DNA from: Actinomucor elegans
Taxonomy: Eukaryota > Mucoromycota > Mucoromycetes > Mucorales > Mucoraceae
Assembly (NCBI GenBank): GCA_026027325.1
Contig: JAMSLZ010000001.1
Coordinates: 2,294,001 to 2,358,000, forward strand
Direction of reading: 5' to 3'
DNA length: 64,000 bases
Part shown: in pieces, positions 1 to 64,000 of the stretch
Layout: every line of letters starts with the position of its first letter
How positions within the stretch are numbered: the stretch's first letter is position 1
Program-made: the position numbers and the translations under genes
Notes under the pieces: generated by a model
The model's database searches: none
What the model was told of the DNA's origin: nothing
Seen by the model: only the letters and a program-made list of their open reading frames with translations

Positions 1-59
1 CTACGAATAGAACGCGTTAGAATTTTTTTAAGTTTAGTAGAACAGAATAGGCGCCTTAC

Positions 60-510
60 TTGCAATAATGGATGAGTTGATCTCAAAAACTCGACAAACT
101 TGGGGACAACACCTGTGCTAATAACATCCTTGATAGGTGGGTTCTTTTCCTTAGAAAGTAGCTTTCTGAACTTAGTGGTAGCATCATATTGCTTTTCGAC
201 ATCATTAGAATTCACGTCCTCGATCAAAGTCATTAAGTTGATATGTAACTATTACATGTTAGTTGATGCCTATATTTATTTATTGACATATACTTACATT
301 GACATCATCATCAACCTCGATATCTTCTTCGCTATCAGACATAGACGCGCTTGGAATGTTCATATTACGACGTTTTGTCAAATTTTCCTCACGCTTTTGT
401 TTTCTAATCTCGACAGTATGCTTTTGTCTACGATTTCTGACTTGATCAGAGCCAAAAGCATCTTTGTTTTTGAAATTGCTTTTTCTTTCTGCTGCGGAAC
501 CTTTATCCAT
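60..510 (-). CDS. SRP1: Importin subunit alpha (karyopherin alpha), 5' part only
   Basis: This is the N-terminal part of the adaptor that binds classical nuclear localisation signals and hands cargo to importin beta. Two coding exons are visible: 510..298 (71 codons) and 248..60 (63 codons), separated by a 49-nt GT..AG intron. Exon 1 carries the basic importin-beta-binding domain, with RNRRQKHTVEIRKQKREEN near residues 25-45, followed by a short acidic stretch. Exon 2 begins the armadillo repeats (YDATTKFRKLLSKEKNPPI and then VVPKFVEFLRST). A donor at 59 opens another intron whose acceptor AG lies at bases 2-1, so the next exon starts just outside the window. The family is normally about 530 residues, so roughly three quarters of the gene is missing. 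The ATG at 510 was chosen because it gives the usual short acidic/basic lead before the IBB domain. Identification is firm. Confidence 0.93.
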
Positions 511-1197
511 ATTTGCTACTGGTAGTCAACTATTCGGAATACAAGAGAGAAAGGGAAAGGGGAGGGAAAATTGATTCAAATAAAAAAAAAATGTGAAAAA
601 CGCGTCACTAGACAGTAGAACGGTGTTTCAATTTAACTCATCACATTTTCCATTATCCACCTGTTTGTCCCAAAATTGATTAGGAGTCTATCTATTGTTG
701 AGTAGCTTTATTATACAGAATTATGTTAAAAGTGATAAAACAGGATTTTTTGTTGATTTAAAATCCTATGTTATCCTTCATTGTTCAATGGCCACCTTCC
801 AATCAAAAATAAGTATGCTGTTACCAAGGCGCCATAGCAACGCTCGCGGAATACAAACCAGTGTATACCAATCAAATCCATCGATACATTAAGCCATCGC
901 TTGAGAATGTTCATTTTTAATATGGCTTATAATAATTTATTGTTTCTAATTCAAAACATCTATTGGTTTTACTTGTATATATTACTAGTGCTTGCTTTTT
1001 CCTATGAATGTATCGCGTCGAAGTACGGGCGCTATTTTTTTCTAGGTGTTAAGCAAATTTGTTTTTTTCTGTAGTCATAAAATCTCCGTCATCCAATCAA
1101 ATATCTAATCTAATTAACACTCCGTCTCAAGCTTTTGTAACGCGAAATCCTATATGATCGCGTAGCAAACCACTTCTTTCCATAACTTACTTTCGAC
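511..1197. promoter_or_regulatory. Divergent promoter region between importin alpha and XPF
   Basis: About 690 bp separate the two start codons and contain no credible ORF. Three copies of CCAATCAAA-like sequence on the plus strand (CCAAT at 799, 868 and 1093) look like CCAAT-box sites for a Hap/NF-Y complex. This is a motif match only; which gene they serve is inference. Confidence 0.35.
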
Positions 1198-4100
1198 ATG
1201 TTGGAATTTCAAAAGCAAATTCTAACTGAAATTGTCACAGAAGATGGCCTATTAGTTATTTCCCCAGGTTTAGGTTTATTTCGTATCCTATGCTCGCTTG
1301 TACAAATTTACTCGGGTGGAAACCACCTTGTATTATTGATAAATACGTCCAAAGAACAGGACGAATTATTACAAGAACAGTTAATAGCCAACGGAGTACC
1401 TCACGAACATCTTATTAAACGTATTGAATACAATACTCCTGCTGAAAAAAGGTTTTTTCTTTCTTTATATAAGCTGCCTTTTTGCTTGACATTGACTGTT
1501 TTGCGTGTTTAACAGAAGTAGCATGTACCGAGAAAGTGGTGTTTTTTCAATTACCTCGAGAATTTTAGCTGTAGACATGCTACTTGATCGAATTCCTACT
1601 TCATTGATCAATGGTATCATTGTCTATAACGCACATAGGTGAATTTCACTAATATATATACATATACATGTATACAAAACATGGACTAACCTTCATTTGT
1701 TACACACAGAGTGAAGTCCAATTCTATGGAAGAGTTGATCTTGCGAATATACAAAGAAAAGAACTTGGTATAAATATATATTTGGAGGCGTAATTTTACC
1801 ACTCCCTTGAATTAATTTTAGTTTGATATAGGAGGGTTTTATCAAAGCATTCTCTGATAGACCAGAAGCATTTGCTACTGGTTTTGCTCCATTACAAAGC
1901 ACCATGAAGTCTTTGTTTTTACGCAAGGTCCATTTATGGCCAAGGTTTCAAGTAATTGTATCTGAAAACTTGTCTCTATCCAATGGAAATGTAGTAGAAC
2001 TAAGGCAGCCTATGTCTGAAGCAATGGATACTATCCAACAAAGTTTGGTGCAATGTATGGAAGAAACGCTGACAGAACTACGAAGGTCCAATACAACAAT
2101 AGATATAGGCGAATTCACAATCGAGAATGCTTTCTTTAAATCGTTTGATGCTATCGTCAGACGTCAATTAGACCCTATCTGGCACCGTGTATCTCCTGCG
2201 TCCAAACAGTTAGTAGGCGATTTAAAGATTTTGCGTCAACTATTGGGATATTTGACAGCATATGACTGTGTATCATTTTACAGCTTCATCGAAACAGTCA
2301 TTGCTGCAAATACATCGCATGATGGTAAACAAGTGAGACACTCTCAGTGGTTGCTTACAGAGGCGGGCAATAGAGCTATTGGGGTAAGTCATCGTTGCTC
2401 GCTTTGTAACTGCTCTAACTTAACTCATTTGTATAGGCTGCCAGAAAGCGTGTTTATGTGAAACAAGGCGACGAGGAATTCAATGATTTACCAGAGCGAG
2501 AAGACGATGATTCAGAAATACCGAAGCACGTCAAACTAGTACTCGAGGAACAGCCTAAATGGGCGCTACTCAAGAACATTTTAACAGAGATTGAACAGGA
2601 TTCAATGACATTGAATGATGGACAAGGCGCTCCAGTCTTAATTATGGTGGCTGAAAAGAGAACTTGCTCACAATTGAAAGACTATATCACTCGAATGAAT
2701 GAAAACACACCCTTTTTAGATAAACTAGCTCATAGCTTCTTTAAATGGAGAGTCAATATACATAAGATGCAAAGTGCCAGTACGGCTCAGCAGCAACATT
2801 CAGCAGCTACTACTGCAGCAGATGCCAGAGGTAGAATGCCACCTAATAAACGTAGACGAGTAAGAGGTGGATCAACTACAGCTATAGGATCAGGCCGTTC
2901 ACACACAATAGCCGAAACATTTCGAAACGATGTCATTGAAAACGTAACAGCGTAAGTGCCATATGGCCCAAAAAAAAAAAAAATTCAAGGAAACTAATAG
3001 TATATAAAAAAGACTGGATGCTGATAATGACGAAGAAGATGATGACACAAAGTTTCATGGTGTTGGCCCTATTACAGACATAGACGAGATTCAAAGCAAT
3101 GTAGATGATATCAAAGCTACTTTTGAGGAGATACCCAATACCTCATTAATCACTATTCAGCATTATGAAGAAGACTTAAATGAGCAAATCTTGGAAGATA
3201 CACAGCCTCGTTTCATAATTATCTTTGATCCTAACCCTGCGTTTATTCGCCAAATAGAAGTATACCGTGCCACCTATCCTTCGATCAATATTAGAGTTTA
3301 CTTTATGTTGTACGAGAATTCAGTCGAAGAACAAAACTATCTTAGTCTAATTCGAAAGGAAAAAGAATCCTTTGAGCGCCTTATTCACGAGAAGTCTGTA
3401 AGTTTAGTTTAGGGAATCAGTCAATAAGTTCTAATTTTTTTTTCTCTAGATCATGGCTATTCCTTTGCCAGATAAGCGTAAAGACAAAGAAGATATCATA
3501 ATTCGCCCCAGTACAAGGATAGCAGGTGGACAAGTCAAAGTTTCAACAGGACCTCCAATTGTAACAGTAGATATGAGAGAATTTCGTAGTTCATTGCCAC
3601 CTATCTTGTATGCTGAAGGCATCAAGATTGTGCCTTGTACCTTGCAGGTAGGAGATTATATTTTGAGTCCAGAGATGTGTGTGGAACGTAAATCTATTGC
3701 AGATCTTATACAGTCATTCAACTCTGGCAGATTGTAAGATGTTCTTATTGTAGATTATGCAGTATACTAACTTAAAACCTATTATAGATATACGCAATGT
3801 GAAAGTATGTCTTTACATTACAAGATACCCATTTTATTGATTGAGTTTGATCAAAACAAGTCATTCTCACTACAGGTATGTTGCTTCTATAGGAAGGCAC
3901 CATGAAAGCTTACTGTGCTTTTAATAGGCCGTTTCAGAAATGAGAGAAAACATTAGGACAACTGACTTGTCATCCAAACTGGTGTTACTTACTTTAGCTT
4001 TTCCAAAGCTAAGAATAATCTGGTCCTCGAGTCCCCATGAAACTGCTAAAATATTCTGCGAGTTAAAGGTAAGAAACGAACTTTTACATACTGAATCTGA

Positions 4101-4426
4101 CATATACTATAGAAAACTGAAGAAGAACCTGACTCTGAAGCAGCTGCAGCCATAGGTGCTGAAGCTGGAGAAGATGGAGAGACTGTCTATAATATGACGC
4201 CCCAAGTAAGAATATGCATCTATAAGGTCAATTATATTTTTCCAACTAGATTTATCAATAGGATATCTTGAGAAGTATGCCTGGCGTTACTTCTGCCAAC
4301 TACAAGCTCATTATGAATGATATGGAAGACTTAAGCGAACTGATGCGAGCAAGTCAAAAGCGGCTTAAAGATCTGATTGGAGAGGAGTTTGGCCGCAAGT
4401 TGTACAACTTTATTCACAAGAAATAG
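1198..4426 (+). CDS. ERCC4: DNA repair endonuclease XPF/ERCC4 (Rad1/Rad16 family)
   Basis: This is the catalytic subunit of the structure-specific XPF-ERCC1 nuclease, which cuts 5' of lesions in nucleotide excision repair and acts in crosslink repair. I reconstruct 11 exons: 1198-1451, 1516-1638, 1710-1767, 1832-2383, 2437-2951, 3013-3397, 3450-3733, 3788-3875, 3928-4068, 4113-4205 and 4262-4426. Together they give 885 codons, close to the usual ~900. The degenerate SF2 helicase-like half starts at once ([13 protein letters not shown]; later [14 protein letters not shown] and EGFIKAFSD). The nuclease domain has [19 protein letters not shown], the ERKxxxD active site lying at about 3684-3700. 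The last exon encodes the tandem helix-hairpin-helix that binds ERCC1 ([19 protein letters not shown]). A basic patch ([11 protein letters not shown]) in exon 5 may be a nuclear localisation signal. The first donor (GTTTTT) is weak but keeps frame. The next gene begins 111 bp downstream. Confidence 0.95.
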
Positions 4427-4537
4427 CTAGCACGAGACTAGAATCAATAAAAGGCTTAAGCTAATAACGCTTTCTACACGTCTTTTTTTTTTTTTTTTTA
4501 CTTTCTTTTTACTTTCTTTTCCTTACATTTGATTTGA

Positions 4538-4829
4538 ATGACTAGACAGCAAACAGTTTCTGAAACTAAACTTCGAAAGATTCTTGAACTTAATGGCAAA
4601 TTAAAGCAACAGCTCAACATTCCTCGAATTCCAGTTTCCGAAGCCAGTCGCTCGTAATTGTTTGAATTTCTAGGAAATCATTTAAATGTATTAACTGATT
4701 TCTCCTAGATTGATTGAATACTGTCAAGCAACTCCTGACCTAATGCTTCCATCTGTCTGGGGAAATAGACATCCCGACCCATTTGCCGAGCCTGCTAATG
4801 GTTGTGGTGCATCATGTGTAATCATGTAA
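4538..4829 (+). CDS. Heterotrimeric G-protein gamma subunit
   Basis: This small membrane-anchored protein pairs with G-beta in pheromone and nutrient signalling. Two exons (4538-4653 and 4709-4829) encode 78 residues. Residues about 8-60 form the GGL helix typical of G-gamma (KLRKILELNGKLKQQLNIPR, then SEASRSLIEYC and the ATPDLMLPSVWG turn). The protein ends in a perfect CaaX box, CVIM, preceded by a further cysteine in NGCGASC; these are the expected farnesylation and possible palmitoylation sites. The length and the exact C-terminal end at the CaaX box make the model secure. It lies 111 bp after the XPF stop on the same strand. The 55-nt intron has canonical GTAATT..CTAG ends. Confidence 0.9.
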
Positions 4830-5110
4830 TTCGAAAACGACCGAAACCCTACCTATTTAACTGTGAAAGCCCCCTTTTTTGATAAATATATACCCCGCAT
4901 AAACTGTTCTTCATCCCTCTTGCCTATTAATACCTTTTTCACCTCTATCTGTAATCTTGAAGTCTATAATACTTCGAGAAAAAAAATCGTAGGTCAATGT
5001 CTGGCCTATATAATAATATGTAATCTAAATAAAAAAAAATACAATCAGTTAATGCGATATATATTGTAGTTCATAGTCATAGGCATGTATTGTTGTAGCT
5101 AGACTTGATT

Positions 5111-5142
5111 AAAAAAAAAAAAAAAAAGAGAGAGAGAGAGAG
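5111..5142. repeat. A17 tract followed by (GA)n microsatellite
   Basis: Seventeen A residues run directly into about eight GA units in the intergenic space before LYS12. It is a simple-sequence tract. The rest of 4830-5559 shows no ORF apart from pyrimidine-rich leader sequence near 5515-5540. Confidence 0.9.
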
Positions 5143-5559
5143 ATAACAAGTTAATTCTGGAACCTGTCAGATTTTAGATTATCAGCAACTACTTCTAAAT
5201 AGCACGGTTTTTGTGTACCCACCAAAAACATCGCTTTTTTTTGAAGGTATTGAAATCAACTTGATCCTGAAGGCTAATTCAAAAACTACCGAGTTGAGAG
5301 ACAGGATTATCGTATACGCAAAAACTATCGAAGACTTATAAATCATGTCTAAGTGGGCCTTGTAAGAAGATCAAACAAAGATCTCTGCCATCAAAGCATC
5401 AAAAAGAAGTTACCTTATATGGGTGCGATCATCTCATCTTTAGTGACCGCCACTTTTGATATGATTGAATCAGCGCTGATCCTTATGCTAATAAAACGCT
5501 TCTACACCCATTGATTCTTTCTTTCTTTCTCTCTACTTTTTATACAAACAAATTAAACA

Positions 5560-7001
<1,442 letters not shown>

Positions 7002-7293
7002 AGATTACCATCCTTTCCACTCGTTCTCCCCGTACATTGACGTATTTCCCCATATCTCATCATCTGTAAAATAATAAATTGCCATATCCCTTTTTGAATA
7101 GACCAAATGTGAAAATGAACTAGCTCTTATAATAACCCAGGAACAAATCTCGTATATAAGATTGATAATCGTTTAAACAACGTGGAAAATACAATATTAT
7201 ACCGTCGAACCCCTCTAGTGTTTATTTATGTTATATATATGCAATTATTTGTTTTCGTTATAAAGTAATGATAGATAATTATATTATCTCTGC

Positions 7294-7295
<2 letters not shown>

Positions 7296-7331
<36 letters not shown>
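7296..7331. repeat. Poly(T) tract, 36 nt
   Basis: An uninterrupted run of 36 T residues lies about 290 bp after the LYS12 stop. Similar runs occur at 12269-12299 (T31), 61050-61076 (A27) and 63018-63046 (A29), all outside coding exons. Confidence 0.95.
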
Positions 7332-7336
<5 letters not shown>

Positions 7337-8330
7337 AGACGTGCTCTCTTTGAGTATTCTTATATATTAATAGACTTAGCAGCTTATTGTAAGCATGTAT
7401 ACTAATCAAGCTCGAAGTTTGACTGAAATCTGTGGCAGATATAATAATACATTACTGCGTTGCAGTTGAACAAAAATTTTAATAAATCTGGTTGCTTGTT
7501 CTGAGTAAAGACTGTTATATCACTATCTTTCAGGAGATCTGGACATACCATTATACTTGTATCCTTGCTATGCTCCCTTCACCTTAGATACCTACAACAG
7601 TTAAAACTATCATTTTGCGCCTCGTATTTGCCTCACCTATGGAGCATTCAAATAATAATTATAGACCAGAATATGATAAAAAATTCAATAAATACCCATT
7701 TAACACAATGCGATATCTAATTGAAATTTATAGACTTTATAAACCTATTTTATGCAAAATGTATAAGTTTCTTCCAAACAAGGATTCTAATAGATGTAAT
7801 AGCTTAATCTGAACATGCTCAATCATTAGATGTGACATTAGATCAGAATATGAAAAATACCAAAATGTCAAAAATAACGATTTTTGAGAAAAAAAACCTT
7901 CCTACAAGGGGGGTATAATCTTGAAGCCTGGATTTTTTTAAACGTTACTTTTTTTTTGTAAAGCATAAACAGGACTAAATTGCCAGTAAGGTATTCTTCC
8001 TACTTTTTTTTAATACGTCCACAACTTGCATATTTCTTAAGGTAAGAAAATGCAAAATAAATAAGTATGTATACTCAGGTGTATGACACCTACTTGATTG
8101 TAATCTATGCCTCCTAAATATTGTCTTCTAGTTTTATTTAAAAATGCAAAATTCCAAAAAGTTGGTCTAAGGAGTGTCTTTGGGATTTTTCTGAAATGGG
8201 GCCACCTCTAACAGATCTATATTGGTACCTATAACAGAACTACTTTTTAACAGAAACATGATTAACATTTTGCATTTTAGGAATTATCTGTAGAATACAT
8301 ACATTTCAAATAAACTGGATATTTAAATTC

Positions 8331-8380
8331 ATAGATCTCTCCATCGATCTCGGTCAGATTTTATCTGCTATATAGTCCAT
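8331..8380 (+). repeat. Dispersed intergenic repeat, copy 1
   Basis: It contains ATAGATCTCTCCATCGATC followed by TCGGTCAGATTTTATCTG. It shares GATCTCTC and the 12-mer CGATCTCGGTCA with the copy at 31781, and the ATAGATCTCTC start with other copies. Confidence 0.5.
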
Positions 8381-8938
8381 ACCCAAAACGGGCTGCAGGA
8401 AGCATTAGGGTTTAGTTTTGCCGCATTATATATATATATTGTATATATTGATAACATTTAGTTTATTTAATATACGTTCTAGTTATCGATTTGATTAGGT
8501 ATATATTGGGTTTACTACACAGAAGACTTAGACCTTCATATAAAGACATTCCAAATGAGCAGAATACATAAGTCTTTCAAAAAAATCTGATAAACTACCT
8601 TTGTGGTGTTGCAGCTAAATCAAATCGTCTCTTAGACCTGCATTGTAGCGTTGATATCACATAAAATAAGATAAGTGTGCAGGCGGCGACATTTCATATG
8701 ACCATAATAGTGTTATGATAAGCGCTTTGCCTTTGCAAGTTCCAGAATTTTCGATTGAAAAGAAGTTAATACGCTTATTTTGACAAATTGGCTAATAGCG
8801 ATAGACAAGCACTTCCAATATAGACATAATTTTCATAACCGCACAAGATAAAGGTTTTATATATACAGAGTGCGATAGATAATACAAAAGTAGATGGCTG
8901 TTATATCCATACTGACTGAAGATTTACAACTCTTACGA

Positions 8939-9220
8939 TTAACAAACTGCAGCTTTCTCTGCTGATAATGATCTACTGGATGTTCCATTTTGCTCTAGAA
9001 TGTGTTGCTCAATACGAGCAGCATTTGTACGACTTTTAAAGCCGCAGGGGCCGCCATGCTGATCACATTTACGAATCTTTCTATTCACAGTGCGTGTTTT
9101 ACGTACATATCTTTTATAGGTAGAGGTACTCGCTGGAAATAACTCCTGGTGGGTATAGTATATTGCGCAGATTAAAATTACATGTCTGTTAGGAACACCT
9201 CCTATACATCGATTATGGGG
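8939..9220 (-). pseudogene. Open frame of 93 codons without a start; possible decayed gene
   Basis: Reading the minus strand from the in-frame stop at 9223-9221 down to the TAA at 8941-8939 gives 93 uninterrupted codons with no methionine. The composition is protein-like rather than the K/N/I/F-rich output of random AT-rich DNA: it includes YTHQELFPASTSTYKRYVR, VNRKIRKCDQHGGPCGF and SRTNAARIEQHILEQNG. The Cys/His spacing KCDQHGGPC is loosely zinc-finger-like, but I do not recognise a family. No convincing initiating exon was found upstream; the nearest codons in a neighbouring frame contain stops. It could be a decayed gene, an internal exon, or a chance open frame. Confidence 0.3.
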
Positions 9221-9414
9221 CTAGTACTTTATTATGTATGGCTAAGCCTATCTTTTCTACCATAAATCTCTCAATATACCATTTCTCTTGAGATTAACTG
9301 TATTCAGGGACCATTGTACCTGATAATGCCTCAGTTGAATACTTGCTTAATTTTCGAAGTTTTGGAGATCGTTAGAGAAGGATTTGGAACAAACAGCAGT
9401 TGATAGACAGTTTC

Positions 9415-9577
9415 TATATAAATAAACATCAGTTTTATCACATAAAAAACCATTCTTTTCAAACTTTCTATCTTTAAAATAAAAGTTTCGTATTTATAAT
9501 AGTAAGTCATGCTCCCAAATAATATCTGGTAGTTTCATTGTGTTTAATATGTTTTTCTTCTCAAAATGATAGATAGT
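9415..9577 (+). promoter_or_regulatory. TATA box, 5' leader and 5'-UTR intron of cysteine-rich peptide copy 1
   Basis: TATATAAATA sits at 9415-9424 and is followed by an ACATC block. A GTAAGT donor lies at 9502 and an AG acceptor at 9572 or 9576, just before the ATG at 9578. The same order and spacing recur upstream of the other two paralogues. Confidence 0.55.
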
Positions 9578-9775
9578 ATGTATTCCAAATGCTTGTTCAT
9601 CCTTTTTGTATTATGCACTATTGCTTCAATTGTGATAGCCGAGCCTCAGAGACAAGCTTGCGAACATTATTGTATATACTAACACGAGAAATGTCGCGAT
9701 AATCCTCGTGAAACCTCTTGTGATCATATCAAAAATGAATGTTACAATTCTTGTGCAGCAAAATATTCAAGATAG
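9578..9775 (+). pseudogene. Small secreted cysteine-rich peptide, copy 1, interrupted by an in-frame TAA
   Basis: The frame begins MYSKCLFILFVLCTIAS, a signal peptide closely matching the paralogue at 10921 (both start MYSK). After 34 codons a TAA at 9680-9682 interrupts the frame, which then continues in phase to the TAG at 9773-9775. The six mature cysteines keep the family spacing C-x3-C-x6-C-x8-C-x6-C-x3-C only if the stop codon is counted as one residue, which shows that the interruption is a recent point change within an intact frame. The tail ends AAKYS, like EAKYS in copy 3. The promoter and leader intron are intact, so it may still be transcribed. Stop readthrough or a base-call error are alternatives. 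Function is unknown; it was presumably secreted. Confidence 0.6.
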
Positions 9776-10770
9776 AAGTAACATCAACTCTTTTGTACCT
9801 TTAAAAACTATCATGATAACCTTATTAAAATAAAGCTAAACTATATAGTGATAGACTACACAAGTCTCATCCTTAGATAATAGTATACAGCTATATTAAA
9901 GGCTTATTCGTCATTTTCACGATCTATGTAGCCGTTTAAAAGCGAATGCTCTTGAATCGATTATGACTTCATAAAGTAGGCGTGCTATCGATGTCCATCT
10001 TTGTGAATATGAAATTGCAAGTGCTTTAATTCTCCTGATAGCTACTTAACAATTGCCTTTATCACGATCCTCGGAGTTAAAGCAAATTAACGCTGATTTG
10101 GTTCGCATACTGCATTATCGAGATAATTACCCCAAGTTAAATTTTTAGGATAGAAACGTATTGAGTGTATATATATATATATATATAGATAGATATTCTT
10201 CGTGGTAGATGCAATTTATTATGCTGCATAGTTGGTGGATGGTGACATACGTTATTAACTTGAAACACGGGTTTAGAATATATGATAATATATAGTCCAG
10301 CTTGTTCTTTATTATCTTCTGTCGAAAGTAGGAAGTATACGGCTTAAAAAGCATATTATCGCATAAATATCTATACAAAGATCAATCCTTTAAGACAGGT
10401 CAATAATAGATCATTTACGTATTGATTCGGATCCTTTCGATCGTTATCAATTAGTACTGTGTTCGTGCATTTAGTTATGAAGAAAGTTTATTCGTATTCG
10501 TTCATCAATAAAAAAAATATGAGTCTATTTACTCTGTTAATATACATACACGATATTTAAAGCGGTAATATAGTATTAACATATATATGGTACGAGAGGA
10601 CTATTATCTGAAAGGCTCCGAGAAATAGGGTTCTCTCAGATAGCTTAGTTTATAATTCATCGTAATTAGAACGGCTTGTTATCTAATCCAGATTAAAATA
10701 CGTTAGACACTATATGCTGTTTGCTTTGAAGAGATAATTGGAGGAACAGCATAGAGAAAGAAAAATCTTT

Positions 10771-10920
10771 TATATAAATAGGTAGACATCTTCCATCGTC
10801 AGAAGGACCACTTCTTTTCAACTATATAGGATAATCCTATATCTCTTGTAAGTGAAATTTACTTGGTTGTTTCAGTTATACTTAATATACTTTATTCGAA
10901 ATGATAGGCTTCAGCTAATC
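10771..10920 (+). promoter_or_regulatory. TATA box, 5' leader and 5'-UTR intron of cysteine-rich peptide copy 2
   Basis: TATATAAATA at 10771-10780 is followed by GACATC, a CTTCTTTTCAA block resembling copy 1, and a GTAAGT donor at 10848. The likely acceptor is at 10907 or 10914, directly before the ATG at 10921. The TATA-to-donor distance is 77 nt (87 in copy 1, 78 in copy 3). Confidence 0.55.
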
Positions 10921-11091
10921 ATGTATTCCAAAAATCTAATTATCCTCTTTACCTTGAGTGTTTTTGTTTCAGAAGCAATGGTCCATGCTAAAACATCTTG
11001 CGAAGACAAGTGCATGAAGCAAGTCTACCCTTGTACTACTGGTTCATTCGACTGCCAAATTGCATATCAGTTCTGTTTGGAGACATGTTAA
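10921..11091 (+). CDS. Small secreted cysteine-rich peptide, copy 2
   Basis: This encodes a 56-residue precursor. Residues 1-23 (MYSKNLIILFTLSVFVSEAM and VHA) form a signal peptide. The mature part of about 33 residues has six cysteines at 27, 31, 38, 45, 52 and 56, giving C-x3-C-x6-C-x6-C-x6-C-x3-C, the last being the final residue. I chose the ATG at 10921 rather than an upstream in-frame ATG-less extension because it aligns with the MYSK/MFSK starts of the two neighbouring paralogues and follows the shared leader intron. The paired CxxxC motifs recall disulfide-stapled helical hairpins, but no known family is recognised. It lies between copies 1 and 3 in the same orientation, about 1.1 and 1.9 kb away. 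Likely an extracellular effector-like or signalling peptide; that role is inference only. Confidence 0.65.
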   Translation: MYSKNLIILFTLSVFVSEAMVHAKTSCEDKCMKQVYPCTTGSFDCQIAYQFCLETC

Positions 11092-12266
11092 TAGGTATAT
11101 CCAAAACACAGCGCTAGCCATTTAAAATATCCTAATAAAGAGGGGAATAACCAAAGAAAGAGAGAAATTCTTTTACTATATCTCAGTCTATGATTACTAT
11201 GACTGATAGATCTAGTCTATCGTTTAGCTACTGATCAGTGGCAGGTCAAGGTGATGCGCAAAAAAAAAAAAAAAATTACACAACGCACAATAATGTTTTT
11301 GAGTTATTAGTAGACATAAACGTACCATGTAGGTCCCATATACTTGAGGTATTTGAAACAGTACAATCTAAACATATAATACCGGGAACTGATGCGTTCT
11401 ACGAATTGTGTTTTTTGAAGTGTCATCAGATGTTAACTCTGAAAGCTACCTTTAAGAGTATTTTACCATGCTTTTGCCTAGAGAAAGTACTATAATAGAT
11501 ATTATAACTAACCTTTCATAACTGCATATGTTTATTTGCAATCATAAATGTTACACATTTCTATCCTAGTTAGATAATATATATATATACCAAAGGCTTA
11601 CTCATTTTTTTTCATCTCGCGTATTATAGTTTTGACGTTATTTGATTAATCACTCGAAACATGCAAGTTCAACTGTGCTGTTATAATTTGTTCATTCCAA
11701 TCTGAAAAGGAAGATTGCATCCTAGTCAGATGTCTACGTGGCAAAAAATACAGTAACAGATATAATCAACATAAACTTCTTTTCTCACTAGAACTTTTAA
11801 ATAATTTACGTGAATAGGTATAAAGTATAGGGATATTGAAAAGAACAGAAAGAATATTCTAACTAACGAATAGCCTAATGAGGTATTCCAGTATTTTTTC
11901 AGGTATTTATAAAGAGGATAATATTATAAATGATTACAATAGGCTTGGATACATGACATTAAAAAAGAATCTGGTGTATTGTACTTCAGAGCTTCTACTT
12001 TTATTCTGTAATAATTTTGATACTGCTATTTCCAATCCTTATATACGTTCTTGAAATAAACAAATAGCTTAATACACTTTAATACATGTATAGTGACCCT
12101 GACAACTTCAGGAGGTAATCAACATACAATCTTTAAAGGGAGTGTGTATCTAGACAATACTATGCGATGTCAAGATACAAGTACTACACATATTCAAGTT
12201 TTCAGCTCATCTAATCTGGCGTACAATGTTTAACAGATCTCAAGCTGTACAATATAGAGATCTTGG

Positions 12267-12302
<36 letters not shown>

Positions 12303-12875
12303 TTAATAAACAAACCGCACGCTCAGCATGATCGAATTGTTAAAGTCCCTCTTGTAGTAGAAATCATTTTATATTCCATATAACTCTCAGGCCCTATACA
12401 TGCCATATATTGTTGAACTTACTATGCTAATCATTATTGATATCTGATGTACTTAAATATTAAGTATTATATATCCAAAGGTTTGGGCGTAAAGCTCAAA
12501 CTGAGCCTTTATCATTACAGAGTGGGTAATTCATTAACAGCGCCCTCCTTCGATTTCTTTTGATTGTTACTTATACATGTTCTACATTAAAACGTTTAGC
12601 AATACATGGGATTTGCGCGGTTCTTAAAGGCAGTATTTAAATGACTGATGTATACGTTTAATAAGTATGCTATTTAGTATACCTCTTAGGGCTTTGTATT
12701 ATTCCTTAAGGCTCATTATATACGTATTCAGTTGGATAATACAAAATCGGCCTAAAGGCTCCGGAAACAGTAACTGTTCAGGCATACTTTTGTAATCATA
12801 GGAGTTTAGGCACATGATAATGAATTGATTGTTCAGCACATTATGGTTATACAATGTTGTAAATACACACTTTTT
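11092..12875. other. Gene-free spacer within the peptide cluster
   Basis: This AT-rich spacer contains a T31 run at 12269-12299. A 85-codon frame at 11238-11495 begins with GTG and a poly-lysine run of A residues and is probably not a gene. Nothing else is supported. Confidence 0.55.
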
Positions 12876-13038
12876 TATATAAATATGTAGTAATTCAACA
12901 AAAGGATGATTTATCTTTATTATAGTTATAATAGTAGTCACTTCATACCAAAAGTAAGTAGCATGCCCGCAAAATCTTTCTGTTATGCTTAAAATACTTT
13001 TGTTATATATGCTTTATAAGATTCGCTGTCAAAATTAC
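12876..13038 (+). promoter_or_regulatory. TATA box, 5' leader and 5'-UTR intron of cysteine-rich peptide copy 3
   Basis: TATATAAATA at 12876-12885 lies 78 nt before a GTAAGT donor at 12954. The sequence after the donor (GTAAGTAGCATGCCCGCAAA) resembles copy 1 (GTAAGTCATGCTCCCAAATA). A likely acceptor AG is at 13019-13020 and the ATG at 13039. Confidence 0.5.
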
Positions 13039-13230
13039 ATGTTCTCCAAAGGGTTATTTATTTTATTTATTTTTCGCGTGTTTACCTCAGTCGCTCTAGA
13101 ACAGACTGAACGAGAACGATGCCAAGATGCATGTCGTGAAGCTATAGGACCGGTTCTTTGCACTTGGCCTCCATGTCCCAATCCACGCTGGGATTGTATG
13201 ATCGACTACTGCGAAGCAAAATACTCCTAA
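13039..13230 (+). CDS. Small secreted cysteine-rich peptide, copy 3
   Basis: This encodes a 63-residue precursor. The signal peptide begins MFSKGLFILFIFRVFTSVAL. The mature part has six cysteines at residues 28, 32, 41, 46, 53 and 58 (C-x3-C-x8-C-x4-C-x6-C-x4-C), including a proline-rich CTWPPCPNPRWDC core, and ends in EAKYS. It differs from copies 1 and 2 mainly in the spacing of the middle and last cysteine pairs, while keeping six cysteines, the start motif, the TATA box and the leader intron. The frame stays open 18 codons upstream, but that part falls across the leader intron, so I use the conserved ATG. Function unknown; secretion is inferred from the signal peptide. Rapid divergence among the three copies fits a fast-evolving secreted family. 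Confidence 0.62.
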   Translation: MFSKGLFILFIFRVFTSVALEQTERERCQDACREAIGPVLCTWPPCPNPRWDCMIDYCEAKYS

Positions 13231-13985
13231 TAAGTACAATCCTTACCTTCAATCCTCATGCGTATATTTTTTAAATCCTTTTTTTGTATGAACTACAACG
13301 CACCTTCAATGCAAAGACAGGGTTTTTGCACATAAGATGGAATTAAATACATTTATTCATGAACAAAGAAAGAGTGATGTAATTCTTTATTATATAAAAT
13401 GTTAATTAAATTGTATCTATCAATTGTTTTATAATATATATCCATAGGTAAATGTAGATATATCAAGGTTGATGTGCGCATGATTTGTAAAGAATCAAAG
13501 CATCCAGTTTTACGTTCATATTGTAGTATTGATATGGTTATTCCATTAAAGCTACCTGAGGCGAGATCATATATATTATTTATCATTTAAAGATTTCCGA
13601 AAGCCTGAAGAAAATTAATAATGCGTTAACGTGAAGCTAGTTAAATTCAAATGGTGTGTATTAATAAATTGAGCATTCTCTTGACTTTGACTACTAAATA
13701 TGCTGATAAATCAATGGTAGCACCTAATCCTTTGCCAAGATTTTACAGGTACGTGTCGAGGCTCCATTCTTTATAAACCTACAAGAAAAGAGGTGTTGCA
13801 TAGCTTAAATATAAAAAGACTAAAGACCACTACTATATAACGAATTAGGTTCAGAACTGACGTTTTAAGCCATCCAAATATGATATTAATCAAGCTTTAT
13901 TTAAACAAAACCCGATTTAGCATGCATCTATATACAAAAAAAAAAGCAGAATACTATATATAAAATATAGACTATCAGTTCATAA
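13231..13985. other. Gene-free spacer
   Basis: AT-rich sequence between peptide copy 3 and the 3' end of the gamma-glutamyltransferase gene. A 77-codon minus-strand frame at 13353-13586 lacks any recognisable motif and is treated as chance. Confidence 0.55.
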
Positions 13986-16371
13986 CTAATAAGCAGCAGC
14001 TACCCCTCCCTTTCTAGGATCACTGGCTGCATGAAGTGTGCCGTTGTTATACTTTCTTATTGCTTGTGAAGCAGACACAGTACCTGTTTCAGCCAGATTA
14101 CGAAGCTATTATAGGTTTAGATGAAATTAGTTTGAGTAAAAATAACAGGAAAGATAACTTACTTGGTGACCCTTCTTTAATAATTCGTCTAAAATTAGGG
14201 TACTATAACCAGTTTCGAACTGAGCTTCGTTGGGAAGCAGTTGATGGTGAATTCGAGGTGCCTTGACAGCATCATACACGTTCTGATCAAAATCATACGT
14301 GTTCAAGATGACATTTAAAGTAGCAGTTAAGATTTGAGAGCCTCCAGAACCACCTACAACCAACTCTAAATTGCCATGTTCATCTTCGACAATTGTAGGT
14401 GTAATGGTAGATAATGGACGCTTGCTTGGTGCTATAGATAGTAGTGAGGATTATATTCAAATGCATATTATGTTACTTACCAATATAGTTGTAAGGACTA
14501 GGATATAGACCAAAATTATTGGGAATACCTGGAATACTGAAATCATCCAACTCGTCATTCAAAATGACGCCAGAAACAGGGTCCATAAACTTGGCACCAA
14601 ACATGAGATTGACAGTGGACGTCAAAGATACAGCGCCATTATCTTTATCAATAACAGAGAGATGCATTGTTCCATGGGGATCGTTGCTTTCATATTTGGG
14701 TTCGTAATATGAGTAGTCATGCGTCTTATCCTGAGTAATAGTATAAGCAACAAGTTAGACTTTGTAATTTGATAACTTACATCAGTGATATTCTTTCTAA
14801 CTTTGTCTGCCCACTCTTTACTAATAATCTCATCTATGCGCCCTTGATTATGGATGAAATCTGGGTCGCCGATCTCGGTTCTGAAAGCATATCCATATTT
14901 GATTGCTTCAATGAAATGATGAATGGTTAGTGGTGTAGGACCGGTAATATTGAAAAAGTAGGGCTCAATAATGTTCAATACACTCAGAAGTGCAGGTCCG
15001 CTTGTAGGAGCAGAGGTTGTAGTTACTTTACGTCCATGATAATGAGTACTTATAACAGGTCGCACCAATGGTCGATAATTCTTCATATCTTCCAAAGTCA
15101 ATATGCCACCTGCTGCTTGTGTAGCATTGACGATGGTTTCGGCAATAGTTCCCTAAATCAACGTGTTACCAACTTGGTTTTTCGTCATTTTAAGTAGATC
15201 AAACCTCATAAAAGACATCAGGGCCTTCCAATGAAATGGTTTTTAAGGTAGACGCTAAAGTAGGGCGACTGATTTTATCACCTGGTTTAGCAATGACACC
15301 TGAAGGGGCATATACTCTTGAGAACTCAGGCGATGCCTCAATCCATAGCTTTGATTTCTATAATAAATATGAGTATCGCTTTCAGTATAATCTATCATTC
15401 CAGTGTTTACCACTAATTTGCTGTATAATAAATCTGTCACTCGGAAACCATTCTCAGCTACACGGATTGCAGAGGTAAAAAGGTCTTCCCAAGGAACTTT
15501 ACCATGTCTGTCAAACAAGACGAGCATGAATACATTATATTCACGTAGATAGTCTTACCTTTTATGAGCCAATTCGAAACCTCTTATCTCACCACTAGAC
15601 CGTATACATTGTTAGTCATATATATATATATATATATACGCGGTTGCGGAATAACTTACGGCACTCCAACTGATAGGCCGCCAACTTGGGCAGACATCGG
15701 ATCTTTAACGAACATATCTTTGTACGATGCAGCAGGAGCCGTTTCACGAAAATCGATATGTTCAAATGATCCATTAGGTGAACGAATCAGCATGAACCCA
15801 CCACTTTTAGATATGCAATGTTAGCTTTGGAGATTGAGAGCACTTTTTAGTTTTTTCTTACCCGCCAATGCCTACAGAAATGGATAAGTATTGTGAACCA
15901 ATGAATATGGCGCAATTTTTGGGCGCTTGCTTATGATTTGGTCTTACCAGTGGCAAAACTATTCACAACACCAATACAGAGAGCGGATGCAATGGACGCA
16001 TCCACAGCGCTACCACCTTTTTTCAAGACTAAAAATCCATAAAATTATTAATTTTATGTAATAATGGAACAAAAGATGAGCTTGTTACTTTCAAGTCCTG
16101 CATCGGAACACTCTTGTAATTCGACAGCTACTGCGCCTTGTGTTCCAACAACTAGGTGAGGTTTGTCTTTATGGCACATTAGTAATTATTAGAATGCATA
16201 TATTGTAGTCTTACCTGACACTGACGAATCTCGGTGTAGAAGTGATGCAGCTACACCTACAGAGGAAATGACAAGAGCTGCCGCTACTACGACCAAAAGC
16301 CTGTAGCTCTTTGTACTGCGCTTTTCTCTATTGCTCAGTAACCCTTGAACTTCTATGTCATAAGCGCTCAT
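13986..16371 (-). CDS. Gamma-glutamyltransferase (glutathione hydrolase), membrane-anchored
   Basis: This cleaves the gamma-glutamyl bond of glutathione and transfers or hydrolyses the glutamyl group, at the vacuole or cell surface. About ten small exons span 16371 to 13986. The N-terminus (MSAYDIEVQGLLSNREKRST) is cytosolic and is followed by a signal-anchor at about residues 25-45 (LLVVVAAALVISSVGVAASL). Family blocks then appear in order: LKKGGSAVDASIASALCIG, GIGGGGFMLIRSP, DFRETAPAAS, TSAPTSGPALLSVLNIIEP, and GTMHLSVIDKDNGAVSLTST. The threonine of GTMHLS, codon 14670-14668, is the expected self-cleavage nucleophile that forms the two subunits. VVGGSGGSQILTATLNVIL near the end is the small-subunit signature. 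The C-terminus is rich in alanine (GGVAAAY). One intron contains a (TA)n run near 15618-15638. Exon ends were not all resolved, but the gene identity is secure. Confidence 0.92.
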
Positions 16372-16671
16372 TTTTATTGGAAATAAAGTAATCGATAGAT
16401 AAAAGAAACAAGAAACAAATGAAAAAATGCAAACTTATTAATCTACTGGATTTCGTTTTCGGAGGTCACACAATGAGTTCCCTGTGACATATCGTGAGCT
16501 CCCTTACTAATGGCTCTACCTTAAATAATTTTGGCCATAAACTCAAGTCCTTTATTTTCATTTCCACGATTTTATGTCACTTGGGCCTTAAAAAAAGGTT
16601 TTAGAGCCGAGCAGCTTCTAAACTCTTCTAGATCAACCGAGGTTTAATAGATGTAACGATTCATTTCACGC

Positions 16672-16730
16672 ATGAAACATTATCGAAATGCGACATTAGA
16701 CGGTTGAGATGACCAGGAGATCTATTGCTA
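16672..16730 (-). repeat. Dispersed intergenic repeat, copy 2
   Basis: On the minus strand it reads CAATAGATCTCCTGGTCATC, then CAACCGTCTAATGTCGCATTT. It shares AATGTCGCAT and AGATCTC with other copies. Confidence 0.45.
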
Positions 16731-16974
16731 TACGAAGATAAGGATCATATACTGCTAACACTTAATGAGTATAATATAGTATTTGTATTGGAGTCAAACA
16801 ATGGTTTTGATAGATATAATAGTTCTTTTTTTTTTAGTAAATAGACTTTAGATACGAGATCGAGTATTATAGCTAGTTTTTTAAGAATGTATACATTTTG
16901 CATTTAATTGTTAAAATATAATATGTTTTTATTATTTCAACGAAATAATGGTTCATTGTAAACATAAAAGTTCA

Positions 16975-17026
16975 TTATATGTCCTAGTAGTCATATGCGA
17001 CATAAAACCGGAATCGATTGAGAAAT
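16975..17026 (-). repeat. Dispersed intergenic repeat, copy 3
   Basis: On the minus strand it reads TTTCTCAATCGATTCCGGTT, then TTATGTCGCATATGACTACT. It matches the plus-strand copy at 17295 over ATT-CTCAATCGATTCC with one mismatch. Confidence 0.5.
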
Positions 17027-17294
17027 GTGAAAAAAAAACAGAATGATTCGGCTTCAGAAGAAATCTTCTCCCTCCTCTTAAGCCAAAAATTTCCAACTCT
17101 GATGTTTATTACAGATGCACCCAGCTCATGTTAACATAAAATAGGCAAGTTATTTTACATTAATGCCCCTGAGAATGGTAAACTTGAAGCAATTCGAAAT
17201 TATGTCTTTAAAACATGAGCTGCGCGCATCTGATAAAAAAAAAAAAATAAAGGTTGAAAATTCTCAGCATAGATAAGGGAACAGTCCTTGGGAC

Positions 17295-17345
17295 ATTACT
17301 CAATCGATTCCAATTTAATGATGCACCAAATTAGCATATTATGTC
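17295..17345 (+). repeat. Dispersed intergenic repeat, copy 4
   Basis: It reads ATTACTCAATCGATTCCAAT, then TTAATGATGCACCAAATTAG. The second half resembles copy 7 (ATGATGCATCAGATTAG). Confidence 0.5.
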
Positions 17346-17460
17346 TAGAATAAAGTTCTATATTTGTTGAGATGACTATATCCTTGAAGTACCAAGAGGA
17401 TACTAACTTTATTAATGCTTAACAGTAAATTTATATATCCCATATAACAACATCTTATTT

Positions 17461-17505
17461 CTAGATCTCAGTCAAATTTTGCATCTAGTCATAATAGCTC
17501 ATGCT
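17461..17505 (+). repeat. Dispersed intergenic repeat, copy 5
   Basis: It reads CTAGATCTCAGTCAAATTTT, then GCATCTAGTCATAATAGCTC. It is a shortened copy with part of the CGATC block missing. Confidence 0.4.
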
Positions 17506-17941
17506 TAGAGTGAGCTGATGCACTTATAAAGGTAAGTTTAAAGCCTCTATGGCGTCAGTAGTTTGGTTCCATTTATTAACCTATAGTTCAACGGGCAAAC
17601 CGTATTTTCCATAATAGCTCGATTGGAGAAAGCATTCCATCAATTGCTATCAAAGTCAGGTAACACTTGCTTTGCATAATGCTCGATCTTGGCAAGCGAA
17701 ACTCTCAAGTAAAAATATTAAAAGGAGGCGTTATTCAAAGATAAACTCAGCATGTAATCGTTTTACTTGTTTCAAGATTAAGCATTTCTTCAATCGTAAA
17801 CATTGCTATCATCGCAGTGCAAACCAAGTAAAAACAAACAAAAGCTTTTCTTTTTTTCATTTCGTTTATATGTATAAAATGGTTGTGTGTAATTGAGTAT
17901 CTTTAGTATTTATACATTTCCTTTCAAATAAACAAAATTAT

Positions 17942-18691
17942 TTATTTCTCCTAATGAAGAGAAGAAATAGTTAGTATTTAGCCAGTCAAACTACACGAAC
18001 AAAAACTTACGGGAATCTCAACCTCACCGGCATCAATAGCGGCACAAAGGTCCTTGGGGTTTTGACCATCGACAGTACAACCGACGGAGAAAGCAGTACC
18101 AAGGATTTCCTTGACGGTACCAGAGAGCTCACGAGCCAAAGACTTGAAACGCATGGTACGAGCGATTTCGATAATATCCTCGAGAGAGACGTTACCACTG
18201 TGCTTGATGTTCTTTTCCTTCTTGCGGTCACGGAGAGGTTCCTTAAGAGCCTTGATGACCAAAGAAGAGGCGGAGGGAACAACGGAAACTTGAGCTTGAC
18301 GGTTTTGAATGGTCAATTGAACAGTGACACGAAGACCCTTCCAGTCCTTGGTACCCTTGGCGATATCTTCACCAACCTTCTTGGGGGACAAACCAAGAGG
18401 ACCGATCTTGGGGGCAAGAGCACTAGAAGCACCAACTTCACCACTAGATTAAAAATCGAATTAATTAGACAATTGTTCCAATGCGTTCCCAATTCCAAAG
18501 TATTGTTGATTGTGAGTGCTCTCTGTGTTTGTTGATTCTTTTCTTTTTTTTTTTTCCAACTCTATGGTTTAATGCTATTTTACAGACATACACACTCACG
18601 CTCACATTCACTCTTTTTTATTTAATGATGCTTACCCAGTGGCACGAAGGTAGATAATCTTAACCTCAGAGGGATCGAACTTGGGAGGCAT
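17942..18691 (-). CDS. RPL12: Cytosolic 60S ribosomal protein L12 (uL11)
   Basis: This is the large-subunit protein at the base of the P-stalk, in the GTPase-associated centre. Three exons (18691-18636, 18443-18011 and 17950-17942) give 165 codons, the standard eukaryotic length. The start is the canonical [20 protein letters not shown]; the second exon carries [20 protein letters not shown] and the C-terminal rRNA-binding domain ending [20 protein letters not shown]. The last coding exon is only 9 nt (GAG AAA TAA), adding EK and the stop; without it the frame would run past the family C-terminus into intron sequence. Codon use is strongly biased to C-ending codons, as expected for a highly expressed gene. 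A telobox-like AAAACCCTA lies about 200 bp upstream. Confidence 0.96.
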
Positions 18692-19899
18692 ACTATTGAT
18701 ACAAGGTCAGTTGGATGTTGATGGATGGATGCATATCTATGTAGTGCTTTTACCTGTGATATGTTGAGAAAGGAAGGTTTTTTGCTACAGCACACTTTCA
18801 CTCAAGTTAACTTTCTCGCACTTGCCCTTCGCAACATCCCTGAGCGCCTTTAGCATTCTGGTGCAAAGCTGAAAAAAGCCCGGGCCGGAAAACCCTATAT
18901 AATTTCCTCCAATAAAATTTTGTGATTTTATATTTTTAACGTATTACATTCCTTGCCTCGATTTTTTAAAATTTCAGGCTACTTTTGAAGATATAGATGT
19001 AACTCTTGGCAAAAAGTTGATCATCCAAAACATTGCATACATTATAAAGTATTCGATTATAGATATATATATTTCGCAATTTTTTGGGTGTTAAAAATTG
19101 CAGTGATAATTTTTTAAGATTACAAAGTTAACTGGTCATAAAATAATTCAAACAAAACAAAACAAAAAAAGCTAAATAATAAAGGTATAGTGATTTTTGC
19201 ATCATTCAATGTGCAACTAAGATATGCATGAATTTTGTCAAAAGTCTGTATCTGTAATAACCTTTTTACTAAACCAACGGCCGTGTCAAAATTACGAAAT
19301 TCAATGTTCCAAACTTTATGTTACATTTTCTACTTTCCGCCAACCAATAATACTAATATTTGTACCCTAGCGACACCCTCCAGGAATATTCTATTATCAT
19401 TGAAGTTCCGATATCCAACAGTAATCAGGGTAGCGCAAAAACTTCAATCTATTATCTCAGCCCCCCAATCACAATTATTAAAAATTAAAATCCTTCTATG
19501 AACAGCTCCAAACGGTGTAGTGCATCAAGAAGATCAAAAACAGTAAACTAGCAAAAAAAAAAGGAACAAACAATGAGTAATCTTTATATATGCCTTGTAG
19601 CACGATTTATCTTCCACTTATACACTTTGCACAATCTACTTTCCTGAAGTAGCAACTGGTCTACTGGTAGTGGCGAGTGAAAACCTGGTTCTTAGTTCAA
19701 TTTAGCTTGGTGAGACTGCTATTTCGTCAAACCCTCATTTCCAGTCTGTTCATACTAACTAACGCATTCAATATTCTTTATTCCTCCTTTTATTATATAC
19801 TTCTCTTTGTACAACTACTTTCATAATCTAACAATAAAAGGAATATATATATATATATAAAATAAAAGAAGTTTCTCTTCTCTACTATATCAAACGAAC
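18692..19899. other. Divergent intergenic region between RPL12 and the ataxin-2 gene
   Basis: About 1.2 kb without a supported gene. Pyrimidine-rich leader sequence (CTTCTCTACTATATC) directly precedes the ataxin-2 ATG. An 88-codon frame at 19235-19501 has no motif and is treated as chance. Confidence 0.55.
18889..18897. promoter_or_regulatory. Telobox-like AAAACCCTA in the RPL12 promoter
   Basis: AAAACCCTA lies about 200 bp upstream of the RPL12 start, next to a TATATAATTT stretch. AACCCTA elements are common in fungal and plant ribosomal-protein promoters; use here is inferred from the motif and position only. Confidence 0.4.
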
Positions 19900-22599
19900 A
19901 TGTCTTTCACAAAGTCACAGGGAAAGAAACAACAACAGGAAGCACACAATCAACCAAAGCAGCAACAGTAAGTAACTGTTTAGTATATAAAAAGTCTAGT
20001 ACTAATAGTTGTATATATAGTCGTGGAAATAATAACAACCAGAACAAGAAATGGGCCAATTCGAATAATTCTCGCAGCAATCACGCGTCTTCATCTCCTA
20101 CTTTAATGCAAGAAGTGATTGTTCAAGATCCAGCTATAGCTAAACAGATGCACGACCGAATGCTTTATTTACTTGGAAACTTGACTGTAATTTAATACGT
20201 AATTAACAAGCATATGTGTATATGCTAATGTTACTTGTAGGGCACTTTGGTTGAAGCAACTGTAAAAGACGGTTCCAAGTTTAAGGGTATATTTCACGGT
20301 GCTTCGACCGAAGGTGATTTAGGTATTGCTTTGAAATTTGCTCAAAAGACCTATGATCCCTCTGCTCCCATTGACAAGGATAAAACAAATCCAAATCCCA
20401 TCAAGAACGCCTTGTTGATCTTTTCCAAGGATTTAGTTGAAATCAGCGCCGTCAATGTCGACCTAACTGCAAGCGAAGCCGCAGCTACCGACCGTAACAG
20501 TAAGTTTCATATCGAATATTCGAAAAACAATGAGTTTAACGCGATGATAGCTTTCAAGACAGATACAGACATTAGTGGAAAGTTAGATATCAAAGAAAGA
20601 GAATTGCACAAATGGGCGCCTGCTGCCGAAGATGAAAATAATGCATTAGGACTCTTGGAAGGTGATTTGGAATCTTCTGGTGGTGGATCTTGGGATCAGT
20701 TTGCCGCTAATGAAAAGTTATTTGGATTAAAGACTGATTTCGATGAGGAGATCTATACCACGCCTTTGAATAGATCGGCCCCAGGTTACAAGGATCGCGA
20801 GAAGCGCGCAATTAAGATGGCAAATGAAATTCAAAAGGTATCTCTAGGGATCATAGATAGCACATTTTTTGTATTCATATCAATGCTATAGACTACTACT
20901 ACGAATGTACACATGTTGGAAGAACGTGGTGTAGCAATTGACGACAGTGGCATGGATGAAGAGGACCTTTATGGTGCAGTTGTACGTGATGTTAATCCAA
21001 ACAAGTACGTTCCTCCCGCATTGCGCAAGCAGTTTCAGCCGCAACCACAGCAGATTAAGAAAGAAGCAAAGGCAAATCCTTTGAACAAGTTAATTACTTC
21101 TGATTTACCAAAAGCTGGTGGATCTAATCCATCACCTATTGCTAATTTACCAACGACGCGTCGTGAATCAAACGAAAAGAATTCTGAAAAGGTAAATATC
21201 TGTCAATAATATTCTTTTAGATCCTTAACAAAGCTTCGTTATAGTTGCCTATCAAAGGCGAGCCACCAAAGAGGATTGAAGCTGAAATTGCAACTACGTT
21301 CAGACATTTTGCTATGATGGAAAAAGATAAACTGCATGCAAAGAAGCAGGCTTTACAAAAGAAAGAAAAGGATGGCAGGCTTGCTGAATTAAAGGCTTTC
21401 CATCAATCTTTCAAGTTGAATGTACCTATACCTGCTGATCTAGTCCCTTTATTATCCAAGGGAAAAAAGCCTACCGAGAATGTCAGCGAGAAATCCGAAC
21501 CATCTGAATTAAAAACGACCTCAGTAGTTCAAGACAAAAAGAAGCCTGTACCTGCAGTAGCATCTGCTACAAAAGCAGCTTCTGCAACTACTTCACCAGC
21601 TAGCAATACTGCTCCTACTGCTGCTTCACCTAGCAGCGCTACCTCGACAAACACGACAGCTGCTTCTCCTACACCAGCTAATGCTAATTCTTTCAAGTTC
21701 AACGTCAAAGCATCCTCCTTCAAGCCCAACCCCAGTGCTGCGGCATTTGTTCCGGGAGGAAGTACTACAGTCGAGCATAATGAACCTCATCAGAACAATT
21801 TATATGGTGGTAGATCTTTAAAAAAGCAAACAAGTGGACCTGGAGAGCATTTAACCATGACAGAGGCTTTTTCGCCATCATTTGTTGATGCACCTAATTC
21901 AGTAGGACCTACTTGGCCATTTGGACATAAATCTTATCGAGTGCAATTTAGCCAAATGACTACATATGAAGATGATGTCTATACTGGATACCCTTCACCT
22001 AATTACGGCTATGGATACTCTCCATACCGCTATCCTCAGGTATGTAGGCATGTTCTTGCTTATATAATATGCTAATTTTTCAACTAGTACGTTCCTGGTA
22101 TGCCTCAAATGACTGTCCAACAAGGACCCTATCCTCAATTTGTACAAAATGTCCCCATCTCTGCGCCTATGCCTAACGGTGGCCCACCTTCTGTTGGTTA
22201 TAGTCCTCAGATGGCCAATGTATCACCCCGTAAGTGGTTTTCATTAGCATAGTGATCACGTATTCATATCTATGTTATATAGACGGCTCGCCTTTCCCTC
22301 AGGGATTCCCTTCTCCACAAAGATCACCTATGGTGCCTCAAGGTATGCCGCCTCAAATATATCAATATCAAGGAGGGCCTATGATGATGCGTTATCCACC
22401 TGAAATGATGCAAAGTAATGGAGCACCAGTTATGATGCAAAGACCTGTCATGGTTGAACCTATGCCACCACAACAATATTCACCCCATCACCAACATGAT
22501 ACTACATCAGGTAAACCATCTCCATGATTTGTCTTTTACTATGGACTTATGTATCTTGTAGCAAATGATTCAGGAACAGAAACTCCACCTGCAAACTAA
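19900..22599 (+). CDS. PBP1: Ataxin-2 homologue (Pbp1), stress-granule RNA-binding protein
   Basis: Ataxin-2/Pbp1 binds poly(A)-binding protein and promotes stress-granule formation and mRNA stability. Eight exons (19900-19967, 20021-20186, 20241-20837, 20892-21191, 21245-22039, 22088-22229, 22283-22510 and 22562-22599) encode 777 residues in frame. The order of parts is a Q/N-rich start (GKKQQQEAHNQPKQQ), an Lsm-like fold (HDRMLYLLGNLTGTLVEATV ... KFKGIFHGAS), and the LsmAD domain (LFGLKTDFDEEIYTTPLNRS). Next come a low-complexity A/S/T region, a PAM2 motif that should dock on the PABP MLLE domain (FNVKASSFKPNPSAAAF, near 21693-21745), and a Y/P/Q/M-rich tail. It converges on the BIR1 gene with 127 bp between stops. 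Identification rests on the Lsm-LsmAD-PAM2 order and is firm. Confidence 0.92.
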
Positions 22600-22726
22600 A
22601 AAAAAAAAGATAGCCTGTTCCTTTTTTTTTCTTTTTTTTTTGTTTCATTATCATTTTCTGTCAAATACATTCAATTTTTTTTATATACACATGAGAAAAA
22701 ATTGCTTTACTATAAGGCATGACTAT

Positions 22727-25078
22727 CTACTGAGATAGCTGCTGCCATTGCTGTAATAATTGAGATTTGATCTGATCTGACTGGGTTTGTATCGTATCAA
22801 TCAGTTTATCGCCATGGGCTCTCAACTTATCGATATTTGTATTTACAACATGCTGTAAGTAATCCTCGACTTTCATCTGTTTTTCTTCTTCTGTGATTTG
22901 ACCAGGCGGTACATGCGTAAATATATCACTCATAGTCAGCACTGGGGGTGTCTCCATTGATTCGTCAACAGTACTCGTACGCATAGGTGATTTGGGTGGA
23001 GAAATGGCTCTAAATCGCTTTCGTTTTTCAACCTTATCCATTTCTTCATCTTCTTCAGTAGCCATATCAATGATAGAACGAGTGCGACCACCGCCAATGA
23101 CTGGTGTAGATTGGAAAATGGTAGAATCTTCTTTACTGTGAATTTCTGGCACGATAGGTGAAAAAGGACAATCACCAAAGATGTCTGCAGCACTGACAGT
23201 ACTATGCTGCTGCTGACAAGCTTGTACAGGTGTAGATTGCAAGTATTTGATCTTTTGAGCAACAATGGCACGCGAGGCAGGAGTTTGTGGTAGATCCAGA
23301 TCAAAGTCTTTAGGTTCAATCTGTAGTGAACTGCGCTTTGGTGAAGAAGATTTGTTGACTGAAGCGTACGTTCGTGTAGGCGAATGCATGGCATCGCTGG
23401 GTCGAGATGATGTAGGCTCTTCAGTTGACTGGAAAGAAGGTATATGATTAGACGACGAAGACTCTATAGAAGAGGGTTTGATGGAAAACGAGGGCTCGGG
23501 GAGCGCAGATGTATATTTAGTAGGCTTTGATTTAGATAAACTGACGGGTTTTTTGGTAGAATATGACGATGTAACAAAGTTGGGTTCAATTGCTCTGCCT
23601 TTGCCTTTGTCTTTCTTGGGCAGCGATCCAATCTAATCAATGTGCTTAATATTTAAATTCAGAGCTAAAGCTAAGTCTACACTTACGATAGATATCTCAT
23701 TTTCATTGCTTACAGAATTACTATTTGGTATAGTTTGAGTAGTTTCCATTGTCTTCGTTGATGACATTACTTTTTGTGGCTGTGATGAAGATGAAGGCGG
23801 CGTATCAGTTTTACTAACAAAAGGGATAGCTTCGAGCCCTGCTTTTGGTTTAGGTACTGACTTTTTCGGACCTACTACTTTCTTTGTTCGCTGCGTATTG
23901 GTTACTGGTGTTAATGTGTCTTGGTTTTTCGGTTTGGTAATCAGAGAAACAGGTTGTGGCTTTATCGCCGAAGCGGAAAAGATGTTCACAGTGAGTGGCC
24001 GTTTCGCATTGGATTGCAGCATTCTGTTTCTAGGTCTATCTCGGGCTGTTGATTTTTTGCCAAATGTAATAGCTGGTTTGCGCATTTCAGAAGGTGTTGC
24101 AATTTTCGTAAACGCATGCTTGATGTCCCAGAAACTATCTTCATTTGGATGAGGTTTTGCTTCCTCATTTTTATGAACCGTCTTTCTTTGTTTGCTGCTA
24201 TGTAATGAAGTAGATTCCTCACTTTTACGCTTAGCCCCGCTACTTTCAGAATCATCGACTAGTTTGCTCGAAGCTGTCTTGAATGTTTCAGCAGTAGTGG
24301 AGCTAGAGATAGTATCTCTTCTGTCCTTAGATCTTACATTATGTGTTTGTTCAAAAAAGATGCAAGAGTTACTCAGTTCTCTGTGTTTTTCACTATAACA
24401 TAGCTTCATTAGCCAATTTGATTGATTTTCACTAGTCAGATATACTGTACAGAATATTCACGTTCTTTTCAGGTTCAAAGATGCAAGTTTTACAATAAGG
24501 ACATTTAATCCTTGCTGGATTATCCAATTTGGGCGTATAATAGAAGCCTGCATCTGCTAGCTAATGGGAGAAGTTAGATACATTGTTACTTCGAGACAGA
24601 ATGTGTATACTTTACCTTCGATGCAGCATGAAACTTTCGAATGACGAGTCGGCCTTTGCTTGGAGGCCAGTAATTATGATTATTGAATGTAGCTAATCGA
24701 GCAGTACGCATGATTGCACTTCGAGGTTGCGTAGCAACATTGTTGCCTGTTAGCTTTCTCTGTGGTACGTCAGGAAAGTTCAAGACGACCCAAGGACAGT
24801 GCGGTGATTCAGTTGTATGACGCCCATAAGGGGATTGTCCAGGTTTCCAATGACTCAATTCAATGTCACATAAAAAGCAACGTACACTATCGGAAGCCTT
24901 GGGTCGACGTACAAAGTAAAAACCTGCATTGGCAAACTAAACAATTAGTATTAGTATAGAAAATGTCGCAAGAAACAGGTAAACTCACCGTTTCTATTTT
25001 ATTATAGGGTTTGGTCGAATGAGGCCATTTGACTGTATTATTTCGAAATGATTCAACTCGATTTTCAAAAAAGTTCAT
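22727..25078 (-). CDS. BIR1: BIR-domain protein, Bir1/survivin type (chromosomal passenger complex)
   Basis: Fungal Bir1 targets Aurora kinase/INCENP to centromeres and the spindle midzone. The start at 25078 (MNFFENRVESFRNNTVKWPH) leads into a first BIR domain with zinc ligands in VRCFLCDIELSHW and the H-x6-C of HTTESPHC. A second BIR follows (CPYCKTC, then HRELSNSC, again H-x6-C); introns split both. The middle is long, S/T/P/K-rich and apparently disordered, with many S/T-P sites (ISPPKSPMR, LQSTPV), likely Cdk targets. The C-terminus is a helical segment (DYLQHVVNTNIDKLRAHG to the end QQWQQLSQ) that may bind INCENP/Borealin-type partners. Two BIRs plus a long tail match yeast Bir1 and fission yeast Bir1/Cut17 better than animal caspase inhibitors. 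At least four exons are present. Confidence 0.88.
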
Positions 25079-25535
25079 AACAATAAACGAGATATGAAAA
25101 GCATGAAATTCAAGTAAAAAAAACGCGTTTATTATGCGCACGACTTGCCTCGCAGTCACTATGACTAGATAAATGAATCTCCAAAAAAAAATCCAAAAAC
25201 TTGAGTATGAGGCAACCAGGATACATTTGCACTATAACACCTTAATCAACTTTATAGATAATTCAGTTCTCAAACCATAAAAATGCTGTATGATAAGAGC
25301 AGTTTAGCGCTTGCTTAGATTGATATATAATCATGAAATAACGACCTCCAGAAAGAATGCTTTTGGTTCTATATAATATTCTGTATAATATTTTCTGGAT
25401 TTCAAAACCTTGATATTGTTCATCAATACGATTATTAAGTTTCTATTATTATCCTTTCTCTTACTTTATATCGATCCCTTGATCGGAAAGGGATCTTTAA
25501 ATTCTTTTGGTTTTATTCAGTTAGTAAAGATAAAA

Positions 25536-26692
25536 CTACCGTTTAATAGTATAAATTTTGTGAATTCCCATTGCAGAAGTCATCAAGACAATGATAGAAG
25601 CACCTGAAATACTAAAAATATCAGGATACTCATGTAAAATAAAGATACCAAACAAGAATGCAAATACAACATCATTCATACGCATTAAGGTTCCTGGTCC
25701 AGCAGGAGCCATTTGTAAACTGGATAAAAAATAATAAAATTAGCTTTCAAAACTACTATATCAACTGAATATTTTACCCTTGGTTCAAAAAGCATTGACC
25801 AATAAAAGCAGACAATCCCACTAAGAGCAGCATACCGTATTCATTCCAACCATGAGGCATAACAGGCTTTTGAAACAAAGCCATACCAATAGGTGCTACA
25901 ATGGCAGATACAAACCCAAAATACACGACATGAACCATAAAGTGGGCTCCTCTGCCTATCTTGCGGACTGTTACATAAGCAACTGCAGACATCATGGCGC
26001 CCACTAAAGCGCAAAAGACAGCAAATAGCCGTTTCCACTCATCCACATTATCCTTGGGGTTATTATCATCGTTACCAACGCCAAACAGAAACTCAGGTTT
26101 AGATACGAGTACAACGCCTACCATACAAGCTACAGAACAGATGCCATCAAACAAGGTGAATGCTTCTCCAAGGACGATAGCAGCAAGGATAGCTGTAAAA
26201 GCAGGACCTAAGAAAAACACAACTGGATAATTGCATGTTGAGTATTTATAGAAAATCAATGCTAAACCTTTTTTTTTTTTTTTTTTTTTTACCTGTGGCA
26301 TCCGCCAGAGGTAGCTGCGTAATACTGTAAAAGAACAAGCAGAGGCCAAAAGTACCAGCCAAACTTCTAAATAATAACCAACGACGTACACCAGGTTGAC
26401 CCAAAGGGTTCACTTTGAGTATAACACAACCTATCAAACCAAAGACAGTTTGAACCACTGATCTAGCAAATACGATTTCAAATGACGGGAAGCTTGTGCC
26501 GCTCAATTTGACAAACAAAGACATGGTTGAGAATCCAAGCGCTGACAAGGTCATGTAAAGAAGACCTATCATTTCTCTTCGTTTAAGGCGGTGATGCTCG
26601 GTTAAAGAATGGAGCGAGGTAGTTGATCGTTGCTTGAGCAACGGTGTTGCCTCATTCGTTATGGTGACTGAAGCAGTCGAATTGCTGCTCAT
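25536..26692 (-). CDS. EamA/DMT-superfamily membrane transporter (SLC35G-like)
   Basis: This is a multi-pass carrier of the drug/metabolite transporter superfamily; substrate unknown. Three exons are visible, with the first intron (about 26293-26223) containing a T22 run before its end. After a 40-residue cytosolic lead come about ten hydrophobic segments. They include GLLYMTLSALGFSTMSLFVK, FARSVVQTVFGLIGCVILKV, SLAGTFGLCLFFYSI, FLGPAFTAILAAIVLGEAF (typical EamA repeat end), a second repeat with FAVFCALVGAMMSAVAYVTV, and FLNQGLQMAPAGPGTLMR. The last exon ends ASIIVLMTSAMGIHKIYTIK. The P-A-F-T-A-I-L-A and LGE segments are the usual first-repeat signature. It is tandem to BIR1 with a 457-bp gap. 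Family assignment is good; cellular location (Golgi or plasma membrane) cannot be told. Confidence 0.85.
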
Positions 26693-28123
26693 TAGAATAG
26701 ATCAAGCAGTAAAATATAGAGAAAAAGATTTCACTGAAAAAGGACAAAGGCTATAATTATAAAGATGGGTAAACATTATCCCATAAACAATGAGTATGTA
26801 GAACAATTCTTACATCCAAAAAGCCTTTGTTTACCGCAATGACTCACCTAGATACATAAACATAAAAGAAAAGAGCGTATATTTCTAACAATGAAGCTTC
26901 TGAAAACAGTTCGATAGTACCAGGTACCACCTCGTAAAATGAGTGTACTTTAAATATTATAACCAGACCAAATTGTGAAAATGAGAGTATTGTCATTTGA
27001 CTACCATAGTAATAATATCAGCTAAATCCAAATAATAAAAGCCGCTATAGAACCTCTGACCACAACCAGATAATAGTGGTTGCCATAGCAACCGTAGCTA
27101 TCATAATCAGATGGAATGATAACTGTAGCCATATGCGAAGCATTATTTTCATTGGATAGCGTTTGGCCATATGGCCTATGTAATTTTCAATGGAGTGTAC
27201 ATTTAGAATGAGTTAAGATATCCTTCCCACTTGCTGACATTTTTTTTTTATAATTTCATCTTGGTATAAAAATGCGCTGCACAGCTCCGACTTCAGAAGG
27301 CTTTTATCCTCAGGAACGATACATGACTACATATTTTGTTGTATAATATGCAGTATTGAAAACAAAATGTAGATATCTATTAATCCTGCTGATCTTTCCA
27401 AGTAGAAACAGATACTTTTTGTATTTTACGGCAAAACCTTGAATTTTAGCTACAAAATTTCAGTTACAGAAATAAAAATTTCAGTTTGAAGATTGAGTAA
27501 ATAGTTCCCTCGACGAACATCTAAAACTTTCATATTGAATTAGAGCAATACTGAATTATGTTAAAGCTTTTGAAATGAAGAATATTGATGCCGAGGATTA
27601 GGATCTATTTGATTATTTTAGTTATTATAAAGGCAAGATTCTGTTTTCAAATACTATGAAAATTTTACTACTATAAAATTGGCATGGCGACCTAATTATA
27701 TATCCTCAGATCTCTTGAATGGAATGTCGCATAAAAATAATAAATCATACTAAGGATACTTTATTTCATCAGATGGAAGTGTGAATGTTTCCGTAATTAT
27801 GTAGTAGTATTGACATATAATTCGCTTTGTGCAGTCTTCATTACATATATAAAGTTGGTTTTCTTAATCTTCTAATTAAAACAAGGTTTGTCCTACAAGT
27901 ATACCCAATCAATGCTCATGGTATAGAAATCAAGAATCACTAAATAAATGTAAAGTGCCAGTTTACTATAATTTATTCTATGCATTCATATTTTAAATAA
28001 CAAACTATGAAAGCTACATGTAAAGCGAAAATACATCGTTTTATTCAAGTAGTAGTGACAAGATTAGATATTAAAAAAGTATAAGGGTAATATAACAAAA
28101 ATATCCCACTAAACCATATAGCT
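26693..28123. other. Gene-free intergenic region
   Basis: About 1.4 kb between two minus-strand genes. One dispersed-repeat copy lies near 27706. No supported gene; a few promoter-like TATA strings (near 27846) are not followed by a credible frame. Confidence 0.55.
27706..27745 (+). repeat. Dispersed intergenic repeat, copy 6
   Basis: It reads CTCAGATCTCTTGAATGG followed by AATGTCGCATAAAAATAAT. It shares AGATCTCT and AATGTCGCAT with other copies, but is internally shortened. Confidence 0.45.
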
Positions 28124-29158
28124 CTATTCGTAAATACCATTCTGGACGACACGCTTACAGCCATAGGCACTTCTACCGGCATGACAATCGTCATAAGAGT
28201 CACAACATCTGATACAGTAATCAGGTCTGTCAGGTTCAATTAAACTGACATAGTACTTGTAGCCGTAACACATGGAGTTGGGAGGAGATCCCTTACCGTG
28301 GTTATCATATTGTCCACCACCGTCAATACGGGAGAGTTGGTAAGTATCAGGATTGAATTTACCAGTGACTTGAACATAACCAGCAGTGGTGTTCTTGTAG
28401 AAGTGAGCGCTTTCAATGAAACCGCGGGGCAAGGTACGAGCACCAGCAGCCTTAACTTCGTTCTTCTTCAAACAGAAAGCAACGGCGCTCTTTTCAGACT
28501 TGGAAATGGCTTCAGGGTCAACCTTGCCCTTGTTATCAGCCTTTCCACCGGGGCTACTGGGTAAGAAAAGACAGAAATCGCTCTTGCTAGTAATATGAGC
28601 AGTTAAGCCATGGTTGTAGACGAAGTTAGGGGTAGCGGTGGGCTTAGGAGAGGAGACAGTAGTGGTAGAAGAAGGCTTGTTGGAGGGATTAGTGACCTTC
28701 TTGTTGGTAGACTTTTTGGTGGTGGTCTTCTTCTTGGTGGTAGTCTTCTTCTTGGTGGTAGTCTTCTTCTTAGTAGTAGTCTTCTTTTTGGTGGCAGAGG
28801 ATTTAGCAACACAAAGGGTCTTGCCAATCTTCAAATTACTACATTTGTAATTGACTATAATAGGGAAAAAGAGACAAAACGAGTGAGAATTGCGAACAAT
28901 GCGATTTATTTTAGTGTAAACTTACTGGAAGGATTGAAGGACATCAATTTGGCAGAGGAAATATTGACTTTATCGGCAATGCTGAAACACTATAGATAAA
29001 TAAAGAGTTATTTTTTTTTCTATTCAGAAAAGACATGGCATTGTACGTACAGTATCACCAGCAACGATCTTGTAAGTCTTGGTACAGGTAGTGGGAGCAG
29101 CTTCAACCGAGAAAACGGCGGCAATGCAAGCAACAGCGATAGCAATTGGGGTACGCAT
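28124..29158 (-). CDS. Secreted LysM-domain protein with KKKTTT linker and a cysteine-containing C-terminal domain
   Basis: LysM domains bind chitin or other GlcNAc polymers. Three exons are read from 29158. Residues 1-20 (MRTPIAIAVACIAAVFSVEA) are a signal peptide. A single LysM follows (TCTKTYKIVAGDTCFSIADK ... FNPSINYKCSNLKIGKTLC) with the usual YKIVAGDTC start. A tandem KKKTTT linker (18-bp DNA period, about 28715-28795) connects it to a domain of about 170 residues starting FVYNHGLTAHITSKSDFCLF. That domain contains AFCLKKNEV, LPRGFIESAHFYKNTTAGYV and a C-terminal cysteine group (CIRCCDSYDDCHAGRSAYGC). I recall similar C-F-L-P...YVQVTG domains in secreted proteins of other fungi but no named function. 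C-ending codons suggest strong expression. Likely cell-wall or extracellular. Confidence 0.85.
28711..28795 (-). repeat. 18-bp tandem repeat encoding KKKTTT
   Basis: About four imperfect 18-bp units inside the LysM gene encode Lys-Thr blocks of the linker between the LysM and C-terminal domains. Copy number could vary between strains. Confidence 0.85.
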
Positions 29159-29253
29159 TATTATTTAAAGGAGAGTATAAATGAGAGTATATGGTATTGT
29201 TTAAAGTAAAAAGAAGGAACAAGTAATGAATTGTTTGTACCTTTGAAAAGATG

Positions 29254-29266
29254 CCTTATATAAAGG
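29254..29266 (-). promoter_or_regulatory. TATA box of the LysM gene
   Basis: CCTTTATATAAGG, a perfect palindrome on this strand, lies about 100 bp upstream of the start codon at 29158, a suitable position for a strong TATA promoter. Confidence 0.5.
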
Positions 29267-30805
29267 ATTAGATAACCCCGAAAATCCATTTAATGAAGGT
29301 AACACACAATTCCAGCAAGTCAGTGCTACCAAGTGTGTAGCGTCGATCTCTTTTTCTCTTAAATGAATCCATACATTTTATCGGCTGTTGTTTGGTCAAT
29401 TACTAGATTAAAAGGATACTGGATACTAGGAACTATTTCTGATCTATTATAGCCACTATTTCTAAAACGCTTGTTTTCCTAATTCGCTTAAAAAAATGCT
29501 TCGACTGGAAATCTTTTTTTTTCGTTTTCGGGGACCAAACCTGCGACACGAGTGATGATTATTGAACTTCAGGGATCACAAAGACGAGTATATTTAGATT
29601 AGACTTGGCATGGATAACCGAATCAGGTTAAAGAGCATGAATCTCTAAATCTACATCGAGAAATAAAAGCGTAACCAACCATAGTAATGAGGCTAAACGT
29701 GATTCTTTCTCGTTCCGCTTGCTTTATAGTGGTAGATTCTCCAGCAAATGAAATCTCTTTCTAATGTTACATTGTCTGCTAGACTGTCTTTGCTTCTTCA
29801 TTTTCTTTTCTTTTCATTATATTTAATATGGTTATGTGAGCCATAGTGTAAGCAAACAGATTTCCCGTAAGTAAAAAGTAGGGGCTAGTTGGATACTAGC
29901 TAAACTTAAACAATGTATTTTTAGTTGACAAGATGCATTGACATTTGCTTAAAATGGTGGCTGGTATAAATAGTGAGCTTAACTTAACAGCGATCTATAT
30001 TGTTACAGGAGCACAGATGGAAGGTGCGACTTTATTCTATGAAAAAGAGAACGAGGAGCTGTAGAAGGTGTTTATATCCTAAAATGTAAAGCAAAGGTAA
30101 CAAGCTATAATTAAAGAAATGCTAGTTGCTTTGTATTTTTAGTTGTATCCATATTTTATTTCTCTGTTTTTGGTTGAATAGAAAGCCATTGCTTCAAGGA
30201 ATAGCGGGTAATAACTTCCCGCTCTTTGAAATAATTCGCCCACTTGCATTTCAGAAATAGAATCTAAAGTCTAGAATCCACAAAATACTTAGGAGAAATA
30301 AGCTGATTATTAACGGCAAAACTTGATGCATAGATCTGAGAAGATATCAGACATTTTTAAACAAACCTTTTCATTGAAATCCTTATTTCTTCATCAATAG
30401 AATTACTATACATAGATACTTCCTTGGCAGCAAGTAGAATGTGCACATGCCAACTGAATGCTCATCGATTTGGTTCTTCTATAAATAAGCAGCTACACGT
30501 TTATGTGATCTCAATGCTGATTGCAGATAGCTTCAAAACGCTTTGTAAAAGCAGGTGCTAACGCGTTTACACACAATTTCTAAAGGGTTAGTCCGGACCA
30601 AGGCATAACGAGAGTTAGCTGCCTAGAAAACATCCCTCATATCCAGGAAACCTGAGTCTTTGACTAGACGACGTATCACCGTTCGCCTAATGAAGGGTAT
30701 AATTAATCAAATACTGCAAGCCGCTCATTGAATCATAACCAATTGACGTTTTCACTTAATGTAATTACTCATTTTGAACATGATTTATTCTTTAAATGCA
30801 ATACT

Positions 30806-30860
30806 TCACCGAGATCGACCGAAATCTCACGGGCCGATTAGTATCAATATACCAATTTCT
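30806..30860 (-). repeat. Dispersed intergenic repeat, diverged copy
   Basis: On the minus strand it reads GGTATATTGATACTAATC, then GAGATTTCGGTCGATCTCGG. It shares GGTATA-TGATA and the CGGTCGATC block with the copy at 55150. Confidence 0.4.
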
Positions 30861-31780
30861 CAAAGCTGAAATTTTTGTAAAACCTCGAGGTCCAGAAATT
30901 AAATTTATAGCCTGTAAAATTGAAAACATCACTGTGGATAAGCAATAGATGTAAAGTTGCACCTTGTACGCTAGTATAAACACAAAAAAAAAATCTAGTT
31001 ACTTTTCAGCTGGTGCACGTTTTGCAAGTAAATAAGAGGAAAAATGTCCTTCCATGATGGCCGAGAACGTCATAGTATCGGGATGGGCTAACACCTTTCT
31101 ACACTGCACTATAGATATAAAAGTACACTAACACTAAACAACATATTTATATCTACATATATCCAGATATCCAGTGCTTTATCTTGGTTTGTTGTTGACA
31201 TAAACACGGTTTTTGAGATTCAAGTCATTTGTCGAGGATACCATGGGGGGAAATATATTTCAGTTACCGACAAACAATGAAACCTATGTTTTCTGATCAG
31301 CTTATTGAATGTAAACCCATTGTCTGCCAATAAGATAAAACTATTAAAAAACCAACAATATATGTACCGAAGGAATGATATATATTATTATGGAGAAATT
31401 ATAGCGATGAACAACTATGCAGTAATGCATGTATACGATTATCAAATATTCAACTCCCTAATTTAGTGATATTATTGGCTATATACTGCATTTCTTTTCA
31501 TGTCCATCGACGACCTCACTGAACTAATAACCAGCTGTACATACTAGTAATATTGTAGTAAATCACAAGTAGTAAAAGTGACTATGATTAAAGCATATTT
31601 GTCTATCTGTCTATAATTTATGTTAAAAGTATGTATACATATCTCTTAGTCTGCCCTCAATATCATATTCTTCGGCACTTTAAATGAAGGGCGATGCTAT
31701 TAGACTTAGCAATAATTTATACTGAACATATACTAATTTTCAGGTATGACAAGTATTTCATGACCTAATTTTAAAGATTT

Positions 31781-31840
31781 GTGGATCTCTCAACCGATCT
31801 CGGTCAAATGATGCATCAGATTAGTTTATCGTGTTCAATG
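31781..31840 (+). repeat. Dispersed intergenic repeat, copy 7
   Basis: It reads GTGGATCTCTCAACCGATCT, then CGGTCAAATGATGCATCAGA. Among the copies it is one of the closest to copy 1 and also links to copy 4 through ATGATGCA. Confidence 0.5.
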
Positions 31841-33023
31841 TGAGGCAATGTGCTTAGCCAAGATTCAATTTTCAACTACTTTATGATAAATATAATCTAC
31901 TACTAATGCCTTCTAGTAGTAAGTTACCAGTGAACTAGTACATTGTTAGATTTTGCGGTCCAAGGACTGCCAAAAAAAAAACAATAAGTTCTATTCAAAT
32001 TGTAAATTATTACAGAATACTCACATATTAGCTTTTATTTAGCGGTCTATTACCTCTTTTTTTGTGTATTAAATGGCCCATTATTGATTGCATTTTTTGA
32101 GTACTTTTTGAGGTCCAAAGAAAACACACCGACGAATTCGGAAATATAGATATGCTATTTAACGAAAAAGAAAAAAAAATACTAAACAAGATTCTATCTG
32201 ATGCAGCAGCTCATTCTCAATATAGGCTACTACTCAGATGCGATATTGGAATGCAATCAATCAAGATCTTTTTTAATTAGTATGCTACAGCACTTTTTTT
32301 TTAAATCTACAAATTAATTGTAGGATGTGGAGATCGAAATGCTTTGGTTAAAAGAAATAGTAATGCATGGTGTCATGCTTATAGTTCAGTCACTTTTATG
32401 GTTGGCACAATCTGTAGGATAATCGAGTCTCTTTGGAGTGGTATTGATAATCTGAAGGAATATACTTTAGGAACGAAAACAATTGCAACGTCGGAATTTT
32501 ATTGAATGTTATTCAGTTGAAATATTGTTGAAAAAGTTATCTCATTTTAAATATTAATATACTCTCCAAGCTTTAAAGCTTTTTTATATTTTTGTAAAGA
32601 ATCATTTACAAATACGTGATTCCATTAATTTAATCAAGAGCATCAACAGAGGAAGGGGAGGAGTACAAATATTCAATTAAAGACAACCAATGGAATCCAC
32701 GAGCCAACATTTAGTGATGGCGGTGGCGATAGTAGTTGATGTATAACGGTAGTTTTTCATATACAATATATAGGCTTAAAATGCACATATGTCTACAAAG
32801 GTCTTGATGTATGTTAAAGAGTCCATATCGATATTCCAGGCTATTCTTTTCTCGATTGTTGAAGATAAAAACGTGTCGAATTCGGCCCAAACTACTCTAC
32901 AACTGAGGCTTCTGTGACTTGTTTCTGGAGCAACGCGCCATGTTATTTAAATCTTAGTGGAGCCTCCATTACCTTCGCTTTCTTTTTTCACTGTCAAACT
33001 CTTTAATTTTTTTTTAAAAAAAA

Positions 33024-34761
33024 ATGGGAAACGCTCTTAGTGGCAAGACGTACACAAGACTCTACGTAAATGATCTAAAACAAACAGGATTTGATAATTA
33101 TACAGAAGTTTCTTCCATAAAAAGAAACGCTCGCATTGAGCGAGTTACTGACGAATCCTTTGGAAAAGCGTCCAATCTTTTAAAGGTGGAAGGTGTTAAT
33201 AAAACTTCAGTATCCAATGATTACGGTATGTCAAATAAAAAATATTATGTTTATCCTGATTTTGATTCTGATGACTTTATTATAGAAGAAAATACGGATG
33301 GCTGGTTGACGAAACGCCATGATTTGGTCGTTAGGTAAGCATGATGGTAGTAATGAAATCAATAATATACTAATTTGTAAATATGTAGTGTAGATATCAC
33401 ATTATGTAATAATACCAAAGTCTATGGCCTAGACATTGACACTACTGGCTATATCGATAGCTGTCCCTCCTATGCAGATGTAGAGGGTTATCGTGACTCT
33501 GATGCCACTGTAAGCAATATGTACACATGCGTGTTTTTTTTAATAATGACTAAACGTTTAATTTATAGTGGCAAATCATTCTACCTGAAGTGTCAATTAA
33601 AGAAGATACACACAACTTCTTCCAGATTTATAATTCTGATGTCTTTTCTCGTGTTCGATTAAACGTAGCTCCTGCTGGTGGTGTAGTAAGTAAAACAGCT
33701 ATCAATTAACTCGACGATCAAACACTGACACTAGTTTGACAGGCTCGCTTCCGTACATATGGTCAAATCATACCCGACTGGTCTGATAAGGATAAAGAAT
33801 ACAATTTGGCCTCTGCCAACTTTGGTGCGTCTGTTGTTCGGTGGACTGACTTGCGCAATGCCAATAGTCCTAATATTCTATTGGATCATGGCACCAAGAT
33901 GTAAGCATTTTTTGATTTAAGCCTGATTTGCTGATTATTAACAAATATTTAAATAGGTCTGATGGCTGGTTATCACCTCGTTCTCGTTTAGGCAAAGATC
34001 GAAATGATTTCATATTAATTCAGTTAGCTACACCTGGCAAATTGAGCTCCATTGTTATTGATACTACTGGATTTGATTGCAACTCGCCTACCGCTGTATT
34101 TATTCAAGGATGCTACAGTAAGGATACTGACCCCCAATACGATTTATATAATTCCTGGATTGGTATGGTTAGCCAAAGCCCAATATTACCTGGTGGTTTG
34201 ACGCGATTTGACGTATCCGATGTTACTGATGAAATTATCTCTCATATCCGGCTTTATGTTATGCCTGATGGCGGTATTCAGCAAGTTAAAGTATATGGTG
34301 TGCCTGCCGACAAAGATAGAAAGAAAGGACGTTTACTTCTGGAGCAAGCCCCTCAACCCAAAGCAATTAATAACACACCTCATCAATTGAATCAAGCTAT
34401 TGTAGATGCTATGGAAGAAGTCTTAGATGACAAACCAATCATCGAGCATTTCAATTTGCTGCAAACAACTCGATCTTCGCCCACGAGCAGCCCAGCTATC
34501 ACCGAGTATGCCAGTAGCAGTAATAGTGATAGTGCCACTATTGTGACGAGCTCACAAGAAGTCAAAATTGAAGAGATTGTTATTGACACAGTGGATGTCT
34601 TAAACGTATGTTCATCATCAAGAGATGCTTCTCCATCAAGCAGTTTACGCAAGAGAAAAGCTGCTTCTGTAGAACCAAGCAATGATTCGCCCGAGGAAGC
34701 ACCATCTACGCAATCTATCACCAAGAAACTTCGAGGTCGTCCCAAAAAGACTGCTGCCTAA
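33024..34761 (+). CDS. Divergent allantoicase-like protein with N-myristoylation motif and C-terminal AT-hook tail
   Basis: Allantoicase splits allantoate into urea and ureidoglycolate in purine breakdown. Five exons give a protein of about 500 residues. The two tandem allantoicase repeats are recognisable: DGWLTKRHD ... VYGLDIDTTGYIDS ... DTHNFFQIYNSDVFSRVRLN with APAGGVARFRTYG, then SDGWLSPRSRLGKDRNDFIL and IVIDTTGFDCNSPTAVFIQG with HIRLYVMPDGGIQQVKVYG. Unusual points: the start is MGNALSGK, which fits the N-myristoylation consensus; the repeats are diverged; and a low-complexity S/T/E-rich tail of about 150 residues ends in the AT-hook LRGRPKK, two residues before the end. Classic allantoicases are about 340 residues and lack such a tail. 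It may be an enzyme with an added tail or a non-enzymatic paralogue; I cannot decide. Confidence 0.8.
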
Positions 34762-34941
34762 TCAAAAAAAAAGAAGCGTTTCTTTACCAAAATGTAAATA
34801 GTATTAATGTACAAAAAATCGCCTCTTTCTTTACTATACCTAATGAACAAATAAAAAGTATCAAATTACATAGTTTATCCAATAATCAGTTTAGACCCAG
34901 AATCAAGCTTAATGTGTTAAAGCTTTTTACTGCTTTTGGTA

Positions 34942-34952
34942 CACGTGATTGG
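34942..34952. promoter_or_regulatory. CACGTG E-box abutting a reverse CCAAT box
   Basis: CACGTG at 34942-34947 is directly followed by ATTGG at 34948-34952, about 100 bp upstream of the DENN gene ATG. The pairing suggests a bHLH plus Hap-complex site; motif evidence only. Confidence 0.35.
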
Positions 34953-35054
34953 TGGATCTTGTTGATATTTTGACTTTTCCAAGTTTTTATTATTACTTCT
35001 TTTTTTTTCTCTCTCTCTCTTTCTTTATTTTCTTACTTTTAAAAAAAACGTTCA

Positions 35055-38000
35055 ATGCCCAATAGTCCTGCGCCGGCTTCTCGAGTCGCAGACTACTTTT
35101 TTGTAGCAGGACTTCACGATAAACACCTCATACCGACTTTTGAAACTGCAAAGAAATACCAAAGAACAGGTGATAATGACGCATCTTATTACAAGCAACA
35201 AGAAGCTGCAGTTGCTGCTGCTGCCAACCATAGCGATTCTGAGATCTTGTCCTCATCGCCACCCCAGATCGAGCGTCCCCGCTCACAACAAGGACACCAC
35301 CACCAACAGCGTCGTCGTGGTTACACGGTGGCTGAACCTACCATATTACGATGCGCTTTATCGGAAGAAGCCACTTCAGCATCCTTACTCGGGGTATTGG
35401 ATCATGTACAGCATGTCATTGATAACTTTGATAAAGAAAGAGATACAGCACGCGATAATGTGATAGCTGTACAGAACCCAAGTGATCTAACGACGGAGAA
35501 ATACAATGATCAAACTTTGAATAGACGTGTCAGTACATACTCTGTAGAAGGCGCCACTAGGAGTATATCAACCAGGAAATGGAGGAGCCCCTCTGATCCT
35601 AAAAGACGTACGTATATATACATATATGTATATATGATATGGGGCTGATATTGATATATTATGTGTATTTTATATAGTTGATTCAACCAAAAGGCATTCT
35701 ATATCAACTTCTACCAGTATGAGAAAAGTTGGATCAGCTGAAGCAATTTCAGAGTCCACAATAGCTGTGCCGAGTATTTTTGATTTGAAATATACACCCA
35801 CTGTACTATCAAGATATCCCAAAACCAATTATTCACCTGAAGAACCTTTTCCTGCTTATGCAGCTATGGTAAGACAAAAACAGCCAGAAAGAAAATATCA
35901 TTTTTAAGGCCTTTTTTTTATTTTAGTTTTGTTTTCCTCGAGATATCTCACTTTATAGCGGCGAATTACCGCCACCAGAGCAATGCCATTCTTTTGTAAA
36001 GTATCCTAATTGTTATACTTGGTTTTATACTAAAGAGTATGCAATAGACAATGACAGATGAAAACGGTGCTACGGTTTATGGCACTTGTATCGTGTTTTA
36101 TGAGCGATTAGCTGACAAACTAAAAGAACCTGTCAATCAAGCAATTCAAGAGTACGTCAAAGCCAACATGGAAGTCAGTACAATTGAGTATGCGCAGCAT
36201 TTACAAGGAAAAATTGAATTGGAACAGATGCAGCTGGAACAAGCAAAGAAGGATCACTCTCAAATGACCATTGGTTTATCGAGTCAGGACACTCTTGAAA
36301 AGCTGACTATCATCGAAGAAAGAATCAGGACATGTCAAGAGAACATTGGGTTATATAAAGAGCTGATAGAACCGGTCAAGATGGCTGTTTGTCAAGCAGA
36401 GAATGTTTGGGTACCAAAGAGCATTGGTATCTTGGGCCGTATGCCTTGGATCAACCTGTATGGTGATTGGATCAAAATATTATTGGATAATATAGTAGGC
36501 GTTGGAGGCTATAGACATGCTAAACCCACCATTGATATAGAAAGGTATGTTCTAGTCAAGGCTAGCTGCACTATACTCATACATTGGATACAGTACTGTG
36601 ATTAATTTAATAGAAGAAGTACCTTTACCGCCTCCTGGTAGATTCGAGATTGGATTAACTATTAATTCAAGACCTCTGTTCTTTTCAAGGCCACCTATTA
36701 ATCAAGTGCCTCTGTTGAAGAATGTAAATATATACACTGTATATCAAATTCAAATTCATTAACATGCTGTAGTTTTCTTTGTTTCCAGTGTTTCGTGCTT
36801 TGTCACCTCATTTGATACTGGCTGTATTAGAAGTAAGTTGAATGATGGACTCCTATAACTTAAAGACTCATTTTCAATGAAGACATTATTGGCAGAAGGC
36901 AAAGTAATTTTCCTTTCACAGTATCCAGGGATGCTTTCACTTGCATGTGAATCATTCCGCTACTTACTGTTTCCTTTCTATTGGCAGTTTGTCTTTATAC
37001 CCGTTTTACCAGAGCGACTATTGACGTGTTTACAAGCTCCTGTGCCATATATCATTGGATTCCAGGGCAATATGGTGGATCTGGAAGACCATGCGCCAGA
37101 CGATGTAACTATATTAGTATACATAATGTATTCATTGACTGATAGCCTCGTAGGCTTGTATTGTAAACTTAGATAGTAATACTATGCATCAAAGCCAAAG
37201 ATCTATGCTAATACCTGACCGACAAAGGCGCAAACTACAGTCGGCTCTGGAACAGTATGCTCCTTTACATACAAAGTGTAGAATCCCCTATGGCGTTCCT
37301 CTGCCTGTTCAGTGTACTTTTCCAAAAGGAAAAATGATCCTCAATTGCAACAGATCAAAAACAACAGATATCTTTATCAGTCCTGCTCGACAGCGAAGGG
37401 ATTCTGAAAGTTCAGATAATACGTCGATTTGGTCTCATCCTGCATCTCTCATGTCGAGACCCTCAGGCTTCTGGTCCAGTAATGCAAGCACGCGTAGCTC
37501 TAATGAATCTTCCAATTCTGCTACTAATGATAAGCATATACATAATGTACCTCAATTTCCTGGATCTGCCATGCTATCAACCGGTGCTGGCAACTACGCT
37601 GCTTCGACTTCAGCGAATTCGAGTCCACAGATGAGTCCAATCCGTACCGTTGCTAGTATTCAATCCATCCAGTCTTCCATGTCTACCTCATCCCTCTCAA
37701 GATCTTCTCCTAAACCGCAACAACGTGTATCCATGCCTACCCCTGTCGTTAATGCAGCTAGTCCAAGCAGTTCATTGGAACACCATCATTCATACAGAAA
37801 AGCAAATCAGAGAAGATCTGAGCCACCACCTAAAGCCACTCATGGAGAACTAGATGTAAGTTTTATGTAGCTAAAAATACAAGCACTTGATCTAATTATA
37901 TGTAGACTGCCAAACACAAGCTTTCGACATTCATGTCTAAGCCTAGAGCTGTATTCCATCAAGAACAGTTGGATGGGAGCAAGGCCAGTAACAGTATGAG

Positions 38001-38937
38001 TTCGTCACCTCGAATTTCAGTTTCTTCTCCTCGGTTTAGTCAAAATAGTGGTAGTGATTTTGACCATGGATATCATAATCAAGTACCACGTCGCGTTAAG
38101 CATATTGAGGGTCATATCATGGCCGAGATATTTGCGTCCGAATTAACTCGTTTTCAAGGTTATCGATGTGTCTGCTCCAAGCTTGTATCGGAAGAAGAGG
38201 AAAACACAGGAATATTCATGTGCTGTCAAGGTAATGTGCACCTATATAATAGAAAGTATAGGTTTTTGATTTGTTTTTTAGAGTGCCACTTGGTTACCCA
38301 TGATGCCTGCACAGATGAAATCTTACACCCATGCTTCCCTGCCTGCTTTGATGAGCAAAAGGTACATGATTCATTCATCCGAATGTTCGCCTCGCTTTTG
38401 TATAATTACAGAACTGGCTTTGTGGACCATCTGGAAGATAAAACCGTATCCTCCATTACAGCCAGTGATGTATCGCTACCTGTTAACGGTCTTCCTTGTA
38501 ACAACGCCAACGCGAAATTACTGTACTTTTCTAAGGATAAGTTTTTGAAGCATTCTGATAAAGATACAAGGGCTTTCTTGTCCAATCTATGCAATTCTCA
38601 GATGTTTACCCAGTTTATTACCGACAGACTACTTAAATCAAGTCAAGATCCCGAAATCTTGGTATTTGACGAATACATCAAGCTCAAACTAAACCGCTCC
38701 AAGCTAAAGTTTGTTAAAGAAGATACTCCATTCTTGAATGTAAGAAATCTACAAAAAGCACTGACTTGCAATAGGAGAACTGATTATTACTTATTTTAGA
38801 ATGATTCATTTAGAGTATCGCAGATCATTTGGGCTACGCCTCCACCAGATCCAAGCGTCTTAAGCCAGGGTGAAGGTTGTAAACGGTTCCCTACCAATCT
38901 CCAGTTCTTTAATAATAATAGGGCTTCCACTCCCTAG
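35055..38937 (+). CDS. DENN-domain protein (putative Rab GEF) with a cysteine-rich insert
   Basis: DENN proteins activate Rab GTPases in membrane traffic. Eleven exons between 35055 and 38937 encode about 1,120 residues. The uDENN part starts near the N-terminus (RVADYFFVAGLHD) and resumes after a low-complexity region with FCFPRDISLYSGELPPPEQC and YGTCIVFYERL. The core DENN has VFRALSPHLILAVLETLLAE, GKVIFLSQYPGMLSLACESF and FVFIPVLPERLLTCLQAPVP with YIIGFQ. A long S-rich disordered stretch follows. Then comes a compact cysteine/histidine group (YRCVCSK, FMCCQECHLVTHDACTDEIL) resembling an atypical C1 zinc finger, and finally a dDENN-like helical part (FIRMFASLLYNYRTGFVDHL, FLSNLCNSQMFTQFITDRL). 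A coiled-coil-like segment (GKIELEQMQLEQAKKDHS) lies in exon 4. The ATG at 35055 fits the immediate DENN start. Exon ends were derived from frame continuity. Confidence 0.85.
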
Positions 38938-40152
38938 GAACGCCACTGTATATTTCACCTTTTTTTTTTGCGATCTATTTTGATCCTTTTGTAACAATAG
39001 CTCCCTCTCTCTCTCTCTCTCTCTCATTATTAGAATCATATCATTGTACACTTTATAGTAATAACCTCGTTTAATATATCATTCTATCTTGTATCGATCT
39101 GGTACAGGACTTAATGCCAGCATTAGTTTTTCTAGACACAAGTTTTCCCTGAAAATAATATACCATGTACTACCATGGAATGAAAAAGAATACGTATATT
39201 TCTTCTTAGTTATAAGAACTGGGATTTATGGCAAATGTCAGTTATCATATTATCTAGTCCTGCATGTGTACATCCCCAGTAAAAGCCGAGGTCCATAGGT
39301 TCCAAGGGTTTAGAAGCTCTTTTTCAATAACATACACATGATTATAATATATCAAGAAGGAGCTAAGATGTATACAATCATAGCCCAATGCAAATATAAA
39401 TCTACTCTATATATGTCTACCTAAAAATTTATGTGTTTGCTGTCCCCTTGCAGACCATTGTAGCTAGTCTTACATATGATACCAGAAATAGAGAGCCAAT
39501 ACAGGCTCGAGGCTACATGTTTAAAATGAAAACTTTTACTTGCAGGTGCCAATATCAAAGATGGAAAAGTTAATAAAGAAACCCTATACTTTGAATCAAG
39601 GAAAATGGTTCATAAAAAGTAAATTGCATACACACTTGTACTAATATATACTTATTTGATAAAGAAAAAGGCAATCTACAATGTGTTTTTTGCTTAGAGA
39701 TGCGTGTAGGAGGGGAACATCTTTGAAAGGGACGTGTGCTTTATGCTTGATCTTTGTAGATATGACATCTGAATGTTTATATCCGTTGGGTCGATCTTGT
39801 AATAAGTCCTGTGCAGCACTGTATGCGGTTCTAGATTCAGATCTGCAGCCAAATATTTTAAAAGGCATTCAATAGAATTAATATAGATTATATGAATAAA
39901 GCGTTTTATATAGACATTTTGAAGGAGCTAATTGCACAAGGGCAGCGTTGCCTTGTAATCAAGGGTTGAAAAAAAAAGTTCCTTTGATTCTTTTTCGATT
40001 TTACTATTGGTACTGCACTGTATAAGAGCTTTAATAACTATGGCTAGGGTCTTTATGACATTATTGCTCCCTTATAAAACTAGCCATCAAATACTACCGA
40101 TGGATATGCAATCCATAGTAACCGCTAAAACAAGATTAGACTTTTTAATAAC
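38938..40152. other. Gene-free intergenic region with (CT)n tract
   Basis: A (CT)n microsatellite lies at 39001-39026. Opposite-strand overlapping frames at 39641-39875 (64 and 75 codons) match nothing I recognise. No gene is supported. Confidence 0.5.
39001..39026. repeat. (CT)n microsatellite
   Basis: About eleven CT units in the 3' flank of the DENN gene, just after a T9 run. Confidence 0.9.
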
Positions 40153-40359
40153 ATGACAGCAAACCCACAGACTATTTCTCAACAAGATACTTGTTTGAAC
40201 CAAGCAAACATTGACACTACAGCATATAAGAGACTAAAGTAGCTTACTAGGGAGATTGACCAGGGTTTTTGCATAAGGTATGATGGCCACAGGCTTCAGT
40301 ATGACAATGTATACCACTACAATGGACTATTTAGAATAAGACCATTATGTATAGAATGA
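40153..40359 (+). pseudogene. Possible decayed small gene with one in-frame TAG
   Basis: An ATG at 40153 lies about 80 bp after TTATAAAAC and opens a frame beginning MTANPQTISQQDTCLNQANI. It is stopped by TAG at 40240-40242 and then continues in phase for 38 codons (LTREIDQGFCIRYDGHRLQY, then DNVYHYNGLFR) to TGA at 40357-40359. Composition is protein-like across the stop. It lies just upstream of the zinc-finger gene, which also starts MT-N after a TATA box, so it may be a damaged relative or an abandoned first exon. Chance is not excluded. Confidence 0.25.
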
Positions 40360-40514
40360 GTTCTCTCCTATTCACTCTATTGTATTCTACATCTCTTCTT
40401 TGAAGAATCTTTATAAAGATAACTCCCTCTTATGCAAAGACATATATAATAACTTAACATTTGCCACCCCTTCAAAGTCTGTAGCTGATAGCGTACATGA
40501 AGCTATCCAATTTT

Positions 40515-40521
40515 AATATAA
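40515..40521 (+). promoter_or_regulatory. TATA box of the zinc-finger gene
   Basis: AATATAAAAGGAG lies about 62 bp upstream of the proposed ATG at 40579 and is followed by a pyrimidine-rich leader; this supports a start upstream of the long single-exon frame. Confidence 0.45.
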
Positions 40522-40578
40522 AAGGAGCCTTTCATCTTGCTAGTATTTCTCTGCCCATTATATACACCTAATAGAAAC

Positions 40579-41640
40579 ATGACATCTAATAATATATATC
40601 AGTTCAGGTAGAATGAAAACAATAATTATCATTATAAATTTCATACTGATCAATATGATAGAGTTCAAATAGAAGATTCACCTTTGCTAGACTTTGTATT
40701 GCTTGTATCTGTTCAGCGCAATCAGCCGCCAAGCTATTTTGATCTTTTAAACAAAATCCAGCGCCAAGTACAAGTAATAGTCAAGATTACTCGTTTGGTT
40801 TAATAGTACTAACATTTATAAATCTAGAACAGCGCCTCTCTTCTTGATTGTTACATGATTATTGAAAAAAACGACGCATACAAGTACATATTTGATAACG
40901 ACTCTGGCTTACAAAACGCATTTGAATCGATTACAGAACACGATCGGCTCCAGATAAAGTTAATGAAGAAGAGAAAGACCATCCACACTCCACCAGTGTC
41001 TTACTTGAAACCCATCGTTGCAAGAAGATCAAGTGTTGGAGTAGAAGACAAGCAAACATCCTTTAATAGAAAGGACTCCGGTATCTCTTTTGAACAAGAC
41101 ATGCACCAGTTCTATGAGCATCAGAAACGAAAACTACCAACATTATCTAACATTGTAGCATCGCAAGAGTCTGATAGTCATTGGAAAAGGACAAACAGTT
41201 TGCCATCGCCTACCAACGCTCATATCAAGCTGCCTGGTCTGTCTTCTTTCATATTTGGCCGTCCTACGCAGCAGCAACTCGCTCCTATCTATAATACCAA
41301 TAATACCAATTGTTTTTATACCACAACCCCACTCTCTCCACCACTTTCAGCTTGCTCGCCTGTTGTTGCTAGTCTGCCTAGTGCTTGCACTGGACATAAA
41401 ACCAAACGCCCTCGCGGTCGCAGTGTACCTCAGCAATCTCAGTTTATATGCGAACATGTTACTGACCCTGCTACAGGCAAAACATGCGGTCAGGCATTCC
41501 GTCGATCCTACGACTTGTCAAGGCATCAGTCTATTCATTTAAAGAATCGACCTCTTTGTGCTTGCCGTACATGTGGTAAAAAGTTTACTCGATTAGATGC
41601 GTTACGAAGACATGAGCGCATTCAAGGCCATAACAAATAA
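40579..41640 (+). CDS. C2H2 zinc-finger protein, probable transcription factor
   Basis: The last exon alone is open from 40855, but the frame continues upstream through two good introns. I propose three exons: 40579-40607, 40662-40767 and 40828-41640, giving 315 residues that begin MTSNNIYQFRVQIEDSPLLD. The second intron has GTACAAG..CTAACATTTATAAATCTAG ends. The first intron is 54 nt, a multiple of three, but carries an in-frame TAG, so retaining it would truncate the protein. The C-terminus holds two zinc fingers: an expanded one (FICEHVTDPATGKTCGQAFR, then RSYDLSRHQSIH) and a classical one (CACRTCGKKFTRLDALRRHE, then RIQGH). A basic KTKRPRGRS precedes them. The rest is S/P/T-rich and probably disordered. 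The target genes are unknown. Convergent with SmD1 (158 bp between stops). Confidence 0.82.
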
Positions 41641-41798
41641 GCTCTCCCATACTACTATCTCCTTCTTTTCTTTGGCTGGTCCTATATAATCTAATCATCA
41701 CCCTCTAATAATGTACCTTGTTTTCTATTCACTTAATAATAAATGTATTTCTTTTATTGTGCGTTCATTTATACAAGTCAAGAGATTATGTATTGAAA

Positions 41799-42280
41799 TT
41801 AACGTCCACCTCTTCCTCTTCCACCACGTCCACCACGTCCACGCGACATGCCTCTACCACGTCCACGTCCAGCACCGTCGTCTAATGTAAAAACAAGTTT
41901 AGTATTGATACGATTCAATTATAACCAGTCTTACCATCTTGTTTCTTCTTTGATTTTGGTGAATCGTCAATCAAGAGTGTATCTAACGGCAGACTGTCGG
42001 GTAAAATGACACAGCGAATGGTATTACCACGGATACTCAAGGTATCTAAGCTGATGGGATCTCTATTCTTGACAGTCATCTTGACAGTCTTTAAATGTGT
42101 ATTCATGCTCATATCGACACCAGTAATTGTACCATGAACAACAGTACCATTCTTCATTTCGACAGAAACTGTCTCATTATTTAATTTCATCAAAAATCTA
42201 GATTACAATAAAGGTTAATCGTTTACAAATCGTCGTTATTAACGTATTTTCGCGCGTCAAAAGTACCTAACCAACTTCAT
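41799..42280 (-). CDS. SMD1: Small nuclear ribonucleoprotein SmD1
   Basis: This is a core Sm-ring subunit of spliceosomal snRNPs. Three exons (42280-42267, 42197-41935 and 41881-41799) encode 119 residues, exactly the usual length. The first exon is only 14 nt (MKLVR), joined to [20 protein letters not shown]. Sm1 ([20 protein letters not shown]) and Sm2 ([18 protein letters not shown]) motifs are intact. The tail is the arginine-glycine region ([20 protein letters not shown]) that is normally dimethylated and bound by SMN/pICln. Starting at the internal methionine of exon 2 would lose the conserved KLVRFL lead, so the split start is preferred. Upstream (225 bp) is the tandem Emi1-type gene. 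Confidence 0.95.
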
Positions 42281-42505
42281 TGTATCTTTATTATCAAGGT
42301 AAAAAGTGTGAGGAAAGAAAGAAAACCGCGTCTTTTTAACCCAGCAGCCTTTTTAGCAGCAAGTTGCGTGGTTCCAACGGGTATTGAAATTTCGTTTAAG
42401 CCACCTTTAAACAAAGATTATAGTAGAACGTTTTGAATGATAGGTTTTTTTTTATTATTATTTTGTACAGTGAATGGATATAAATGCAGTGTTTTTTTTA
42501 AATTT

Positions 42506-42961
42506 CTACTGCCTAGCTTCCCATACTTCTTCAGAATTACGGCCCTGCTTCTTGACAGCGTCCTTTGCGCGCTGATGTTCTTTAATCATAGCCTATAGAT
42601 ATACTTAGTACATTAAACCCCTTCGTTCCACCGATGCACTATTTTCTTACGTCGGCTATTTCAGAAGACTTGGTTTTGGTCTTTAAACAAAACTTAAAGT
42701 CTTCCCATTTTCCAGAACAATCTTTCTTGGTACCATATCGATAGTAATTGATAGCTTGCGATCCAAGTGCTAATAGTAATGCAAAAATGAGTCTACTGCG
42801 AAATAGCAAAATGAGACCGAGAAAGACTTACTGTAACATTGAAAAACGGCATCAAACGCTTGTGATGCACTACAGGTCTCATAATCGTTCTTTTTCTCCT
42901 TTTCAACTTCGGCAAAGAATGCGTTGGTATCCTCGTCCTCGTGATGTTTGGGATCGGACAT
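42506..42961 (-). CDS. Emi1/DUF3128-family small cysteine protein
   Basis: This small protein matches the DUF3128 family (yeast Emi1, C22orf39-like), whose members have a twin-cysteine arrangement and have been tied to mitochondria or meiotic induction; the molecular role is not settled. Three exons between 42961 and 42506 encode a protein that starts MSDPKHHEDEDTNAFFAEVE. It contains SASQAFDAVFQCYTLGSQAI, YYRYGTKKDCSGKWEDFKFC and KTKSSEIADAMIKEHQRAKD, and ends EEVWEARQ. The conserved YRYG..DC..KW.DF..C core gives the family call. The first part is acidic, the last part helical and basic. It is tandem with SmD1 downstream (225 bp) and TMEM14 upstream. Confidence 0.82.
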
Positions 42962-43441
42962 GTCAAAAATGTAAATTGTAGACGGTAGAACCCTGGAACA
43001 CACCGAATTTCATGCCCTCGTAACCTTTAGGGCTATCTGGTAGTTTTGATTGGCTCTCACAGATCTAGTAATCAAGGAGCTGCCGAATCTGATTTCTTCA
43101 GCATTTTGATCCAGTCTCTGGGTAATTAGAGGTTTTGGGTAGATGTCAGATATATTCGTCCATTTTGTACAAACTTTGATTTTAAATCGAGTTGTATAAA
43201 CATCATATTGGACTTGTTATGAAACTTAAAGAGTTATCTTGAATTATAAGATTTTAGTCTTAAAGTCACTTTGACTGGCTCACGGAGAATTAACCAATGG
43301 TATAGAAAGCCCGAAATGGACTGTGGTCTTTTTTTTTGTCCAGTCCAAGTACAAGTTTTCATGCTTTGAGTGTACTATTTCGTATTATAAAAGGAACTTT
43401 TATTTATAAGAAAGCAAAGGGAGTGCGTCAATATAGACTTA

Positions 43442-43818
43442 TTAACTGTATTCAATGACTTTCTTGACGTAGTAACCGCCAGCAGCCAGTGAAATTACTG
43501 ATAAAACGATAGGCATGGGCTTTCTTGTTTTGATTGCGCGAGGAATCATGGAACCAGCCAATATAGTAGAAGCTGCAACGGCAGTTTCATGGCCATAATC
43601 CTTATTTTGTTGAATTAAATAACCAGCAGCACCATAAAGAGCACCGACACCAAGACCAGCAACCAAAGAAGGGACTGAACGTGTTCTAGCAAAACCAGCG
43701 ATACCGCTATTGACGCGCAATTTTTTATTTTGTTTTTAGTCGTTGATATGTCTATTTTGCTTCGGTCTTACCCAGCAGCACATAAACCGGCCATAGTATA
43801 AGAAGGATGATGAGACAT
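43442..43818 (-). CDS. TMEM14/UPF0136-family mitochondrial membrane protein
   Basis: Two exons encode about 105 residues. Exon 1 is MSHHPSYTMAGLCAAG, spliced to GIAGFARTRSVPSLVAGLGV. Glycine-rich transmembrane helices follow (GALYGAAGYLI; ETAVAASTILAGSMIPRAIK; PMPIVLSVISLAAGGYYVKK). The G-x-x-GF/AR-x-S-x-x-S-L-x-A-G block and RA-x-K-x-x-K-P-M-P loop are hallmarks of the TMEM14 family; animal TMEM14C acts in mitochondrial porphyrin transport. The ATG at 43818 is used because exon 1 supplies the first helix start. It lies just downstream of SDH4 on the same strand (163 bp), another mitochondrial membrane protein, though co-regulation is only a guess. Confidence 0.88.
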
Positions 43819-43981
43819 GTTTTTTCAATGAAAATATAGAAAGAAAAGGGCAAAACGCGATTGCTGTAGTCTCATTTTGTTTTTAAATATGAAAACCCCA
43901 GCAGCTTGCTGACTAAGTCACACACGAAATTTTAGGAACGACTACTATTTATCCTTCGATTATGATTCATAATCGGTTTAT

Positions 43982-44663
43982 TTAAGCAGTAAAGAGTCTC
44001 TGTGCGAACTCCGTAAACCCGATATCGTTGGTATTGAATTCATAACAGCCCCACATCACCAAAGCAGTTGAACCCGCTAATGTCCAATTGGACAGTTTGT
44101 GAAGTCTCGGATATACACGTTTTGGAATATAATCTGTAATACACGAATCAAATCCCATATAAATGTGATAGGGTAAAACCACACCTAGTAATCCATCCAC
44201 GACAGGGTGTGCTCCATAAACAAATTGTGTACTGATCAAAGGAATCAAAGCAATGGCTGCTCCGCGCTCCATGTTCCAATGATGTGCACCAAATTCATAT
44301 CCCTCTTCTACAATAGGTTCTTTGCTTGGTTTCTCTTCTTCAACTTCATAAAAGTAATAGTGTTAAATCTGCTGCCCTCGCGTGATCAAACTGTTAGATC
44401 TATACCTTTTTCTGTCTTTGAGATTTCGTCCTTTTCGGTTGCCTCTGTCTTTATAGTACTGTCGATTTTAGCATTGGCATCATTGCTAATTGGTTTGCTT
44501 GAAGCAGCTACGATATTCAAGTTAGTATACATCCTATTGCATGATCCTGGTCATTTGGTTTACCAGCTGAATATTTTGACTTGAACAGAGTAGGCGCGAT
44601 TCTACTGCAAGGTCTGTAAGTGGTGGCCAAACCCACTGGCTTTGTTAATAGTCTGAATGCCAT
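43982..44663 (-). CDS. SDH4: Succinate dehydrogenase membrane anchor subunit (CybS/SDHD)
   Basis: This is the small cytochrome b anchor of complex II in the inner mitochondrial membrane. Three exons: 44663-44564, 44507-44406 and the last from about 44346 to 43982. The N-terminus (MAFRLLTKPVGLATTYRPCS) is a typical matrix-targeting peptide, followed by an acidic/lysine-rich stretch not normally prominent in SDH4. The anchor domain starts HHWNMERGAAIALIPLISTQ and continues VLPYHIYMGFDSCITDYIPK, giving the H-x3-G...DY heme/quinone-site pattern, with a last helix WTLAGSTALVMWGCYEFN. The start at 44663 is needed for the targeting peptide; the methionine at 44272 would miss it. The gene diverges from DTWD1 with 113 bp between start codons. 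Confidence 0.9.
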
Positions 44664-44776
44664 TCTTAAATGTCAAAAGAAGGAAAAATATTTGATCTCT
44701 GGAGACTTGTTTAAAATTTGTGACCGGGGGAGAGCGTTTCACTGCCTTTCCTTTTTTTTCTTTAATAAAACTTGAA
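44664..44776. promoter_or_regulatory. Short bidirectional promoter between SDH4 and DTWD1
   Basis: Only 113 bp separate the two divergent start codons; the interval contains a T/C-rich tract (CTTTCCTTTTTTTTC) on the DTWD1 side. Both genes must share this regulatory space if the start codons are right. Confidence 0.5.
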
Positions 44777-45761
44777 ATGAGTCAAGAAGGTTCGGGATTC
44801 TGAAAGTTACCGAAGACTAGATCATAGAAACTCAACATGTTTTCCAAGTAGAAAGTAGAAAAAGATCGATTGATGAGGTCGAAACAACCAAAGGGCCTTT
44901 TGATCTACTCAAGATCGCGAATGATCAAATACTTCAAGATATTCAACAACGATCTTGCTGCACAACTTGTAACAAGACAGTTAAGTATTTTTGCTATAAA
45001 TGCCTTCATGTCGTTGGTATGGATCGATCCAGCATACCTCATGTTAAACTACCTGTGCATTTAGACGTGTAAGTTCTCAAAGTTTCGAGTTAATATCACT
45101 CAATTGACAAATGACGATAGTATCAAGCATCACAAGGAACTAGACGGTAAATCCACTGCTATTCATGCTAGTATCATTGCTGAGGACGATGTGGATCTTC
45201 ATACTTGGCCGCAAGTACCCGAGTTTGAAAATCCCGAAAGAATGCTGCTGCTATTTCCCGGTCCAGTAAGTGCAACAACAGTGAATAAGTATTAGTTTCT
45301 CATAGTTTATGCAGGACGCAAAACAATTGACAGAGATACCGCGAGAATCCTTTGATCGTATCGTTGTGATTGATGGTACCTGGATTCAAGCAAAACAAAT
45401 AGCCAATAATACACCTGTACTGTCCAAGATGCAGCGTGTCACTATCGCACCGCGCAAAACTCACTTTTGGCGTTTTCAAAACGTAGATGACCAGCATTTA
45501 GCGACCATTGAAGCTATATACTACTTGTATCGTGAATTTGGAGAAACATACGAAGCCCCGTACGATGGACGCTACGATAATCTCATGTTTTATTACAAGT
45601 TTTTTTACAACTTGATTCAGAACACGTATCAATCGAAGAAATCTGCCAAGTTCAGTCATCGACATCAGCAAAAGGACTACATCAAATATAAAAACGGATC
45701 TAACGAGATAGAAGTGAAAAAAGATAGTGACAGTACAATAGAACATCCCGACTTATCATAA
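44777..45761 (+). CDS. DTWD1: DTW-domain protein, DTWD1-type tRNA-uridine aminocarboxypropyltransferase
   Basis: DTWD1 transfers the aminocarboxypropyl group of SAM to U20 of tRNA (acp3U). I propose exons 44777-44789, 44852-45068, 45121-45265 and 45315-45761, giving 273 residues in frame. The first exon is 13 nt with an atypical donor (GTTCGG), so the start is tentative. The zinc-binding lead is QRSCCTTCNKTVKYFCYKCL. The catalytic DTW block is VIDGTWIQAKQIANNTPVLS, with DGTW near 45371-45383. The PRKTHFWRFQN and LATIEAIYYLYREF segments complete the SPOUT-like fold. The C-terminus is basic and variable (KKSAKFSHRHQQKDYIKYKN). It is convergent with the GH20 gene (129 bp between stops) and divergent from SDH4. 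Confidence 0.85.
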
Positions 45762-45890
45762 TATATCATCATCATAGTAGTCATTAAAAATAAGCATTTC
45801 CATACGTTGGGTCCTTATGCTTTATTAGAATATACATTTACTGTGGCATGGATAATAGTACACACATTGAAAAAATCACAGCTTGTTCAG

Positions 45891-47637
45891 TTAACCTTCA
45901 TTGGGATCATTCAGATCACAAGCCCCTGGATGAAGAGCACAATATTTAGGTTGAACAGGCTCAGCATCAATGCCACGATCTTGCAAACGGTAAACCCAAT
46001 CGTAGAAGCGTTCGGAAACAGCCTTCACAGTTCTTCTCTCGCCCTTATTATCATAAGAACCGGACCAATAAATTTCGGCGGCAGCAGCAGCACGAGGCCA
46101 CAGACGACTATCTACGACATGATAATCGGATTGCTCAGACCATAGAGCAACTTCACCACCAAGGACCTTACCCTCGTAGGATTCTTGCTGGCCATAAGTC
46201 ATGTCAAAAGTATAAATACGTTGCCAGGTCTTGAAAGGATTACACCACGACCCACCAGGGCCGCCATAATTGAATGGATCTTGAGCAGTTTCTACTTGGG
46301 TAGGACTAAAGTAACGTGGATCGTTACCAAGCCATCCTGTATTGTTTTAGTGAGCAGTACTTTTTTTTTGAGTAATCATCATGCTTACCTCCATGGCCAC
46401 AGTCGAGATAAAAGTAATCATAGTTGGAGACAATGACATCATGGCCCTTGGAAGTATAGTTGGCAGGAGAAGCAAGCCAGGTTTGCACCACAGTATTCTT
46501 GGATACACTTCCACCATCCTTGATGGGATCTTCCCAAATGATGGGCCGCTTATCGGTTTCTTCGTTTATGTAATCCATCAACTTGTTCGTCCACTGGAAC
46601 CAGATCTCTTTGGAAGTCAAGTTATTTTGCTTACCATATTCCACCGTACTTTCATCCAAATCCCAACAGTCGGTATTGATTTCATCACCACCAGTATGGT
46701 AAAGCGTATCAGGGAAAGTATCAGTGCCTTCCTTTACAAGGTCCTTGATCAACTGGAAAGCTTCATGGTTGATTGGGCTCAATTGGCCAGCAGGAGGCTC
46801 AGCAGCATATTTGGCCCAAAATTCATTCATACAGATCATGTAATCAGGATAGGATGCAGCGATGGAAGCAGTATGAGCAGGCATGTCGATTTCCAAGACA
46901 ACACGAATACCGCGCTCTTCGGCAAACTTCAAAATAGTCTGAACGTCTTGAGGTGTATAGACTTCCTTTTGACTATAAGCTCCATTTTCAGAAAGTTCTG
47001 GATGAGATTTGAAGTAAAGAGGCCAGGATTGAGAATCGGTTGCATGCCAGTGCAGTACGTTCATTTTGTTGTAAGATTGAGCTTCAATGGTACGTAAAAT
47101 ATCTTTGACGGGATAGAAATTGCGCGATGTATCCAATAGAATACCACGATGGCTATAGGTAGGATAATCAGAAACCTCGGCTGTATGAACAATTAGTTCA
47201 TCATCGAAAATGATCAACTGAGAAAAAGTTTCTAGAGCACGAAGAGCACCAATCCAAGTTTTAGCTCGTAATGTAGCGTAATTACCGTCTTTGGGTATAT
47301 CTAATGTATAAGATTCGTCCATACCAAAATCAACCTTGGCCGTATTATCTTCTACTTCAAACTGGATACCTTCAAGATGAGCATCAATCCGGTCGACAAT
47401 AGTATTGTCAGTAGAAACTTGAACTGGAACCCACTGTTCTTTGTGGATCAGATCGAGATAGCGATCAGCTGCTTTTTGAAGGTTCTCGTTTTGAATACCG
47501 TGGAATCGGAAGTTTTTAGCAAGAGGTGCAGCAGTTCCAAGCCAATTAACATCTTGAGGTGTAGGGTATAGGAATGTTTTAGCATCCACAGTAGCTGAGA
47601 TGAGCGCACATGCCGCTACTAAAGAAAGGAACTTCAT
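45891..47637 (-). CDS. Secreted GH20 beta-N-acetylhexosaminidase
   Basis: This hydrolyses terminal GlcNAc/GalNAc, mainly chito-oligomers, outside the cell. Two exons (47637-46389 and 46336-45891) encode 564 residues. Residues 1-19 (MKFLSLVAACALISATVDA) form a signal peptide. The GH20b non-catalytic domain covers about 25-150, followed by the catalytic barrel starting HRGILLDTSRNFYPVKDILR. The adjacent acid pair in LYHTGGDEINTDCWDLDES (codons near 46686-46681) supplies the polarising Asp and catalytic Glu. VNHW-like substrate tryptophans are represented by MNVLHWHATDSQSWPLYF and IIWEDPIKDGG, with WLASPANYTSKGHDVIVSNY further on. Several N-x-S/T sites are present. The second exon ends DPNEG. 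The enzyme would act with chitinases in wall turnover or nutrition. Confidence 0.95.
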
Positions 47638-47842
47638 ACTGCTAGATACAGAGAAAAAGAAGAAGAAAGTAATTAAAAAGAGACGCTGAAAACAAGTAAT
47701 ATTTATAAGCAAATAGAACGGAGCTTCTCTTTTGTGCAGACAGTGTATCAGCGATAGTTTGAGGAATGTTTAATGATGAGACTTGGCTCCAAAGCGTAAG
47801 GTTTTTTATTATATAAGATGGGTCCTTTTTTTTTTTTCAAAA

Positions 47843-48508
47843 TTACAAGCTAGATTTTTTACTTCGCATATCAGCAACGGTATCAGGAAAAGTTTCAAGC
47901 ACTTCTGGGCGATACTTGAACAAAGTAAACCATTGATATAATCTAGGCCCTTTTTCTTGAAAATAAGCACCCTCGGGTAATGAATAGAGATCAGCCATTG
48001 CAGGATAAACAAAGTAATCAGCCCAAGTTAATTGGCTGCCACATAGAAAGGGTCCTTGAGTTGATACCATATCGTCTACTGCACCAATGATCTTGCCTGC
48101 CTTCTTTAAAGGCTTTTCTAGCAAGGCTACGATCTCATTTTCTGGTTTGTTTTCACTTTCGTATTTCTCACGCGGTTTAGCTACGCCAAACACGACATGG
48201 TGAAAAACATAATCGCTTAGAACACTTATCATTTGTTGAACCTTCAGTCGCGTTTCTAAATCAGTAGGCGTCAATCTCGCATCAAACACCGCATCGATAT
48301 AGTCACGGATGGCCGAGGATTCAAAAATCACCTTATCGCCGTGTAAAAGGGAGGGGATGCGACCAAAGGGGTTATATTTGTAAGCTAACTCGGTATGAGG
48401 GAGTGTTCGTTCCAGTGTATACGGGACATCTAAATGGCGCAATGCCATGCGCACAGTACGTGTAAATGTAGAGAATGGCGCACCTACTAGAGTTAATGAG
48501 GTCGACAT
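47843..48508 (-). CDS. Glutathione S-transferase-like protein
   Basis: A single exon of 221 codons with an N-terminal thioredoxin-like domain and an all-helical C-terminal domain. The start MSTSLTLVGAPFSTFTRTVR leads to YTLERTLPHTELAYKYNPFG and RIPSLLHGDKVIFESSAIRD, where the IPSL cis-proline and E-S-S glutathione-binding residues are in place. C-terminal helices include GPFLCGSQLTWADYFVYPAM, the N-capping box region of GST folds. In-frame codons continue upstream (a methionine at 48553), but they are A/T-rich leader sequence and would add an unusual hydrophobic lead; I use 48508. Subclass is uncertain. It is tandem to GH20 (205 bp). Confidence 0.88.
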   Translation of the reverse strand: MSTSLTLVGAPFSTFTRTVRMALRHLDVPYTLERTLPHTELAYKYNPFGRIPSLLHGDKVIFESSAIRDYIDAVFDARLTPTDLETRLKVQQMISVLSDYVFHHVVFGVAKPREKYESENKPENEIVALLEKPLKKAGKIIGAVDDMVSTQGPFLCGSQLTWADYFVYPAMADLYSLPEGAYFQEKGPRLYQWFTLFKYRPEVLETFPDTVADMRSKKSSL

Positions 48509-49080
48509 ATGTTTTATGAAATAAATAAAATAGAAATATAAAAACCAACCCAAGGTGGAACACGTAGTTACTTCGATCAGTATACCCCGCCTTTTCGGTT
48601 CCCCACTAGTGTAATTGGTAATTTTCTCATCAGGTTAGTCTGACATGAAACCTGGTCCTGACTGAAAAGAAGATCCCATTCTTCCCGATTCCCAGTTTTC
48701 GCTGCAAGAAGCATTCTTACGGACGGCAAACTTGCATTTTATTGCATATAAAGCATACAACAACGATAGAATTTAGTAACTTGGCATGTAAATCCGGTGG
48801 TTTCACAAGGCAGTAGAATTATAGGTCAACTGCGGTTCTTAGTAACACCATCTTTGGCATTTTATTTGTATACAGTTTATTTTATAGACATTCAAAATGA
48901 GTATGCAGCGCTTTTACTTTTTTTAAATATGTTCATAACTCGTATTTTTCAAAATCCAAAGTACAGCCAAATTACATTCTATTTTATTGCGGAATAGAAT
49001 ATATTATGAAAGCGACTTTTTTTTGCGCTTCACAAAAAAAAAAAAAAAAAAGATACTCTTGGGTGTTTATTATTTTTATC

Positions 49081-49145
49081 TCTACATTCCTCGATCGAAT
49101 TCTATTTAATGTCGCATCTGACAACTACTAGTACATGTTCAGTGT
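49081..49145 (+). repeat. Dispersed intergenic repeat, copy 8
   Basis: It reads TCTACATTCCTCGATCGAAT and then TTAATGTCGCATCTGACAAC. The 16-mer TTAATGTCGCATCTGA is identical in the copy at 55150. Confidence 0.6.
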
Positions 49146-49256
49146 AAACTATTGCATCTTGTTAGAACTACTGTTTGATTTAAATTTAATAGTTATACTA
49201 TATTTTAGCAATTGGTTGTAAAGAGTATGCATTTTTCATAATTTAATTCTAATGAT

Positions 49257-49320
49257 TTATAGATCTTTGGATCGATCCCTATTAAATGTCATATCCGATG
49301 GATAGTTCATGTGCAGCATG
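49257..49320 (+). repeat. Dispersed intergenic repeat, copy 9
   Basis: It reads TTATAGATCTTTGGATCGAT, then CCCTATTAAATGTCATATCC. It lies 176 bp after copy 8 in the same orientation. Confidence 0.55.
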
Positions 49321-49618
49321 ATCTACAATATCCATTCGAGCCTTTAACAAAACATACATTTTTGTAACTAAACTTAATTCCTATTTATTCTGCAGATTTT
49401 TTCGTTGCTGATCAGTGCCCTCCACCTCTTTACCGTTTCTATGTCAAAATTCCATATATATATATATATATTACACTTCTAAGCCCCCAAAAGCTTCTTC
49501 CTGACGTGTGTGTAAACCACTGTAAAACCTGGCCTGAATTGGCAAAACAGATCAAACAATCCGAGGGGAAGGGGCAAACCGAATCGACTTTTCAAGTTAG
49601 TATATAATGATTTATTTA

Positions 49619-52600
49619 TTATATAGTACAATATTTCAGCAAGAGGATTTGAGCCAAATTCATTGATCCACTTGTAATATAGATCAAGTGAAGGTTATAG
49701 GCAGCTTCATGCTTGATATCTGTTTCATCATCATCATCTATTTCTTGTTCCCACTCCGCTAGTTCTTCGCCAGTCAATGGCCATTTATACACATCATCTA
49801 TAGGTTTTTGCTTTTTCACACTTGATTTGGCTTTGGATGGCATACAAAGTACTTTCTCATAATGGGGTATTGCCAAGTGTGTCAAACCAATCAAGTGAAA
49901 CGAACGAGCGATATTGTACTCTGTTTCCTGATTAGGACCAACCAATTTGGCATATTCAAATATAAACATCATTCCCTGTAAAGGTATAAGTAAAATATGT
50001 CAGACACCAATCTGTCGCACTAACCTGCATGATTTGTAAATGTCGATTATCTACTTTACGCTGCATAGAGGCGTGCAGTAAAGCTATGCCCAATGCCAAC
50101 GTATTTAGAGGATCTTTAGGTGCTATGGCATAAGCTCTCATATGGAATACTAAAAGGTGATGGTGAATTACAAATCAAACAGACAACAAAATACTTACAG
50201 CATGCTGCTAGATAGTTTTTGGTAAAAGTCATCATATTACCAAACAATGTCAATAAGATAGGATTCACTTGTTTTGGCGAAACGATACCCATATTTTCAA
50301 TTGCTTTTTTGCTGACATACTTGGGTACAAGGAAAAACCGTTTAAAGTTGTTTTGTTCATTTGCGGAAAGTGGATCTACGTTCATAGCCAAAATAGCATC
50401 GTTCAGTTCGTTGATCTGTTCCAAATCAGCCTTATTATCCTCCAAGCCTTCATCTTTTAGTCTACTAGCAACGATAGCATCCATCAAACGAATACTACGA
50501 TTCACATACTTTAACTGGTTATAAGAAGCATAGTCAGCGTAATCGGCACTGCCAGAATCCATCAAAGCCGAATAGATTCTATAAGGATCACTTCTGAATT
50601 GATAAAAGTTACAAAGCCATCGCGTGCCTTCCTGAGCAATAAATTCACTATTGCTAAGCAAACCACAACCTGTATGAAGGAGTATTAGTTGATTCGGCAT
50701 TGTTTCCTTTATTTTCGAAGGGCCAGTACTTACCAATGATGGCCAGCTTAACCGACGTTCTGTTTGGAATATCGTAATAGAAAATATTACTTTCACTTGT
50801 CTTTTTCAATATTTCATAAGCTTCTTCAGTACGTCTACTGAAAGCCAACATGTATGCGTATTTGATAATAACACGGAGCCAGCGATCAAATGAGATACCA
50901 CGGAACTGCGACTCATCCAGCATTTTTTGGTGCAATTCCTCTTCTTCTTGTAACTGCTCGTCTTCCTCATCCAACTCTTCAGTATCATTCCTTGCACGAC
51001 GTAAACGATTGGCCATAAGACGCGCCTCTCTGTTGATACTATCTTGCTCTCGTAGTTTCTTTCCTCTTCGAATAGCGTAAAAACCTACAAGTCTAGTTTT
51101 CTGTGCAAAAAATTAGCATGTTTTTCAGCATATCACTTGCTTTACTTACTACTTTATTGGGATGGAATGCGTTTACCGAACTAATATCTTCCCATAGCTC
51201 GTGTGCTGTTTTGATGTATTCACGCATCAAGGGTTTTTCCACACCTCTGACAGCAGGGCCAATTTGCTTATCCAGCGTATCAATTTTGTCAAAAAGAGCC
51301 TTAGTCACAAGACACATTTCTTGTTCCTTTCGAAGGCGTTCAGCTTTACGTCGACGTGCCATTTCTACTAGCGATAATGGTTTTCCTTGCTCGTCAAAGA
51401 TAGATGCCATTTTGGTCCTTGATTTTTTGGTTTTTGGTTTATCTGCATTTTCAGTAGTGTCTTCTTCAATGTTCGTCTTGGTTTCTTTCTTTAGTCGACG
51501 CTGCTCACGATTCTTTTTCATGACTGAATGTATATTAGCGTCCTGTTATTTAAACAAGTATCGAGCTTACCGAATTCAACAATTTCCATGGCTGCATCTT
51601 CATTTCCTTGTTCTTCATATACGGTAGCAAGAGACATCATTACATCCAGATTTTCAGGCTGTTCTTCCAACACTAATGGACGCGACATATTAGTAACAAT
51701 AGGCGCATATCTTTCTTTCTTTTTTTGAATATGGGGTACCATTCACATAAAACACAACAGCTGTCTCTAGATCACCAGTTTCTCTATAACAATCAGCCGT
51801 ACGAATTAATATATCCACTTCGATTTCCTAGTTGACTGGTTAGTATCTTTTGTATACTAAAGAAAGTACATACATCTGAAGAATCGACCAGTCTTTGGAA
51901 AACTGTCAATGCAAGCTCATAATGGCGCTTGTCATAATAAGCATAAGCGATATCTTGATGCAAGTCTGGATAAGTAGTTGGAGGATACTGTAATAGATAT
52001 TCGAAATGCCTCTAATAAAATAGAATGAGTCGCTTATAGACTAAATTCTCAAAGACTTACAGTGGCAATTCTGACTTGATTCAAATACACACGGCAGATA
52101 CCCATTCTAACACGCAGCTCGATAGGGAAATCGGTCTTTGCTTCGTCCTCTTCTAGATATTCATCATCATCGTCTTCTTGGCGATCCACCCACCAAGTTT
52201 CATTTTGACGTTTCTGAATAATTCTCAAACCAGTCTTGATTGTAATCAAGGACCTTCGATAGTCATTCAAGATCAAATAAAGTTCACTCAACATGTTAAT
52301 TTCAGAATAGCCCAATTTATCATTGAAATCTTCATCTTCATCATCTTCATCTTCATCCATATCATCATCGCCATTGGCAGTATGATACGCAATAGCATCT
52401 TCATACAGCTTAATAGCTTCAGACGTTCTACCTTCTATTCGATATAACTGTGCTAGTTCGTTGATTACTTTGAAATGATGGGGCATATACTCCAAGATTT
52501 TGGTAAAGCCATCTACAGCGTTCTTGTTAAGGTCTATTTGCTTGAAAAGAAAGGATCTATCCCACAACGCATCTACATCAGTAGGATCTACTGCAAGTGC

Positions 52601-53437
52601 TTTTGTCAAACAGTAAATAGCTTGCTTTACTGCTTCATTTTCACTAACCAACAGTTAATTCACCGAAAAAAAAATTCATCAATAAGAACCTACATCGATT
52701 TCTGAGCCAATTCCTTCCAAAGATGGGCATCATTACACATGTGCGCTGCTACCATTCTCAACTGAAGCGACTTGGGTTTATTACCCAACTCTTCATGCAC
52801 TAAACCCAAAGTATTCCAAGCAGGATGTGCGTGTGGATGATGTGTGATAATGTCTTGCAAAATATCAATAGCGCTACCATAATCTCTTGCGATATAAAGC
52901 GAATTGGCTTCACCTAACTGTCGTTTTACTTCATCAGGTAGCTTGATCTCACCAGCTAATGCCTTCTTTTTGGCAGATGCTTTAAGTCGACTGATACCAA
53001 TACCCGAAGTTAACGCCAAATTATTATCAAACTCTTCCATCTCGCGTTGGAACTCATCCATATCACCTGTTTTCAAGTGGTTACGCTTTTCTACGGACGT
53101 GTTTAATAGATCCCTAAGAAGTATGAGCAACCCAAATGGGTGGAACACAAAAAAAAAAAAAAACTGTTACTCACATGATTTCATTATCTTCCATTTCTTC
53201 ATCGTCTTGGATCCATTCCTCGATCGAATCTTTATCATCGTCATCGTTGTCATCCTCGGCAAATTCAGCATCGTCCTCGAGGATATCATCGCCTTCTTCG
53301 TCCATGCCGCGTTCTAGATCTTTATCAAGATCAGTACCAGGTAAATAACCTGTAAAATCGAGTTGAGTCTCTTCAAGGTCAACTTTCTGAGGAACAGTGG
53401 GCGCTCGTCCTTTTCCTTTGCTTCGTTTAGGTGGCAT
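49619..53437 (-). CDS. TFC4: TFIIIC subunit tau131/Tfc4 (GTF3C3), TPR protein
   Basis: Tfc4 is the TPR scaffold of TFIIIC that recruits TFIIIB to tRNA and 5S genes. Multiple exons span 53437 to 49619 and encode roughly 1,000 residues. The start MPPKRSKGKGRAPTVPQKVD leads to a very acidic stretch (DDAEFAEDDNDDDDKDSIEE) as in yeast Tfc4. TPR units follow, for example QLGEANSLYIARDYGSAIDI, HAHPAWNTLGLVHEELGNKP, TDVDALWDRSFLFKQIDLNK and KVINELAQLYRIEGRTSEAI. A second acidic insert (DDDMDEDEDDEDEDFNDKLG) separates TPR blocks. The C-terminal TPRs include NIARSFHLIGLTHLAIPHYE and AAYNLHLIYITSGSMNLAQI. The acidic start plus split TPR array distinguishes it from other TPR proteins. I did not fix every exon edge. 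Confidence 0.87.
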
Positions 53438-53470
53438 ATCTGGAATGAGTAAAGAAAGCTCTGAATGTAC

Positions 53471-53992
53471 TCAAAAGCATAAAAATTGTGCTTCCCAGAA
53501 AGAAAGAGGGACGACAGTCACGGACTGGTCGTGCAAAAGTAAACGTTGTGATATATTTGCATGAATTAATGATTCAAAGCCGTGTATATATAACTTTTTT
53601 TTTTTCAAGCCAAAAAATCTCACTTGACTAGTATACCTAGATGTACTTTTGTTTGAGCATAGATCAATACCAAGTAATGATGTTTGGTTTGCCACGTAAA
53701 AGTCATTGAGGCCTAAATTATCCCAGCTTAAGTAGGGACCCGACCGCTGCCTGATCAAACACAACGTAGGTATCAAAAGCGCAATTAATTTTACCAGAAC
53801 TTTTTTATGCGTCTCATCAAGTGTATGGTGCTTTGTCTCATTGTTAGAGGCCAGATGGTTTTTTTGGCCAAGTTTTTTAGGATGCTTGACAGCGCTTAAC
53901 AAACGAAACAAAAGCATGCAATATAAATAGCACAGTTGTTTATTAACGAAAATATTATATCTATTGTATTCTAGTTTAAGTGAAAATTTCAA
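53471..53992 (-). other. Unassigned open frame of 173 codons upstream of TFC4
   Basis: A single uninterrupted frame from an ATG at 53992 ends only 34 bp before the TFC4 start codon, so it would overlap the TFC4 promoter. It is rich in L, F, K and S. One part, HTLDETHKKVLVKLI, loosely recalls the helix-turn-helix lead of fungal Tc1/mariner-type transposases, and a reading shifted by one base continues DTYVVFDQAAVGSLL. No catalytic DDE residues can be placed. A frame this long is unusual in DNA this AT-rich, but position and lack of a known family argue against a normal gene. It could be a decayed transposase piece. Confidence 0.3.
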
Positions 53993-55361
53993 TAGATACA
54001 GAAGTTAACTCTAAGCGTGAAATACTAATCAGAAGTGATATTTAACTGAAATTGCTCAAAGACCTATAGGTCATTAAATCTAATTTACCAGACAATGCAC
54101 GTAACTTTCTGAACGAGCCACTAATTCGGTGTAAACAAGAGACTTAAAGATATTAAAAGAGGCTGAATCCCGAACTTCAAAAGAGCAACCATATTAGGTG
54201 TCTCTTTTCAAGCCTCAACTAGTATCTAGAATTTTAACCGAGAGTATGGATGGTATTTTTGAAGCATAATTCATAAGGGTTGTACATTTGAGAGCATGCA
54301 CTCGTATTTTCGTTGATATATCAAAAACCTGTTATGATTGCGTTCAGATATATATATATGTGTATTGCCTAGTCTTCGTAGCCCAATCACAGCACTGGTA
54401 AAATTGTTACATCACACAAAAGTTTTATTTGACAAGAGTAGTTTTTGCTGCCCTCCCGTTTTTTTTCTCATTATATTGGCTGTCTGACTATACATCATAG
54501 GTAGAAGAAGATACCATATATGTGAATTAATAAATGTATTACAATAAAATGAATGGTATTACACTTTCTTATTTAAACTGATCTATATGAGTATTGGATT
54601 ACAGCAAGTAGCCTTTAATAGCCTTTGACACTCTTTTGTTATTATTTGTGATTGCATTCTACTATCTAAAATCGTTTATTTTTCAAGGATGAGAAATGAT
54701 CTCTGTAGCAATGCGATCTTTATATACAACGAGGTTCTTTTGATGGTGATCTTTTGTACGCACTTTTTGAGAAGAAAACAGGCAGTAAAAATTTAATTAG
54801 ACTGCTAACACGCGTTAAGTAGTGGTGAACAAGGCAAGTATCTAGTGTTTATGGTAGTGTATCTATTAAGAGGTATAAGTCACTACTATATACTGAGATT
54901 TACCAGATGAAATAGCGTTTTTAAAATATGAAAAGTTAAGTAGATACAACATTGGTTGAGAATTCATAAAGATAAAGGTTAAGCAGGCATTTCTACTGCT
55001 TATGATCCCATTTGACTTGAACTTAAAAGATTTATTGAGAGATCTATCGATAGTTTCCCATAAACGCATATAGTTTATGTTCAGTCATTAATACATAGTA
55101 TACCCGTTGTATTACAATAAAGAAAATGTCCTAATAGATGTAGTGATTCATTCTAAACATATACACTACTTATCAGATGCGACATTAATAATGGATCGAC
55201 CGAGAGATCTACATATCAGTATACCAAATTTGAATGAGACGTTTTAAGACGGAATCTCCGTCTTCGAATCAAATAGCTCTGTTTATCTGTGCTGCTGCTA
55301 CTGTTTTTATCCCAAGCATGAGGAATTTCGCGAATGTTTCTTTTACTTGTTTATAACTACT
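53993..55361. other. Gene-poor AT-rich region
   Basis: No supported gene. One well-preserved dispersed-repeat copy lies at 55150-55230. The frame of the next gene is open upstream of its proposed ATG back to about 55245, so an additional 5' exon cannot be excluded. Confidence 0.5.
55150..55230 (-). repeat. Dispersed intergenic repeat, copy 10 (best preserved)
   Basis: On the minus strand it reads GGTATACTGATATGTAGATC, then TCTCGGTCGATCCATTATTA, then ATGTCGCATCTGATAAGTAG. It has all blocks found piecemeal in other copies and is used as the reference. Confidence 0.6.
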
Positions 55362-57337
55362 ATGGATCACAGGAGCATATTCAAAGAATGTAAAAAGCGA
55401 AATGAACAGCAATTGCTGGATATAAGAAAGCTTGGTATAATTCCCATGTACTGTCCGCTTTGTCCAAGTGCCCTTTCAGTACTGAATTTTTTTTTTGCAA
55501 TTTAGAATCACGAATTTCTCACATTAAACAGCAAATCGAGACTAAAAAGAAAGCGAAAACCAACTTGAAACAGAAAGAAATCCAGTACAATCAAGCGATT
55601 CGCCACCACAAGCTCTTACAAAAGCTCTTGACCAAAGAAATTCCCGGCCTCAGCAACACGACATATGTAGAGACGCGTGCCGGCTCCACTGGCAAACATG
55701 ATCTCACGCAATTACTTGCTACCACACCTGACTTGGTATGCAAAAAGATCGAGATCTTGATTCAACAGCGCCTAGATAGCGATGAATCGCTTAATGCGCA
55801 ACACTTTCAGCATATCCATCATTTAATTGCACGTCTACCTACAAACCAGGTGAACGAATTTGTCTCGAGTTTTTCAGAGCAGTTGAAACACGAATTACAT
55901 ACAATTCCAGTGCCCGAGGAACAATACGAGTTTCAACAAAATATTGAAGATCAACAAGAGGCGATTGAGCATATTTCAAGTCAAAAGCAAAGAGCCAAAG
56001 AATTGACAAAGAGAAAGGATCAACTTGAATTGGAAACGCGCGAGGCAGAGATCAGACTTGTTCGACGCGTGCGAGAACTTTATGCAGACCCTGCAGTGCA
56101 ATCAGCCTTGGTGTAAGTGGGATCCAGGATCGCGTGGTGCATATATACTTAACCAGAATTGCGTTTTTTTTTAGCAAGAACATCCGCGTAAAAGCTGCAA
56201 ATCATCAAGTCAATGTCGAATTACAGTCAACAATACAAGGCGCCAATGATATCAATAAGCGGAGTCATACCATACAAGATATTTCAAACGCACAAGTCAT
56301 TGCAAACCAAGTTGAAAAGCTAAAAAAGGATATTGTAAAGTGAAAAGATGTCTTTATGTGAATATTCAAGCTAATGTCCTGCATTGTAGGCTCGAAAACA
56401 AGATCAAGTGCAATGTCTGATAAATGTCAATAATGAATTCAGTGATGCATGGGAACGCCAAACTATAGAGGCCAAGGATATGCGAGAAAATGAGTATCAG
56501 CTGTTGATAGACAGAATCAGACAAACCATGTCTAATGTAACGCAACTATTGGAGTCTGATAAAAATATAAAGTCCGATGTGGAAGAAGCAGACAAAAACG
56601 ATGCGTTATTGATGGATATTAAGAATTCTATTAGCCCGCATTCTTTGATTGTAAGTTTTGCTGATAGGATGATTGAAATGACATGACTGATGCGCTTTTT
56701 TTTTTGTGTGTGTGTGTGCAGTCTGATACACGCGCCATTGCTGAAATTGTAAATCTTGTCAATTCTAGTAAGGAAGGATTGTTTATGGGTATTCTTTATA
56801 TGACACACTGACTTTCCTCCAATTAGCAAATGAACTATCAAAAGATTCTGTGGTAGATATATGCTCAGACATAAGAAGTACCTTGGAAAGTTTAGTGGAG
56901 AAATGGGGATCTTCACTGGAGAAACAGAATATCCCTGTAACGGAAGAGATACCTGAAAATCATGATGGCATTGACAATGTGATACAGACAGTGGATGCAT
57001 TAAGAGGTACTATAATGAGTTCTTTACCCGCAAAACCAAGCCCTAACCATCCCCAAACAATAGAGTTTATCATGAAAGATGAACAAGTCTATGTATCAGA
57101 GCAGGAAGAGAAGCTAAAAGAAAAACTAGCCTTGGCGGACAAAGTGGATCATGAAATCAAGCGCGTTCAAGACACTCTGGAAGAAAGGTTTGAATTACTC
57201 CTTTTTTTTTTACCAACAAGATGAATTAAATATTCGACATATATAGGGAATTGATTAAACATATTGGTGTGGATTATACAATTCAAGATAAATCCTTTAA
57301 TGAATGGCTTCAAAAGCTGCTAGTCAAAGATGAATAA
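55362..57337 (+). CDS. Coiled-coil protein of unknown function
   Basis: I do not recognise a named family. About seven exons (starting 55362-55434, 55506-56112, 56175-56334 and 56390-56650; the last ends at 57337) join in frame. The start MDHRSIFKECKKRNEQQLLD runs through IRKL into ESRISHIKQQIETKKKAKTN, a continuous heptad-like helix. Later segments (QQNIEDQQEAIEHISSQKQR, AKELTKRKDQLELETREAEI) are also coiled coil, with a globular-looking stretch around TTPDLVCKKIEILIQQRLDS in between. The C-terminus ends FNEWLQKLLVKDE. There is no signal peptide or membrane segment. The architecture would suit a spindle or kinetochore component such as an augmin/HAUS-type subunit, but this is only a shape argument. 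The start is uncertain because the frame is open upstream. One intron ends in (GT)n just before its acceptor. Confidence 0.7.
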
Positions 57338-57392
57338 CAAGAACGGCTTTATTATGAAAATAAAATAAAATACAATGATAATATACAAATAA

Positions 57393-59146
<1,754 letters not shown>

Positions 59147-59478
59147 GTTGATTACAAATAGATCTAGATTCGCTTTAACAAAAAAAAAAAAAAGACTTTA
59201 AAAAAATCATTTAGACAGCTTATTTTTTGAACCGAGAAAAAAAAATGCGTGACTCGTTTCTCAAGAAAGCAGTCTTTCAAAAAAAAAAATCAGGTCCATA
59301 ACGATAAAGTAATTTGATTGGACAAACTGAATTAAATGATACTTTTGAGGATGGATCGAGGGACGGATGAGGGAAATTTTATTCGCAGCAAGTAATGTTT
59401 ATAATAATGAAATTGAAGAAACTAAGAGGTATGGGGGTATTAAATAGAGTAAATAATAATAATAAGAAACAAAAAGCT

Positions 59479-61002
59479 TTAATCAAGTGATAGTGTACGA
59501 CCACCGCCGTTTTCATCAATATTAGTCGAAGGTTCATCCAGATTTTTCAATACTAAGGGCAATGTATCAGTATAGATTAAAGTATGAATTGTAAGAGTAC
59601 TTACGATGTGGTTTTAGGCCTTTATCAAAGTTATAGCAACAGATAACAGCATTGACGGTAGTTAAGAGTAATAAGAACAAAGTTACACAGGCTAGATACA
59701 ATAACAATTAATGATATGGAACACAAACAGCTATAATATGAAAACATACCAAAGAAAGTAAGAAACTCGCTCACATAAGTGTACTTTGATGCCTGAGAAG
59801 AATCATAGATTCTTACAATCTTGAATATGAAATAAGCAACACCAGCAGCTAAGCCGACAAAGAAGAGTGAAATCAAGATTTTGGATTCATGTTTGACCTA
59901 CAAATTGATAAGTTTATCTGAAATGCAAAATTTGAAAATGATCTGACTTACAGCATAGACAGCCAGCACCAAGACAATACATGTTAAAGGCAAAGCGACA
60001 ATGGTAAGAGGATATTCTACATCGCCTCTCTGTAATACTAACAGTAGATACTGAATTGAAAATCCCAAAAAGAAAAAGATATCCAGCTTGAGGATTGTTA
60101 AAAAGATTTGATACCATCGATACATATCTATGATTCTTTCATTTAGTCGTTACGTATGATGTATGTCGTTAGAACCTACTTCTAATGTCTGGATCAGCAC
60201 CAATCTTTTTATAAATTCTCCAACTACAATTTGTGTATATATAATGTTAGCGAAACATGCAAATGCATTTCAAAAGTCCTTACCCAAATTCGAGGTATAA
60301 TCTAGTACCCAAGTAGAAATAGGCCAATTGACAGGTACCGATGATAACAGGATTGGCTATCATGATCTTTTGTAGTTCCCAGACAGCAACTGTATCACCT
60401 AGTGTAGCCTTTAAAGCGTCAGGAATTTGTTTGAATTGAAATACAGCATAGCTGAAACAGCAGAGATTGAATAATATAAAAGCAATGACCTGGATCGTGT
60501 TTTTGTTGCGAACCTAACATTTTTTTTTTTTTTTTTGATCAGTTAGTTATGGATTAGGTACAACTTTGATTTTTATCTGATTTACCGCGTCCCAGGCTAT
60601 AGCAACTTGGAAAACAAGAGAAAAAATAAAGATAATCAAATATACTGGGATTCCTTTAGTTAAGCCTTCTTGAATATTAACACCTGCTGCAACGCTAAAT
60701 TTAACAAATGTTAGCTTTACTGTTTAGTTTACTGCAGCGATGTACCTTTGAAACTTTGCGAATAAGACAGATTCTAATGTAATAACCACAGCAGCTTCCA
60801 AGACAGTTAGTAAAACAAGATATAAAGAGTTTTGTGTTTTCCATAGGGTCTATTATTCAAACTCTTATTAGGTTATATTATCATGAAACTAAGTGTGTTT
60901 TACATTAAAAGCTGTATCTTTTCTTTCCAGCTTAAAGTCGGTCGCTGGTTTATCATTATTATCACTTAGGAAACTCGTTGATGAATTCGTATGAAGTGGC
61001 AT
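59479..61002 (-). CDS. UPF0658-family Golgi membrane protein
   Basis: This polytopic protein is of uncharacterised function; fungal relatives are assigned to the Golgi. Several short exons span 61002 to 59479. After a cytosolic lead (MPLHTNSSTSFLSDNNDKPA) come about eight hydrophobic helices, including NSLYLVLLTVLEAAVVITLE, GIPVYLIIFIFSLVFQVAIA and TIQVIAFILFNLCCFSYAVF. The family hallmark is the block YLEFGWRIYKKIGADPDIRS followed by MYRWYQIFLTILKLDIFFFL and QRGDVEYPLTIVALPLTCIV. The C-terminus is short and hydrophilic (TNIDENGGGRTLSLD). One intron contains T17 near 60521-60537. An A27 run lies just upstream of the start. Exon boundaries were not all fixed. Confidence 0.83.
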
Positions 61003-61781
61003 TTCTACACTTTTTTAATGTGAATTGCTCAAATGGCGTTAAAAGAAAGAAAAAAAAAAAAAAAAAAAAAAAAAAATAAGAAATAACAAAGGGAAGCTCA
61101 CGGTACCAACAAATTATTGTAGAAAAAAAAAAAGATAATAAACGCGGGGCTTTAAACTCGAGTGCTACGGTTGGCTTGTTCCTTGCGGCTTTGAAGACTG
61201 TAAAGAAACATTTTTAGATCAAAGGCTATTTGGCAGCTTAACGATCAAAGCTGAATGTTAATTGTATTTGTTTAATTACTTGACTATTGATTCCTTTTTT
61301 TTTCAATAAATGACTTCAATGAGTATATGTAACAAAATTCATCTGGTTTCGTACGACCATTACAATTAGCCTGATCCCAGCTATTTTGTTAAAAGCCTGA
61401 GGGTCTATATATATAATGTTTTGTTGATCTTGGCAAGCCCGCGGAGCCACTCTTTGGTAGTTCCCTCCTAATGAATATTTTAAAGGGATTTACATCTAAA
61501 GAGACTGATATAGGTATTAAAAGCTACATGGCGATGCTTTTTCTTTTGGATACAAATTAAAATCATCCCTTTTTAAGGTGTTACGATCCGAACACTTGAT
61601 ATTTGGGCTTCGCCTTTGTGGCAAATCGGTGTCCTGTCATATGGTTTACTTGGCAAGGATTCGTATATCTTAGAATAAAGACATGGAATATTGAATACAA
61701 GTAAAACAATCAGATCAAGAATATACACTGTATAAAATCACAGCTGGAACACCACAGAGCAACATCAAACGAAGGATACTC

Positions 61782-61916
61782 ATGAAAACACAAGTGCATC
61801 CGTACAACCTAACTAGTGTATATTTTTGCAGTATGCCGGGAAAAAGAAAAGGAGATGGCTTCTTACTACTCTACTCCAAACGCTGGAAAAACTGTGAGTC
61901 TCTTCAATCAAATTAG
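61782..61916 (+). CDS. Possible 44-residue small protein after a TATA box
   Basis: TATAAAA at 61731-61737 is followed 45 bp later by an ATG opening a 44-codon frame (MKTQVHPYNLTSVYFCSMPG, then KRKGDGFLLLYSKRWKNCES) that ends with TAG at 61914-61916. The same segment also contains intron-like signals: CTAAC with TTTTTGCAG at 61809-61830 and GTGAGT at 61893. The region might therefore be a spliced noncoding or short-coding transcript rather than this simple frame. There is no family match and no signal peptide. Weak. Confidence 0.22.
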   Translation: MKTQVHPYNLTSVYFCSMPGKRKGDGFLLLYSKRWKNCESLQSN

Positions 61917-62264
61917 AGACAAAATGTGAGCTTTATAAAACTCAACAAATATATGCGAGTTAATTAGTGAGCGAACAAGTACAGTGGTATCAACATGTAT
62001 GTCCTAATCTACTATTAACTGCTAACACTATAGTACATACCTTGCTTGGCGTTTAAATAGAAGGAAATAATAAATATAACATACTCTCAGCACAGAGCAT
62101 TAATCTAATGGAACATGCGGCCAAGATTAGTTGATATGATTGGCTAATGTATACATTGAAGGCATGTTTTATAATATTATTTTTTAACAGAATATTATAG
62201 AGTAGATATCTTTCGGTTGGATAAGAATTTCAGTAGATGTAGTAGCTTATTTTCAAGAGAGGTT

Positions 62265-62320
62265 ACTAACCAGATACAAATTGGACTGGGATGGGTCGAG
62301 AGATCTATAGATCAATATTA
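62265..62320 (-). repeat. Dispersed intergenic repeat, copy 11
   Basis: On the minus strand it reads TTGATCTATAGATCTCTCGA, then CCCATCCCAGTCCAATTTGT, then ATCTGGTTAG. It keeps the ATAGATCTCTCG start and ATCTG end of the family. Confidence 0.45.
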
Positions 62321-63015
62321 GAATTACTATTAGTATAGAATATAATATTTCTATTAAGACTAGGTCAAATTACAGCTGCAGTAGATTCAGTAGTTCATTA
62401 TAACTAAGTACTCGTCATTTCATGTGGTTTTGAGCTATAGAATCCCATCGAGGAATGGTTGGTGCTTAAAATGGCTTAATTTTTTAAAAAAAAATCCTGT
62501 GTATGGGATACTCCTTTAGACCAGAATTTCCTAAATGTACCTTATCTTTAGTGTTAGAACATTTAGCTCGATATGTTTTTTAATAGCACAAGTTTAATCT
62601 GTTCAAGAGCATGTAGCAATACTTTCTTGGATTTCATTGTATATAAATTATGACAACTATGGCTGTATCTCTACCAATTACCAAAAATCGTCCTATGTCA
62701 ACAATAGCTTGACCACTTGAAGGAGAAAAATGAAAACCATTATGCTTTTAGATGAACCATTAAATACTTTACAAGCTTTGTCAGCACATCTTGCATCTTT
62801 TAGTAATTGCCTGTAAGTGAAAAGCGAGTCAAAATTTATCAGATTTTAGATATCTTTATGCAAAGTCATTAGCAGTTTGTCGCCAACAAGTAGAAATCTT
62901 TAGCATTTCATTATCGTTGTATTTTATTTTTGAAATACTTTTCAAAGACATGGAAAGCATTTTAGAGGGATGATTCATTCTGTAGCTTATTTTTTGAATA
63001 TTAAATTCCCAAGTT

Positions 63016-63017
<2 letters not shown>

Positions 63018-63046
<29 letters not shown>
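63018..63046. repeat. Poly(A) tract, 29 nt
   Basis: An uninterrupted run of 29 A residues in the terminal gene-poor region; no coding frame or target-site duplication could be recognised around it. Confidence 0.95.
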
Positions 63047-63049
<3 letters not shown>

Positions 63050-64000
63050 CTATTTTATTTTTGCTAATGATGACTCCACAAGTTAAAGAAATAAATACAT
63101 ATCATTAGATACACAATTATACTTTACATTAACATTGTTAATGGGCTCTGTAAGTATCGACAAATCTTGACCATTAAAAATGGTGTCAAGTTGTATTTTC
63201 TTGTGCCTGGATCAGCAACCAGAAGAAACATTTTCAAGCAATTGAATCCAATAAAAATCAAAAGAACCGCATTGTGGTGGATTTTCTGGACTAACAGTAT
63301 ATCCCTACAGGACTGAAATCTTGACTGTAAAAGATAGCAGGCCTGTAGCTGTGCTTCAAATATGAAATGCAAGTTATAGAAATCTAAAGGATCTTTCGAA
63401 TGGCATCGATAGAGGTATTTCAAAAGAAAACATTTGCTTCGAAAGACAAAAACGATATATTTTCGGAAAGGTTTACATATTGAGATGCAGCTATGCTTAT
63501 ATAGGAATCCACCAAAAAATATTGCATGCTATTTATACTTTGGAATTGAAAACAACTTTTATTGTTGATCTAGACGCAATCGAATGAATTCCAAGGGTTT
63601 TTAATACATATTTAAGGACTCAAAAAAAAAAATCAACTAATTCTAACCAATGGAATCTAACCATAGGCGTCAGTAATTCGTTTACCAATATCCAGCCTGA
63701 TGCACAACCATTAAAATCAGTACAACAACAACAGCAAAAAGAAACGAGGCATCTTTTATTTATTTCTCGAATCGAAACGCTTTCAATTGCTTTGGTGGTT
63801 GATCTAATAAGTTTATGCTCTGACCAAATTTCCCTGTAGGTCAAAAGAAGGGAAAATGAGGGTTTTTTTTATGTAAACAACCCCTCCAATGACAAGTGTA
63901 CTTTATTAACCGCCATTGGATGATGATTGATCGATAAGTATTAGTCATACGAAGCTTGTGTTGCGTGCGGAGTTTACGATATGATTGGTCAAGAAATTCT

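Follow-up and report, generated by a model that had tools for sequence, protein, structure and literature searches.

Genes for small six-cysteine peptides with a predicted helical-hairpin fold in Actinomucor elegans

Alpha-hairpinins, which are plant peptides in the papers cited here, form a helix-loop-helix tied at paired CX3C motifs, and some of their precursors comprise many tandem modules (PMC7191063, PMC11591084). The 4C class follows the motif C-X3-C-X4-20-C-X3-C with pairing of C1-C4 and C2-C3 (PMC7191063, PMC11591084), while two extra cysteines give C-X3-C-X3-C-X4-20-C-X3-C-X3-C in the 6C class, and the cysteines may be the sole conserved residues (PMC11591084). A further frame of six cysteines, CX3CX6CX21-25CX6CX3C, is that of aphid BCR3 (PMC9604261, Table 3), which is named in the same source among the BCRs with antimicrobial or membrane-permeabilising activity; in that account, reports come from aphids only and the disulfide pairing of BCR3 is given as unknown. 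Effector-like proteins, in turn, are commonly recognised by a signal peptide, a length below 300 aa, a cysteine content above 5% and lineage-specific occurrence (PMC4759460). This last class of small secreted cysteine-rich proteins is a catch-all of unrelated families.

Here, genes for short cysteine-rich peptides are described from A. elegans, an early-diverging fungus with secreted peptides of a kind that has seen little description. Exons of an FKBP-like gene encountered in the searches match PDB 6vct, a Mucor protein, best, though not identically (46 of 50 residues in the first exon). The nearest published frames are those of aphid BCR3 and the plant 6C alpha-hairpinins, a likeness that is probably convergent, and a literature search gave, among the matches listed, no Mucoromycota family with this cysteine frame.

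Three neighbouring genes and their relatives

The window, i.e., the whole analysed stretch of 64,000 nucleotides, contains the three neighbouring genes on one strand (+) that an earlier note on this DNA had placed there. Copy 1 (9578..9772) is a broken gene, in which a MYSK signal peptide and a C-x3-C motif are followed, 34 codons after the start at 9578, by an in-frame TAA (9680-9682), while the downstream frame (9683-9772) retains four cysteines as C...C-x6-C-x3-C and the AKYS tail within AAKYSR. An intron skipping this stop was rejected by eye, as the GT before it has an AG partner at 17 nt, which is too short, and use of a far AG would remove the last cysteines. Copy 2 (10921..11091) is intact and encodes 56 aa, with a signal peptide judged by eye to span about residues 1-23 and C-x3-C-x6-C-x6-C-x6-C-x3-C in the mature part. 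Copy 3 (13039..13230), also intact, encodes 63 aa from MFSK with cysteine gaps of 3-8-4-6-4 and EAKYS at its end; an alternative in-frame ATG upstream, at 12985, would yield an 81-aa form, which the protein collection lists as P0002 (source not shown). The spacing pattern proposed earlier thus fits copies 1 and 2 and fails for copy 3, whose last pair is C-x4-C instead of CxxxC. The AKYS tail common to copies 1 and 3 is real, as is the strong divergence otherwise, the copies having in common only short DNA stretches (an 18-nt box and a 17-nt tail).

Each copy is preceded on the same strand by a TATA-type box, TATATAAAT, located 163 nt before the ATG in copy 1 (9415..9423), 150 nt in copy 2 (10771..10779) and 163 nt in copy 3 (12876..12884). 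Between box and start lies a GTAAGT, the putative donor of a 5' leader intron, at 9502..9507, 10848..10853 and 12954..12959, respectively. By means of nine protein searches of the fungus's own genome, the family was found to comprise 12 loci or more, spread over four contigs, including nine beyond the window trio that the earlier note had missed. A TATWTAAAY box occurs 143-163 nt upstream of the ATG in 11 of the 12 loci and a donor-like site 62-86 nt upstream in 10 of 12, both distance bands having been set after the data were seen. Hence, the proposal of a six-cysteine family that has diverged and whose members begin like signal peptides is upheld by 12 loci with a common upstream layout and a common cysteine frame. 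One of the additional loci (L012, C21:482864, 138 aa) carries the six-cysteine unit three times in tandem; the unit is therefore a module.

In the protein searches, paralogues were linked at E 2.2e-6 (L013 to L012) and E 1.3e-4 (L007 to copy 1), with weaker links from copy 3 to copy 2 (E 0.012) and from copy 2 to L007 (E 0.048); the best links of L022 and L018 are at E 0.016 and 0.0066, respectively. Several of the family links are weak and depend largely on the hydrophobic signal peptide. Mean identity over nine members (36 pairs) is 38% for residues 1-20 and 23% for the mature part, falling to 8% in the latter without the shared cysteines. Cysteine accounts for 8-18% of the mature part. Besides copy 1, two further copies (L021 and L014) are broken or decayed. 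The window copies were also searched with a HMMER profile of the mature region, built from eight units all from outside the window and run against the window frames. With composition correction off, the top rank went to the second half of copy 1 (E 3.2e-4), followed by copy 2 (E 0.029) and copy 3 (E 0.16), the best single stretch of the last reaching only E 3.7. When the correction was applied, ranks 1 and 2 fell to the halves of copy 1 (E 0.016 and 0.52, each of them under the inclusion threshold), and the matches listed included neither copy 2 nor copy 3.

In line with the earlier note, in which no named family was recognised, nothing in Pfam, NCBIfam or PDB reached significance. In family-profile searches, none of 4 proteins (best E 0.052) and none of 10 units (best E 0.039, with matches to one member each) gave a hit over the curated cut-off, a search with nine members returned no family, and phage families gave nothing above chance for three proteins. 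Against the PDB chains searched, which may lack the solved alpha-hairpinins, the unit profile had no match at E<=10. Coagulation factor XI, which had come up at E 0.21, was accordingly dismissed as a chance match. P0003 (108 aa, E 2.3) was dropped because its layout differs in spite of CxxxC pairs, and L004 (E 2.0) was rejected upon inspection. Hefutoxins, a scorpion venom family, are CX3C helical hairpins; the kappa-hefutoxin profile (PF08095, Toxin_25) matched L012 at chance level (E 1.8, 9.5 bits at a cut-off of 25).

Cysteine frame and predicted fold

Nine of the ten intact units follow C-x3-C-x6-C-x(6-10)-C-x6-C-x3-C, copy 3 of the window with its gaps of 3-8-4-6-4 being the exception. 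The spacing is mirror-symmetric (i, i+4, i+11 versus j, j+7, j+11), so that three cysteines per helix would lie on one face and in register. Such spacing suggests a hairpin of two antiparallel helices, linked by a disulfide ladder of three rungs; copy 3 falls outside the symmetry. In the four-cysteine member L018 (C-x3-C-x16-C-x3-C), C3 and C4 are both absent, and their joint absence is what a C3-C4 rung would predict.

Compared with BCR3, a signal peptide and six mature cysteines in the arrangement C-X3-C-X6-C ... C-X6-C-X3-C are common to both as far as the cited table goes, and the outer spacing is identical in 9 of 10 units, whereas the middle loop spans 6-10 residues here and 21-25 in BCR3; the two are likened by cysteine spacing alone. 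With alpha-hairpinins, as characterised in the cited papers, the units share paired CX3C and, as predicted for copy 2, would share the helix-loop-helix, and the three-unit L012 is reminiscent of their multi-module precursors. In contrast to the X3 of the 6C class, however, X6 stands beside the inner pair in 9 of 10 units (8 and 6 in copy 3), and L018 is the only member to fit the 4C motif. No sequence relation of the units to the alpha-hairpinins of these papers was found beyond cysteine spacing.

Fold prediction, proposed as a check in the earlier note, has been carried out with AlphaFold2. Mature copy 2 was modelled as a helix-loop-helix with helices at 2-12 and 20-32 (pLDDT 81.1, pTM 0.47) and full L007 with pLDDT 72.6 and pTM 0.40, the models being built on 9 and 10 rows and having low pTM. 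A Foldseek search of PDB gave no match for the model of mature copy 2 and only seven for that of L007 (E 5.7-9.8).

Possible roles of the peptides

With confidence evenly balanced, we read these genes as encoding short secreted helical hairpins with a disulfide ladder, which bind targets outside the cell and are gained and lost as those targets change. In this reading, each gene combines a TATA box of its own with a short 5' leader that probably contains an intron, a signal peptide and a single six-cysteine unit, or three in one case. Once secreted, the unit would fold into two antiparallel helices with a short loop, joined by the ladder C1-C6, C2-C5 and C3-C4. Such a ladder might accept almost any residue between the cysteines, leaving the surface free to diverge while the frame is kept. 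Most likely, the peptides would bind, outside the cell, a target that another organism carries or releases, be it a competitor, prey, a host or a resident bacterium, perhaps in antagonism, and copies would come and go with changing targets as in a birth-and-death family; signalling would give the same sequence picture.

That the frames are non-functional, i.e., chance cysteine-rich ORFs in an AT-rich intergenic stretch, is highly improbable. Copy 1 is broken, the cluster lies within a gene-poor stretch of 7 kb and some family E-values are weak, but the six-cysteine pattern, whether strict or loose, never arose when the window was shuffled 150 times with dinucleotides preserved, versus one strict and two loose matches in the real window. 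Shuffled windows and paralogues together rule against chance, as do the upstream layout common to 12 related loci, the three-unit member and the public listing of the L007 protein as a hypothetical protein of JGI. Signals between hyphae, serving mating partner recognition, self/non-self distinction or density sensing and diversified like pheromones, would likewise be small, disulfide-rich and diverged, and the common upstream layout would permit co-regulation. Yet the two genes flanking the cluster encode a gamma-glutamyltranspeptidase and an isocitrate/isopropylmalate dehydrogenase, a Pfam scan of ten window frames gave no hint of mating or signalling, and broken copies argue against an essential signal. 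This role is quite unlikely.

A somewhat less remote, still unlikely, alternative is that they are effectors with which a facultative pathogen or endophyte acts on plants or animals. The usual criteria (PMC4759460) fit in length and cysteine content, the signal peptide being judged by inspection, but they are non-specific, and genes for small secreted proteins are reported in cheese-ripening Mucor as well, at the lowest frequency (PMC7011435). Possible, if on the doubtful side, are antimicrobial or symbiont-control peptides, which by analogy would be secreted, disulfide-rich and helical and would attack membranes or enzymes of bacteria or fungi. The likeness to the BCR3 frame and the activity of BCRs (PMC9604261) are consistent with this, as are the paired CX3C and tandem modules of alpha-hairpinins (PMC7191063, PMC11591084) next to L012. 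On the other hand, no common sequence past cysteine spacing is apparent, and seven of nine mature parts are net negative. Their net charges range from -22 to +4 (-22, -5, -3, -2, -2, -1, -1, +2 and +4 for the nine), which speaks against a family that is cationic throughout and lyses membranes.

Far more tentatively than target binding as such, the family might represent a fungal superfamily, so far undescribed, of helical hairpins with disulfide ladders, single or in tandem, whose freely variable surfaces would work on bacteria or neighbours, as a convergent counterpart of BCR3 and alpha-hairpinins that possibly controls bacteria in or on hyphae. Should a role against bacteria or competitors hold, paired-CX3C helical peptides would have a further independent origin besides those in plants and aphids. 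The family offers a compact scaffold open to testing, and its strict cysteine ladder, modular three-unit member and common upstream layout afford a search profile for other Mucoromycota. The start pattern ATGTAYNNNAARNNNYTNTTY occurs at 75 places versus 53 in the reversed control and misses copies 2 and 3. One repeat (MYEKELF) accounts for 36 of the 75; of the other 39, eight contain a stop within the matched stretch and were set aside, and 31 were inspected. A candidate from the signal-peptide pattern, C21:412574 (L071), has neither box nor cysteine frame, resembles by eye part of another coding gene and was rejected. The start alone is no marker, since 25 of the 31 inspected places lie outside the family; the remaining six are family members.

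Family members in one genome

The peptide family is real and larger than first described. In searches of the Actinomucor elegans genome (36.5 Mb, 27 contigs) with nine protein queries, at least 12 loci were recovered, each query returning some members of one set and none the full set, and these counts are lower bounds. E-values in this one-genome search range from 2.2e-6 for the strongest link (locus L013 to L012) to weak values of 0.012 (copy 3 to copy 2) and 0.016 (best for L022). Intact six-cysteine units are found at eight loci, namely copies 2 and 3 in the window, L007 (contig C1:2195974), L012 (C21:482864-483280; L012:1501-1917) and, on the minus strand, L010 (C17:130519), L013 (C21:233117), L019 (C1:2408109) and L022 (C22:1906050). 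These eight loci yield ten intact units because L012 carries three, whose nucleotide agreement (81/108 between units 2 and 3, 68 between 1 and 2, 59 between 1 and 3) indicates that the array grew by duplication. Broken or decayed members are copy 1, L021 (C21:492857) and L014 (C21:1066748, minus strand), while L018 (C1:1709941, minus strand) has four cysteines.

The L012 product is strongly acidic (net -22), and its gene lies 10 kb from the broken L021, and two nearby open frames, L030:7217-8699 and L031:6808-7694, resemble by eye a polysaccharide deacetylase and a polygalacturonase, respectively. An exact 21-mer, ATGTATGAGAAGGAGCTCTTT (reading MYEKELF), is found 36 times, spread over many contigs, and four of its copies (C21:1074, C11:3482, C12:6179, C5:11099) are no more than about 11 kb from the start of a contig; it is probably a dispersed repeat. 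The genome also carries an FKBP-like gene close to PDB 6vct.

The three genes in the window

In the window, which covers C1:2294001-2358000, the three small same-strand genes described in the earlier note stand, all on the plus strand of a gene-poor stretch bounded by open frames with Pfam matches to isocitrate/isopropylmalate dehydrogenase (6471-7001, plus strand) and gamma-glutamyltranspeptidase (14622-15152, minus strand). Six-cysteine precursors had been claimed for all three, which holds for two. The 56-aa product of copy 2 (10921-11091) has its cysteines at positions 27, 31, 38, 45, 52 and 56; that of copy 3 (13039-13230) is 63 aa long and has them at 28, 32, 41, 46, 53 and 58. An alternative start of copy 3 at 12985 would give 81 aa, which is the form listed as entry P0002 in the protein collection searched. 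Copy 1 (9578-9772) is a broken gene, with a MYSK start at 9578 and an in-frame TAA at 9680-9682, past which four cysteines and AAKYSR still follow in frame up to 9772. The proposed spacing C-x3-C-x6-C-x6/8-C-x6-C-x3-C fits copy 1 and, with a six-residue middle, copy 2, but not copy 3, whose gaps are 3-8-4-6-4. The copies have only short stretches of DNA in common, including box and tail, so that any duplication behind them must be old. Between copies 2 and 3 lie long T and A homopolymer runs (12270-12299 and 11260-11275). Further along, a minus-strand open frame (28127-28921), for which no Pfam match at E<=0.001 was found, has a lysine-threonine-rich (KKKTTT)n stretch and, after it, a part containing several cysteines.

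The real window holds one strict and two loose matches to the six-cysteine pattern, while 150 dinucleotide-preserving shuffles gave none of either kind. A HMMER profile was also built from eight mature units, all outside the window, and scored against the window frames. With composition correction off, copy 1 (its second piece), copy 2 and copy 3 take the first three ranks in that order (E 3.2e-4, 0.029 and 0.16). With correction on, the top two ranks go to the pieces of copy 1 (E 0.016 and 0.52), both of which lie below the inclusion threshold, and neither copy 2 nor copy 3 is among the matches listed. The mature part alone thus ties copies 2 and 3 weakly to the outside units, and what remains of the family case comes from full-length searches and from the layout upstream of the genes.

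In this layout, TATWTAAAY lies 143-163 nt 5' of the ATG in 11/12 loci (exception L010), and GTAAGT, GTAAGA or GTAAAA 62-86 nt 5' of it in 10/12 (exceptions L019 and L022). Binomial chances computed from word frequencies in the window's intergenic stretch (1e-22 for TATWTAAAY, 3e-15 for the donor-like words) are to be taken as indications, since both the words and the distance bands were chosen with the data already in view. The donor-like words would most naturally be read as marking a candidate leader intron.

Predicted fold

Cysteine gaps are 3-6-n-6-3 in nine of the ten units (n = 6, 6, 8, 9, 9, 9, 9, 9, 10), copy 3 being the one off-pattern. The unit spacing is mirror-symmetric (i, i+4, i+11 for the three cysteines of the first half and j, j+7, j+11 for those of the other), and two antiparallel helices would place the cysteines, numbered in order, in three opposing pairs, C1-C6, C2-C5 and C3-C4. 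In L018, C3 and C4 are both missing, which fits one rung lost as a unit. The fold prediction asked for earlier was run with AlphaFold2 and gives two helices (2-12 and 20-32) for mature copy 2 from an alignment of ten units (pLDDT 81.1, pTM 0.47). For L007, modeled with nine members (pLDDT 72.6, pTM 0.40), one helix reaches from the signal part as far as residue 36, and a second spans 42-58. A helical hairpin is a fair prediction. Foldseek against the PDB returned no match for mature copy 2 and seven for L007 (E 5.7-9.8), an outcome that says little, because the method copes poorly with helical hairpins of very short length.

Relatives and possible role

That no named family had been recognized is borne out by the databases: no Pfam family scored above its cut-off for family proteins or units, no NCBIfam family matched, and PDB sequences and phage families gave nothing beyond chance. 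In a protein collection with few fungi, L007 retrieved itself, annotated by JGI as 'hypothetical protein', while a second search returned L007, the copy-3 protein and P0003, an unrelated-looking entry rejected as a relative (E 2.3); L012 retrieved nothing there. In the literature, with most subscription papers outside the scope, the matches listed revealed no account of a Mucoromycota family like this one. Small secreted proteins of Mucor are treated in PMC7011435, in passages that do not name this family, and effector-like criteria are given in PMC4759460. As far as searched, the family is therefore unnamed, and it belongs to a known kind, the small secreted cysteine-rich peptides.

The closest named frames, compared by cysteine spacing, are aphid BCR3 and the plant alpha-hairpinins. 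BCR3 is described as CX3CX6CX21-25CX6CX3C, with its pairing given as unknown (PMC9604261); its outer frame is identical to that of nine of the ten units here, but its loop is longer. Motifs, pairing and tandem precursors of alpha-hairpinins are covered in PMC11591084 and PMC7191063. The peptides here fail the exact form of both motifs, and hence at most work like these two kinds.

Mature parts agree at 8% of positions outside the shared cysteines, and 38% of residues 1-20 are kept (means over 36 pairs). As to function, which we infer, such a constant frame with free faces would be expected of target-binding peptides. The mature-part charges of nine members, from -22 to +4, argue against one common membrane-lytic action.
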